From NCBI GenBank assembly GCA_001873365.1, contig MNYZ01000058.1:1-49338 (forward strand): a stretch of 49,338 bases of DNA, written 5' to 3'. Under the pieces are notes generated by a model. That model searched no databases and was not told the origin of the DNA. It worked only from the letters and a program-made list of their open reading frames with translations. Origin of the DNA: Oscillatoriales cyanobacterium CG2_30_40_61. GTDB lineage: Bacteria > Cyanobacteriota > Cyanobacteriia > Cyanobacteriales > Microcoleaceae. Positions 1 through 49,338 of this stretch are shown here, one piece after another; within the stretch, counting starts at the first letter, position 1; each line of letters begins with the position of its first letter. The translations under genes and the position numbers were made by a program.

Positions 1-321
1 CGTCGGGGTGGGAGTCGTCGGTGTGGGAGTTGGGGTTGTTGGTGTGGGTGGTGTCGTGGGTGTGGGCGGAGGTGAAGGGGGAAGGGTAGGAATCGGGGGG
101 GTTACGGGGGGCTGGGGTTGGGCAATCACCGGGGTCGGAGGTTCAAGAATATTACCAGTATCGTCCCTACCTTGGGGAATGGGAGAAAGAATTTCGACCT
201 GGGGGTTGAAACTGATGGTAATTTCAGGTTGATTATCAAAGGAAGGGCTAGAGTTTAACAGGTTAAATACAATATTTGTGCTATTATTTTCTCGAATACG
301 GTGGGCTTGGAATTCATTCAT
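1..321 (-). CDS. Partial protein with Pro/Thr-rich linker (3' end outside window)
   Basis: The minus strand is open from an ATG at 321 to the window edge, 107 codons with no stop. The start has a GAGG-type ribosome binding site about 8 bases upstream. Residues 1-60 look like an ordinary folded or polar segment starting MNEFQAHRIRENNS. From about residue 65 the protein becomes almost pure Pro/Thr (PPTPTTPPTPTTP style), typical of a linker in a surface or exported protein. No signal peptide is visible, and I do not recognise the family. The protein must continue beyond base 1, so its main domain is unseen. The opposite strand is also open here, but it encodes only Gly/Val repeats and is a shadow. 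Confidence 0.7.
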   Translation of the reverse strand, partial: MNEFQAHRIRENNSTNIVFNLLNSSPSFDNQPEITISFNPQVEILSPIPQGRDDTGNILEPPTPVIAQPQPPVTPPIPTLPPSPPPTPTTPPTPTTPTPTPTTPTPT

Positions 322-401
322 AAGAATTAACCTCGGTTCTCGGTTAAGATTAGCTTAATCCTTATATATCTCATAATTTGAACAGCTTGTAAAACTTTTT
401 T

Positions 402-430
402 TTGATCAATTTTTGTTTTGTTTGTATTCT
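402..430 (+). promoter_or_regulatory. Possible sigma70-type promoter
   Basis: TTGATC at 402-407 and TATTCT at 425-430 are separated by 17 bases. The -10 box ends only 9 bases before the ATG at 440, so a transcript from it would be nearly leaderless. This is a weak call from sequence similarity alone. Confidence 0.25.
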
Positions 431-439
431 TAACAGTCT

Positions 440-1609
440 ATGCAACTTTTTTTAAACCGCAAATTTTTCAAAGGTTCTATTTATTTGATTGGGGCGATCG
501 CATTTTTTTTATTGATTAATTTTCAACACTCTTGGATTCAGAGTTTACCCCATTCCCCGGAAATTCGAGGGGTTTGGCTGACTAATATTGATAGCAATAT
601 TTTATATTCTCCCCAGGATTTAACCTCGGGATTGCAACGCTTAAAATCCTTAAATTTTAATACCCTATATCCGACGATATGGCAAGGGGGTTATACTTTA
701 TATCCGAGTTCTGTGACTGAGGAAGTGTTTGGAGTTACTATTGATCCTAACCCCGGATTAGAAAAAAGAGATGTTTTGCAGGAAATTGTTACCCAAGGAC
801 ATCAACAGAATTTTATTGTTATTCCTTGGTTTGAATTTGGATTTATGGCTCCTGCTCATTCAGAATTAGTTAAAAAATATCCGAATTGGATTACTCAAAA
901 ACAAGACGGAAGCGTGATTAAAAAAGAAGGATTTGAAGAACGGGTTTGGTTAAATCCTTTCCATCCTGAAGTTCAACAATTTATTTTAAATTTAATTACT
1001 GAAATCGTTAAAAATTATGATATTGATGGGATTCAATTTGATGATCATTTCGGTTTACCTGCGGAATTTGGTTATGATGATTATACGATTAAATTATATG
1101 AGCAGGAACATAACGGACAATCTCCCGCTAAGGATTTTTATGAAACCTATTGGGTCAGATGGAGAGCCGATAAAATCAATCAATTTATGAAAAAAACCTT
1201 TGAAACAATTAAATCTATTAAGCCCGATTGTATTGTTTCTTTATCTCCAAATCCCTTACATTTTTCCTTACCTGCTTATTTACAAGATTGGTTTACTTGG
1301 GAGAGAAAAGGATGGATAGAAGAATTGGTTTTACAGATTTATCGCTCTGATTTAAACCGATTTATTACGGAGTTGGAACGTTCGGAAGTGACTTTAGCAA
1401 AAAATCATATTCCCGTAGCCATTGGAATTTTAAGCGGGTTAAAAAACCGTTCAACTCCCATGGAAATCATAGAAAAACAAATAGTAGAAACTCGCAAACG
1501 TAACTTTGCTGGAGTCTCTTTCTTTTTCTATGAAAGTTTATGGAATTGGTCAGAGGAATCCGCACAAAAACGTCATCGCAAACTACAATATTTATTCCCA
1601 AAGACCTAA
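440..1609 (+). CDS. GHL10/DUF187-family glycoside hydrolase-like protein, membrane anchored
   Basis: This 389-residue protein has an N-terminal hydrophobic segment (about residues 13-27) that would act as an uncleaved signal anchor or signal peptide, placing the rest outside the cytoplasm. The body starts with EIRGVWLTNIDSN and continues with a predicted TIM-barrel pattern; DGIQFDDHFGLP carries acidic residues typical of the GHL10 active-site region. Families of this type are thought to act on cell-wall or exopolysaccharide glycans, but substrates are mostly unknown. The gene is convergent with the amidase downstream (stops at 1609 and 1683), which also targets the cell wall, so a wall-related role is plausible but inferred. 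Confidence 0.8.
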   Translation: MQLFLNRKFFKGSIYLIGAIAFFLLINFQHSWIQSLPHSPEIRGVWLTNIDSNILYSPQDLTSGLQRLKSLNFNTLYPTIWQGGYTLYPSSVTEEVFGVTIDPNPGLEKRDVLQEIVTQGHQQNFIVIPWFEFGFMAPAHSELVKKYPNWITQKQDGSVIKKEGFEERVWLNPFHPEVQQFILNLITEIVKNYDIDGIQFDDHFGLPAEFGYDDYTIKLYEQEHNGQSPAKDFYETYWVRWRADKINQFMKKTFETIKSIKPDCIVSLSPNPLHFSLPAYLQDWFTWERKGWIEELVLQIYRSDLNRFITELERSEVTLAKNHIPVAIGILSGLKNRSTPMEIIEKQIVETRKRNFAGVSFFFYESLWNWSEESAQKRHRKLQYLFPKT

Positions 1610-1682
1610 GATAGTGCTACACATTACAGTTAAGAAACCTCTAAATCCAGCAAACTGCTTACTATTCCCTGTTCCCTATAAC

Positions 1683-3035
1683 TTAAATTTCATACAGTCT
1701 TCTGAGTAAGGCTAAAATTTGATCGCCGTAGGTGGAATCATCTGACCATCTTCCACTTAATTGTTGAACAAAAGCAGCAATTCCTCGGGTGACAAATTCA
1801 AACCGAGGATCAACACAATCTTGGACTAAAGGTTCATAACTTCCATAGGCTTTTAAATGTTGAATATGGGCTCTAACTCCGATTTGAATTGTCGGGAAAG
1901 AAGCACTTTCGGAAGCTCCCCCCAAACTTCCTAAACCTCCAAAATTGTTTTGTTCAGGTTTAACAGTCCCGCCAAATTGTAGAAAGTTAGTTTCCAAACA
2001 CATTTGAGAAAACGCAATATCATGGTTCACTCCTTCTATAGCTGCTTCTTCTCGATAAAATTTAGCAATTTCAGGAACGGTATTAATTATCTGAGCATCT
2101 TGAGTTTTGATAAACATAATTAACTGAACTTCTGTGGTTAAACCATTACCCATAATTTGATCAATTTGACTATTATAGGGACGAATATTAGAACGAAAAA
2201 CCACACTTCGATTCGGGTTATCCCAACCCACAGAAATCCCGAAATTCTTGAAATCAACGGCTCGAATATAAACAATATTATTATATCTAATTCTTCTTAC
2301 CCGAGCAGAAATCTGTGATAAATTCAATCCAAATTTATCGACTAAATCAATGGGAATATAAGCATTTCCATTGACTAAAATCCCATTTTCTCCATAGCGA
2401 CGACCATTAATATTAATTCCGATAGAACCATAAACGGCTGTACCTGGGGAGACATTTGGAATAGGATTATTTGAACTATTTCCTAACCAATTGGTGAGCC
2501 CATTAGTAATCCCAATTGCCAGATCTTGACGTCGGGTTTGAATCAAAGCCCGATCGGTGGGATTAGTTAGAAATCCTAATTCCAAATAGAGTGAAGGAAT
2601 AGCAATCCAACGGCAAAAAATTAAACTTCCTAAGCCCGTTTCAGTGTCCGGTTTTGCCCCTCGATTGGGAAGTTGCGGGACTTGTTGCAGTAGGGATAAT
2701 AATAGGGATTCGGCGTCTTGTTTTCGGGATTGATTGCCCGCAATATAAAAGGCCGTAGCCCCCCTAATTAATGGGTTTGATGAGCCTCCCATTTGCAATT
2801 CTAAAGCGATATCTCCAGAGCGGGAATGGGTATTAATCCAATCAATGGTTTGGGTTTGACTCAAATCATCAGGAACCGCAATCACTTGTACACCCCGAGA
2901 GCGCAATTCACCTACAACTAAATCCCGAATCCTAATGATTTCTTGGGCTTCAGTTGTCCCTCCAGCAACCGTGCCTGGGTCTCTTACACCATTTTCAAAT
3001 CCTCCATGACCTGCGGATAAAAAAATTCTTGTCAT
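1683..3035 (-). CDS. N-acetylmuramoyl-L-alanine amidase (Amidase_3) with C-terminal glucosaminidase-like domain
   Basis: The N-terminal part (residues 1-190) is an Amidase_3 zinc hydrolase fold: LSAGHGG with H10, a GTTEAQE glutamate, and the late LYLELGFLTNPTDR segment with the catalytic-type Glu. The middle (about 200-290) resembles a copper-amine-oxidase-N-like stalk (NGILVNGNAYIPIDLV). The C-terminal 150 residues look like a FlgJ-type glucosaminidase (FSQMCLETNFLQFGG, catalytic-type Glu). There is no signal peptide. A GTG at 3044 would add three residues, but ATG 3035 has a GAGAG box at a better distance, so I chose it. Oddity: the position expected to hold the second zinc-ligand His in the E-[IL]-H motif is Gln81 (ELQ), so amidase activity may be impaired. 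Confidence 0.82.
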   Translation of the reverse strand: MTRIFLSAGHGGFENGVRDPGTVAGGTTEAQEIIRIRDLVVGELRSRGVQVIAVPDDLSQTQTIDWINTHSRSGDIALELQMGGSSNPLIRGATAFYIAGNQSRKQDAESLLLSLLQQVPQLPNRGAKPDTETGLGSLIFCRWIAIPSLYLELGFLTNPTDRALIQTRRQDLAIGITNGLTNWLGNSSNNPIPNVSPGTAVYGSIGININGRRYGENGILVNGNAYIPIDLVDKFGLNLSQISARVRRIRYNNIVYIRAVDFKNFGISVGWDNPNRSVVFRSNIRPYNSQIDQIMGNGLTTEVQLIMFIKTQDAQIINTVPEIAKFYREEAAIEGVNHDIAFSQMCLETNFLQFGGTVKPEQNNFGGLGSLGGASESASFPTIQIGVRAHIQHLKAYGSYEPLVQDCVDPRFEFVTRGIAAFVQQLSGRWSDDSTYGDQILALLRRLYEI

Positions 3036-3091
3036 TGTGTACACTCTCGATTTTAAGTTTAATATTAAGGTTAAATATTTTAATTCCCTTT

Positions 3092-3460
3092 ATGGTTTTA
3101 CACTGTAATCAGGCATTTGTCACCCTCGCTGATCCGAAAATGGAAATTTTGGTTGAGTTTTATTCTCAACTATTGGGAATAAAACCGTTAAATTATATTC
3201 CCCATCGTTATGCAGAATTTCAGTTACCGAGTTTGAAATTAGGAATTTTTAAACCCCAAACTACTGATATTTCCGAGTTTTATCCAACGGGTAAAACGGG
3301 GATGAGTTTGTGTTTAGAAGTCTCGGATTTAGAACAAGCGATCGCCCATTTACAAACCCTAGGATATCCTCCACCGGGAGAAATCATCACGGCGGCCCAT
3401 GGTCGAGAAATTTATGCCTATGATCCGATGGGAAACCGTTTAATTTTATATCAAATTTAG
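3092..3460 (+). CDS. VOC (glyoxalase/bleomycin resistance) superfamily protein
   Basis: This 122-residue protein has a single VOC module: FVTLADPKMEILVEFYSQLLG at the start, then LGIFKP, SLCLEVSDLEQAIAHLQTLGY and the closing EIYAYDPMGNRLILYQ. That order is typical of one βαβββ repeat pair forming a metal-binding or substrate-binding pocket. The frame is open further upstream (to 2954), but that extension overlaps the amidase gene on the other strand and lacks family similarity, so ATG 3092 is preferred. Reaction and substrate cannot be told from sequence; members range from lyases to dioxygenases and antibiotic-binding proteins. Confidence 0.8.
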   Translation: MVLHCNQAFVTLADPKMEILVEFYSQLLGIKPLNYIPHRYAEFQLPSLKLGIFKPQTTDISEFYPTGKTGMSLCLEVSDLEQAIAHLQTLGYPPPGEIITAAHGREIYAYDPMGNRLILYQI

Positions 3461-3469
3461 GATAATTAT

Positions 3470-3763
3470 TCACCCGATTAAATCCAAAAGGGTGTAAAGG
3501 CTCATAATTAACAATAATATTGCCAGTTTTTGGGTGAGTTGTAGGCCCGGAGAAGGAATCATGGCTTCTCGAATTAATATTGAAGTGGATGATCCGGCCA
3601 CATAACTCATGGACAGCACTAGATAGGGCCATTGTTGATTCCCGATCCAAATCAGGAGTAAAAAAAATCCTAATATCAACATCAGTAACTCAACAAATTG
3701 AGGGGGGTTATATTGGGTTGATAACAGTAAAGTTTGCCACCAAAAATTCCAACGTCTCATCAT
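3470..3763 (-). CDS. Small membrane protein, unknown function
   Basis: This 97-residue ORF starts MMRRWNFWWQTLLL and has hydrophobic stretches at about residues 28-43 (LMLILGFFLLLIWIG), 45-57 and 80-95 (LAILLLIMSLYTLLDLIG), so two or three membrane helices. The stop lies 9 bases from the convergent VOC gene. No good ribosome binding site is visible. The alternative ORF on the same strand (3387-3650) lacks protein-like composition. I recognise no family, and the assignment rests on the membrane-protein pattern. Confidence 0.6.
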   Translation of the reverse strand: MMRRWNFWWQTLLLSTQYNPPQFVELLMLILGFFLLLIWIGNQQWPYLVLSMSYVAGSSTSILIREAMIPSPGLQLTQKLAILLLIMSLYTLLDLIG

Positions 3764-3790
3764 GATTAATAATTAACTGTGAATCAATAT

Positions 3791-4453
3791 TTATCCTAGC
3801 CAGGTTTGTTGTTGTAAATCGGATAAAGCGGTTTCTGTTTCTACCTGTTCAAATTGTTGATAAAACCGACTAACATTAAAAAAAGGATAGGGAGTTTCTA
3901 ATACAATAACCCGATCGCCCCATAGCTGCATAGAGGGAATTAATTCTAGCGGGGCCACGGGAACACAAATCCAAATTGCCATGGGGTGATGGGCTTTTAA
4001 TGCCTTGGCCGCCACAGCCATCGTCATTCCGGTGGCAATACCATCATCGACAATCAGGGCTAAAGCTCCATGGGGGTTAATCTTAGGACAGGCTGGAGAA
4101 AGCCTTTCCCAACCCTGCTGAGCCTTTGTCTGAGCCTGTTCTAACATCCTCTGTTGAAGTTGAGGATCTAGGGGTTTGCGTTTTGACCATAAAACATGGC
4201 CATCGGAGGTAACTGCACCCAAAGCCAATTCTGGATTATCGGGGAAGGTGATTTTTTTAGCCACAATCACACTTAAAGGAGCGTGCAACCCTTTAGCAAT
4301 GGGGACTGCAACGGGTACACCCCCACGGGGTAAGGCATAAACAACCATTTTTGTGTCTGGATTTGGATGTTCTAAACTCATCTGTAACAAAATTTCTTTT
4401 GCCAATTCCTCACCCGCTTGAGTCCGATCTTTAAATATTGGTGTGAATAACAT
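3791..4453 (-). CDS. Phosphoribosyltransferase-domain protein
   Basis: About 220 residues from ATG 4453 (MLFTPIFKDRTQAGEEL). The PRPP-binding loop VDDGIATGMTM is clear, preceded by VVYALPRGGVPVAVPIA and VIVAKKITFPDNPELALGAV, the pattern of orphan type I PRTases often annotated as putative phosphoribosyltransferase. The C-terminal segment runs to a ferredoxin-independent Trp-Leu-Gly end. The frame is open to 4516, adding 21 residues (MQLSRATVII...), but the family normally begins near FxDRxxAG, so the shorter start is favoured. The substrate base is unknown. The gene is divergent from the uracil-DNA glycosylase with about 150 bases between the two starts. Confidence 0.85.
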   Translation of the reverse strand: MLFTPIFKDRTQAGEELAKEILLQMSLEHPNPDTKMVVYALPRGGVPVAVPIAKGLHAPLSVIVAKKITFPDNPELALGAVTSDGHVLWSKRKPLDPQLQQRMLEQAQTKAQQGWERLSPACPKINPHGALALIVDDGIATGMTMAVAAKALKAHHPMAIWICVPVAPLELIPSMQLWGDRVIVLETPYPFFNVSRFYQQFEQVETETALSDLQQQTWLG

Positions 4454-4601
4454 GATCTGCTTGTCCCCCGACCTTCGCATCATCTCTATGATGACCGTTG
4501 CCCTTGAGAGTTGCAACTTGATAAATTCCCACTGGTTGAAAAATAGTTGTAAATTGGGTATCGGTTAATCGTCCATACCCTAAACCCTATTCCCTTTGAT
4601 T

Positions 4602-5291
4602 ATGTCTGATCACGAACAATTAAGTTTATTTGATTTTAAAAATACTGAACCTGCTACTCCGCCAACAAATTTTAATCGGGATTTAATTCCGACTGATGCT
4701 AAAATTGCGATTCCTTTGGGGACTTATCAAACCTTAGAAGAAATTGCCAACCATTGTAATCATTGTTATCGATGTGAATTAGGACAAAATCGTACCCATG
4801 CGGTCATCGGTCGAGGTAATATACAAGCGCCAATTATGATTATCGGAGAAGCACCTGGGCAAAATGAAGATGAACAGGGTTTACCCTTTGTCGGGAGGTC
4901 GGGACAACTGTTAGAAAAAATTTTAGAATCCGTAGGTTTAAGTACAGAAAAGGAGGTTTATATTTCTAATGCGATTCGCTGTCGTCCGCCGAATAATCGC
5001 ACCCCGACCCCGGCAGAAATCGAAGCATGTAAACCGTATTTATTAGAACAAATTCGTTTGGTTAATCCTAAAATTATTTTATTAACTGGAGCAACGGCGG
5101 TTAAATCTTTGTTAGGAGATAAACGGGGAATTAGTAAAATTAGGGGGCAATGGATGGAGTGGGAAGGGCGATTATGTATGCCGATTTTTCACCCAGCTTA
5201 TTTATTAAGAAATCCCTCTAAGGAACAGGGATCACCGAAATGGTTAATGTGGCAAGATATTCAGAAAGTTAAAAATAAATTGAATGAATAA
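4602..5291 (+). CDS. Family 4 uracil-DNA glycosylase (Fe-S)
   Basis: The product is a 229-residue DNA repair enzyme that removes uracil from DNA. The family 4 signature is seen: CNHCYRCELG and CRPPNNRTPTPAEIEAC supply cysteines for a [4Fe-4S] cluster, GEAPGQNEDEQGLPFVG is the catalytic or uracil-binding motif, and HPAYLLRNP is the DNA-intercalation/His motif. The N-terminal 40 residues are a variable extension. A TTG two codons upstream (4596) is in frame, but ATG 4602 is the more natural start. It is probably transcribed alone; a short GAGTCC palindrome follows the stop. Confidence 0.92.
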   Translation: MSDHEQLSLFDFKNTEPATPPTNFNRDLIPTDAKIAIPLGTYQTLEEIANHCNHCYRCELGQNRTHAVIGRGNIQAPIMIIGEAPGQNEDEQGLPFVGRSGQLLEKILESVGLSTEKEVYISNAIRCRPPNNRTPTPAEIEACKPYLLEQIRLVNPKIILLTGATAVKSLLGDKRGISKIRGQWMEWEGRLCMPIFHPAYLLRNPSKEQGSPKWLMWQDIQKVKNKLNE

Positions 5292-5301
5292 TCTTGCCAT
5301 C

Positions 5302-5324
5302 GTAGTGAGTCCTTTAGGACTCTC
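5302..5324 (+). repeat. REP-like palindrome, GAGTCC variant
   Basis: GTAGTGAGTCC is followed by a hairpin (GAGTCCT, TT loop, AGGACTC at 5307-5322). It is related to the copies at 10700, 19830 and, with CCC in place of TCC, at 29125-30032. It lies between the glycosylase and the first permease. Confidence 0.75.
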
Positions 5325-5360
5325 TTATATGATTAATTACAAAGCCTGATAAACAACATT

Positions 5361-6548
5361 ATGGGTCTTTCTATTCTGAGTTTAATTAGATTAAGTTGCA
5401 GTTCCTTATTAGCTAATCCCGTGCGTTCTTTTCTATCAGGAATCGGGGTATTTATGGGGGTAGCAGCGGTGAGTGCAACCTTGCAAGTTAAAAATATTAG
5501 CACGGCGGTTATTAAGCAACAATTGGATGAAAGAGATGCACCACAAATCGAAATCTATACACCTTGGAACCCGATTACAAAAGATCAGGCAAAAGTCGGT
5601 TTAGAAGATCTGAAATCTTTGCAAAAACAGTTGAAAGGGTTAAAATCTATTAGTGCTAGTAATTGGATGGGTACTCTATCAGTTTCTTTTCAAAATGAGC
5701 AAGCCAATCCTTTTTCTTTCGCCACAACTATTGATTTTTTAAACACATTAGGACGTAAATTAATAGCTGGAAGACCTTTTAATTCCAGTGATTTTGAAAC
5801 CTATCAACCCGTGGTTATTATTGATCAATTTTTAGCAGATAAACTCTTTGGAAGTATAGATCCTTTAGGAAAAACTATTTATATTAATTTTAGACCCTAT
5901 GTAGTCGTTGGGGTTGTTGTCACTAAACCCCTATGGAATGGGCAAGAACCCACAGGTATTGTTTATCTTCCCATGGCTATTTATAGTGCAGTTACGGGAC
6001 AAAAAGGAATTGATAGTTTGCTCCTACGTCCTTCTAAAATTGAAAATTTAGACCCGATGGGTGAACAGGCTAAAAAAATATTAGAAAAAAGATTTGTCGG
6101 CTATGAATTTAATTTTTGGAAGACGGCTGAGGATATTTTAGAACGGCAAAAAACCCTAGAGTCTGTGTCTAAAGCATTATTAGTTGTAGGTGCAATTTCT
6201 TTAATTGTCGGCGGAGTTGGAATTGCTAATATTACCATTGCATCAGTAATAGAACGTACCCCAGAAATTGGACTCAGACGGGCTGTAGGTGCGACCCAAT
6301 TAGATATTATGTTACAGTTTATTTTAGAAGCAGCTATTTTAAGTTTTGTTGGGGGAACTATTGCGATTATCACGGTTCATGGTGCAACGGTTGTTGTGGC
6401 TAAACAATTTAAGTTACCCTATGAATTTGAAGCAAAAACGGCTGCATTAGCTCTGAGTTCAGCGATATTTGTTGGGGTAGGAGCCGGATTTTTCCCCGCT
6501 TTACGCGCCAGTCAAATTGACCCGGTAAAAGCGTTAAGAGGAGAGTAG
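5361..6548 (+). CDS. MacB/FtsX-type ABC transporter permease (copy 1)
   Basis: This 395-residue membrane protein has the MacB layout: TM1 at about 22-42 (SFLSGIGVFMGVAAVSATLQ), a large periplasmic domain (45-265) and three C-terminal helices at about 270-385 (LLVVGAISLIVGGVGIANIT, IGLRRAVGAT loop). It ends in ASQIDPVKALRGE, the usual C-terminus of these permeases. Only the permease is present; no ATP-binding domain or gene is nearby. It is followed after 22 bases by a close paralogue and then a TolC-family gene, suggesting a tripartite-like efflux or envelope-remodelling role whose ATPase and adaptor would be encoded elsewhere. Confidence 0.9.
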   Translation: MGLSILSLIRLSCSSLLANPVRSFLSGIGVFMGVAAVSATLQVKNISTAVIKQQLDERDAPQIEIYTPWNPITKDQAKVGLEDLKSLQKQLKGLKSISASNWMGTLSVSFQNEQANPFSFATTIDFLNTLGRKLIAGRPFNSSDFETYQPVVIIDQFLADKLFGSIDPLGKTIYINFRPYVVVGVVVTKPLWNGQEPTGIVYLPMAIYSAVTGQKGIDSLLLRPSKIENLDPMGEQAKKILEKRFVGYEFNFWKTAEDILERQKTLESVSKALLVVGAISLIVGGVGIANITIASVIERTPEIGLRRAVGATQLDIMLQFILEAAILSFVGGTIAIITVHGATVVVAKQFKLPYEFEAKTAALALSSAIFVGVGAGFFPALRASQIDPVKALRGE

Positions 6549-6570
6549 AAACCATTTAAAATAAAGGATT

Positions 6571-7755
6571 ATGAGTCTTTCCAGTCTAAGTTTAATTAAA
6601 TTAAGTTGTAGTTCCTTATTAGGGAGTCCAGTTCGTTCCTTTCTATCAGGAATTGGGGTATTTATGGGAGTAGCGGCGGTGAGTGCGACCTTGCAAGTGG
6701 GTAGTATCAGCAGCGCGGTTATTGCACAACAGTTGGCTGAAAGAGATGCACCACGAATTGTCATATTTCCAATGTGGAACCCAATCACAAAAACTTCAGC
6801 AAACTTGAGTTTAGACGACCTGAAAACTTTAAAAAAACAGTTAAAAGGGTTGAAATCTATTAGTGGTATGAATTGGATGGATACCTCGCAGGTTGTTTTC
6901 CAGCATCAGGAAGCTAATCCCTCTGTTAAAGCGACAACTATCGATTTTTTAAATACATCAGGACGTAAATTAATTGCTGGACGTTCTTTTACCACCAATG
7001 ATTTTGAGACCTATCAACCTGTAATTATTATTGACAAAGTTTTAGCAGATAAACTATTTGAGGAAATCAAGCCAATCGGAAAAACTATTTATATTGATTT
7101 CAGACCTTATATTGTGATTGGAATTATTGAAAGTCAAGGTATTCAACAGGAAGAACCAAAAGGTGAAGTTTATCTTCCGATGGCTATTTATAGTGCAACT
7201 ACAGGGAAAAAAAATATCAATAATTTGTGGCTACGCCCCTATAAAATTGAAGATTTAGAGCCGATGGGTAAACAAGCTGAAAAAATATTAGAACAACGGT
7301 TTCCAGGGTATAAATTTTTTGCTCCGAATACGGTTAGGAGAATTTTAGAACAACAAAAAACCCTAGATTCTGTTTCTAAAGCATTATTAGTGGTCGGTGC
7401 AATTTCTTTAATTGTGGGAGGAGTTGGAATTGCTAATATTACCATTGCTTCGGTGATAGAACGTACTCCAGAAATCGGATTAAGACGGGCGGTGGGTGCG
7501 ACCCAATTAGATATCATGTTGCAATTTATTTTAGAAGCGGCTATTTTAAGTTTAATTGGAGGAACTATTGCCATTGTCACCGTTCATGGTGCAACAGTTG
7601 TTGTGGCTAAACAATTTAAGTTACCTTATGAATTTGAACCCAAAACGGCTGCATTAGCTCTAAGTTCCGCGATATTAGTTGGGGTAGGAGCCGGATTTTT
7701 TCCCGCTTGGCGCGCTAGTCAACTTGACCCGGTAAAAGCGTTAAGAGGAGAGTAG
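6571..7755 (+). CDS. MacB/FtsX-type ABC transporter permease (copy 2)
   Basis: This is a 394-residue tandem paralogue of the preceding gene. The N-terminal membrane segment (SFLSGIGVFMGVAAVSATLQ) and the last 150 residues are nearly identical between the copies. The periplasmic middle (about residues 60-260) has diverged (IVIFPMWNPITKTSANLS against IEIYTPWNPITKDQAKVG). An AAGGA box precedes the ATG. The pair could form a heterodimeric permease, since MacB-type transporters work as dimers. No nucleotide-binding domain is seen. The gene ends in ALRGE like copy 1. Confidence 0.9.
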   Translation: MSLSSLSLIKLSCSSLLGSPVRSFLSGIGVFMGVAAVSATLQVGSISSAVIAQQLAERDAPRIVIFPMWNPITKTSANLSLDDLKTLKKQLKGLKSISGMNWMDTSQVVFQHQEANPSVKATTIDFLNTSGRKLIAGRSFTTNDFETYQPVIIIDKVLADKLFEEIKPIGKTIYIDFRPYIVIGIIESQGIQQEEPKGEVYLPMAIYSATTGKKNINNLWLRPYKIEDLEPMGKQAEKILEQRFPGYKFFAPNTVRRILEQQKTLDSVSKALLVVGAISLIVGGVGIANITIASVIERTPEIGLRRAVGATQLDIMLQFILEAAILSLIGGTIAIVTVHGATVVVAKQFKLPYEFEPKTAALALSSAILVGVGAGFFPAWRASQLDPVKALRGE

Positions 7756-7797
7756 GGAAAAATTAACAATTGAACACAAAATCAGGGATTAAGCATT

Positions 7798-9756
7798 ATG
7801 GAAGAACAGCATAATTTAGAATCATCACTAAACTCGGAAAATTCAATAGAATCTGAATCATTCAAGTTTTTACCTTTAGGAATCATTATAACTTTAATCT
7901 CCGGTGTGGGCGGGATAATTTTTATCGCCCTTCCTTCTCAACCAATTAATAATCCATCCTCTACAAAGTTACAATTATTCTCTCCTCTAATTCCTGCGGT
8001 TCAACCTTCAGCTAATTTGAATCCAGTTCCTCCACCTACTCCAATTAATTTTACTACAGGAAATTTAATCGCTCCACCGCCTATCAAATCTAACGATATT
8101 TTTGGGATTTTAGAAAATACTAACCCTAATAATAATTCAGTTATTGAATTGAATACTGTGGAGAAAAATATATATTTAACTACTGAACCTTTTAATATAG
8201 ATAATTATTCGTTGAAAGTTGAACCCGAGGAACCCAATCCTAGGCAAATAATTGAGAATAGTATGATCCCTTTGAATTTAACCGCAAATCCTCCCCAATA
8301 TCAGATCATAACCCAACAACCTCCAGAGATTCAACCTTCTCCATCCGTTCCGGTTGTGGCTGAAACCGATGGCGTTGAATTGATGTTAAATGATGTAATT
8401 ATTTTGGGTTTAGAAAATAACAGGGAGATTAAAAATCAATATTTAGATCGCATTGTCCAACGCCAAGATTTAATCGTAGCTGAGGATAAATTTAATCCGA
8501 ATTTTACCCCGAGTTTATCGATTAATTGGAGTGATGTTAGTCAGGGAAATTCAACTGTGATGACCAATGGTTTAAGGTTGTCAGCAGGACTGGTGATTAA
8601 AATTCCCACGGGGGGAGAGTTAAATATGGGTTGGGTTGGACAGAGAGAACAACAAAATTATCAAGGTTCAGGAGGTTCGGATCGAGATGTTTTAAGACAA
8701 AATTTAGCATTAACTTTTAAACAGCCTTTATTAAGGGGATATGGTGCAAAAGTTAACCGTGCTGATATTGAAATTGCCCGGATAACAGAAACTATTAATT
8801 TACTAGATTTAAAATCTATTTTAATTGATCAAATTACGGTAATAATTACATCCTATCGCAGTGTATTGCAAGCTCAAGAACAAGTTAAAATTGCTTTACA
8901 ATCTTTAATAAATGCCGAAAAAGAAGTAGAAAATACTCAAGTTTTTATTGATGCTGGACGTAAACCCAGAGCCGATTTAATTACGGTAAAAGCTCAGGTT
9001 GCTGCTCAAGAAATAGCCTTATTAAATTCTAAGAATAATTTAAAGCAACGACGACTGGATTTATTAGAATTATTAGATATTGATGAAGATGTTAATATCA
9101 TAGCATCTGACAACTTAGAAATTCAGCCACCAATTTTAGATATTAATAGGATTAAAGAGTCTATTCTTGATCATCAACCGAGTTATTTAAAAGCAAGATT
9201 AAATTTAGAAATTGCAAAAACACAATTAATTATGGCTGAAAATAATCGCCGTTGGAATATTGATTTAGAAACCAGTGTCAGACATGAACCCGCCCCGGAA
9301 ATCACTGAAAATACAACGGACTTACGAGCCGGATTAACTTTTAGTAAAGCCCTCGGAGATCGCAGTGTAGAACGTGATTTTCAACGGAGTAAAGTTGATA
9401 TTTCAAAGGCAGAAAACAATTTAAAAGAAGCGATCCAAAATGTTAATACTGAAGTGACTAAAAATTTACAAGATATTGAATTGAACTTTAAACAAGTTGA
9501 GTTATCTCGACGGGCGACGCAGTTAGCCCAACAACAACTTCTCAACCAAGTGGATAAAATTAAGTTGGGTTTACCAGGGGCGACACTCTTAGATCTTGTC
9601 AGGTTTCAATCTGACTTAGATGCAGCCAAAAATAACGAGTTAAATGCTAAAATAGATTATCTGAATGCTTTAACAAATTTAGAAAAAAGCCTCGGTATAA
9701 CCTTAGACACCTGGGGTATTACCCTAGAACAACAACCTCAGCAAAATAATGAATAA
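7798..9756 (+). CDS. TolC-family outer membrane protein with long Pro-rich N-terminal region
   Basis: This 652-residue protein contains two outer-membrane-efflux (OEP) repeats: DVIILGLENNREIKNQYLD begins the first at about 200, and ELNFKQVELSRRATQLAQQQL with LDLVRFQSDLDAAKNNELNAKIDYLNALTNLEKSLG closes the second. Long helices in between fit the periplasmic tunnel. The N-terminus is unusual: an acidic 23-residue head, a hydrophobic segment (about 25-46), then some 150 Pro/Asn-rich residues before the TolC fold. The hydrophobic segment is probably the export signal. Position after two MacB-like permeases suggests a shared exporter. The stop overlaps the start of the pseudouridine synthase by 8 bases. 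Confidence 0.88.
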   Translation: MEEQHNLESSLNSENSIESESFKFLPLGIIITLISGVGGIIFIALPSQPINNPSSTKLQLFSPLIPAVQPSANLNPVPPPTPINFTTGNLIAPPPIKSNDIFGILENTNPNNNSVIELNTVEKNIYLTTEPFNIDNYSLKVEPEEPNPRQIIENSMIPLNLTANPPQYQIITQQPPEIQPSPSVPVVAETDGVELMLNDVIILGLENNREIKNQYLDRIVQRQDLIVAEDKFNPNFTPSLSINWSDVSQGNSTVMTNGLRLSAGLVIKIPTGGELNMGWVGQREQQNYQGSGGSDRDVLRQNLALTFKQPLLRGYGAKVNRADIEIARITETINLLDLKSILIDQITVIITSYRSVLQAQEQVKIALQSLINAEKEVENTQVFIDAGRKPRADLITVKAQVAAQEIALLNSKNNLKQRRLDLLELLDIDEDVNIIASDNLEIQPPILDINRIKESILDHQPSYLKARLNLEIAKTQLIMAENNRRWNIDLETSVRHEPAPEITENTTDLRAGLTFSKALGDRSVERDFQRSKVDISKAENNLKEAIQNVNTEVTKNLQDIELNFKQVELSRRATQLAQQQLLNQVDKIKLGLPGATLLDLVRFQSDLDAAKNNELNAKIDYLNALTNLEKSLGITLDTWGITLEQQPQQNNE

Positions 9757-10699
9757 TGCCGCTCTAATTGAGTTAACCGTAGACCCAGAAAATTTACCCC
9801 AAGATAAACAGCATCGACGGTTAGATGTGTGGTTATCTCAACAGGTTCCTGATCTGTCTCGATCGCGGATTCAAACTTTAATTAGTGCTGGATGGGTAAA
9901 AATTAATCAACAGGTTTGTACCACTAAAAAAGTGTCTGTGCAAGGTGGCGATCGCTTAGAAATTATTCTCCCACCCCCGGAACCCTTAGACTTAGAAGCG
10001 GTAGATATTCCCCTGGATATTTTATATGAAGATGATTGTCTTTTAATTATAAATAAACCTGCGGGTTTAGTAGTTCATCCCTCACCAGGACATCAGAATG
10101 ATACCCTAGTTAATCGTTTATTAGCCCATTGTGATCACTTATCAGGAATTGGCGGGGTACAAAGACCAGGAATTGTGCATCGTTTAGATAAGGATACCAC
10201 CGGGGCGATCGTAGTGGCAAAAACGGATTTTGCCCTGCAAAGTTTACAGGCTCAAATTAAATCTAAAACCGCCCGTCGTCAATATTTAGGTGTGGTTTAT
10301 GGGGTTCCTAAAACCGAATCAGGAACGATTAATCAACCTATTGGTCGCCATCCAATTGATCGCAAAAAAATGGCAATTGTTCCCATAGAAAATAGTGGCC
10401 GGGAAGCGATTACCCATTGGCAAATCCAAGAACGAATTGGCAACTATACGTTAATGTTATTTACCTTAGAAACTGGGCGCACCCATCAAATTCGGGTGCA
10501 TACTGCTTTCATGGGAAATCCGATTGTGGGCGACCCAGAATATAGTCGGGGAAAAGCGATCGGTGTGAATTTACCTGGACAGGCGCTTCATGCTTGGAAA
10601 CTGACCTTAAACCATCCGATTTCAGGAGAAATAATTGAAGCGATCGCTCCGATGCCCCATGCCTTAAAAACCCTTTTAGAAATTTTACGCCGTCGTTAA
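9749..10699 (+). CDS. RluD/RluC-family 23S rRNA pseudouridine synthase
   Basis: This 316-residue enzyme isomerises uridines in rRNA. It has an N-terminal S4 RNA-binding domain (about 20-85: RRLDVWLSQQVPDLSRSRIQTLI) and the PseudoU_synth_2 catalytic domain. The catalytic loop HRLDKDTTGAIVVAK contains the essential Asp (about residue 146), and GRTHQIRVH is the conserved late motif. Length is normal for the family. The ATG overlaps the TolC stop by 8 bases, so translation may be coupled; a functional link between the two is unlikely. Target uridines cannot be assigned. Confidence 0.93.
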   Translation: MNNAALIELTVDPENLPQDKQHRRLDVWLSQQVPDLSRSRIQTLISAGWVKINQQVCTTKKVSVQGGDRLEIILPPPEPLDLEAVDIPLDILYEDDCLLIINKPAGLVVHPSPGHQNDTLVNRLLAHCDHLSGIGGVQRPGIVHRLDKDTTGAIVVAKTDFALQSLQAQIKSKTARRQYLGVVYGVPKTESGTINQPIGRHPIDRKKMAIVPIENSGREAITHWQIQERIGNYTLMLFTLETGRTHQIRVHTAFMGNPIVGDPEYSRGKAIGVNLPGQALHAWKLTLNHPISGEIIEAIAPMPHALKTLLEILRRR

Positions 10700-10749
10700 C
10701 GTAGTGAGTCCTTTAGGACTCTCTGAGAGCCATTCATGGCTGACTACGT
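10700..10749 (+). repeat. REP-like doublet, GAGTCC variant
   Basis: CGTAGTGAGTCC with hairpin arm AGGACTC is followed by AGAGCCATTCATGGCT, itself palindromic, and closes with GACTACG, which mirrors the opening CGTAGT. It lies in the 65-base gap between two convergent genes and could act as a bidirectional terminator. Confidence 0.7.
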
Positions 10750-10764
10750 TAAAAAAATTAGGGT

Positions 10765-11853
10765 CTATAAAGGCAAAATTACCGTAAATATTGTTCCCTC
10801 TCCCGGTTCACTTTTAACTGTAATTTTACCTTGGTGTAAATCAACAGATTGTTTAACAATTGATAATCCTAATCCTGTCCCTTTAATATTTCCTACGTTA
10901 CTAGCGCGTTCAAATTGTTGAAATAGTTTATCTTGATAATCTCTGGGTAAACCAATGCCTTGATCAGCCACTTCACACCGAACAAATTCACCTTCTTGGT
11001 TAATTGTCAGGCTGACTTGACCCCCATCAGGAGAATATTTGATCGCATTAGATAACAAATTTAATAAAATATGACGCAGTAAATTTTTATCTAAATTTCC
11101 ATGAATAACTGCTTGAGAAGTAATTAATACCAGGGGATTTTTAGGATTAGCAATGGGTTGAATTTCTTCGATAATGGCTTGACAAAATTCAACAATTTCC
11201 ATGGTTTCAGGACTAAAGATTAGTTTCCCAGATTCCGCCTGACTTAATATTAACAAATCCTCTAAAAGATTGTTCATATTCTGCACCGAGGTTTGAATTC
11301 TATCTAAATGTTTTTGCTTTTTATCTTCCGGCCATTTATCACTATAATCTTTCAACATTCCGGCGGACATTTGAATCGCTGTTAATGGGGTTTTTAAATC
11401 ATGGGAAGCAATGGAGAAAAACCGCGATTTATCATCGTTAACCGATTGGGCTTCTTCTAAAGACTGCTGCATTTCTAAGGAGGCTTGATGCTTTTTCAAG
11501 GCAATTTTAATCGCGGCATGAACTTCTCGCTCCTTAAACGGTTTCAGAATATATCCATAGGATTGCGTTTTTTCAGCCCGTTCTAAGGTTTCATCATCAG
11601 CATAAGCGGTTACATAAATCACCGGAATATTAAACTTTTCTTGAATAAGTTTTGCGGTTTCAATTCCATCTAAATCCCCCTTAATCACAATATCCATTAA
11701 AATTAAATCCGGTTGGGTTTCTGCGACTTTTTGTAATGCCGATACACTAGAGGAGGCAATCCCCACCACATATTCCAGTTTTTCTAATTTTCTCGCTAAT
11801 CCTTTGGCAATGATCAATTCATCTTCCACAATTAAAATTTTAATGGCTGCCAT
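10765..11853 (-). CDS. Response regulator-histidine kinase (REC-HisKA-HATPase)
   Basis: This 362-residue protein begins with a receiver domain (1-120; phosphoacceptor Asp54 in DLILMDIVIKG, acidic pair E10-D11, Lys in ILKPFKE). A short coiled coil precedes HisKA with FSIASHDLKTPLTAIQM (phospho-His) and HATPase_c with N box LLNLLSNAIKYSPDGG, DQGIGLP and GTGLGLSIVKQ. It is soluble, so phosphate likely enters through the receiver from an upstream kinase. The gene is the last of a four-gene minus-strand signalling block and is preceded by a consensus ribosome binding site. Confidence 0.92.
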   Translation of the reverse strand: MAAIKILIVEDELIIAKGLARKLEKLEYVVGIASSSVSALQKVAETQPDLILMDIVIKGDLDGIETAKLIQEKFNIPVIYVTAYADDETLERAEKTQSYGYILKPFKEREVHAAIKIALKKHQASLEMQQSLEEAQSVNDDKSRFFSIASHDLKTPLTAIQMSAGMLKDYSDKWPEDKKQKHLDRIQTSVQNMNNLLEDLLILSQAESGKLIFSPETMEIVEFCQAIIEEIQPIANPKNPLVLITSQAVIHGNLDKNLLRHILLNLLSNAIKYSPDGGQVSLTINQEGEFVRCEVADQGIGLPRDYQDKLFQQFERASNVGNIKGTGLGLSIVKQSVDLHQGKITVKSEPGEGTIFTVILPL

Positions 11854-11859
11854 TTTTCT

Positions 11860-11865
11860 CCTCCT
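11860..11865 (-). promoter_or_regulatory. Strong Shine-Dalgarno site
   Basis: AGGAGG lies 6 bases before the ATG at 11853. It fixes the start of the REC-kinase and is far stronger than the sites of its neighbours, suggesting that this small kinase is made in excess over the 1589-residue kinase upstream. Confidence 0.7.
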
Positions 11866-11974
11866 TTCGCTATTAACTATATTAACATTTTTTTATTTGA
11901 GCAGGTTTGGCTGTATACAGATAATCTGTTGGTACGAGGGAGAAGCTATACAAGCACCCGACAATTGCTTCTGA

Positions 11975-14900
11975 TTAAAACCGATGTCGATATTGGAGTT
12001 CGGAAAAACTAACGGTAAATAAGGTTCCGTTTTCTTGGTTTAGGGTGATAGTTCCTTCAATTTGCTCGGTGAGAGTGCAAACTAATTCCATTCCCAAGGA
12101 TTCAACATTTCTAAAGTCTACTCCGGCTGGAAAACCGATGCCATTATCTCGAACGGTTAGAATAATTTTATCTTCGGGGTTTTGATGTAGTCCCAGATCA
12201 ACAATTCCTGAGCGACCATTGGGAAAGGCGTGTTTTAAGGTATTAGAGATTAATTCATTCACAATTAAACCGCAGGGTTGAGCAGTTTCAATATTCAAAC
12301 CAACGGGTTCAACATCGAGTTTAAACTCAATTCGACCAGCTTGGATATTATAAGATTCAAATAAATTATCAATTAAATCTTCTAAATAATCACCAAAATT
12401 AATTTTTTCTAAATTAGTTGAACGATAGAGTTTTTCATGAATTAAAGCCATGGAATAGATCCGATTTCGGCTATCATCTAAAACCTTAATTAATTCAGGT
12501 TCGGTGAACATATCCGATTGAAATTCTAAAAGATTAGAAACCACCAGCAAGTTATTTTTTACCCGGTGATGAATTTCTTTGAGTAAAACTTCTTTTTCTC
12601 GTAAGGATGTTATCAGGCTATCTTCTGCTTGTTTGTATTCAGTAATATCTCGATACATCCACAAATGCCCTTGATAGTTACCTTGAATCATAATCGGAAC
12701 ATAATCTCGTTCAACAGTCCGTCCATCAACTAAAGAGAGTTCTTCATTCGTGATCACTCGCTTTCTGCCCGTGACTTCTTGATTTCTAATAATAAATTGT
12801 GTGGGATCGCTAAAGAGATTTTGATATTCAAAGGAAAATGTTTTGCCATCCATACCGATCAGATGATTGGAGGAGTCTTTGATCTTAAATAAATCACAAA
12901 AGGCTTGATTAATTAATACAATTTTGTCAAATTCATCCTTAACTAAAACCCCTAACTGTAAATTCTCAATCAATGTGCTTAATCGAGATGTAGTTGCCCA
13001 TAATTGTTCTTCAATTCTTTTGCGATCGCTAATATCAATCCAATATCCAACTATTTCTAAAGGATTTCCTTGGGCATCGGGGATTAATTTAGCTTGATCA
13101 TACATCCAACGATAGGTACCATCCCGGTGTTGAAAACGATATTCATAACTACAATATCCTTGCTCAAACAACGGCGATAATTGATTTGTAATTCTCCCGA
13201 TATCCTCTGGATGAATATGACTTAACCAAAATCCAGGTTGAGTAAAGTCGGAAACATCATATCCCAAAATAGTCTTGATATTATCACTAATAAATGTGGT
13301 TTGATAGTCTTCCCCTGGTTTGGAACTATAAATAATTCCTGGGCTAGAAAATAGCAAATATTTTAATCGTTCTTGACTGACTAATAAAGATTGTTGAGCT
13401 AGAGATCTTTCTTTTAATTCTGTTTGTAATTGTTCATAAAGTTCAGATTGTTGAATCGCCATGGCGAGTTGACTGGTAATTTGTTCTAGTAGGGAAATTT
13501 CCCAGGCTTCCCATTGTCGAGGTTGACTGCATTGATGGGCAATTAATAAACCCCATAATGTGCCATTTTCAATAATAGGAACCGCTAGTTTAGCTTGGAC
13601 TTTAAATTGAGTCAAAAATTCAACTAAACAGGGTAAAATCTGACCATCGTTAATATTAGTAATTGAGGCAATTTTCCCTTTAATATAATAGCTATGATAT
13701 TCGGAGGGAAAGATTTCTTCATCAAAAGTTTGTTCTAAAAGGGAACACCACTCAGGACTAACAGCTTCAGAAATAACACAACCTGTGTAATCATCGTAAA
13801 TTCGATACACTAAAACCCGGTCAGCTTTCAAAAATTGTTTAACTTCCGTCACCATTGTTGATAAAATAGATTTCAGATCCAAAGATTCTCGAATTCGTTG
13901 GGTAATGGTGGTAATTAATCGTTCTCGAATCACTTGTTGACCTAAACGTTCCTGGGCTAATTTATTTTCAGTAATATCATTCTGAATTCCTAAATAATGG
14001 GTGAGATTTCCCTCCTGATCATAAATCGGAGAAATATTTAATTCATTCCAAAATAAAGATCCATCTTTACGGTAATTTCTTAATACAACATTACATTTTT
14101 TTTTCTGTTTTAATGCGGTTTTAATTTGTTTTAACTCGGGCTGATTATGATCCTTTCCTTGAAGAAAACGGCTGTTTTTCCCAAGGACTTCTTCCTCAGA
14201 ATATCCAGTCACTTTTTCAAAAGCCGGGTTAACAAAAACAATGGGATTATCCGGTTGTCGAGCATCAGTAATCACAATCCCATTACTACTATAGGCGATC
14301 GCTCGTTCACTCAACCGTAATTTTTCTTCTACCTTTTTCCGTTCTGTAATATCCGTTGCGGCTCCCAAAATTTGTTTTGGTTTACCCTCAGAAGTTCGAG
14401 CAAAAATTGTATCTCGACTAACCAACCAATGCCAATTTCCCTGAATATCTTTGATGCGGTATTCAAACTCGAAAATTTCATCCTCATTGGCGGTAGCAAA
14501 TTTATCATAATGTTTTGCTAAGGTGATATAATCATCTGGATGAATTAATTCAGAGAGGAAACTTGAACCTTTTTGTAAAGTTTGTTCGGGCGTATAGCCT
14601 AAAATTTTAATAATTTCTTGATTCACATAAATATTCCGATTTTCAATTAAATCATAAATATATAAAATGTTAGGAATAGCGTCAGTAATTCCTTGAATAA
14701 ACCTTTGACTTTCTTGTAACTCTAATTCAGCTTTTTTCCGATCCGTAATATCTAATGCCGCGCCCGTAATTCCGATAATATTTCCTTCTAAATCCCATAA
14801 AGGATCAATGGTTAAATCATAGCATTGAAAATCTTCCCCCAGATTAGTAGTCACCTCTTTTCGCAAACCAACTTTTGTGTTCAACACCTGTTGTTTAAGT

Positions 14901-16744
14901 TGGGTGAGTTGAATCGCATTTTCCCTGGGAAAAAGATCCAAATCCAATTTACCAATAACTGCTTCTGTTTCATATCCTCCCGCCGGATTATAAATCCAAG
15001 TATAGCGTAACTCTAGATCTTGATTAAACACAACAATAGGCGAATTTTTTAGCGTAATTTTAAATCGTTCTTCACTAAACCGTAGGGCGGCTTCGGTTTG
15101 TTTTCTTTCAATTGCCGTTGCTAGAATATTCGCCACACTTTGCAAATAATTTACATCATCTTCACTAAACAGTTGATTTTTTTTACCATAAATTTCTATC
15201 TGTCCTAACTGCTGGTAATTTTGTCCCTGAATCGGAATACAAATTCCTTGATTAACAAAATTAAACTTGCCATAATTAAGCTCTGTTGGCTGTAAATTGT
15301 GGCTATATTTGCAGCTACCAGAAACGAAGCTAGATTTTAAATCCTCTTGATTACCGGGAAGTTGATTTCTGTTTAAGGATATTGACAATAGGGGTTCATG
15401 ACTCAGAAGGATATAATTTTTAAGGGGTTCATCCCAAATTGCTAAGGTGAGAAAACAGTCCTCTAAACTATATTCTAAAACTTTGCAATATTCAATGTTT
15501 AAATTGTTAGCAATCTGAATCACCACTTGATTAATTAGGGAAACTAAATTGGTTTCTGATAGGGCTTTTTGACCTAATTCGGCGATAATTGCTTGTTGAG
15601 CAGCTTTATTTTCTAATTCCGACTCTATTTTCTTTAACTCTATAACTTGGCGCTGGAGTTTTTCATTCATAAAAATTAGTTCTGTTGTCCGGTCAGCCAC
15701 TCGAATTTCTAAATCTTGATTTAGGGTTTTTAACTCCGCTTCGGCTTGTTGACGCTCTACACCCGAGGCAATAATATTAGCAATAGCTTGTAAAAAATTA
15801 ATTTCATCGGGGCTAAAGGTTCGTTGCTCTTGAGAATGAATTCCTAACACCCCAAAGGGCTTTTCTTTTCCAGAAATTAAAACTGTTACTCCACTAACAA
15901 TATGATGATTGGAAAAAAATTCCGAACTGCTAAAGCGGGTTTCGACCCGCAAATCCTCAACAATCACGGGTTCTTTTAGTAATAATGTATAGCCCGGTTG
16001 GGACTGGGGGCTATTGTTCAGGGTAGCTCGCCCCACCGAACGAGGACGCCAACCTAATCCCGCCGTTAATAAAAATGTGCTTTGGTTGGGGAGTAATTCC
16101 CAAATTTGCACATATTTGCTCCCTAATATCTGTCCCACCAAGGTGACAACCCTTTTTAACAGGGCATCTAAGTTAGTTTGTGAGAGGGCATATTGACCTA
16201 ATTCGGCAATCACCTGTTGTTGTCGGGCGCGACGCTTGAGTTCCTGTTGGGCTGTTTCGCGAATAGTGATATTTTGAACCAGGGACAAAAGAGAAATAAC
16301 TTGCCCATTTGCGTTTTTTAAAACAGAATTATACCACTCACAATATACTAAATTCCCGTGTTTTGTGTAGTTCCGATTACAACAGATATTCCGGTTTTCC
16401 TCACCATTGAGCAACCGCGACGAGATCGCCTTCACCTGTTCTAAATCCTCTGGATGCACAAATTCCCACTGATTCCAATGACGATTCAGAAGTTCTTCCT
16501 GCTTCCATCCAAAGATTTTTTCGGCCTGAGGCGACCACCGTTTGACCCGAAACTGCTCATCCCACTCAATCACAGCTAAAGGAGAATTTTCTACGTGAAA
16601 GGTTAACTGTTGATGGGCTTGTTTTAATTCGGCTTCTCTGGTGGGTGGGAGTTCCCGCAGGCGTTGTTGTATCCGTTGTTCAATGATTTGTTCCTGTTGG
16701 TCAAGCAGGTGTTGTATCTCTGTTTCTTGATTATTTTTTGTCAT
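11975..16744 (-). CDS. Multi-PAS/GAF sensor histidine kinase (HisKA_2)
   Basis: This soluble 1589-residue kinase has many input modules. Approximate order: PAS 50-165, GAF 180-335, coiled coil, GAF 385-550, PAS 555-675, PAS 680-800, LOV-like PAS 810-925, phytochrome-type GAF 930-1115, PAS 1130-1255, PAS 1260-1375, HisKA_2 1380-1465 with IHHRVKNNLLVVSNLL (His1392), HATPase 1470-1585. The HisKA_2 type is common in light- and stress-responsive kinases. The LOV-like PAS has GKNSRFLQ, so Ser858 replaces the photoactive Cys. The third GAF has PCLVEFL (Cys1039 followed by Leu rather than His). No receiver is fused; the adjacent REC proteins are likely partners. Confidence 0.9.
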   Translation of the reverse strand: MTKNNQETEIQHLLDQQEQIIEQRIQQRLRELPPTREAELKQAHQQLTFHVENSPLAVIEWDEQFRVKRWSPQAEKIFGWKQEELLNRHWNQWEFVHPEDLEQVKAISSRLLNGEENRNICCNRNYTKHGNLVYCEWYNSVLKNANGQVISLLSLVQNITIRETAQQELKRRARQQQVIAELGQYALSQTNLDALLKRVVTLVGQILGSKYVQIWELLPNQSTFLLTAGLGWRPRSVGRATLNNSPQSQPGYTLLLKEPVIVEDLRVETRFSSSEFFSNHHIVSGVTVLISGKEKPFGVLGIHSQEQRTFSPDEINFLQAIANIIASGVERQQAEAELKTLNQDLEIRVADRTTELIFMNEKLQRQVIELKKIESELENKAAQQAIIAELGQKALSETNLVSLINQVVIQIANNLNIEYCKVLEYSLEDCFLTLAIWDEPLKNYILLSHEPLLSISLNRNQLPGNQEDLKSSFVSGSCKYSHNLQPTELNYGKFNFVNQGICIPIQGQNYQQLGQIEIYGKKNQLFSEDDVNYLQSVANILATAIERKQTEAALRFSEERFKITLKNSPIVVFNQDLELRYTWIYNPAGGYETEAVIGKLDLDLFPRENAIQLTQLKQQVLNTKVGLRKEVTTNLGEDFQCYDLTIDPLWDLEGNIIGITGAALDITDRKKAELELQESQRFIQGITDAIPNILYIYDLIENRNIYVNQEIIKILGYTPEQTLQKGSSFLSELIHPDDYITLAKHYDKFATANEDEIFEFEYRIKDIQGNWHWLVSRDTIFARTSEGKPKQILGAATDITERKKVEEKLRLSERAIAYSSNGIVITDARQPDNPIVFVNPAFEKVTGYSEEEVLGKNSRFLQGKDHNQPELKQIKTALKQKKKCNVVLRNYRKDGSLFWNELNISPIYDQEGNLTHYLGIQNDITENKLAQERLGQQVIRERLITTITQRIRESLDLKSILSTMVTEVKQFLKADRVLVYRIYDDYTGCVISEAVSPEWCSLLEQTFDEEIFPSEYHSYYIKGKIASITNINDGQILPCLVEFLTQFKVQAKLAVPIIENGTLWGLLIAHQCSQPRQWEAWEISLLEQITSQLAMAIQQSELYEQLQTELKERSLAQQSLLVSQERLKYLLFSSPGIIYSSKPGEDYQTTFISDNIKTILGYDVSDFTQPGFWLSHIHPEDIGRITNQLSPLFEQGYCSYEYRFQHRDGTYRWMYDQAKLIPDAQGNPLEIVGYWIDISDRKRIEEQLWATTSRLSTLIENLQLGVLVKDEFDKIVLINQAFCDLFKIKDSSNHLIGMDGKTFSFEYQNLFSDPTQFIIRNQEVTGRKRVITNEELSLVDGRTVERDYVPIMIQGNYQGHLWMYRDITEYKQAEDSLITSLREKEVLLKEIHHRVKNNLLVVSNLLEFQSDMFTEPELIKVLDDSRNRIYSMALIHEKLYRSTNLEKINFGDYLEDLIDNLFESYNIQAGRIEFKLDVEPVGLNIETAQPCGLIVNELISNTLKHAFPNGRSGIVDLGLHQNPEDKIILTVRDNGIGFPAGVDFRNVESLGMELVCTLTEQIEGTITLNQENGTLFTVSFSELQYRHRF

Positions 16745-16798
16745 AAATCACCGAATATTATAGTTATTTTTCAAACAAAAAACAGCCTTAGTCAACCG

Positions 16799-17893
16799 TC
16801 AAACAGATAAAGGTAAATAAACGGTTACAACAGTTTGCTGCTCCCTGGGACTTTCTATGATCAGTTGACCTTGATGAAGTTCCATCAGTTTTTGGACAAT
16901 GGCTAATCCTAACCCCGAACCCTGTTGTTCATACAATTTGCGTTCAAACTGAACATGGGCACCAATTTGAGCTATTTGTTGAGGGGTGATCTCTCGTCCA
17001 GAGTTTTTAACTGATAAAACAAATTGATGGTTTTTAACAAATCCGTTAATTTCAATCGCTTGTCCGATGGCGGAAAATTTCATAGCATTATCAACTAATT
17101 CTTCCACCAGTTTTTCTAGTCTCATTTCTGCCATGGCGATCGCCACATCTTGGAGATTGAGAAATAAATCTGCCTCCCGTTTTTCCTGTTGAACTTGAGC
17201 CATTACTTTTTCGGTAATTACTGTTTGCGAGGATCGGGTTTTATCCTGACGTAAGCTGGCAATCTTTTTGGGATCGGTGGCAATTAGTTCTAATTCAGCA
17301 TAGAGCAGAAAATTCATTGTCAACCGATACAAACGTTTACCAGATAAGGAAATTTGCTCGACAATTTCACGGATTTCATTAGTTTCCATAAAATCTAATT
17401 CATCGAGTAAAAGTTCCGTTGAGGCTAAAATTCCATTCAAAGGTGTTCTTAATTCATGGGGCAAAGAATGGGTAATATTGCTACGAAGTTCATCTAATTT
17501 TTGCTGAAAAAATTTTTGAACCGAGGCTTTTTTTTCTAATTGATTGGTGATCGCTTTCAGCAATTCCTTGGGGGTGAAGGGTTTAGTTAAATAATCATCT
17601 GCTCCTAATTCCATGCCTTTTCGTAAGTCTAATTTATCGGCTTTAGACGTTAGGAAAATAAACGGAATCATCTTGGTTTCTGGTGCTTTCCGTAATGCTT
17701 CTAATACCCCATGACCATCCATTTCGGGCATCACCACATCACATAAAATTAAATCAGGATTAGATTTTTGAGCAATTTCTAAACCGATCTTTCCATTTTC
17801 GGCGGACAGGGTTTCAAATTCTTGAATTTCTAACAGTTCTAAAATGCTCTCGCGAATGAAGTCTTCATTTTCAATTACTAAAATTCTGGTCAT
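16799..17893 (-). CDS. Response regulator-histidine kinase (REC-HisKA-HATPase)
   Basis: This 364-residue protein has a receiver domain at 1-120 (E8, E10-D11 acidic cluster; Asp52 in DLILCDVVMPEMDG; Lys104 in LTKPFTP), then a HisKA segment with SLPHELRTPLNGIL (His146) and HATPase_c (LVDNAMKFSAIGQ, GSGLGLAIVQKL). Catalytic features look intact, although the G1 box is weak (SVKNSGREI). A GAGGAA box lies 7 bases before the ATG. The receiver is closely similar to that of the REC-GGDEF-EAL protein upstream, as if duplicated. It is separated from the large kinase by 54 bases, so probably cotranscribed. Confidence 0.92.
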   Translation of the reverse strand: MTRILVIENEDFIRESILELLEIQEFETLSAENGKIGLEIAQKSNPDLILCDVVMPEMDGHGVLEALRKAPETKMIPFIFLTSKADKLDLRKGMELGADDYLTKPFTPKELLKAITNQLEKKASVQKFFQQKLDELRSNITHSLPHELRTPLNGILASTELLLDELDFMETNEIREIVEQISLSGKRLYRLTMNFLLYAELELIATDPKKIASLRQDKTRSSQTVITEKVMAQVQQEKREADLFLNLQDVAIAMAEMRLEKLVEELVDNAMKFSAIGQAIEINGFVKNHQFVLSVKNSGREITPQQIAQIGAHVQFERKLYEQQGSGLGLAIVQKLMELHQGQLIIESPREQQTVVTVYLPLSV

Positions 17894-17958
17894 TTTGATT
17901 TCCTCAATAATGTTAATTCAGGATTCTTATGGATCAGGTTAAGAAATTTTTAATTGAC

Positions 17959-18061
17959 AGGACTTACGCACAAGACCAAAGAAACCGGGTTTCTGGCTGG
18001 TGATTTTGCGGATGAAATCGGTTATTTCTCGTTCAGAAACCCGGTTTGGTGCGTAAGTCCT
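17959..18061 (+). mobile_element. MITE-like inverted-repeat element flanked by AATTGAC
   Basis: The ends AGGACTTACGC (17959) and GCGTAAGTCCT (ends 18061) are perfect inverted repeats, and internal arms continue with GAAACCGGGTTTCT and AGAAACCCGG. The 7-mer AATTGAC flanks both sides (17952-17958 and 18062-18068), which looks like a target-site duplication. No ORF is present. It overlaps the 3' end of the REC-GGDEF-EAL gene. A related, less symmetric copy is at 34170-34263. Confidence 0.75.
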
Positions 18062-19803
18062 AATTGACTTCCACTTTTAACTAAAGTTTGAAAATCCTCT
18101 AAATTGAGCGGACGACTAAATAGATACCCCTGAATTTCATCACATTGAAAGCTCTGCAAGATATTTAATTCTTCTTGAGTTTCTACTCCTTCAGCAATCA
18201 CTTTTAAATTTAAAAGATGAGCCATTGAAATTAAAGATTGCGTGATGGCTGCATTGATTTTATTAGTATGGAGATTGCGAACAAAAGATTGATCTATTTT
18301 GAGGACATCAAAGGGGAATTTTTGCAGATAGTTAAGGGAAGAATATCCCGTCCCAAAATCATCAATGGCTATGGTTACTCCCAAGGCTTTTAATGCCCGT
18401 AACTGTTGGATGGATAATTCACTATCTCGAATTAATAAACTTTCGGTTAATTCTAATTCTAAATAATCCGGTTCACAGCCCGTACTGAGTAAAATCTCCA
18501 TTAACTTTTGGCACAAATTAGATGTTTGGAATTGCCGCCCGGATAAATTTACCGCCACTCGCAAATTTCCTAAACCTTGAGATCGCCAGGCTTTACTGTG
18601 TTGACAGGCTTGGGATAAAACCCATTCGCCAATGGGTTCAATTAAACCTGTTTCTTCCGCAATAGGAATAAATTTGATTGGGGAAATCCTGCCCTTTTGG
18701 GGATGTTTCCAGCGAAGTAAGGCCTCCGCACCAATAATATTTCCCGTTTTCAAACTTATTTGCGGTTGATAGTAAAGTTCCAATTCTTCTCTTTCTAAAG
18801 CATACCGCAAAGCCACTTCTAAGTCAATCCTTTCCGACAGTTGATGTTCGGAAGCAGGAATATAAAAACTATAATGATTTCCTCCTTGTTGTTTAACTTG
18901 ATTCATGGCTTGTTTGGCCTCCCGCAGCAGGTGTTGAATATCCCGACCATCTTGGGGATAAAGGGAAATTCCAGCACTAACGGTGATCAAAACTTCTCGA
19001 TTTGTTAACCTAAACGGATAAGATATCTGGTGTTGTAACTTTGCAATTATGGTTTTAATCTGTTGTTGATCCAGAATTGGTGGGAATAAAATTGCAAATT
19101 GGTTGCCATTAATATGAGTAATAATATGCTCGGAAGGTAAACTTTTTCTTAACCGCTCTGCTACCGCTTTTAAAAGGTTATCCCCTCCTTCGTAACCTAA
19201 AATATCGTTAATTCTACCAAATCGATCTATCCCTAAATAGATAATTGGTATCATCCCATTTTCTTGCCAATTTTGATCGGCAATAGACAGCAATGAAAAC
19301 TCATCTAACCTTTGTTGAAAATATTCCAACAGGGATAAACGGTTGGGTAAGTTAGTCGTGCTATCTTGATAAATTAATTGATTAAGTTTAGCTTCCGCTA
19401 ATTTTAATTGCTGACTATAATTAGCTTTTAAAGTGGCGTTTTTTTTCAAACGAATCCCAATGACTTTGAGTAATTCTGTGGGGGTGAAAGGTTTAGTTAA
19501 ATAATCATCAGCCCCAAGCTGCATTCCTTTTCGCAGGTCGCCGAAATCTGAGTTTGCTGTTAAGAAGATGAAAGGAATAGTTGCCGTGGACGGATTTTTT
19601 TGTAAAGCAATGAGAACCCCATAACCGTCGATTTCCGGCATCGCCAGATCACACAAAATTAAATCTGGTTGATGCTGAATTGCCAATTGTAAACCAATTT
19701 TGCCATTTTCCGCATTAAAAACTTCAAAGTTTTCTGTTTCTAGTAGTTCGATAATGTTATCTCTAATTAAGTCTTCATCCTCAATAACCAGAATTTTAGC
19801 CAT
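18022..19803 (-). CDS. REC-GGDEF-EAL protein, probable cyclic-di-GMP phosphodiesterase
   Basis: This 593-residue protein has a receiver (Asp52 in DLILCDLAMPEIDG), a GGDEF-fold domain (about 140-310) whose active site reads NGNQF at 232-236 instead of GGDEF, and an EAL domain (about 325-575) with intact AEALLRWKHP (Glu360), LELTES, DDFGTGYSS and KIDQSFV. It should therefore degrade c-di-GMP rather than make it, with the degenerate GGDEF perhaps binding GTP as a regulator. The last 12 residues (GLTHQTGFLNEK) and the stop are encoded by the inserted inverted-repeat element. Without it the frame would end LKIS-stop. It is first in the minus-strand signalling block. Confidence 0.92.
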   Translation of the reverse strand: MAKILVIEDEDLIRDNIIELLETENFEVFNAENGKIGLQLAIQHQPDLILCDLAMPEIDGYGVLIALQKNPSTATIPFIFLTANSDFGDLRKGMQLGADDYLTKPFTPTELLKVIGIRLKKNATLKANYSQQLKLAEAKLNQLIYQDSTTNLPNRLSLLEYFQQRLDEFSLLSIADQNWQENGMIPIIYLGIDRFGRINDILGYEGGDNLLKAVAERLRKSLPSEHIITHINGNQFAILFPPILDQQQIKTIIAKLQHQISYPFRLTNREVLITVSAGISLYPQDGRDIQHLLREAKQAMNQVKQQGGNHYSFYIPASEHQLSERIDLEVALRYALEREELELYYQPQISLKTGNIIGAEALLRWKHPQKGRISPIKFIPIAEETGLIEPIGEWVLSQACQHSKAWRSQGLGNLRVAVNLSGRQFQTSNLCQKLMEILLSTGCEPDYLELELTESLLIRDSELSIQQLRALKALGVTIAIDDFGTGYSSLNYLQKFPFDVLKIDQSFVRNLHTNKINAAITQSLISMAHLLNLKVIAEGVETQEELNILQSFQCDEIQGYLFSRPLNLEDFQTLVKSGSQLGLTHQTGFLNEK

Positions 19804-19829
19804 GGTTGTTTATCTAAAATAAATTAAAA

Positions 19830-19880
19830 TTGTAGTGAGTCCTTCCGGCTTCTAAGAGAGTCCTAAAGGACTTACTACAA
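19830..19880 (+). repeat. REP-like doublet, GAGTCC/AAGGACT variant
   Basis: TTGTAGTGAGTCCTT at the left is mirrored by AAGGACTTACTACAA at the right, around CTTCTAAGAGAG. It fills most of the 81-base gap between malic enzyme and the REC-GGDEF-EAL gene, both on the minus strand, and could form a large hairpin that attenuates read-through. Confidence 0.75.
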
Positions 19881-19884
19881 TTAT

Positions 19885-21276
19885 TTAATTGCGGGCTAAA
19901 CCTTGTTGACGGGCGGTATGGGCAACGGCACTGGCGACAGCCGTAGCCACCCGTTTATCAAATACCGAAGGTACAACATATTCCCGATCTAAATCCGTGG
20001 GAGAGACTAAAGAAGCGATCGCATTTGCTGCTTCTAAATACATGGAAATAGTGAAACTTCTAGCCCCACAATCTAACACCCCTCGAAATAGACCAGGAAA
20101 GGCTAAAACATTATTAATTTGATTGGGATAATCACTGCGTCCAGTTGCCACGACTGCGACATCATTGATAATTAATTCCGGTTGAATTTCAGGAGTCGGA
20201 TTAGCCATAGCAAAAACAATAGGATCTTTTGCCATAGATCTCACCATTTCTGGAGTTACCACTCCAGGGGCACTAACTCCCATAAACATATCCGCGTCTT
20301 TCATCGCATCAGCTAAAGTTCCCGATAAGTTAACGGCAAATTCCCGTTTTTGTTCGTTAATATCGGTGCGATTATGACTAATAATTCCCTTAGAATCACA
20401 GATGGTAATATTACGGACTCCGGCTTTTTTGAATAAGCGCGCGATTGCTATGCCCGCAGCACCCGCCCCGTTTAACACTAGGTGAATATCTTCCCGGGAT
20501 TTTTTAACTACTTTCAGGGAATTTATTAAGGCGGCTAAACTAACAATTGCTGTGCCATGTTGATCATCATGAAAAATCGGAATATCTAAAGATTCTCGCA
20601 GTCGAGATTCAATTTCAAAACAGCGAGGAGCGGCAATATCTTCTAAATTTATGCCCCCGAAAACTGGGGCAAGATATTTAACGGTTTCGATAATTTTCTC
20701 AGGATCTTGGGTATCTAAACAAATCGGAAACGCATCAATATCTCCAAATTCTTTAAATAGCATGGCTTTCCCTTCCATCACGGGTAAAGCCGCGCCAGGC
20801 CCCAAATTTCCTAAGCCTAAAACTGCACTACCATCAGTCACAATAGCGACGGTATTTTGTTTAATGGTCAGTTGATAAATTTGCTCTGGATCTTCAGCGA
20901 TCGCTTGACAAATTCGACCCACACCCGGAGTATAGGCCATGGCTAAATCTGATTGAGATTTTATGGGAATTTTACTTTGAATACTGATTTTTCCGGCGCG
21001 ATGGAGATTAAAGGTTCGGTCATAAACCGCTAATACTTTTAACTCAGTTAAATCTTTTACCGCTTGGACAATTTGTTCTGCCTGTTCCTCACTCGAGGCA
21101 TCCACACTGATTTCCCGAATCGTTTTGTGCAGAGTTTGTTCAATTAAGTCAATTTGACCTAAATTTCCCCCGACGGTGGCGATCGCTTGAAAAACACTAG
21201 CCAACATTCCCGCGCGGTTAGGCAGTTCCAGACGAATTGTAACGCTATAACTAGGATTCGGTGTTAAGCTAACCAT
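19885..21276 (-). CDS. NAD(P)-dependent malic enzyme with N-terminal ACT domain
   Basis: This 463-residue enzyme decarboxylates malate to pyruvate. Residues 8-85 are an ACT regulatory domain (SVTIRLELPNRAGMLASVFQ), unusual in animal-type malic enzymes but regular in cyanobacterial ones. The catalytic part shows VYTPGVGRICQAIAEDP-like malic motif (AYTPGVGRI), VTDGSAVLGLGNLGP, PIFHDDQHGTAIV and the NAD-binding VLNGAGAAGIAIARLF. A TTG at 21288 would add four residues; ATG 21276 is preferred. Transcription may be independent of the signalling genes downstream because of the REP-like hairpin between them. Confidence 0.93.
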   Translation of the reverse strand: MVSLTPNPSYSVTIRLELPNRAGMLASVFQAIATVGGNLGQIDLIEQTLHKTIREISVDASSEEQAEQIVQAVKDLTELKVLAVYDRTFNLHRAGKISIQSKIPIKSQSDLAMAYTPGVGRICQAIAEDPEQIYQLTIKQNTVAIVTDGSAVLGLGNLGPGAALPVMEGKAMLFKEFGDIDAFPICLDTQDPEKIIETVKYLAPVFGGINLEDIAAPRCFEIESRLRESLDIPIFHDDQHGTAIVSLAALINSLKVVKKSREDIHLVLNGAGAAGIAIARLFKKAGVRNITICDSKGIISHNRTDINEQKREFAVNLSGTLADAMKDADMFMGVSAPGVVTPEMVRSMAKDPIVFAMANPTPEIQPELIINDVAVVATGRSDYPNQINNVLAFPGLFRGVLDCGARSFTISMYLEAANAIASLVSPTDLDREYVVPSVFDKRVATAVASAVAHTARQQGLARN

Positions 21277-21361
21277 GTTCAGTACCAATCAGTTGTCCAT
21301 TGGCTATCATATCACCGGAGCTCAAAATCAGTCTGTAGTGTAAGCATGACATATAGCAATT

Positions 21362-21433
21362 GGTAAGGGGGTAAGGGGTAAGGGGTAATACTTCGACTTC
21401 GCTCAGTAACAGGGTAAGGGGGTAAGGGGTAAT
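21362..21433 (+). repeat. GGGGTAA heptameric repeats
   Basis: Runs of the 7-mer GGGGTAA flank a spacer TACTTCGACTTCGCTCAGTAA. They are similar in style to the heptads at 44554-44629 and to the short tandem repetitive (STRR) families known from cyanobacteria. Confidence 0.7.
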
Positions 21434-21454
21434 CCGGCTAGATACCGAATTTTT

Positions 21455-21589
21455 TTAATACTGCTGTTGAAATTGCAGGTAATAGCTGAGGTTAGCTAAG
21501 GTAATATAGTGATCAACATATTTCGGTGTGGGTGTTTTTTCCAGTGCCCGCTTTACTTGCTTTTTACGCTGATTTTTTGAGGGTTCCAT
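21455..21589 (-). CDS. Small basic ORF, 44 residues
   Basis: ATG 21589 to TAA 21455 encodes 44 residues: a Lys/Arg/Gln-rich head (EPSKNQRKKQVKRALEK) and an aromatic tail (DHYITLANLSYYLQFQQQY). An in-frame ATG three codons upstream (21598) is possible. Codon use looks protein-like, and the ORF sits in an otherwise gene-free 450-base gap. I do not recognise a family. It is a hypothetical gene that would be supported by conservation in related genomes. Confidence 0.45.
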   Translation of the reverse strand: MEPSKNQRKKQVKRALEKTPTPKYVDHYITLANLSYYLQFQQQY

Positions 21590-21743
21590 AGTGATCATCT
21601 CGGGTTAGGATTGGCAATTGATCTTTATTATCTGATCTCTTCACCACTTATCATCTAACGTCAATTTATTTTCTTAATCATTCCCACCGGAATCAGACCT
21701 ATCCAGTTAAATTACCTATTATATCAAAATTTTAATCGGGGCT
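21590..21743. other. AT-rich intergenic remainder
   Basis: This is the rest of the 21277-21743 gap. It is AT-rich and presumably holds the promoter of the phosphopantetheinyl transferase. I see no further gene or structured RNA. Confidence 0.4.
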
Positions 21744-22490
21744 ATGGTTTTATCAATTTTTAAATTATATCACAATACTGTTCATCTTTGGCAAACAAAT
21801 CTAACGGCATCGCCTGAATCCCTGGAATTTTATCAAAGTATTCTGGCTGATCATGAGCTAAAACGGGCAAGACGATTCAAGTTTGAACGAGATCAACAGG
21901 CTTTTATAATTGCCAGGGGAATATTAAGAATAATTCTCAGTCACTATTTAAACCTTTCTCCAGAACAGATTAAATTTCAGTATAGTTCTAAAGGAAAACC
22001 TAGTTTAGATCAAGATCCTTCACCATTATATTTTAATTTATCCCATGCCTATGGAAAGGCTATTTATGCGATCGCCACGGAAGAAAATATCGGCATAGAT
22101 ATAGAATATATTCGAGAAATTAAAGTTATTTCCTTAGCAAAACGCTTTTTTTGTGACTCGGAATATCGGTGGTTAAATTCCCTTGATTCCGAAGCACAAT
22201 ATCCGGCATTTTTTCAACTCTGGACGTGCAAAGAAGCCTACTTAAAAGCCACAGGAGTAGGGTTGGTCGGGTTACAGGAAATTGAAATTTTCACGCCTCT
22301 GGATTCAAACTTAAAAATTTTGAAAATTTCCCAGGATTCAGCATTAGCTAAAAAGTGGATGTTACAAAGTATTGAAACCGCAGAAAACTATATAGCAACC
22401 TTGGCAATTAAGGGAATTAATTATCAGTTTAAATATTATCAATGGAGTCAGGAAGAAGCAATTGAGTATAATATTATAGCTAAAGATTAA
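21744..22490 (+). CDS. 4'-phosphopantetheinyl transferase (Sfp/HetI type)
   Basis: The product is a 248-residue enzyme that moves phosphopantetheine from CoA to carrier proteins of fatty acid, polyketide or nonribosomal peptide synthases. Sfp-type motifs are present: KGKPSLDQDPSPLYFNLSHA, NIGIDIEYIRE (Mg-binding Asp/Glu) and WTCKEAYLKATGVGL. Length fits the Sfp/HetI class rather than the short AcpS class. It stands alone among unrelated genes and could be the cell's main activator of carrier proteins. No heterocyst genes are nearby, so the hetI name is not applied. Confidence 0.92.
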   Translation: MVLSIFKLYHNTVHLWQTNLTASPESLEFYQSILADHELKRARRFKFERDQQAFIIARGILRIILSHYLNLSPEQIKFQYSSKGKPSLDQDPSPLYFNLSHAYGKAIYAIATEENIGIDIEYIREIKVISLAKRFFCDSEYRWLNSLDSEAQYPAFFQLWTCKEAYLKATGVGLVGLQEIEIFTPLDSNLKILKISQDSALAKKWMLQSIETAENYIATLAIKGINYQFKYYQWSQEEAIEYNIIAKD

Positions 22491-22558
22491 TGATAATTTA
22501 GCTAACAGTTTAGAAAGCATAGAATTTGAATTTCCTATTGAGCTTTTATATGAAGGCA

Positions 22559-24958
22559 TTAGCTTTGATCCAGAGTCAGATTTTTCTGTTGCTGAATTGG
22601 GATTTCAATCATAAATTCCGATCCTTTTTTAACTTGAGAAGAACACTTTAACTTACCCCGATGTCTTTCCACAACAATTTGATAACTAATAGCTAATCCT
22701 AAACCCGTTCCTTTTCCTACTGGTTTTGTGGTAAAAAATGGATCAAATAATTTATTTTTAACGGTTTCCGTCATTCCCATTCCATTATCAGCAATCATAA
22801 TTAAAACCTGACTATCCTCCATAACTTCTGTAGTAATCGTAATCGTAGGTTTCCAAGAAGTCAATGAATTAAAACCGATATCATCTTCGGTATATAACTC
22901 TAAATCATTAGAATTAAGATTAGAAATAATTTGTTGATTTTGTTCTACAATTCGCTCCTGAATGGCATCAATAGCATTAGTGAGTAAATTCATAAAAACT
23001 TGATTAATCTCACCTGCATAACAATGCACTAAGGGCAATTCCCCATAGTTTTTGACCACCTGAATTTTTTGTCTTACGCCAGTTTCTGATAAACGATTTT
23101 GTAAGATTAATAATGTATTTTCTAAGCCCTCATGTAAATCAACCTGTTTCACATCTGCTTCATCTAAACGCGAAAAATTTCTTAGGGATAAAACAATTTG
23201 TTGGATGCGACTCGCCCCGACTTTCATTGAACTTAATAGTTTAGGAAAATCTCGTTGTAAAAATTCTAAATCTACGGTTTCAATCACTTCTTGAATATCA
23301 GAAATAGGATCGGGATAATATTCTTGATACAAGGCAACTAAATTTAATAAATCCTCCAGATATTGGGTAGCATAATCAACATTTCCATAAATAAAATTAA
23401 TTGGATTATTGATTTCATGGGCAACTCCCGCCACTAACTGACCTAAAGAAGACATCTTTTCAGTTTGAATTAAATGGGCTTGGGTTTGTTGTAATTTACT
23501 TAAAGTCGCTTCTAATTCTAGGGTTTGAGCCTTAGCTAAAATCGCGGCTTCTCGGGTTTGGTTATAGAGTTGGGCTTGATTAATTGCGATCGCCACTTGA
23601 GCGGTGACAGCCTGTAATAATTCAACTTCAGAATCACTCCAGAAACGGGGTTCATGATGATTTCCACAAATTAAAACCCCGATTTCTCCCATTTGGGTTT
23701 GAATCGGGAGAGACAGAACCGATATTAACCCAAACTGGAGTAAAAATGACTTTCTTTGAGATTCAGGGATATGATCAATATGATCAATTCGTTCAATTTG
23801 TAAATGCCAAGACTTCTCCGACAAAATTGCTACATCTTCTAAATAATACCGACCAACAATATTTGTAAATGCTGGATCTTTAGCTTCTGTTACTATTTCC
23901 CAATAAGCCGAATTAGAATAGGATTGAGATGAATTTTTGTCATCTAAATTAAAACCTATTTCTTCCCCTCGATACCAACAAAAATAGCATCTGTCAACCT
24001 TCATTAACTCCCAAACCTGTAAAACAGTTGTTTCTAAAATTGTTTTTAAATCTAAGGAATTGCGGATTTGATTAGCTAAATGATTAATCAGTTTTTCCTG
24101 TTGAGCTAATTGTCGAAACCTAGTTTCCGATTCTGTTAATAATTCTTGGGCTAATTTTTGTTCTGTAATATCCTGATAGGTTCCTAATATTCCCACTACA
24201 TTCCCATCTTGATCATGAAAGGGAATTTTATTGGTTTCTAACCAATATTGTTTTCCATCTGCGTGTAATTGAGTTTCGATAATCCGATAACGAGGGGTAT
24301 TTGTTTCCATAACCTCTCGATCAACTTGTCGATAAAATTCAGCTTCATCCAAATTCCAACTTAAATCATAATCTGTCTTACCAATAATATCTTCAGCCGA
24401 CTTTAATCCCAAATCCAAAGCTAATTGTAAATTACACCCTTGAAAGACTGAATTTCGATCCTTCCAAAAAATGCGCTGGGGGATCGTATTTATCACTAAT
24501 TGCAGCATTTTTTGAGATTCTTGATAATATCTTTGACTTTTATTTAATAATTGGTTCAGTTCTTCAAGTTCTTTAGGGGTTTTAATTTGTAGGAGTTGGG
24601 GAACTAAAGGAATAATTGTACCGGCGGTAAAAATTGAAATCAGGGCTGTAATTGCCTTTAATCCACCGGATAACCAATATAACGGATACCAAAGGGTAAC
24701 AATTGACATTAAATGGGTGAGTCCACAGGCAAAAATAAACATACTAAATAGGATTAAAATACTAGAGAAGGGTATATCTTGACGCCGATTAACAAAGTAA
24801 ATTAAGGCGATGGGAATGGAAAAATAAGCGATCGCCGTAAATAAATCCGAGAGCAGATGAAGTCCGATTAATTTAGATTCCCAAAGGTAGCAAGAACCAT
24901 GGGGCATGAATGCAGTTATGGCAACCAGTTGTTGTGAGATTATCCAGGTGAGGTTCAT
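22559..24958 (-). CDS. Ethylene-receptor-like histidine kinase (EBD-PAS-GAF-HisKA-HATPase)
   Basis: Residues 1-125 form a three-helix membrane domain matching the plant ETR1 and cyanobacterial SynEtr1 ethylene-binding domain. Asp38, Tyr45, Ile48, Pro49, Ile75, Cys78 and His82 align with ETR1 D25, Y32, I35, P36, I62, C65 and H69 at a constant offset of 13 (CGLTH for CGATH). Then follow PAS (150-275), GAF (285-465), coiled coil, HisKA with AGVAHEINNPINF (His514) and HATPase_c (LLTNAIDAIQ, GTGLGLAISYQ). No receiver is fused. Ligand would be ethylene through Cu(I), by analogy. The GAF lacks an obvious bilin Cys motif. Confidence 0.92.
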   Translation of the reverse strand: MNLTWIISQQLVAITAFMPHGSCYLWESKLIGLHLLSDLFTAIAYFSIPIALIYFVNRRQDIPFSSILILFSMFIFACGLTHLMSIVTLWYPLYWLSGGLKAITALISIFTAGTIIPLVPQLLQIKTPKELEELNQLLNKSQRYYQESQKMLQLVINTIPQRIFWKDRNSVFQGCNLQLALDLGLKSAEDIIGKTDYDLSWNLDEAEFYRQVDREVMETNTPRYRIIETQLHADGKQYWLETNKIPFHDQDGNVVGILGTYQDITEQKLAQELLTESETRFRQLAQQEKLINHLANQIRNSLDLKTILETTVLQVWELMKVDRCYFCWYRGEEIGFNLDDKNSSQSYSNSAYWEIVTEAKDPAFTNIVGRYYLEDVAILSEKSWHLQIERIDHIDHIPESQRKSFLLQFGLISVLSLPIQTQMGEIGVLICGNHHEPRFWSDSEVELLQAVTAQVAIAINQAQLYNQTREAAILAKAQTLELEATLSKLQQTQAHLIQTEKMSSLGQLVAGVAHEINNPINFIYGNVDYATQYLEDLLNLVALYQEYYPDPISDIQEVIETVDLEFLQRDFPKLLSSMKVGASRIQQIVLSLRNFSRLDEADVKQVDLHEGLENTLLILQNRLSETGVRQKIQVVKNYGELPLVHCYAGEINQVFMNLLTNAIDAIQERIVEQNQQIISNLNSNDLELYTEDDIGFNSLTSWKPTITITTEVMEDSQVLIMIADNGMGMTETVKNKLFDPFFTTKPVGKGTGLGLAISYQIVVERHRGKLKCSSQVKKGSEFMIEIPIQQQKNLTLDQS

Positions 24959-25099
24959 GGGGATTGAGAATTTTTCTTAGGAATTAAAGATACAATCAAA
25001 TATTGAATTTAGGTTCAAAAAAAGGGAATTAATCATTGATAATAGCACCAACAGTATCGCGTGATCCTATGCCGCCCGGCAAAAATCCCCGTTAACCTT

Positions 25100-25105
25100 T
25101 ATAAT
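25100..25105 (+). promoter_or_regulatory. Possible -10 element for prfC
   Basis: A perfect TATAAT lies 35 bases before the prfC start. No clear -35 hexamer is seen at the usual distance, so this is a weak call. Confidence 0.3.
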
Positions 25106-25140
25106 GATATATCTGATACAAATTCCCGATTTAGGCTTCA

Positions 25141-26778
25141 ATGACTACAGAAATTCAAACTGAAATTCAAACAGAGGTTGACAGACGTCGCAATTTTGCG
25201 ATTATTTCTCACCCTGATGCTGGAAAAACCACCCTGACCGAAAAATTACTCCTGTACGGAGGTGCTATTCACGAAGCCGGTGCTGTTAAGGTACGCAGAG
25301 CCCAACGTCATGCTACCTCAGACTGGATGGCAATGGAGCAACAACGGGGAATTTCGATTAGCTCAACGGTTTTGCAGTTTGAGTATAACAACTGTCAAAT
25401 TAATTTGCTAGATACACCCGGACACCAAGATTTTAGTGAAGATACCTACCGCACCTTAGCCGCTGCTGATAACGCGGTGATGTTAGAAGATGCGGCCAAG
25501 GGTTTAGAGCCGCAAACTCGCAAATTGTTTGAAGTCTGCAAAATGCGGGGTCTACCTATTTTTACTTTTATTAATAAAATGGATCGGCCGGGTCAAGAAC
25601 CCTTAGAATTACTCGATGAAATAGAAAAAGAATTGGGCTTAAAAACCTATCCCATAAATTGGCCGATTGGCACAGGCGATCGCTTTAAAGGAGTATTTGA
25701 TCGGCGTCAACAAAAAATTCATTTATTTGAACGCAGTGCCCACGGCAGTCGAGAAGCGTTAGATACGGTTTTTGACTTAGATGATCCTCGGATTCAGGAA
25801 TTTTTAGATCCCGATCTTTATGCACAATTAAAAGAAGAATTAGAACTGCTTGAACACGTTGGTTCGGAATTTGATCTGGATTTAGTTCATGCTGGAAAAA
25901 TGACTCCGGTTTTCTTCGGCAGTGCCATGACTAACTTTGGGGTTCAATTATTCTTAGATTCCTTCTTAGATTATGCCTTAAAACCCGGTTCCCATCTGAG
26001 TACCTTGGGGGATATGGAACCCGAATATCCTGAGTTTACGGGCTTTGTATTTAAACTACAAGCAAATATGGATGCCAAACACCGAGATCGGGTGGCTTTT
26101 GTGCGTGTTTGTACGGGAAAATTTGAAAAAGATATGACGGTTAATCATACCCGGACTGGAAAAATTGTCCGTCTTTCCCGTCCGCAAAAACTCTTTGCTC
26201 AGGAAAGACAATCGATTGAAACCGCCTATCCCGGAGATGTAATTGGATTAAATAATCCGGGGGTTTTTGCCATTGGGGATACCATTTATACGGGCAAAAA
26301 ATTAGAATATGAAGGGATTCCCTGTTTTACCCCGGAGTTATTTGCCTATTTAAAAAATCCTAATCCCTCTAAGTTTAAACAATTCCATAAAGGAGTTTTA
26401 GAATTACGAGAGGAAGGGGCGGTACAAATTATGTTTTCCGTTGATGAAGCTAAACGTGATCCAATTTTAGCGGCGGTGGGTCAACTACAATTTGAGGTAG
26501 TTCAGTTTAGATTGCAAAATGAATATGGCGCCGAAACCCTATTAGAACCTTTACCTTATACTGTAGCCCGTTGGGTAACAGGAGGTTGGGAAGTTTTAAA
26601 TAAAGTTGGACGAATTTTTAACGCTGCGGTGGTTAAAGATAGTTGGGATCGTCCGGTTTTATTGTTTAAAAATGAATGGAATTGTCGTCAAGCTGAAGCC
26701 GATCATCCTGAGTTAAAACTAACTTCTATTGCTCCGGTGGTTTCGATTCAAGCAATTGAATCTGGAGAGGAAGAATAG
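25141..26778 (+). CDS. prfC: Peptide chain release factor 3
   Basis: The product is a 545-residue translational GTPase that recycles release factors RF1/RF2 after termination. G motifs are complete: HPDAGKTTL (G1, about 24-31), DTPGHQDF (G3) and NKMD (G4). The switch region contains the [22 protein letters not shown] signature that separates RF3 from EF-G. Domain II and the RF3 C-terminal domain are present, and full length matches the family. It stands alone and is followed by a strong hairpin shared with the convergent aquaporin gene. Confidence 0.96.
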
Positions 26779-26783
26779 GGCTT

Positions 26784-26834
26784 AAACCTGTTGTTGCGCT
26801 TCAGCACACTGACCCGCAACAACCAGGTTTTTGA
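26784..26834. terminator. Bidirectional hairpin terminator
   Basis: Arms AAACCTGTTGTTGCG and CGCAACAACCAGGTTT pair with one bulge around a 17-base loop and are followed by Ts, between the convergent prfC and aqpZ genes. Confidence 0.75.
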
Positions 26835-26896
26835 CGACTTACTTAGAGGGAAAAATATTAAACACAAAACGAGGATAAATTTTAAATTTTGATTGA

Positions 26897-27646
26897 TTAA
26901 GAATTGGGTTCCGAGGGAGATTCACCAAATAAGTTGTTATAGGTGAAACCTGCCGCAATTCCTCCCAAAATTGGAGCGACCCAGAATAACCATAACTGCT
27001 GAATAGCCCAACCACCCACAAATAATGCGGGGCCAGTGCTGCGAGCTGGGTTTACAGATACATTGGTGACAGGAATTCCGATTAAGTGAATTAAAGTCAA
27101 GGCTAAACCAATGGCAATCGGGGCAAAACCTTTCGGTGCACGGGCATCGGTTGATCCCATAATCACCATTAAGAACATGAAGGTCAAGACAAATTCACCG
27201 ATCAGGGCGGAAACGAGATTATAACCCCCCGGAGAATGTTCTCCATATCCATTGGTAGCAAAGGGGTTGGAGCCACTTCTAAAGGCAACGGGATCAAATC
27301 CAGCTTTGCCCGTGACAATTAAATAAAGCACTAAGGCCGCGACAATCGCTCCAACTACTTGAGAGCCAATATACAGGGCTAAATCTTTGCCTCCTGAGAA
27401 GCGTTTACCCGCCCAAAGGCCAAAGGAAACCGCCGGATTAAGATGGCAACCGGAAATATGACCCACGCCGTAGGCCATGGTTAAAACGGTTAAACCAAAC
27501 GCTAAGGCTACTCCAGCAAATCCAATCCCCAGGGCATTAGTAGTTGCATCTGGAAATGCGGCTGCAAAAACAGCCGATCCACATCCACCAAAAACTAGCC
27601 AAAATGTTCCGAAGAATTCGGCAATACATCTTTTCGTTAGCGGCAT
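26897..27646 (-). CDS. aqpZ: Aquaporin Z
   Basis: This 249-residue channel has six predicted helices and both NPA signatures: HLNPAVSFG (about 69-77) and VNPARSTGP. The start [21 protein letters not shown] is characteristic of bacterial AqpZ, and the Arg of the selectivity filter follows the second NPA. It should conduct water, possibly with small neutral solutes, in the plasma membrane. AAGAGG lies 8 bases before the ATG. The gene is transcribed alone, facing prfC. Confidence 0.93.
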
Positions 27647-27979
27647 GATTAAACCTCTTGAGAATACATTTGAGTTGAACTATCAGTTTTAATCCTGATA
27701 AGTTTCAGTTGCAACCTACCATAAAATTGTTTAATTTTGGTATGATATGTAGCAAATTCAGTAAAAGTTAATAATTTGTCGATTAATTGTTAAGAAATAA
27801 CAAAAATCATCATTTCTTTTGAAAAATATTTTAGGATGTTATGCCTTAAAATTATTTTGATTAAGAGGGCTATGGTGAGGGAGCGTTAGTATAAACTTCA
27901 AGCTAAAAATACATGATTAATAGGTTAATTTTTTAGCCCGGGGTCTAGATTTTATTTGTGTTTATTAATCTTCTCACCC
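27647..27979. other. Intergenic region without genes
   Basis: This is an AT-rich stretch between the divergent aqpZ and methyltransferase genes. It must hold both promoters. I see no ORF, RNA gene or repeat of note. Confidence 0.4.
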
Positions 27980-28009
27980 TTGACAAATAAACAAAAATAA
28001 GATCATAAT
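27980..28009 (+). promoter_or_regulatory. Sigma70-type promoter for the methyltransferase
   Basis: TTGACA (27980-27985) and CATAAT (28004-28009) are spaced by 18 bases, 34 bases before the ATG at 28044. Confidence 0.5.
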
Positions 28010-28043
28010 TTTCTATCTAATTAAAGTTAGCAAAAATAACCTT

Positions 28044-29120
28044 ATGGAATTTAATCCCCCCCTGAAAACCCTCGGTTGTTTAGGAGATGTTAGCCTAGAA
28101 ACAGATCATGTCCGTTTAAAAGGATGGATAACTTCACTGCAAGGTGAACCCATTCAAGGGTTTAAGTTAATTATTGGTGGTCAAGAAATCACTGAATTTA
28201 AAATCGAAAAAAATCTCTCTAGTCCCGATGTTTATAAACTATTTCCCAGCTTACCTAAAGCTGACCAAGCTCGATTTTTAATTTATATTCCTGTGGAATT
28301 AATTGCCCCAGATCAATTTAATACTTTAGTCCAATTAATTCCTTTAGTCAACGGAGAAGCGGGAGAAATTTTATTTAATTTATTAGAATCTAGTCTTCCG
28401 GTTCCTGAAAAAGAAGATCGAGTAGGAGTTGGAGGAAGTTTTAAATTTGTCGCCTGTGATTTTCTCGGTCATTTTGTGAATAAAGCTCAATTAAAACCCC
28501 ATGAATCGATTTTAGATGCCGGATGTGGCGTGGGTCGTATGGCTTATTCTCTTGCCTATTATTTAGATGATAGGGCTCGTTATGAGGGGTTTGATATTGT
28601 TAAAAAATGGATTAACTGGAATCAATCTATTATTCATGAACATCGACCTAATTTTAACTTTAAATGGGCAAATATTTATAGTAAACGTTATAATACAGAA
28701 GGAACAATTCCAGTAGAAAATTATAGTTTTCCCTATCCCGATGAACAATTTGATTTTGTTTTCCTAACTTCCGTATTTACCCATTTATATGCAAATGCAG
28801 TTCAGAATTATCTCAAAGAAATTTATCGAGTGCTTAAACCAGGAGGACGGTGTTTATGTACATTCTTTTTATTAAATGAAGAATCAGAAGCCTTAATTAA
28901 AGCGGGGAAAAGTTCCCAAAATTTAATCCATGAATTTGAGGACTCATTTTTCTCTAATTTAGAAATTCCCGAAAGTGATATGGGTCATCGAGAAGCCTTA
29001 GTTATGCAGTGGATTGAAGCATTAGGTTTTACAGTTTCCGCCAAATATTATGGGTTATGGTGCGGACGAACCCTCGCCACTAATTACCAAGATATCTTAA
29101 TCTTAAAAAAACCTAAATAA
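28044..29120 (+). CDS. SAM-dependent methyltransferase with N-terminal β-rich domain
   Basis: The C-terminal part of this 358-residue protein (about 145-358) is a class I methyltransferase: ILDAGCGVGRMAYSLA is the SAM motif I, FDFVFLTSVFTHLY is motif II region and IYRVLKPGGRCLCTFFLL is motif III. Residues 1-125 (LKGWITSLQGEPIQGFKLIIGG...) look like a β-sandwich domain found ahead of methyltransferases in sugar- or glycan-related loci. The substrate is unknown. It stands alone, downstream of a clear promoter, and is followed by a REP-like palindrome. Confidence 0.88.
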   Translation: MEFNPPLKTLGCLGDVSLETDHVRLKGWITSLQGEPIQGFKLIIGGQEITEFKIEKNLSSPDVYKLFPSLPKADQARFLIYIPVELIAPDQFNTLVQLIPLVNGEAGEILFNLLESSLPVPEKEDRVGVGGSFKFVACDFLGHFVNKAQLKPHESILDAGCGVGRMAYSLAYYLDDRARYEGFDIVKKWINWNQSIIHEHRPNFNFKWANIYSKRYNTEGTIPVENYSFPYPDEQFDFVFLTSVFTHLYANAVQNYLKEIYRVLKPGGRCLCTFFLLNEESEALIKAGKSSQNLIHEFEDSFFSNLEIPESDMGHREALVMQWIEALGFTVSAKYYGLWCGRTLATNYQDILILKKPK

Positions 29121-29124
29121 CTTC

Positions 29125-29149
29125 GTAGTAAGCCCTTCAGGGCTTTCTT
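29125..29149 (+). repeat. REP-like palindrome (AAGCCC type)
   Basis: GTAGTAAGCCC is followed by TTC and AGGGCTTTCTT, so AAGCCCT pairs with AGGGCTT. It is a single unit of the family that forms doublets at 29872 and 29962, lying between the methyltransferase stop and the octamer array. Confidence 0.8.
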
Positions 29150-29275
29150 ATTAATTGATTAATTGATTAATTGATTAATTGATTAATTGATTAATTGATT
29201 AATTGATTAATTGATTAATTGATTAATTGATTAATTGATTAATTGATTAATTGATTAATTGATTAATTGATTAAT
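29150..29275 (+). repeat. Tandem array of 8-bp unit ATTAATTG
   Basis: About 15.7 perfect copies of ATTAATTG occupy 126 bases. The last copy contains the stop codon (29271-29273) of the RAYT gene on the minus strand. Each unit carries ATTAAT, which is self-complementary. Confidence 0.95.
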
Positions 29276-29867
29276 CATCCCAATCCTTCCCATAATCCTT
29301 AACCGGATATTGCACCCAAGCATCCCGTAACCATTGACGACCATAATGTTCAATATACCAATGAACACTACTTTCTTCCCAATCATAAGGAGATGGAACA
29401 TAACCATGTTTAACCGGATTAAAATGGAGATAATTTAAGGATTGATAATAATGGTTATCATTGCGAATCATTCGGTCTGAAAAACTATACCAAATCTTGC
29501 GTTTTGTAACTTGGTCTTCTAAATTCCAGTAGCGAGAAGTTCGCCCATGAATAATATTAAATAAACGGCTTAATTCGGGAAATTTATCAACATAAACCAA
29601 TAAATGATAATGATTAGGAAGGATAACCCAAGCCCGAATATCAAAACCTGCATTAATAAACTGTTCAAAAATTAAATTTAATAATTCTTGACGACGATGG
29701 GGCGTTGAAATATAGGGTTGATGTTCATAACAAGCAACAGTTAATAAATAAAAAGCTTCAATCTGAATAGGATGGGGCGGTGAGTGAGGAGGAAATCCTT
29801 TAGCTAACCGTTGTTTAACCAGTTCTTGGCGTTGCTCAGGTGTAAGTTTACGATATTCATACATCAT
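29271..29867 (-). CDS. REP-associated tyrosine transposase (RAYT, Y1_Tnp/IS200-like)
   Basis: This 198-residue protein belongs to the HUH Y1 family: WVILPNHYHLLVYV carries the HUH pair (His86, His88), and NHYYQSLNYLHFNPVKHGY contains the catalytic Tyr region. The N-terminal RKLTPEQRQELVKQRLAKGF and PPHSPPHP are typical of the REP-transposase subgroup. Such enzymes nick single-stranded REP hairpins and stay as single-copy domesticated genes. Here two REP-like doublets begin 5 bases upstream of the ATG, a single unit lies downstream, and the stop lies inside an octamer array. No ribosome binding site is seen because the repeat abuts the start. Confidence 0.88.
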   Translation of the reverse strand: MMYEYRKLTPEQRQELVKQRLAKGFPPHSPPHPIQIEAFYLLTVACYEHQPYISTPHRRQELLNLIFEQFINAGFDIRAWVILPNHYHLLVYVDKFPELSRLFNIIHGRTSRYWNLEDQVTKRKIWYSFSDRMIRNDNHYYQSLNYLHFNPVKHGYVPSPYDWEESSVHWYIEHYGRQWLRDAWVQYPVKDYGKDWDD

Positions 29868-29871
29868 AAAA

Positions 29872-29942
29872 GTAGTAAGCCCTTTAGGGCTTTCTCCTGT
29901 ATTTTTAAGTTTTGGGGGATTAAGCCCTAAAGGGCTTACTAC
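29872..29942 (+). repeat. REP-like doublet copy 1
   Basis: GTAGTAAGCCC, TTT and AGGGCTT form one hairpin. A 32-base T-rich spacer ending GGGGGATT leads to AAGCCCTAAAGGGCTTACTAC, the inverted partner. The 71-base unit sits directly upstream of the RAYT start. Confidence 0.9.
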
Positions 29943-29961
29943 TATGATTTTAACACTAAAA

Positions 29962-30032
29962 GTAGTAAGCCCTTTAGGGCTTTCTCTTATATTTTTAAGT
30001 TTTGGGGGATTAAGCCCTAAAGGGCTTACTAC
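29962..30032 (+). repeat. REP-like doublet copy 2
   Basis: This is nearly identical to the doublet at 29872-29942 (spacer TTCTCTTATATT against TTCTCCTGTATT), 19 bases further on. The pair forms a tandem BIME-like cluster. Confidence 0.9.
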
Positions 30033-30061
30033 TATTATTTTAAGAGATAGAGGGATTAGGG

Positions 30062-30088
30062 GTCGAGGGGGGCTTTACAACCCCCGAC
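30062..30088 (-). ncRNA. Group II intron domain VI-like hairpin
   Basis: On the minus strand GTCGGGGG pairs with CCCCCCTCGAC around TTGTAAAG. It lies 10 bases after domain V and carries an unpaired A suitable as branch point. Assigned by position. Confidence 0.55.
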
Positions 30089-30097
30089 TCCCATTCA

Positions 30098-30131
30098 AAA
30101 CCGTGCTTGCGACTTTCACCGCACACGGCTC
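30098..30131 (-). ncRNA. Group II intron domain V
   Basis: This 34-base hairpin runs GAGCCGTGTGCGG, GAAA loop, then GTCGCAAGCACGGTTT. It matches the conserved bacterial domain V including the AGC catalytic triad and GAAA tetraloop. Confidence 0.85.
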
Positions 30132-30140
30132 CTAGTCTAG

Positions 30141-30449
30141 TTAACTGTTATCATCATAGCATCCATCTTCTTTTGAGATATAAGACCCATCAGTTGATGT
30201 TTTAGTATCGTGACAATGGCGATGTAATAATTGCAGGTTTTTATATTCATCTTTTCCGCCTAAAGACGTTGGGATGATATGGTCAATTTCTGCAATATCC
30301 TCTGGGGTGAAATATTGCCCACAGAAGTTACACTTGCCTTTCTGTTTTTTGAGTAAAAATGCTACTTTGTTGGGTACATCAAAAGATGTTCCTTTTCTTG
30401 TACTCCAATAAGTCCAGTTTCCGTCATAGGGTGATGTTGTTAGAGTCGA
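30141..30449 (-). pseudogene. 3' remnant of group II intron maturase (HNH domain)
   Basis: The frame encodes 102 residues ending in a stop at 30141, with no start codon and an in-frame TAA at 30452-30450 just upstream. It reads SPYDGNWTYWSTRKG, a typical maturase tail, then an HNH endonuclease: CNFCGQYFTPEDIAEIDHI and LLHRHCHDTKTS. The reverse transcriptase and most of domain X are missing, so the intron cannot move on its own. Mobility would need a maturase in trans. Confidence 0.85.
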
Positions 30450-31525
30450 TTAGGGAGTTACCCCCCTAACCTCTCCTTGACTTGTTTGACCATTTCAGAG
30501 CTATGCAAGAGTTACTTCGTTCCGATTACACATTTGTTTAAAGTCTTTAGCGTGATGCTATCCACCGGGTTTATTGGGCGGTGCTTATAAGTCGGGAACA
30601 TAATCGCTTATGCCCTATATCCTTGCCTTTTGGCTTGGTGTTAATCAAGTTTTTACCGTATTTCTCGTCGGTTTTACGCCTGATATAGCCATTACACCAT
30701 TTTTCATTACAGTGGTTCAGACACATCTTTGCATACGCTACGCTTGGACTTCTTGCTCGATAGTTACCAGATTTGGCTGACCGTAGGCTCTACCTTTTAA
30801 CCCCGCTTTAGCCTGTTGGTTGCTACCCAAACAAACTAGGGGTTATGCTTTCACCTCAGCACTTGAGGGATGGGACTTAATTCACAGAATTTCACCCATA
30901 AATGTAATCAGTTATCACCAGTCTTAATAACTGGGCTAACCGTCCCGTAAGCTTTTAACTTACTTTAGGTTAAACGAATCGCACATGTTCCTTAAGAATG
31001 GGGTTATTGCCTTTAGTTTCATCCTGTCTGCCGGGGTACTTTTGGGAGTCTTAGTAAGTATCGGGATTAGATATTTACCTTCATAGAGGTATATGAAAAC
31101 CTCTATCTTTTCCCCTTGTTCTTTTGAACGCAGCGTAATCAAATCAATTTCGCTACTTAATATTTACGACAGTTCAAGCCGGATGTTCACTTACGTTATT
31201 CTTGGGCAATTGGCTAGAGAACTGCTTAGGTATTTGACTTATACCCGATTTCCCGTTATTCCCAGCTTCAGCGTTTTGATAATCAGTCTGGCGTTGTGGG
31301 AATTGCCGAATCTCTTTGGAGTTGGCTACCGTACTTTTTAAGGTTCGGTAAGCCGCACCATTGACTCCGAGATTGACCTTACTTTAAGGTCACATTTTCA
31401 AAGTTAAGATAGACTTGATTGGATTTATTGGTGGATTTAATTCCATTTACCAATTGTCTGAACCTATCTCCGGTGCTTACATTTTTTGAGAATTAACCCT
31501 GAATTTTGGCAGGAACGTTTCGCAC

Positions 31526-31577
31526 CTTTCTCCTATATTTTAAGGTTTGGGGGATTAAGCCCTAAAGGGCTTACTAC
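31526..31577 (+). repeat. REP-like doublet, half, interrupted by the intron
   Basis: GGTTTGGGGGATT leads to AAGCCCTAAAGGGCTTACTAC. It equals the right part of the doublets at 29872 and 29962, but the left hairpin is missing because the intron 5' end starts exactly at the CTTTCTC/AAGCCC boundary. Bases 31555-31577 also encode the C-terminus of the GUN4-domain protein. Confidence 0.85.
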
Positions 31578-32466
31578 AGGTGGAGAGACGAGAAAAAATT
31601 AAGGATAAATTTTCATTGGGAGTGGCATTACCTACACCATAACAGGCTCGTTTTCGCCAACTAATAACAGGTAAATGTCCTAATGGTGCATTTAAGGTAA
31701 AATTTAATTCATCATAATAAAGCCAACTTTCTCCCCTGCGCCAACCAACTTGATCACAAAATTTGGGATAATCTCCTTCTAAATCATAGAAAATTTGCCA
31801 TTGATGGGTTAAACTAAATAATCCCTGACTATAATATTCCCAGAGCCAATTTAGGGTGTTTAAATCCGTACAGGGAAACCTTTCAATATCTTCGGGTCTT
31901 AACCATTTTTCCGATTCTCTTTCAGCAATATATAAAATTAATTCCCAGGTATATTCATCGGCGGTTTTCCAATCTCCCTGGGCTAATAATTCGATTAGAT
32001 AACTATAATCTATGCCAATTTCCGACTCGGGGTAGTTTGGAGCGGGTGGGGGAGTTATATTAACTAATAATTCGGGGTTAAGGGTTTCTAAATAATGCAA
32101 TATCCAGTCTAATAAATTTTGTAGGTTTTGTCTTTCCAGGGTGGCTTGTTGGAGTTGATTTTCTAAGGTTTCTAACCGAGGTAAAAGATCGGCAATCGTT
32201 AATCTTTTTTTTGGTTTAGAAGGAGTTTTATGTTGATCAATATCGATAGTTTGCAGACGTTTCCAAGTTTGTTTTGCCCAATCTAAATGATTTTGATTCT
32301 GTTTTAAACCTGCTGGTATTGATATATGGAATTGTAAATCCCATCCACAGACTAAACAGGTTTCTGGAATTGGTTTTTGATAGTCAGAGTCACAGACTGG
32401 ACATTGAAAGCTCATTGGAATCAAGGGGGTAAAGTCGGTATTAGCGGGTTTGTCGTATGTTAACAT
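31555..32466 (-). CDS. GUN4-domain protein with N-terminal zinc-ribbon-like motif
   Basis: This 303-residue protein has CPVCDSDYQKPIPETCLVC (zinc-ribbon-like, about 19-37), a coiled coil (about 85-115), and a GUN4 domain (about 150-290) with LLAQGDWKTADEYTWELI, FPCTDLNTLNWLWEYYSQGLF, VGWRRGESWLYYDEL and APLGHLP. GUN4 folds bind tetrapyrroles, and GUN4-domain proteins of this multi-domain kind are scattered in cyanobacteria with unknown roles. The final SKPFRA and stop are read from a REP-like palindrome. Related GUN4 proteins often end soon after a SRLxTC-like segment, so the repeat probably replaced the native stop. Met18 is an alternative start. Confidence 0.85.
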   Translation of the reverse strand: MLTYDKPANTDFTPLIPMSFQCPVCDSDYQKPIPETCLVCGWDLQFHISIPAGLKQNQNHLDWAKQTWKRLQTIDIDQHKTPSKPKKRLTIADLLPRLETLENQLQQATLERQNLQNLLDWILHYLETLNPELLVNITPPPAPNYPESEIGIDYSYLIELLAQGDWKTADEYTWELILYIAERESEKWLRPEDIERFPCTDLNTLNWLWEYYSQGLFSLTHQWQIFYDLEGDYPKFCDQVGWRRGESWLYYDELNFTLNAPLGHLPVISWRKRACYGVGNATPNENLSLIFSRLSTCSKPFRA

Positions 32467-32686
32467 TGCGCCACCCTCGAAACCTTATTCCTGAATTTCC
32501 TGTCATTTCCTAACAATATTGTATGATTTAGGTATCTGGGGTACTCTTGAGAGAATATTAGGGCAAGGCAGTTAAGGCAAATAATAAGTTATATTTTTTT
32601 TAGAGGTTAGTTGTCCAATCCCATATTCAAACAATTTATCAAAGGCAATCAATTGTAAATCTTGACTATTTATTGAGGAATAATAA

Positions 32687-34168
32687 ATGATGAGTGATTC
32701 TGCATTAACTAACATATTAATTATTGATAATCATTCGATTGATCTCCATATTTTATTGGATTTATTCAGTCAAAAACAGGTGAATTTATTGTGGGCAAAC
32801 CTCGATAAATCTGCGGTTTCTAGGGATGATTACTCCCTAGCTGATTTGATTTTTATAGCCGTTTCCATGCCCGGGGAGAATGAATTGATTTTTTGTCAAC
32901 AATTACAGAGTTCTGGTCTAAATATTCCGATTATTTTAATTACGAATTATCAGGAACAAGAAACCATCAAAACATGGTTGAGCTTAGGGGTGATGGATGA
33001 TCTTTTTACTTGCTTAGAAACCGAGGAATTTTTACTCAAAGTTACTAACTATTTGAGGATGGCAGAAGCTCGAAAAGAAACCAGACAAAGCTATCATTTA
33101 TTGCAAAAGCAGTTAGAAATAGAAATAAACGAAAAATTGCAACTTGAAAAAATCAATCATCAATTAGAGATGGCGGTCGAATCCTCGGCTAAAAAATTAA
33201 AAATATCCATGGCAGAATCAGAAAATAATAAAATTGCTTTAGAACAATGTTTAAATCAAATTAAGATCATTCAGACCCAGTTAGTGAATAACGAAAAAAT
33301 GTCACTTCTAGGGCAAATGTTAGCAGGCATTGCCCATGAAATCAATAATCCTGTTAATTTTATTTATGGAAATTTAGCTTATGTTCAGGAATATACTGAC
33401 AATCTTTTAAATATTTTTGAACTTTATCAACAGTATTATTCTAATCCCCATCCGGTGATTCAACAGCAAGTTGAAGCGGTAGAATTAAACTTTATTTTAG
33501 AAGATTTGCCTAAGATGTTAGAATCGATGCAGGTGGGTGCAGAACGGATTCGAGAAATTGTTCTTAGTTTACGCAGTTTTGCCCGTCAGGATGGCTCTAA
33601 AATGAAAGCAACTAATCTTCATGAAGGTATTGATAACACCTTAATGATTTTACAAAATCGGTTAAAACGAAAACAGGATCATCCCGCAATTCATGTAGTT
33701 AAAGAATATAGTTCTTCCTTACCTTTGGTTGAATGTTATGGAGGGGAAATGAATCAAGTTTTTATGAATATTTTGGCTAATGGAATTGATGCGATTGAAG
33801 AAAGTAATCAACAAAAAAGTATTGAAGAATTGCAGATTAATCCGGGTCAAATTTTGATTAAAACCGATATTGTTAATGATCATAATGTGATGATTAAAAT
33901 TAGTGATAATGCCGGGGGTATGGCTGAGGAAATTTTAAATAATTTATTTGAACCATTTTTTACTACAAAACCCGTCGGAAAAGGGACGGGAATTGGTTTA
34001 TCTATCTGCAAAAATATTGTAGTGGAAAAACATCAAGGCAGTTTACAATGTATTTCTACTCCGGGACAGGGAACAGAATTTATTATTGAAATTCCCATTA
34101 CTCAGGAAATGCCCACCCAAAAGAATTTTTACAAAAAACAAGTTTCTATATTAAATCAGGGAAATTGA
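32687..34168 (+). CDS. Histidine kinase with degenerate receiver domain
   Basis: Residues 1-125 of this 493-residue protein have a receiver fold, but the phosphoacceptor is lost: DLIFIAVSMPG has Ala58 where Asp is expected, and the late Lys is missing (DDLFTCLETEE). It is a pseudo-receiver that cannot be phosphorylated normally. A coiled coil leads to HisKA with AGIAHEINNPVNFIYGN (His217) and HATPase_c (ILANGIDAIEE, GTGIGLSICKN). The kinase core is closely related to those of the ethylene-type and HAMP-type kinases in this window. A GAGGA box precedes the double ATG. The stop is immediately followed by an inverted-repeat element. Confidence 0.9.
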   Translation: MMSDSALTNILIIDNHSIDLHILLDLFSQKQVNLLWANLDKSAVSRDDYSLADLIFIAVSMPGENELIFCQQLQSSGLNIPIILITNYQEQETIKTWLSLGVMDDLFTCLETEEFLLKVTNYLRMAEARKETRQSYHLLQKQLEIEINEKLQLEKINHQLEMAVESSAKKLKISMAESENNKIALEQCLNQIKIIQTQLVNNEKMSLLGQMLAGIAHEINNPVNFIYGNLAYVQEYTDNLLNIFELYQQYYSNPHPVIQQQVEAVELNFILEDLPKMLESMQVGAERIREIVLSLRSFARQDGSKMKATNLHEGIDNTLMILQNRLKRKQDHPAIHVVKEYSSSLPLVECYGGEMNQVFMNILANGIDAIEESNQQKSIEELQINPGQILIKTDIVNDHNVMIKISDNAGGMAEEILNNLFEPFFTTKPVGKGTGIGLSICKNIVVEKHQGSLQCISTPGQGTEFIIEIPITQEMPTQKNFYKKQVSILNQGN

Positions 34169-34169
34169 T

Positions 34170-34263
34170 AGGACTTACGCACCCAACCAAAGAAACCGGG
34201 TTTTTTAGAGAATATGTGGGTCAAAACTAAGTATTTTCGTAAAAAACCCGGTTTCTCGGACTA
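34170..34263 (+). repeat. Second copy of the GGACTTACGC inverted-repeat element
   Basis: It starts AGGACTTACGCACCCAACC and continues AAAGAAACCGGGTTTTTT, with AAAAAACCCGGTTTCT as the other arm. The outer right terminus GCGTAAGTCCT of the first copy is absent, so this copy is asymmetric or eroded. It begins one base after the kinase stop codon. Confidence 0.8.
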
Positions 34264-34296
34264 CATTTTTTTAACCCTTAATTTCAGGAATTAGAC

Positions 34297-37092
34297 ATGA
34301 AAAATTTAAACAATAAATCTCTTTTGAAAACAATATTAATTCTCTCGATTTTTCCTATAATTAATAGTTGGAATTTATCAAAAGTGATCGCTCAAATCAT
34401 ACCCGACCAAACCTTACCTCAAAATACTATTATTACCCCCGATGGTAATATCATTAAAATCGAAGGTGGAACCCAAAATGGGATAAACTTATTCCATAGT
34501 TTTAAAGAGTTTTCAGTCTCCGAAGGTGTGGCCGCCTTTTTCAATAACTCCGTGGATATTAAAAATATTATTAGTCGGGTTACTGGCAATAATATTTCCA
34601 ATATACAAGGCTTAATTCAAGCCAATGGTACAGCCAATATATTCTTAATTAATCCTAATGGAATCTTATTTGGCCCCAAGGCTCAACTCAATATTGGAGG
34701 GTCTTTTACTGCTAGTACCGCGCAGGGTATTATTTTTGCTCATGGGGGTGAATTTAGTGCAACAAATCCCCAAGCACCGCCCCTATTAACCGTTAACGTT
34801 CCCATTGGTTTACAACTGGGAAATCAACCGGGTGATATTACAAATCAATCCCAGGTTTTAGGTATAGGAATTGATGGGAATAGTGCGAAAACTGGCTTAC
34901 AAGTTCAACCCGGTCAAAATATTAGTTTAATCGGGGGAGATGTAATTTTAAATCAAGGTTATCTGACCGCTTTTAATGGTAGAATCGAATTAGCAGCCCT
35001 AAAAAATGGTACTTGGTCTTTGCAACCCCAGCCGGAACAATTCAACTCTCCTAATCTTCAATTCGGCTCGATTCAATTATTAAGTCAAAGTCAAATTGAT
35101 ACCAGTGGAGCCGGAGGCGGATTAATTACCATCCAAGGCGGTACAGTTTCTTTAACCGATAGTTCTCGGATTCTTTCAAACACCTTAGATGCCCTAAATG
35201 GTGGTGGTATCCAAATTCAAGCCGAACAATTTCAATTAGATAATCGTGCCTTTATCTCCTCCTCAACCATCGGCACAGGAAACGCCGGAAATATTAATAT
35301 TAAAGCTAAAAACTCCATTGATTTAGTCGGAACTCAACCCCTATCTTTCATCGAACAATTATTATCAGAAAAGTTTAGTCCCACTAATCTTTATGATGGT
35401 ATTTTTAGCGTCAGTGCGGGTGAAGGAGCAGCGGGAAATGTCACCCTAGAAACTCAACAACTCCAGATTATGAATGGGGCGACGATTTTAACTCCCACCG
35501 TGGGGATTGGGTCAGGGGGAAATATTAACCTGTTAGCCTCGAAATCCGTTGATATTACCCGGGGTTCGATTGTGGTAACGGGAACAATTAGCCCGGGCGA
35601 TTCTGGAGATATCAATATTATTACCCCCCAATTGCGCGTCCTCCAAGATGGATATATCATCACCAGTCCGGGGCGTTTAGGGGAAGGTCAGGGGGGCAAT
35701 ATTACGGTAAATGCCGATACGGTGGAACTGCGGGGGGTGCAATCGGGCGTCATTTCCCCGGGGGGATTGTTTACCGCCACCTTGGGAACCGGGGGCGCGG
35801 GAGATATCACTATTAATACCCGAGAATTGACCGTTGCAGAAGGGGCACAGGTATCTGCCTCGGCGGCGGGGGCGGGGAAAGGAGGCAATTTAACCGTGAA
35901 TGCGGAATCGGTACAACTGCGGGGCGTGTCCCAGAATGGGCGGTTTTTGAGTGGGTTACTCACCTCATCTTCCCTGTTGACCGTCGAGGGACAAAAAGGC
36001 ACCGCACCCGCCGGGGATTTAACCGTGAATACTCAACGGTTAGTGGTGCGGGACGGAGCCCAAATTTCGGCGGCCACTGGCGGGGAAGGGGCGGCGGGAA
36101 ATTTAACCTTAAATGCTGCGGAATCCATTGATGTTGTCGGGTTTGCCACTAATATTGATGAATCGGTGGAAGCTGTTTCCTTTGGAACTATTGGCGATGG
36201 TATTGTTCCCAGTGCTATTGACTCGAATACCAGTGGGGCGGGTAGTGCGGGGGATTTGCGGATTAATACCGGACGGTTAACGGTGCGCAATGGGGCGGAA
36301 ATTGGAGTGCGCGGAACCAATGCAGGAGCCGCGGGTAACTTGGAAATCCAGGCGGATAGGGTTTTATTGGATAATGATGGAACCATAAGCGCGGCTACGG
36401 TAGCTGGAAGTGGGGGGAATATTCGGCTACAGGCGCAAAGGGTGGAACTACGACGGGATAGCCAAATTACCACAAATGCGGGTAACGCCGATGGGGGAAA
36501 TATTACCCTAGGAACGTCTAATTTAGTGGCTTTGGAAAATAGTGATATTACCGCTAATGCTCAGGCCGGGAAAGGGGGACAGGTGATTATTAATGCTCAA
36601 GGGGTGTTTGGAACCCAGTTTCGGGAATTTCAGACCCCTAACAGTGATATTACCGCTACCAGTGAGTTAGGGGCGGCATTTAGCGGGGCGGTGGAAATTA
36701 GTAGTCCAGAAGTTGACCCCAGTGCGGGGTTAGTGGAGTTACCCAGCAATTTAGTTGACCCTACTACCTTAATTGCGACTCGGTGTTCGGGAAATGAACA
36801 AAATCAATTTGTGATTACTGGACGGGGGGGTTTACCTGCAAGTCCCAATGATGCTTTAAGTTCTGAACCAACGGTCATCAATTGGATTAATTTGGTTGAA
36901 CCCTCGACCACATCCCCTGTCACCCGAATATCCCCTGTAGAGACGTTGCATGCAACGTCTCTACAACGCAAAATTCAGGAGGCTCAAGGATGGATAGTCA
37001 GGGCTGATGGGGCTATCGAATTAGTGACTAATCCTCCCCACGGTACACCCCAGCATGCGGGTGTGTTACCTCCTCAATGTTTGCCGCTTTAA
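34297..37092 (+). CDS. Haemagglutination-activity/TPS-domain exoprotein (TpsA-like)
   Basis: This 931-residue secreted protein has a signal peptide (about 1-32, cleavage after VIAQ-like site), then a two-partner-secretion domain (about 35-300) with VSEGVAAFFNN, ANIFLINPNGILFGP (NPNG motif) and GSFTAST. The rest is a repeating β-helix (AGNITVNA/GGNINLL style, about 270-800). The C-terminal part has a single Cys and no membrane anchor. Export would need a TpsB partner, which is not in this window. Likely an adhesin or surface filament. A perfect 30-base palindrome lies in the coding sequence at 36936-36965, adding VETLHATSL in frame. GC content is higher than in neighbours at 35600-36700, in keeping with repeats. 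Confidence 0.9.
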   Translation: MKNLNNKSLLKTILILSIFPIINSWNLSKVIAQIIPDQTLPQNTIITPDGNIIKIEGGTQNGINLFHSFKEFSVSEGVAAFFNNSVDIKNIISRVTGNNISNIQGLIQANGTANIFLINPNGILFGPKAQLNIGGSFTASTAQGIIFAHGGEFSATNPQAPPLLTVNVPIGLQLGNQPGDITNQSQVLGIGIDGNSAKTGLQVQPGQNISLIGGDVILNQGYLTAFNGRIELAALKNGTWSLQPQPEQFNSPNLQFGSIQLLSQSQIDTSGAGGGLITIQGGTVSLTDSSRILSNTLDALNGGGIQIQAEQFQLDNRAFISSSTIGTGNAGNINIKAKNSIDLVGTQPLSFIEQLLSEKFSPTNLYDGIFSVSAGEGAAGNVTLETQQLQIMNGATILTPTVGIGSGGNINLLASKSVDITRGSIVVTGTISPGDSGDINIITPQLRVLQDGYIITSPGRLGEGQGGNITVNADTVELRGVQSGVISPGGLFTATLGTGGAGDITINTRELTVAEGAQVSASAAGAGKGGNLTVNAESVQLRGVSQNGRFLSGLLTSSSLLTVEGQKGTAPAGDLTVNTQRLVVRDGAQISAATGGEGAAGNLTLNAAESIDVVGFATNIDESVEAVSFGTIGDGIVPSAIDSNTSGAGSAGDLRINTGRLTVRNGAEIGVRGTNAGAAGNLEIQADRVLLDNDGTISAATVAGSGGNIRLQAQRVELRRDSQITTNAGNADGGNITLGTSNLVALENSDITANAQAGKGGQVIINAQGVFGTQFREFQTPNSDITATSELGAAFSGAVEISSPEVDPSAGLVELPSNLVDPTTLIATRCSGNEQNQFVITGRGGLPASPNDALSSEPTVINWINLVEPSTTSPVTRISPVETLHATSLQRKIQEAQGWIVRADGAIELVTNPPHGTPQHAGVLPPQCLPL
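36936..36965 (+). repeat. Perfect 30-bp palindrome inside coding sequence
   Basis: The arm TGTAGAGACGTTGCA is followed by its exact reverse complement. The same type of GTAGAGACG palindrome is common between genes in cyanobacteria; here it is read as part of the exoprotein. Confidence 0.9.
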
Positions 37093-37110
37093 ACTGATGA
37101 TTGATGACTG

Positions 37111-37171
37111 GTAGGGGCGGGTTCTTTTAGATCTTTGTAAATTACCTCAATCTCGATGAAAGCGCCCCTAC
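37111..37171 (+). repeat. Inverted repeat GTAGGGGCG ... CGCCCCTAC
   Basis: Nine-base arms are separated by 43 bases, between the convergent exoprotein and kinase genes. It could serve as terminator or be an eroded dispersed element. Confidence 0.55.
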
Positions 37172-37183
37172 AACTGCTCCCTG

Positions 37184-38869
37184 CTAACTGATTATGGGTA
37201 GGCTGATCACAAAGGTACTCCCTTCTCCGGGTGTGGAGGTACACAGCAGTTGACCTTGATGTTTTTCCACAATAATTTGATAACTAATGGCTAAACCCAT
37301 TCCGGTGCCTTGACCGACGGGTTTAGTGGTGAAAAAGGGTTCAAAAATTCGACTGCGAACGGTTTCAGCCATGCCCGAACCGTTATCGGAAATTTCAATT
37401 TTTACCCATTGTTTTTTGTCTGAATCGGTGATAATATCCGTATTAATTAAAATTTGGGGTGGGCTGTTTTGTGGGACTGTTTCTAGGGCATCAATGGCAT
37501 TAATAAAAATATTCATAAACACTTGATTCAGTTGACCGACATAGCAATTAATTAAGCGAATATTGCCGTAATTTTTGATGATCTTAATTTCTGGTCGAGA
37601 CCCTTGGGCTTTGAGACGATGTTTTAAAATCATCAAGGTGTTATCCAGATTTTCATGTAAATCTACGGTTTTAATATCGGATTCATCTAAACGGGAGAAT
37701 GAACGCAAGGATTGGACAATATCAGCGATTCTTTGACTTCCTGTTAACATGGAATTGAACATTTTCTGGAGGTCTGATGTGATAAATTCTATGTCTAATT
37801 CATCAATTTCGGTTTGAATTTCGGGGATGGGTTGGGGATAATGGGTTTGATATAAGGAAATTAAATGCAGTAGACTATTAGTGTATTCTTTAGCATAGGT
37901 GATATTGCCAAAAATAAAACTCACCGGATTATTAATTTCATGGGCAATTCCAGCTACTAATTGTCCTAAACTGGACATTTTTTCGCTTTGTAATAGTTGG
38001 GTTTGGGTTTGTTTGAGTTGGGTGAGGGTTTTTTCTAATTCCGTGGCTTTTTGCTGCAATTCGAGTTGAGATTCCTGTAAAATATAGGTATCCTGTTCAA
38101 TTTTTTCAGCCATTTGATCAAAAGCCGCAGAAATTTGAGCTAATTCGTCTGACCCTTCTAGGCGGCTGCGATCGCTTAAATTTCCTTGGGCTAAATTCTG
38201 ACTCACTAATACTAACCGCGAGACTCGTTTGGTTAAAGTCAATTCAAAAAATAACCAGAGCAATAAACAAATAATCAGCACCACTCCATTCATTTGTAAA
38301 GAGCGGTTTAAGGCATCTTGATAGGCTAGTTTTTTGGTTTGAGTCAGATCATAAATTGATACTAAAGTTCCCACTTGAGGACGTAATTGATTGGGTTTTG
38401 GGGGAAGTATGACCGGGGTAATCACCTTTAAAGTTTGCCGATCATCAGACCATTCTTTTTCTTGAATCCTAGTTTTCCTAACCCGTTGAATTTGGGAATA
38501 AAAAGGGGAAAGATTCGTATTAATAAGCGATTTTTGTTTTAATTGATAGTCTTTGGAAACAAGAATAAGATTATTTTCATCCAGAAAAGCTAATAATTTT
38601 AAATTGGTTTCTTCTCCCATTTCACCAATCACCAACTTTGCCCCATCTAAACTCGCATTATCAATATTAACCCGTCGAAAAATAAATTCTAAAAGGGTAA
38701 CGGTTTTTTCACTATAAAAGTCCGCCTGTTCCAAAATTCTATTTTCCTGACGTTTATAGGTTTCTTGTGCTTCTGTTATAAAACTATAGAAACCTAGTCC
38801 ACTACTTAAAAATAGAAGTAAACAGGGAATAGTAACGCGCAGAGGTAAACGAAAAGCTAAATTTCTCAT
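37184..38869 (-). CDS. Membrane histidine kinase with periplasmic sensor and HAMP
   Basis: This 561-residue protein has TM1 at about 12-31, a periplasmic region of about 160 residues of no recognised family, TM2 at about 192-212 (GVVLIICLLLWLFFELTL), HAMP (about 213-265), a coiled coil, HisKA with AGIAHEINNPVSFIFGN (His310), and HATPase_c (IFINAIDALE, GTGMGLAISYQ). No receiver is fused. It is downstream of, and in the same direction as, a solute-binding lipoprotein and a hybrid kinase, so the periplasmic domain may read that lipoprotein. The kinase core resembles that of the ethylene-type kinase. Confidence 0.9.
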   Translation of the reverse strand: MRNLAFRLPLRVTIPCLLLFLSSGLGFYSFITEAQETYKRQENRILEQADFYSEKTVTLLEFIFRRVNIDNASLDGAKLVIGEMGEETNLKLLAFLDENNLILVSKDYQLKQKSLINTNLSPFYSQIQRVRKTRIQEKEWSDDRQTLKVITPVILPPKPNQLRPQVGTLVSIYDLTQTKKLAYQDALNRSLQMNGVVLIICLLLWLFFELTLTKRVSRLVLVSQNLAQGNLSDRSRLEGSDELAQISAAFDQMAEKIEQDTYILQESQLELQQKATELEKTLTQLKQTQTQLLQSEKMSSLGQLVAGIAHEINNPVSFIFGNITYAKEYTNSLLHLISLYQTHYPQPIPEIQTEIDELDIEFITSDLQKMFNSMLTGSQRIADIVQSLRSFSRLDESDIKTVDLHENLDNTLMILKHRLKAQGSRPEIKIIKNYGNIRLINCYVGQLNQVFMNIFINAIDALETVPQNSPPQILINTDIITDSDKKQWVKIEISDNGSGMAETVRSRIFEPFFTTKPVGQGTGMGLAISYQIIVEKHQGQLLCTSTPGEGSTFVISLPIIS

Positions 38870-38894
38870 GGATTAGAGGTTGATAGGAAATGGG

Positions 38895-38941
38895 TAATAG
38901 GGATCGCGGATTTAAGAGGATTTCACGGATTTCACGGATTT
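38895..38941. repeat. GGATTTCAC imperfect direct repeats
   Basis: GGATTTAAGA is followed by GGATTTCACGGATTTCACGGATTTT, three near-copies of a 9-base unit in the 143-base gap between the solute-binding protein gene and the membrane kinase gene. Confidence 0.5.
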
Positions 38942-39012
38942 TAATTTGCATAATCTCGTTAAATCCTTGATGGGTAATATGTCAATCAATTAAATATTAA
39001 CTCTTATACTGA

Positions 39013-40017
39013 TTACTGATTAAATTGAGTGACAAAACGAGCATCTAATAAGGACGCAAAATCAATATTAGAGTGGAGTAGTTGCTTTTCCTGCATCAAT
39101 TGAGATGATTTTTTAGCGGAATTAACCAGAGTCGGATCGGTTTGGGAGAGGAGTTTTTGATTTTCAGTTGATGTTAAAAAACTAATTAATTTCAGAGAAT
39201 CTAAAAAATCTTGGGGGTTAACTGCGTCGCGTTTTGCCATAATTTTAGCTGCATTTTCCGGTTCCTTTTTTAAATATTCTAAGGCCATAAACCAACCTTT
39301 AATTAACTGTTCTAAATCCTGGGAATGAGTTTCTAAGATATCCTGACGCACCACCAACATATACACCACTTCCCCTAATATTTGACTACTATCAAATAAA
39401 ATATTACCTCCCATAGCAATTAACTGAGACAGAACAGGTTCAAAGGTCACCAGGGCATCTACTTCATCCTGTTGAAATGCCGATTCATGTTCTGGATATC
39501 TCAGGGAAATTACAGTAATATCCTGCACAGAAAGTCCAGCTTTATCGAGTCCCCGACTGAGCATATAAGCCCCTAAAGCGGTGTTTTCTACCCCGACTCT
39601 TTTTCCTTTAATATCTGATAGGGTTTTTAACTCCGGTTTCCCGATAATCACATCCCCACCATTGGATAAATCTGTTAACAGAATCACCCGAACTTCTGGA
39701 AAGGTTTCCGCAAACATTAAAGTTTCATCAATGGTCATCCCTCCCCCTTGTAAATTCCCATTTCGCATCCCACGACTGACTTCCGTGGTGGAGGGGTAAT
39801 CAACAATATCAATCGCACTATTTTGATAGTAACCTAACTCCTCGGCTAAATAAAAAGGGGCAAAACCTGGCCAACTATTAATCCCAATTAATAAAGGAGT
39901 TGTGGGTGGCTTAAAACAACCGACTAATATTCCTAAACCCATACAGATTAAGATTCCCAGGGAAAAGAAATAGATTAATTTTCGGGATTTTATGGACGGA
40001 ATTTTATGATTGTTCAT
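39013..40017 (-). CDS. NMT1/SsuA-type solute-binding lipoprotein
   Basis: This 334-residue protein has an N-terminal membrane segment (14-33) ending in lipobox LVGC with Cys34, so it is a lipoprotein on the outer face of the plasma membrane. The body is an ABC-type periplasmic-binding fold of the nitrate/sulfonate/taurine/thiamine-precursor class: LIGINSWPGFAPFYLAEELG, TIDETLMFAETFPEVRV, LSDIKGKRVGVENTALGAYML, VDALVTFEPVLSQL. No permease or ATPase gene is adjacent. Its start overlaps the 3' end of the hybrid kinase gene by 14 bases, and a membrane kinase follows, so a sensory role is more likely than transport. Ligand unknown. Confidence 0.9.
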   Translation of the reverse strand: MNNHKIPSIKSRKLIYFFSLGILICMGLGILVGCFKPPTTPLLIGINSWPGFAPFYLAEELGYYQNSAIDIVDYPSTTEVSRGMRNGNLQGGGMTIDETLMFAETFPEVRVILLTDLSNGGDVIIGKPELKTLSDIKGKRVGVENTALGAYMLSRGLDKAGLSVQDITVISLRYPEHESAFQQDEVDALVTFEPVLSQLIAMGGNILFDSSQILGEVVYMLVVRQDILETHSQDLEQLIKGWFMALEYLKKEPENAAKIMAKRDAVNPQDFLDSLKLISFLTSTENQKLLSQTDPTLVNSAKKSSQLMQEKQLLHSNIDFASLLDARFVTQFNQ

Positions 40018-43000
40018 ACAAAAAACTCTGAATTAGCTGAACTAACTGTCGAATTTGTACGGGTTTAGCCAGATATTCATTCGCTCCGGCGGCTAAACAT
40101 TTTTCCCTGTCTCCAGCCATGGCAAAAGCAGTTAGGGCAATGATCGGTAGGTTAGCCCGTTGTGGGTTAGACCGAATCTGGCGCATGGCTTCTAAACCAT
40201 CCATTTCCGGCATAGAAATATCCATTAGAATCAAATCTGGATGCAAACTGTCCGCTTTTTGAACTGCTTCGATCCCGTTTTTAGCCACTTCCAGATCAAA
40301 TCCCTTCGCCTGTAGGTAGTTAAGCAGGGTTTGAATATTGTCGGGATTGTCTTCAGCCAGCAAAATTAAAGGACGTTTTGAGCCCCGAGGAGTGTTCCCC
40401 AACCGGGCTGATCTGTCTAAAAGTTTCGCTGGAGTCAACCTCGGCGATTCTCTCCCAGGATTCCAAGGGAGGGCGATGGTAAAGCAACTACCTTTTCCGG
40501 GTTGACTGTCAAGGCTAACCGTCCCGCCGTGCATTTCCACGAGTTTTTTAACTAAAACTAATCCTAAACCTGTGCCTTCATAACGTCGGGATAAACGGCT
40601 ATCAATTTGTACAAACACTTGAAATAATCGGGCTTGATCTTCTAGGGTAATGCCAATTCCATTATCAATCACGGAAAAATGAACCATTTTTTGATCGAGA
40701 TCTCCCCTCACTTCCAGACGCACCCTCCCACCCTCAGAGGTAAATTTTACCGCATTATTGAGCAAATTAATTAAAACCTGACGGATGCGACGTTCATCTA
40801 CATTCAGGGCTTCGGTGACATCTTCAATCTGATAACTGAGGCGAATATTTTTTTGGTGAGCCTGTTGTTTGACAAAACTTAAACTGTGTTGACAGAGTTC
40901 ATTCACGGAAACTGGAGAGCATTCTAGGTCTAATTTTCCGGCTTCAATTTTGGAGAGATCGAGAATATCATTAATTAGTTCGAGTAGGTGTTTTCCATTT
41001 CTATAAATTAGCCTTAGTGCTTGATTTTGTTGTTCATTGAGTTTTCCAAAGGTTTGTTCTTGTAGGACTTCTGACATTCCTAGAATTGAGTTTAGGGGAG
41101 TTCTCAATTCATGGCTCATATTCGCTAGAAATTCATCTTTAAGACGGGAAGCCCGGGCAAGTTCGGCGTTGGCGATCGCTAATTGTTCATTAGTTTGACG
41201 CAGTTGAATTTCAGCTTGTTGGCGTTCCTGTAGGGCGGCTTGGCGTTCACTAATATCTTGAGAAATACAAATATAATCTCCATCTTCTGTGACGGTAAAG
41301 GAAACCTCTTGATTAAAAGTTGTGCCATCTTTTCTTAAACCAATGGTTTCTCCCCGCCAGAATTTTTGTTGTTTTAACAGGGGAAATACATCTTGTTCAA
41401 ACCATTTTACCACATCTGATGTGTAGAGAACTCGCCAACTTTTAGTTAATAATTCCTGGGGATAACTATAGCCAAAAAGTTTTAAATGGGCATTATTCAC
41501 ATAAATATATTCTTCATTTTTTAAAATAGAAATTCCATCAATTGAAGCCTCTACCGCCGCTAACTGACGTTTAAGATTATCTTCAGCCTGTTTGCGATCG
41601 CTAATATTTTGAGCCACGCCTAAAATTTGTTGGGTGTTCCCTGATAAATCTCGTTTAAACACAGTAGCATGACTGGAAAACCATAACCATTCCCTATTTT
41701 TATGTTGGATACGATATTCAATATAACTAATCTCTCGGTCACTCATTTGAGCCGTTTCTTCCAGGTGCTTAATGACTTTTTCTTGATCATTAGGATGAAA
41801 AAGGATTAAAAAATTATCCCCTATTGTAGATAATTCTAAGGCGGTATATCCTAAAATAGTTGTTAGGGAGCGGCTATTATAAATACTGCGATTCTGCTCT
41901 ACATCGTAGAGATATAAAATATTAGGACTACTATCAGCAATACTTTCAATAAATTGTTCTCTTTCTCGCAGAGTTTCTACTAATTGAGCTTGTTCTAAAG
42001 CCACACCCACTTGATCGGCAATTTCTCGCATTAGTTCAATCTCAAAATCCGTCCATTTTCGCGGAGAAACACAGTGATGAGCAATTATAAATCCCCAAAA
42101 AATATTATTTTGAATAATTGGAACAATCAATTTAGCTTTAATCTTCCATTGTTGTAAAAATTCAATTAAACAGGGAGTAATATCTTGATATTGTTGGTGA
42201 ATGTCTGCAACGGCTTTTACGGTTCTATTAGAATAAAGTTGTTGATATTCTAGGGGAAAAACTTCTTCAGGAAAGTCAAAATTGAGAATTGAATCCCATC
42301 CTGGTAATACACTTTCTGCGATTGTGCGTCCGGTTCCATTGCTAAAGACTCGATAAATTAAAAGGCGATCGCACCCTAAAATCTTTTGAACTTCAGTAAC
42401 CGTAGTTTGTAGAATTTGCTCAATATCTAAGGATTGACGAATCTTTAAAGTGATTTCAGCAAATAAACGGGATTTACGCTCTTGACGTTCTAATTTAGCA
42501 GTTCGATCTAAAATTCTAGTTTCTAATTCTTGATTCAGAAGTCTTAACTTTTGTTCAATTTTTTGTCGTTCTTTGATTTCCGTTTCCGCCGTTTGATAAA
42601 GTTGGGATTGTTGAATCCCAATTGACAGTTGCACTGCAATTTCATCTAATAATTCTAATTCACTGGACTGCCAATTACGAGGAGAAGAACATTGATGTGC
42701 GATTAACAATCCCCAAATAAAATTCCCCTTTTCTCGATTCTGATCTTGAATTAAAATCGGCACTACTAAATTAGCTTTAACCTGAAGTTGAGTTAATAAT
42801 TGTTGATAACATTCTGTTAAATTAGATTTTTCAATATTATCAATAGCAATTTTTTTACCTGGCAAATAATCGAAAGCACCTCCGGTTTTAAAACAAGTAT
42901 CTTCTAAATACATTCCTAAGCAAGAAGTCCAGCCATCTCCCACGGATTCCGCCACAATTGTTCCATTAAATTCTGGATCAAATTCATAGACTAAAACCCG

Positions 43001-44539
43001 ATCACAATGGAGAATTGTCCTAATATCAATTACGGCATTATTCAGAATATCCGTTAAATTCAGAGATTGACGAATATGGAGGGCGGTTTGGTAAAATAGT
43101 CGCTCCCGTTGAACTTGTTGGTGTAATTGTTGTTCGGCTTTTTTTTGTTCGCTAATATCAAAACTAATCCCGACTAAACCTATGGGATTTCCCGCTTGAT
43201 CTCGAATTAAAGTATCAAAAACATGAATCGGTAAAATACTACCATCTTTACGCGAGGTGGTAAATTCTCCTTCCCAATATCCTTTATTGATAACTTCATA
43301 AACAATTTCCTCGGCTAAATTTTGTTGATCCACAGGAACAAAAAAATTAATAACATTATTACCTAGGGCATCTTCGGCTGTCCACTGATATAAAGTTTGA
43401 GCATATTGATTCCAATAAATTATTGTTCCTTCTAAATCCGTGGCAATAATAGCATTCTGTACCTGATCTAAAAGAGAAGCCTGTAAAGCTATTTTAGCTT
43501 CAATCAAATTTCGTTCTTCAATCTCATCTTGTAATTTTTGATTAGCCTGTTTTAAAGCGTCGGTTCGTTCTTGAATTTTTTCTTCCAGTTGATTATTTTG
43601 ACTTTGAAGTAATTGTAGTTTTTCTAATTCTAAATGATTAACTTGTTGTCGCAATACATCCACTAATTCTAATAAATCAATCGGGTTAATTCCTTGCAAA
43701 ATACTCGTGGGAGTAATAATTCCTCTGAGTTCTCCGCGATCGCCGACAATCGGAATTCGATTAATATGGTATTTCTGCATTAACAGATGGGCAGCTAATA
43801 ATGTATCATTAGGTTTTAGGCAAAATAGGGGGGTACTCATTACGGTTTTTGCTTCTAGGTTCCAATCTAAACCTAATGCTTGAAACTTAATAATATCTCC
43901 TTCTGTTAATAAACCTATCGGAATTTTTAATAGTTCTTGATCACAGATTTTTTCCTCAACTAAAATTACACAACTGACCTGGGCAGAATTGATTAACTCA
44001 GCTAATTTTAATAGGGAAATAGTGATGGGTGCTTGTACAACCGTTGAAGTCATTACTTCCTCAATGGTTCTTAGTTTTAATAAATCCGTCGGTTCTAGGG
44101 CATTTTTTAAGTCTCGATGGGTGAGTAAACCGACTAATTTCCCCTCGGGATTAACTAAGGGTAAATGACGAACTTTATGCTTTTGGAGTAGGTTTAAAGT
44201 TGTACTTAAATGGGTAAATTCTGTTTGTTGCAGGGTAATTACTGGTTGAGTCATAACTTCCCTTACGGTCAAATTTGTGAGATCAACTTTTCGAGCAATT
44301 AAACCCACAATATCCCGATGGGTTAATATTCCTACGGGTCGCTGATCTACAGTAACAATTAGACAGGTTTTCCCCTGATTTATGGCTAAGGAATTTGGAG
44401 TTAATAAACAGGTGGTTTGAGATTGGTTGAAAATTGCGATCGCATCTATTAATATGGTTTCTGGCATCACGGTTAAAGGATCTGTAGTGATAGCCTTTTG
44501 TAGAGGAGAAATAAACAAATTATCAGAATTAATAGACAT
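40004..44539 (-). CDS. CBS-PAS-GAF hybrid histidine kinase with a DXCF cyanobacteriochrome-type GAF
   Basis: This 1511-residue soluble protein contains four CBS motifs (1-285), a coiled coil (295-345), PAS (350-475), GAF1 (485-665), GAF2 (690-865), PAS (875-995), PAS (1000-1110), HisKA with ANMSHELRTPLNSILG (His1143), HATPase_c (1255-1370) and a C-terminal receiver (Asp1440 in DLILMDISMPEMDG). GAF1 has DTCF (Cys549) and ECYQQLL (Cys577), 28 residues apart, the arrangement of blue/green DXCF cyanobacteriochromes. CBS domains suggest adenine-nucleotide sensing. GAF2 has PCLIEFL and probably no bilin. The 3' end overlaps the solute-binding protein start. Confidence 0.9.
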   Translation of the reverse strand: MSINSDNLFISPLQKAITTDPLTVMPETILIDAIAIFNQSQTTCLLTPNSLAINQGKTCLIVTVDQRPVGILTHRDIVGLIARKVDLTNLTVREVMTQPVITLQQTEFTHLSTTLNLLQKHKVRHLPLVNPEGKLVGLLTHRDLKNALEPTDLLKLRTIEEVMTSTVVQAPITISLLKLAELINSAQVSCVILVEEKICDQELLKIPIGLLTEGDIIKFQALGLDWNLEAKTVMSTPLFCLKPNDTLLAAHLLMQKYHINRIPIVGDRGELRGIITPTSILQGINPIDLLELVDVLRQQVNHLELEKLQLLQSQNNQLEEKIQERTDALKQANQKLQDEIEERNLIEAKIALQASLLDQVQNAIIATDLEGTIIYWNQYAQTLYQWTAEDALGNNVINFFVPVDQQNLAEEIVYEVINKGYWEGEFTTSRKDGSILPIHVFDTLIRDQAGNPIGLVGISFDISEQKKAEQQLHQQVQRERLFYQTALHIRQSLNLTDILNNAVIDIRTILHCDRVLVYEFDPEFNGTIVAESVGDGWTSCLGMYLEDTCFKTGGAFDYLPGKKIAIDNIEKSNLTECYQQLLTQLQVKANLVVPILIQDQNREKGNFIWGLLIAHQCSSPRNWQSSELELLDEIAVQLSIGIQQSQLYQTAETEIKERQKIEQKLRLLNQELETRILDRTAKLERQERKSRLFAEITLKIRQSLDIEQILQTTVTEVQKILGCDRLLIYRVFSNGTGRTIAESVLPGWDSILNFDFPEEVFPLEYQQLYSNRTVKAVADIHQQYQDITPCLIEFLQQWKIKAKLIVPIIQNNIFWGFIIAHHCVSPRKWTDFEIELMREIADQVGVALEQAQLVETLREREQFIESIADSSPNILYLYDVEQNRSIYNSRSLTTILGYTALELSTIGDNFLILFHPNDQEKVIKHLEETAQMSDREISYIEYRIQHKNREWLWFSSHATVFKRDLSGNTQQILGVAQNISDRKQAEDNLKRQLAAVEASIDGISILKNEEYIYVNNAHLKLFGYSYPQELLTKSWRVLYTSDVVKWFEQDVFPLLKQQKFWRGETIGLRKDGTTFNQEVSFTVTEDGDYICISQDISERQAALQERQQAEIQLRQTNEQLAIANAELARASRLKDEFLANMSHELRTPLNSILGMSEVLQEQTFGKLNEQQNQALRLIYRNGKHLLELINDILDLSKIEAGKLDLECSPVSVNELCQHSLSFVKQQAHQKNIRLSYQIEDVTEALNVDERRIRQVLINLLNNAVKFTSEGGRVRLEVRGDLDQKMVHFSVIDNGIGITLEDQARLFQVFVQIDSRLSRRYEGTGLGLVLVKKLVEMHGGTVSLDSQPGKGSCFTIALPWNPGRESPRLTPAKLLDRSARLGNTPRGSKRPLILLAEDNPDNIQTLLNYLQAKGFDLEVAKNGIEAVQKADSLHPDLILMDISMPEMDGLEAMRQIRSNPQRANLPIIALTAFAMAGDREKCLAAGANEYLAKPVQIRQLVQLIQSFLYEQS

Positions 44540-44553
44540 AAAATTAAGATTTT

Positions 44554-44629
44554 GGGAATGGGTAATGGGTAATGGGGAATGGGGAATGGGGAATGGGGAA
44601 TGGGTAATGGGTAATGGGTAATGGGTAAT
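44554..44629 (+). repeat. Heptameric repeat array AATGGGG/AATGGGT
   Basis: About eleven 7-base units of AATGGGG or AATGGGT lie in the region upstream of the hybrid kinase. They are of the type of cyanobacterial short tandem repeats. Confidence 0.95.
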
Positions 44630-44733
44630 AAACTGTCAACTGTTAACTGTTAACTGTTAACTGTTAACTGATGACTGATGACTGATGACTGTTAACTGTT
44701 AACTGATGACTGATGACTGATGACTGATGACTG
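44630..44733 (+). repeat. Heptameric repeat array TTAACTG/ATGACTG
   Basis: About fourteen 7-base units, alternating blocks of TTAACTG and ATGACTG, abut the GGGG heptads and run up to the 3' end of the REC-kinase gene. Confidence 0.95.
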
Positions 44734-44742
44734 ATTTACTGA

Positions 44743-45843
44743 TTATTCTGCTTTTAATTCAATCGTAAAAATCGATCCTTGGGGTTGGTTATCCCGAATA
44801 TAAAGACAACCAGAATGGGCGTCAATCACCATTTTACAAAAGGCTAATCCTAATCCGATTTGAGCCACATCTTCAAAGCGTTGACCGGTTTCATATTTTT
44901 TAAAAATACTTTCCTTGAGTTCGTCTTTCACTCCTTTTCCTGAATCTTGAACATGAACTTTAACCGTATTTGTATTAACTGGATATTCAACTTCTATTAA
45001 AATTTCACTATCTGAAGGAGAGAATTTAATCCCATTATCGAGTAAATTTTCAATGACTCGCTTAATTAAATCAGCATCGGCAATTACTAACCGTTTTGCT
45101 GGAGGAATTTTAGCATTAATCTTAATTTGCTTTTTGATAATTTGGGCTTCAAATTCATTGATAACGGTTTCAACTATCAAGGAAAGATTAACAGGTTTAG
45201 GATTCAGTAATTCCTTGCCTGATTCTAGTTTAGCCATCAACAGTAAAGAATTAATCAGATTATTTAACTGTCTTCCTGAGTGAGCAATTTGATGGATTTT
45301 GTGGGCTTGTTTTTCTGTTAAATCTGTTAGGGCTAGTAGTTCACAAGATAATGAAATTACAAAGACTGGATTTCTCAGATCGTGAACGATGGAATAGGCC
45401 ATATCCTCACGCAATTGTAGCAACTGTTCTAGTTTTTGTTGAGACTTTTCTAACTGATCATGCTGTTTTTTGAGTCGGAGCATGGAACGAACTCTAGCTC
45501 TAACTTCTAAGGCACTAACCGGTTTTCCGATAAAATCTTCCGCCCCAGCTTCTAAACATTGAGCTAAGGTTTCTTTAGAATTAAGTGCTGTGATCATAAT
45601 AATAGGAATCGGTTTCCATTTGGGAATTTGTTTGATTTTCCGACAAATATCCATGCCATTACTATCGGGCATCATCACATCTAATAAAATCAGATCTGGC
45701 AAACTTGATTCTAAGAATTTAAACACCTCAAATCCATTGGAAGCATAATGTAATTGATATCCTTCTCGGAATAATATCCCTTCAAAAACATCAAAAACAT
45801 CTGGTTCATCATCCACAATTAAAATTGAATTATACTTGCCCAT
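44743..45843 (-). CDS. Response regulator-histidine kinase (REC-HisKA-HATPase)
   Basis: This 366-residue protein has a receiver at 1-125 (D11-D12, phosphoacceptor Asp55 in DLILLDVMMPDSNG, Lys in FIGKPVSA), a coiled coil, HisKA with YSIVHDLRNPVFVISL, and HATPase_c (VIENLLDNGIKFSPSD, DSGKGV, GLGLAFCKMVIDAH). It is soluble and resembles the other REC-kinases here. It lies 18 bases after lnt and may be cotranscribed with it. A 200-base block of heptad repeats separates it from the hybrid kinase downstream. Confidence 0.92.
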   Translation of the reverse strand: MGKYNSILIVDDEPDVFDVFEGILFREGYQLHYASNGFEVFKFLESSLPDLILLDVMMPDSNGMDICRKIKQIPKWKPIPIIMITALNSKETLAQCLEAGAEDFIGKPVSALEVRARVRSMLRLKKQHDQLEKSQQKLEQLLQLREDMAYSIVHDLRNPVFVISLSCELLALTDLTEKQAHKIHQIAHSGRQLNNLINSLLLMAKLESGKELLNPKPVNLSLIVETVINEFEAQIIKKQIKINAKIPPAKRLVIADADLIKRVIENLLDNGIKFSPSDSEILIEVEYPVNTNTVKVHVQDSGKGVKDELKESIFKKYETGQRFEDVAQIGLGLAFCKMVIDAHSGCLYIRDNQPQGSIFTIELKAE

Positions 45844-45861
45844 AGTGATTCATTATAGATA

Positions 45862-47490
45862 TTAATTAAGTCGAGGAAAACGGTCAATCTTTAATAAAAA
45901 TAGGGTTATCCCTGCAATTAATAATACAGGCATGAGCCAATCTCCCCAACGCACATAAAGGGTTTGAGTCTGATTAGGATAGATTGTATCAGCATAGAGT
46001 TGATAAGTATTTTTGTTTGACATCCACTGAGTCTTTCCATGGGGATCAATAAAGGCTGAATATCCTGTATTTGTAGCCCGTATTGTCCAGCGATGATTTT
46101 CAATAGCTCGCATCACATCTAGGGCATGATGTTGAGCTAAAATTGTGGAAGAATAGTAAGCATCATTAGAAGCCGTAATCAGAAATTCTCCCCCTTGGGC
46201 GGTCTGGTGGCGGAAATGATTTGCAAAGGCTGAATCATAACAAATTCCAACGGTGGCTTGACCGAAAGGCGTCTGGAATTGTTGATTAGGTTGACCATGA
46301 ATTAATGTGGCTTCTAAGGGCGATAATCGGCTAATAAATTTGCCTAAAATTTCATTAAAGGGGATAAATTCTCCTAAAGGAACTAAATTAACTTTATCAT
46401 ATTGACCGATAATATTTCCGTCCCTATCCATAGAAAATAAACTATTAGTATATCCCCCCGCTTTTAAGGCAAAACTCCCCACAATAGCCGGAACTTTCTG
46501 TCTCAAAACCGCTTGATAAAAAGAACTATTTTGTCGTTGATTCGGGTCAGTCCAGAAAAAAGGTAGGGCTGTTTCTGGAGTTACTACAAAGTCTACTCCC
46601 TGATTAGCTAAGGTAATATATCCGGTTGTATACCCATTTAGGGCTTGTTGAAATCCTGCATAATTTAATTTAACTTCGTTGGCAATATTTCCTTGAATAA
46701 TTCCCACTTTTAACGCATTTTCGGGATTTTTTTCTAAAGGAATACTATATAAAATTAACCCCAATCCATGGGCTAAGATAAAAAATAATACCGCTAAAAT
46801 TAATAATAAATAGGATTTTTGATCTGGAGTCTGAGCATAATATTGATCCCGATTTAAAATAAAACCTTCCGCGATTAACCCATTCACAATTAATAAAGTG
46901 GCGGTAATGGTTGTGGGGCCAGAAATTTGACCTAAGTGTAAAATAATTAAATTTCCAAAACTTTGAGTATAGGACAAAGAAGACCACCATAAAGTCGTGG
47001 AACTCCATAAATATTCTAACCCACACCATAAAACTGTAGCGATTAAAACCCGAGTTAGGGCTAGGGAAATCTGAGAAAATCTTTGAGATAATTGAGCCGA
47101 TAAAATTACAAATAATCCCGTCCAAATAATAACTAAAGCAGTCCCCCAAAGGGTGATAAAACTCCAACAAAATATGGTAATTGCTAAACTGGCTAACCAG
47201 GGGACTCCTAACCAAGTCATCGGATGAATTCCCGTAATCCAAAATAAGGCGGTTCCGTAATAGCCGATTCCCCAAACTAAAGCTAATATTAAAGGCGTTT
47301 TAAATCCCGCCAAAATTCCCCAACTTAACCAGGGTTTAGGAAGGGTAAAATTAGATAAAATATTAACCCATAACGGAACTAAAGCCACCCAAGCCAAGCC
47401 CCAAAGTCCCCAGGGTTCAGCCGCAATGCCCATTAAAATCCCAGCTATTCCTGTTAACAATAAGGGTTGAATTAGTTCTAGTTTGTTCAT
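45862..47490 (-). CDS. lnt: Apolipoprotein N-acyltransferase
   Basis: This 542-residue membrane enzyme adds the third acyl chain to the N-terminal Cys of lipoproteins. The N-terminal half has several membrane helices (about 5-260); the nitrilase-type catalytic domain follows, with the Glu-Lys-Cys triad at E306 (TPETALPFFW), K366 (YDKVNLVPLGEFIPF) and C417 (VGICYDSAF). A last helix lies near the C-terminus (LMPVLLIAGITLFLL). Length is within the range of cyanobacterial Lnt. It is 21 bases downstream of the MFS gene and 18 bases upstream of a REC-kinase, so probably in one transcript. Confidence 0.95.
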   Translation of the reverse strand: MNKLELIQPLLLTGIAGILMGIAAEPWGLWGLAWVALVPLWVNILSNFTLPKPWLSWGILAGFKTPLILALVWGIGYYGTALFWITGIHPMTWLGVPWLASLAITIFCWSFITLWGTALVIIWTGLFVILSAQLSQRFSQISLALTRVLIATVLWCGLEYLWSSTTLWWSSLSYTQSFGNLIILHLGQISGPTTITATLLIVNGLIAEGFILNRDQYYAQTPDQKSYLLLILAVLFFILAHGLGLILYSIPLEKNPENALKVGIIQGNIANEVKLNYAGFQQALNGYTTGYITLANQGVDFVVTPETALPFFWTDPNQRQNSSFYQAVLRQKVPAIVGSFALKAGGYTNSLFSMDRDGNIIGQYDKVNLVPLGEFIPFNEILGKFISRLSPLEATLIHGQPNQQFQTPFGQATVGICYDSAFANHFRHQTAQGGEFLITASNDAYYSSTILAQHHALDVMRAIENHRWTIRATNTGYSAFIDPHGKTQWMSNKNTYQLYADTIYPNQTQTLYVRWGDWLMPVLLIAGITLFLLKIDRFPRLN

Positions 47491-47511
47491 AAATAGTAAT
47501 TGAATCAGGGA

Positions 47512-48756
47512 TTAATTTAAACTATAGATATCTTTGGCTTGACCGAAAGCAAATTTGAGAGAAAGACGAATTGTTTTATTAGAAAAGGTGGCAAAACTGA
47601 TTAAGGCTATTAAAGCTAAACCCGCGTCTAAAGCAAACATGACCGAATAACCCAACTGTTCGGCAAAGATGCCAAAAATAGGGCCAGCAACGGCAGTTCC
47701 CACATCAAATCCGGTTAAACATAATGAGAAAAATTGACCCCGTTGTTCAGGTAAACATCGATCAGTAATTAAGGTGATCATCATCGGAATTACGACTCCC
47801 GCGCCCATGCCTTCGAGTAATGCTGCAAATAAAATAATATTACTGTGCATAGTTTGAGACAGGAGTAACATGGCTAAAAAATAACAAATTAATCCTCCGG
47901 TAATGAACAAACCTCGACCATAACGATCGGACGCTCGACCCGTGGGAATACGGACTAAAAAACTAGCGATCGCGGCGGTACTATAAAATAATCCCGCATT
48001 AAAATTTAACCCCGATTCCTTCACGGCTAAAGGTAAAAATGTAACTAAAGTTCCAAAGATTAAACCGACCATTAACATCACAAAAGCGGGAACCCTTAAA
48101 GGGGGACTCCATAACATTTTTAAAACCCATAAACCCTTTTCTAATAAAGAAGTAGAAGCTACTTTTTTTGTTGGTTTATTGTGTTGGGGTTCCCCAACTT
48201 GGCAAATTCCTAAAAATGCTAAAAACGCAAACCCGCTACTAGATAAAAAGATCGGGTCGTAACCCACCATCGCTTGCATTGATCCCCCCACCGCCGGGCC
48301 AATAGCCATCCCAATCGGAGCCACTAAACTCATATATCCAATCACTTCTCCCCGGCGTTCAACGGGGGCAATATCGGCAACTAAGGCACTGTAACCGATG
48401 GTAAATGCCGCCACACTGATCCCATGAAAGGCGCGTAAACTCAGCAGTAATGGGATAGACTCCGCAAACAGATATCCTAAAGGTGCGATTGTCCCCACTA
48501 TTGTTCCGATTAATAAGACTAATTTGCGACTTTTGCGATCAGCTAGGGGGCCAAACCAAAGTCGAGACGGCAATAAACCCAAGGCAAAAGCCCCCATTAC
48601 CCAGCCAATTTGTTGTGTGGTTCCGCCAAGGGATTCAATATATAATGGTAGGGTTGGTAATAGTGTGGTTATCCCTGTCCAAAAACATAAACCTGCGATA
48701 AATAAAGCCAGTAAACTGCGTTGACGTTTGGGATCAAAACTTTTAAAGGTGTTCAA
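47512..48756 (-). CDS. MFS transporter, drug-efflux-like
   Basis: This 414-residue protein has about twelve membrane helices. The loop 2-3 signature GPLADRKSRKLVLLIG and the second-half mirror GRASDRYGRGLFITGG are typical of the major facilitator superfamily. The motif at helix 5, VAPIGMAIGPAVGGSM, resembles motif C of antiporters, suggesting export of drugs or metabolites by proton antiport. Substrate unknown. It starts 5 bases after the Uma2-like fragment and is followed closely by lnt. Confidence 0.88.
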   Translation of the reverse strand: MNTFKSFDPKRQRSLLALFIAGLCFWTGITTLLPTLPLYIESLGGTTQQIGWVMGAFALGLLPSRLWFGPLADRKSRKLVLLIGTIVGTIAPLGYLFAESIPLLLSLRAFHGISVAAFTIGYSALVADIAPVERRGEVIGYMSLVAPIGMAIGPAVGGSMQAMVGYDPIFLSSSGFAFLAFLGICQVGEPQHNKPTKKVASTSLLEKGLWVLKMLWSPPLRVPAFVMLMVGLIFGTLVTFLPLAVKESGLNFNAGLFYSTAAIASFLVRIPTGRASDRYGRGLFITGGLICYFLAMLLLSQTMHSNIILFAALLEGMGAGVVIPMMITLITDRCLPEQRGQFFSLCLTGFDVGTAVAGPIFGIFAEQLGYSVMFALDAGLALIALISFATFSNKTIRLSLKFAFGQAKDIYSLN

Positions 48757-48761
48757 AATAT

Positions 48762-49031
48762 CTATTCCTTAATATTAATATTAGCAATTTGTTGATTAAA
48801 CCAGAGAGCCGCTAAACCATTCTCTACTTGGGTTAATTGTTCTAAAGTTTGTTCTAAAAGCATAATCGGTAAACCCGAAAGAGTCATAGAATATTCTATC
48901 TGTTTATATTTACCATGTTCTCGTAAACCAAAGGCAATTACCTGTTTTCCTTTAACATCTGTTACCCAATATTCAGGAATCCCTAATGCTGCATTGAGTA
49001 ATGGGGCTGTAACCGAAGATAAGCTCATCAT
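48762..49031 (-). pseudogene. Uma2-family protein, C-terminal fragment
   Basis: The 89-residue ORF reads GIPEYWVTDVKGKQVIAF, SGLPIMLLEQTLEQL and GLAALWFNQQ, the C-terminal part of cyanobacterial Uma2-like (PD-(D/E)XK nuclease-fold) proteins, normally about 190 residues. The N-terminal half with catalytic residues is missing. Upstream bases 49032-49338 hold no matching frame. I call it a remnant, though a short protein could still be made from ATG 49031. It may supply leader sequence for the MFS gene 5 bases downstream. Confidence 0.65.
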
Positions 49032-49262
49032 AGCAAGAAAAATGTAAAAAATTCAGAAATAAGATCAAGATAACGGAAGAAATAAGAACAACATTGTTGT
49101 TAATTGTAGCACATTATTTTCAATAATAGGAAAATCATAAAAAATAATCAACCCATTCTTTTAAACTTCGTTATTAAGACGGTGATCCAATTAAATTTGA
49201 GGAAATCTAACGTTTTTGTTGTTAAACAACTCCCCATCATTCCCCCAGAATGTTACAGACAG
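49032..49262. other. AT-rich region without genes
   Basis: No ORF, RNA gene or strong hairpin is seen. It leads into the terminal tandem repeat. Confidence 0.4.
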
Positions 49263-49338
49263 ATATAATAATATTGTACGGACATAATAATATTGTACGG
49301 ACATAATAATATTGTACGGACATAATAATATTGTACGG
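49263..49338 (+). repeat. 19-bp tandem repeat, four copies to window end
   Basis: The unit ACATAATAATATTGTACGG is repeated four times (first copy begins ATAT), without spacers, ending exactly at the last base. The array probably continues outside. Confidence 0.95.

Follow-up and report, generated by a model that had tools for sequence, protein, structure and literature searches.

The cyanobacteriochromes RcaE and CcaS have in common a Cys-Leu pair and a protochromic triad, as a passage of PMC9415938 describes, and an excerpt of PMC5121610 gives the layout of CcaS as TM-GAF-L1-PAS-PAS-L2-HK; its wavelengths are given as 535 and 672 nm in a passage of PMC12461855. Domains of the DXCF type, of which TePixJ and SesA (Tlr0924) provide examples, bind phycocyanobilin (PCB) and convert it to phycoviolobilin (PVB), with the second cysteine acting at C10 (a passage of PMC11284453); SesA is a diguanylate cyclase, according to a part of PMC8846402. 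PPHK of Leptolyngbya sp. JSC-1, the structure of which (6oap) is titled dual sensor histidine kinase, is a light-sensing kinase, as the protein dealt with here is predicted to be. The locus that we compared with these systems lies in a window of 49,338 nucleotides, by which we mean the whole stretch of DNA that was analysed. Judged by its sequence, the product of the main gene is a CBS-fronted kinase with one DXCF-type and one RcaE-type GAF domain, all of its parts being of known kinds. Pfam recognized in its 1511 residues CBS repeats, three PAS_9 stretches, two GAF stretches, HisKA, HATPase and a receiver (Table 1), a layout that agrees with the preliminary description of this DNA in placing CBS domains ahead of a bilin GAF. 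The order GAF2-PAS-PAS-kinase is like that of CcaS. Unlike RcaE and CcaS, the protein carries CBS repeats, a PAS domain and a DXCF GAF in front, and a receiver at its end.

Table 1. Positions of the kinase gene, its domains and key residues, and the neighbouring genes in the window
Feature	Position	Strand	Basis
Histidine kinase with HAMP, putative partner of the binding protein	37184..38869	-	Pfam; membrane location judged by eye
NMT1/SsuA-like substrate-binding protein; LVGC start, which we take to be lipobox-like	39013..40017	-	Pfam, sequence
Hybrid sensor kinase CBSx4-PAS-GAF1-GAF2-PAS-PAS-HisKA-HATPase-REC, 1511 aa	40004..44539	-	ORF and Pfam
C-terminal receiver domain	40031..40366	-	Pfam
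HisKA and HATPase_c; phospho-acceptor His1143 in NMSHELRTPL	40463..41140	-	Pfam
PAS-PAS region, residues 865-1115, between GAF2 and kinase	41195..41947	-	Pfam
GAF2, residues 686-862, predicted RcaE-type (green/red) cyanobacteriochrome domain	41954..42484	-	PDB match, identity, tree, Foldseek
K803, counterpart of Lys in the RcaE triad	42131..42133	-	Alignment and spacing
Canonical Cys C790 and L791, Cys-Leu as in RcaE and CcaS	42167..42172	-	Alignment
E759, counterpart of Glu in the RcaE protochromic triad	42263..42265	-	Alignment and spacing
GAF1, residues 476-655, predicted DXCF-type cyanobacteriochrome domain	42575..43114	-	PDB relatives, alignment, tree, model
Canonical Cys C577 (42809-42811), followed by Y578	42806..42811	-	Sequence, alignment
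DTCF motif, residues 547-550, with second Cys C549 at 42893-42895	42890..42901	-	Sequence, alignment
PAS domain 1, residues about 353-464	43148..43483	-	Pfam
Four CBS repeats, residues 1-285	43685..44539	-	Pfam CBS, three stretches pass individually
REC-HisKA-HATPase protein upstream of the kinase, possible phosphorelay partner	44743..45843	-	Pfam

The presence of a DXCF cyanobacteriochrome GAF in a CBS-containing hybrid kinase, with the DTCF cysteine C549 and a further cysteine, C577, 28 residues apart, had been put forward in the preliminary description. Both points were borne out, the spacing in the open reading frame and the class by the sequence of GAF1 and, less firmly, by its position in a tree. 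None of 2000 shuffles of the kinase protein contained a D-x-C-F motif with a cysteine 28 residues on. D547, C549, F550 and C577 did not vary among the 12 proteins aligned (that of the window, six orthologues from the same genus, Planktothrix, three same-genus paralogues and two proteins from other genera of the order), a set that comprised every match of the homologue search and was therefore selected independently of the DXCF and cysteine residues. The invariant cysteines of the 28-row alignment were not used as evidence, because its rows had been picked as second-Cys GAFs. The solved relatives of GAF1 were PPHK (E=1.3e-40), miRFP670nano (6mgh; 2.8e-33), RcaE (6.3e-32) and TePixJ (3vv4; 1.2e-31). 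Identity to TePixJ was 45% over 138 residues, and C577 aligned with the TePixJ cysteine at the place of bilin attachment.

In a tree of 76 GAFs, GAF1 grouped with TePixJ in a clade of 33 rows with a support of 94/85, below star level, and the references AnPixJg2, NpR6012g4 and Slr1393g3 fell into another clade. For this tree we set aside 12 of the 29 GAF pieces gathered from the same genome (10 divergent GAFs besides those that duplicate GAF1 and GAF2), every HSP shorter than 130 residues and every piece not exceeding 125 aa. The AlphaFold2 model of GAF1 (28 rows; mean pLDDT 85.6, pTM 0.84) had cyanobacteriochromes as its best fold matches in the PDB; as PPHK ranked first and TePixJ appeared only from rank 11, the fold leaves the class undecided. 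PPHK is the best solved match of GAF1 both in sequence and in fold, but its GAF, unlike GAF1, has DQYF and no second cysteine at the DXCF place. On account of its relatives, its invariant cysteines and the traits described for DXCF domains, we regard the assignment of GAF1 as a DXCF-type cyanobacteriochrome domain, a prediction from sequence, as sound.

The spacing of 28 residues equals that of the TePixJ cysteines, as had been stated, since the TePixJ chain also has 28. The further claim, that this spacing points to a blue/green pair, had to be abandoned: 28 was common to all seven DXCF rows (TePixJ and six GAFs of the same genome) and marks the class. These six came from the 29 pieces, which had been collected by similarity to GAF1 and GAF2, after removal of duplicate pieces and of HSPs spanning no more than 90 query residues; a seventh GAF of this genome, with DCCI, has a spacing of 27. 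As regards the residue after the canonical cysteine, the preliminary description was correct that Tyr578 follows C577 in place of histidine, but this is no oddity. Cys-Tyr was found in three of the six DXCF GAFs of the genome, in four of the 12 aligned GAF1 domains (seven have His and one Arg), and also in 6mgh, which binds biliverdin and was derived from a cyanobacteriochrome. Neither the spacing nor Tyr578 is special, because both are common among the DXCF GAFs of this genome.

GAF1 is like TePixJ and other DXCF domains, such as that of SesA, in having the DXCF motif with the canonical cysteine 28 residues on. It differs from TePixJ in having Cys-Tyr instead of Cys-His, and the output of its protein is a kinase. 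Furthermore, it departs near residues 553-566 (GGAFDYLPGKK) from the reference rows, which have GR in place of its GKK. This departure, together with the unstarred clade, could be taken to mean that GAF2 is the sole working photosensor, and that GAF1 is a structural or dimerisation GAF, or binds a bilin without a dual-cysteine photocycle. We consider this improbable, as the conservation of D547, C549, F550 and C577 throughout the 12 proteins would be unlikely if these residues were not used, and we retain the reading of GAF1 as a second photosensor.

A second bilin-type GAF directly after GAF1, which gives the stronger signal, had been omitted from the preliminary description.

This domain, GAF2, matched RcaE in the PDB with E=2.3e-62. 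The identity to RcaE was 55.4% over 175 columns, compared with 37.6% to PPHK, 32.7% to miRFP670nano (NpR3784-derived) and 30.1% to TePixJ. In the tree of 76 GAFs, in which CcaS was absent, GAF2 and RcaE formed a starred clade of 11 rows (99/98) that also contained GAF2 of the six orthologues and of three paralogues. In the RcaE chain, a cysteine lies 31 residues and a lysine 44 residues past a glutamate, and a leucine directly follows the cysteine; we take E217, L249 and K261 to be the protochromic triad of RcaE. E759, C790, L791 and K803 of GAF2 repeat these offsets, and all four are kept in seven of seven orthologues, that of the window included. In the three paralogues, the glutamate is replaced by N, D and N, and the leucine by M, I and M, respectively. 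The model of GAF2 (17 rows) reached a pLDDT of 84.4 and a pTM of 0.81. Foldseek placed RcaE first (8k9o), but with an rmsd of 9.2 over 166 columns; with the RcaE structure 7ckv, the rmsd was 1.9 over 142 columns. By its Cys-Leu pair, triad and clade, GAF2 is thus a predicted green/red GAF of the RcaE/CcaS type.

In all seven same-genus genomes that carry this kinase, its GAF2 was the best match of RcaE (53-58% identity), and every other RcaE match at E<=1e-35 in the ten same-genus genomes had an identity of at most 49%. The kinase is a possible candidate for the green/red sensor in these Planktothrix, in which no closer RcaE-like GAF was found. Proteins matching across GAF2 as one segment came only from the same genus, both in a search of 79 genomes at E<=1e-100 and in one of 386 genomes at E<=1e-70. 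A second kinase of the window (11975-16744) was considered as a member of the RcaE clade and rejected, its RcaE-like GAF falling outside the clade.

The genome assembly (119 contigs, 99% complete) was searched for genes of chromophore supply and antenna proteins. There was one match to bilin reductases, assigned to PcyA with 370 bits (cut-off 206), and there were two matches to heme oxygenase. The phycobilisome family had 12 matches, of which the six strongest were allophycocyanin-type subunits and one phycocyanin alpha/beta pair; phycoerythrin was not among these six, and the phycoerythrin models stayed below their cut-offs. The PcyA and heme oxygenase genes and the named antenna make PCB the likely chromophore. 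As GAF domains in general bind diverse ligands, it might be argued that GAF1 and GAF2 bind a non-bilin ligand, such as a cyclic nucleotide, and that the protein is not a photoreceptor. However, the closest solved relatives of both domains are bilin proteins, the attaching cysteines and the triad are in place, and genes for making phycocyanobilin are present in the genome, so that we find this highly unlikely and proceed with both domains as candidate bilin-binding photosensors. A CcaS/CcaR system is not claimed: a genome search with a CcaR G-box pattern gave two matches at two mismatches and two in the control, and because the numbers are equal, a CcaS-like target is unsupported.

Orthologues of the kinase were found in six of nine other same-genus genomes. 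The NMSHELRTPL motif with His1143 and the receiver motifs are present in all seven aligned orthologues. The alignment spans the full length of the kinase in two of the six; in the other four, the best aligned segment stops at residue 998, and one of these four has an extra GAF_2 stretch (1015-1171) ahead of the kinase part. The order GAF2-PAS-PAS-kinase is not general among the orthologues, and PAS-PAS is not kept in the longer ones.

Three of the four CBS repeats contain a G-h-h-T-x-x-D motif (residues 70-76, 137-143 and 209-215), which presumably makes a ribose contact, and the fourth ends in Ser. This pattern is kept in six of seven orthologues, one of which has Ser for Thr in the second repeat; in the seventh, from genome G006, the last two motifs are absent. 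The repeats are a probable nucleotide-responsive input, and the motifs suggest that they may bind adenylates. SesA/Tlr0924 also has CBS domains. In the passages of a review considered here, a CBS domain was not joined to a cyanobacteriochrome, and the term CBS is absent from two papers on full-length SesA.

When 386 genomes of the phylum were searched, 25 of them had matches to the CBS region, the GAF region or both at E<=1e-70. Among 26 further loci from this search, 22 have a CBS region, and in 21 of these 22 a GAF1- or GAF2-like stretch lies in the same frame. Thus, the combination of CBS domains with a bilin-type GAF recurs in other cyanobacteria and is not a novelty of this kinase. A pattern scan found DXC(F/L/I) with a downstream Cys-His or Cys-Tyr in 16 of the 26 loci. 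Another cyanobacterial protein (L023) is CBS-PAS-GAF-GGDEF by Pfam, and L024 looks similar in the alignment; these and CBS-GAF proteins (L082, L084 and others) are like the window kinase in having CBS repeats followed by a second-Cys GAF. None of the 30 GAFs that entered the tree from the CBS/GAF loci of the phylum fell into the RcaE clade, in loci that reach about 1.5 kb past the match, so that later GAFs possibly went unseen.

Taken together, these results make it likely that the gene encodes a hybrid kinase with two cyanobacteriochrome domains, a dual-Cys GAF1 and a green/red GAF2, with CBS input and a probable solute input to the same pathway. In GAF1, the bilin, phycocyanobilin or the isomeric phycoviolobilin, would be held by C577, and on illumination C549 would add to it and leave it, giving a short-wavelength (blue-type) response. 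In GAF2, C790 would hold phycocyanobilin, and E759, L791 and K803 would shift the protonation of the bilin between green- and red-absorbing forms. The two domains, acting in series, may set the phase of the linkers that lead into the kinase. The signals of both would reach the kinase core and receiver by way of the PAS-PAS region, whichever sign the presumed effect on kinase activity has. His1143 would then hand its phosphate to the C-terminal receiver, from where it would go to the neighbouring REC-kinase, and CBS ligands may gate the front of the kinase.

As to the solute input, the preliminary description had passed over a neighbouring, putatively solute-sensing pair, a binding protein and a HAMP kinase.

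The binding-protein gene overlaps the kinase gene by 14 bases, and the HAMP kinase gene starts 143 bases after the binding-protein gene. Upstream of the hybrid kinase lie, besides the REC-kinase gene, genes taken by eye as lnt and an MFS transporter; there was no ABC permease among the four neighbours scanned with Pfam. All six orthologous regions contain a REC-kinase, a binding protein and an lnt-like gene; the HAMP kinase is found in five of them, its absence from G006 having been checked. Of the nine other same-genus genomes, the six that have the kinase, and no others, also have an orthologue of the binding protein (at least 68% identity); one of the three genomes lacking both is only 73% complete. 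The sensor region of the HAMP kinase had matches in 16 of 386 genomes. Outside the genus, a related binding protein (39-50%), encoded on the strand of the kinase, is present in 12 of 13 regions and lies at most 300 bases away in 11 of these 12. Since 12 of the 13 have both, the binding protein and the kinase form a recurrent pair across cyanobacteria. The second-Cys GAF motif, with the pattern used, was found in none of the 13 outside-genus kinases, one of which has a GAF2-like stretch at 29%.

A second, related Planktothrix cassette consists of a REC-kinase, a hybrid kinase whose GAF has DHCF, a binding protein, and a kinase with its sensor region fused to GAF-kinase-receiver. We infer from this fusion that light modules and a solute sensor share one pathway. 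Judging by the gene order and this fusion, the light kinase is probably linked to a periplasmic solute sensor. The binding protein and HAMP kinase would then probably feed a periplasmic solute input into the same pathway, and by a putative cross-talk the neighbouring REC-kinase may also receive phosphate from the solute branch.

There is a real possibility, although we would not call it probable, that the protein is one more cyanobacteriochrome kinase with no functional link to the binding protein and the HAMP kinase. The genome alone contains 30 matches to GAF2 at E<=1e-8 (GAF2 itself included), CBS-GAF proteins recur, the binding-protein/kinase pair occurs elsewhere without a light module, and a shared neighbourhood is no proof of a shared pathway. 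On the other hand, separate functions would not be expected from the overlap of the two genes, from their occurrence in the same same-genus genomes, or from the fusion, seen in related cassettes, of a sensor region of this kind to GAF-kinase-receiver. Retaining the linked reading, we advance with considerable doubt, as a tentative extension, that this Planktothrix cassette combines two-channel light colour, a CBS nucleotide-type input and a periplasmic solute in one phosphorelay, an arrangement seen here only in Planktothrix. Literature searches on binding proteins and on tandem or dual sensors brought up no such cassette among the matches listed.

If both GAF domains work, a single kinase would weigh blue-type against green/red light beside a nutrient-type sensor, and such a comparison bears on depth and shading. 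Planktothrix is a genus known for blooms. If true, this would be a testable case of light colour being combined with metabolic and nutrient state in cyanobacteria, and would offer two candidate optogenetic modules. The protein also places an RcaE-type domain beyond the classical CcaS and RcaE, and does so in a genome without phycoerythrin among its named antenna proteins.

The second cassette is complete in two loci (L112 and L114), and its pieces in L111 and L113 are contig-end fragments. The GAFs fused to its sensor region have both cysteines in four of five cases, with ExC(F/L) rather than DXCF, and that of L113 is without the canonical cysteine. In L110, a CBS frame of 157 aa takes the place of the hybrid kinase.

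Outside the RcaE clade, the window encodes a second kinase with an RcaE-like domain. As in RcaE, the EEIF, Cys-Leu and AKL motifs are all present in its third GAF, which is 45% identical to GAF2 of the CBS-containing kinase; despite these motifs, the tree of GAFs placed it outside the clade. By eye, most of the gap upstream of the CBS-containing kinase is short repeats in tandem, of the types CAGTCAT, CAGTTAA and CCCATTA; these may mask the promoter or interfere with it.

Two same-genus orthologues diverge. In the one at L019, CBS repeats three and four are without their motifs, and the binding protein gene at this locus has no second kinase gene beside it. In the longer one, at L016, Pfam assigned an extra GAF_2 stretch to residues 1015–1171, the place of the last PAS of the window protein. 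The three paralogues combine CBS, PAS and a DXCF GAF with an RcaE-clade GAF, from which the triad Glu is gone, and carry a HisKA_2 kinase downstream of the GAFs (the Pfam scan covers L021 only).

The GAFs of the CBS-PAS-GAF-GGDEF proteins, whose hosts belong to other families of the same order, have the second Cys; these proteins are possibly SesA-like cyclases.

Planktothrix also carries a second light/solute cassette, with a dual-Cys GAF, kinase and receiver fused onto the solute-sensor kinase; at L110, a 157-aa CBS frame occupies its hybrid kinase position.

Locations of the features described
Feature	Location	Strand	Basis
Repeat-rich gap upstream of kinase	window:44540-44742		by eye
Multi-PAS, multi-GAF kinase, HisKA_2 type	window:11975-16744	minus	
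Orthologue in genome G006	L019:6934-11703		
Longer orthologue, 1719 aa	L016:3063-8219		
Paralogue	L020:4076-9712		
Paralogue	L021:2512-7722		
Paralogue	L022:4118-9757		
CBS-PAS-GAF-GGDEF protein	L023:1652-4051		Pfam
CBS-PAS-GAF-GGDEF protein	L024:4729-7299		alignment
Second cassette, Planktothrix	L110:6611-11810		
Second cassette, Planktothrix	L112:6733-14798		
Second cassette, Planktothrix	L114:7018-15053
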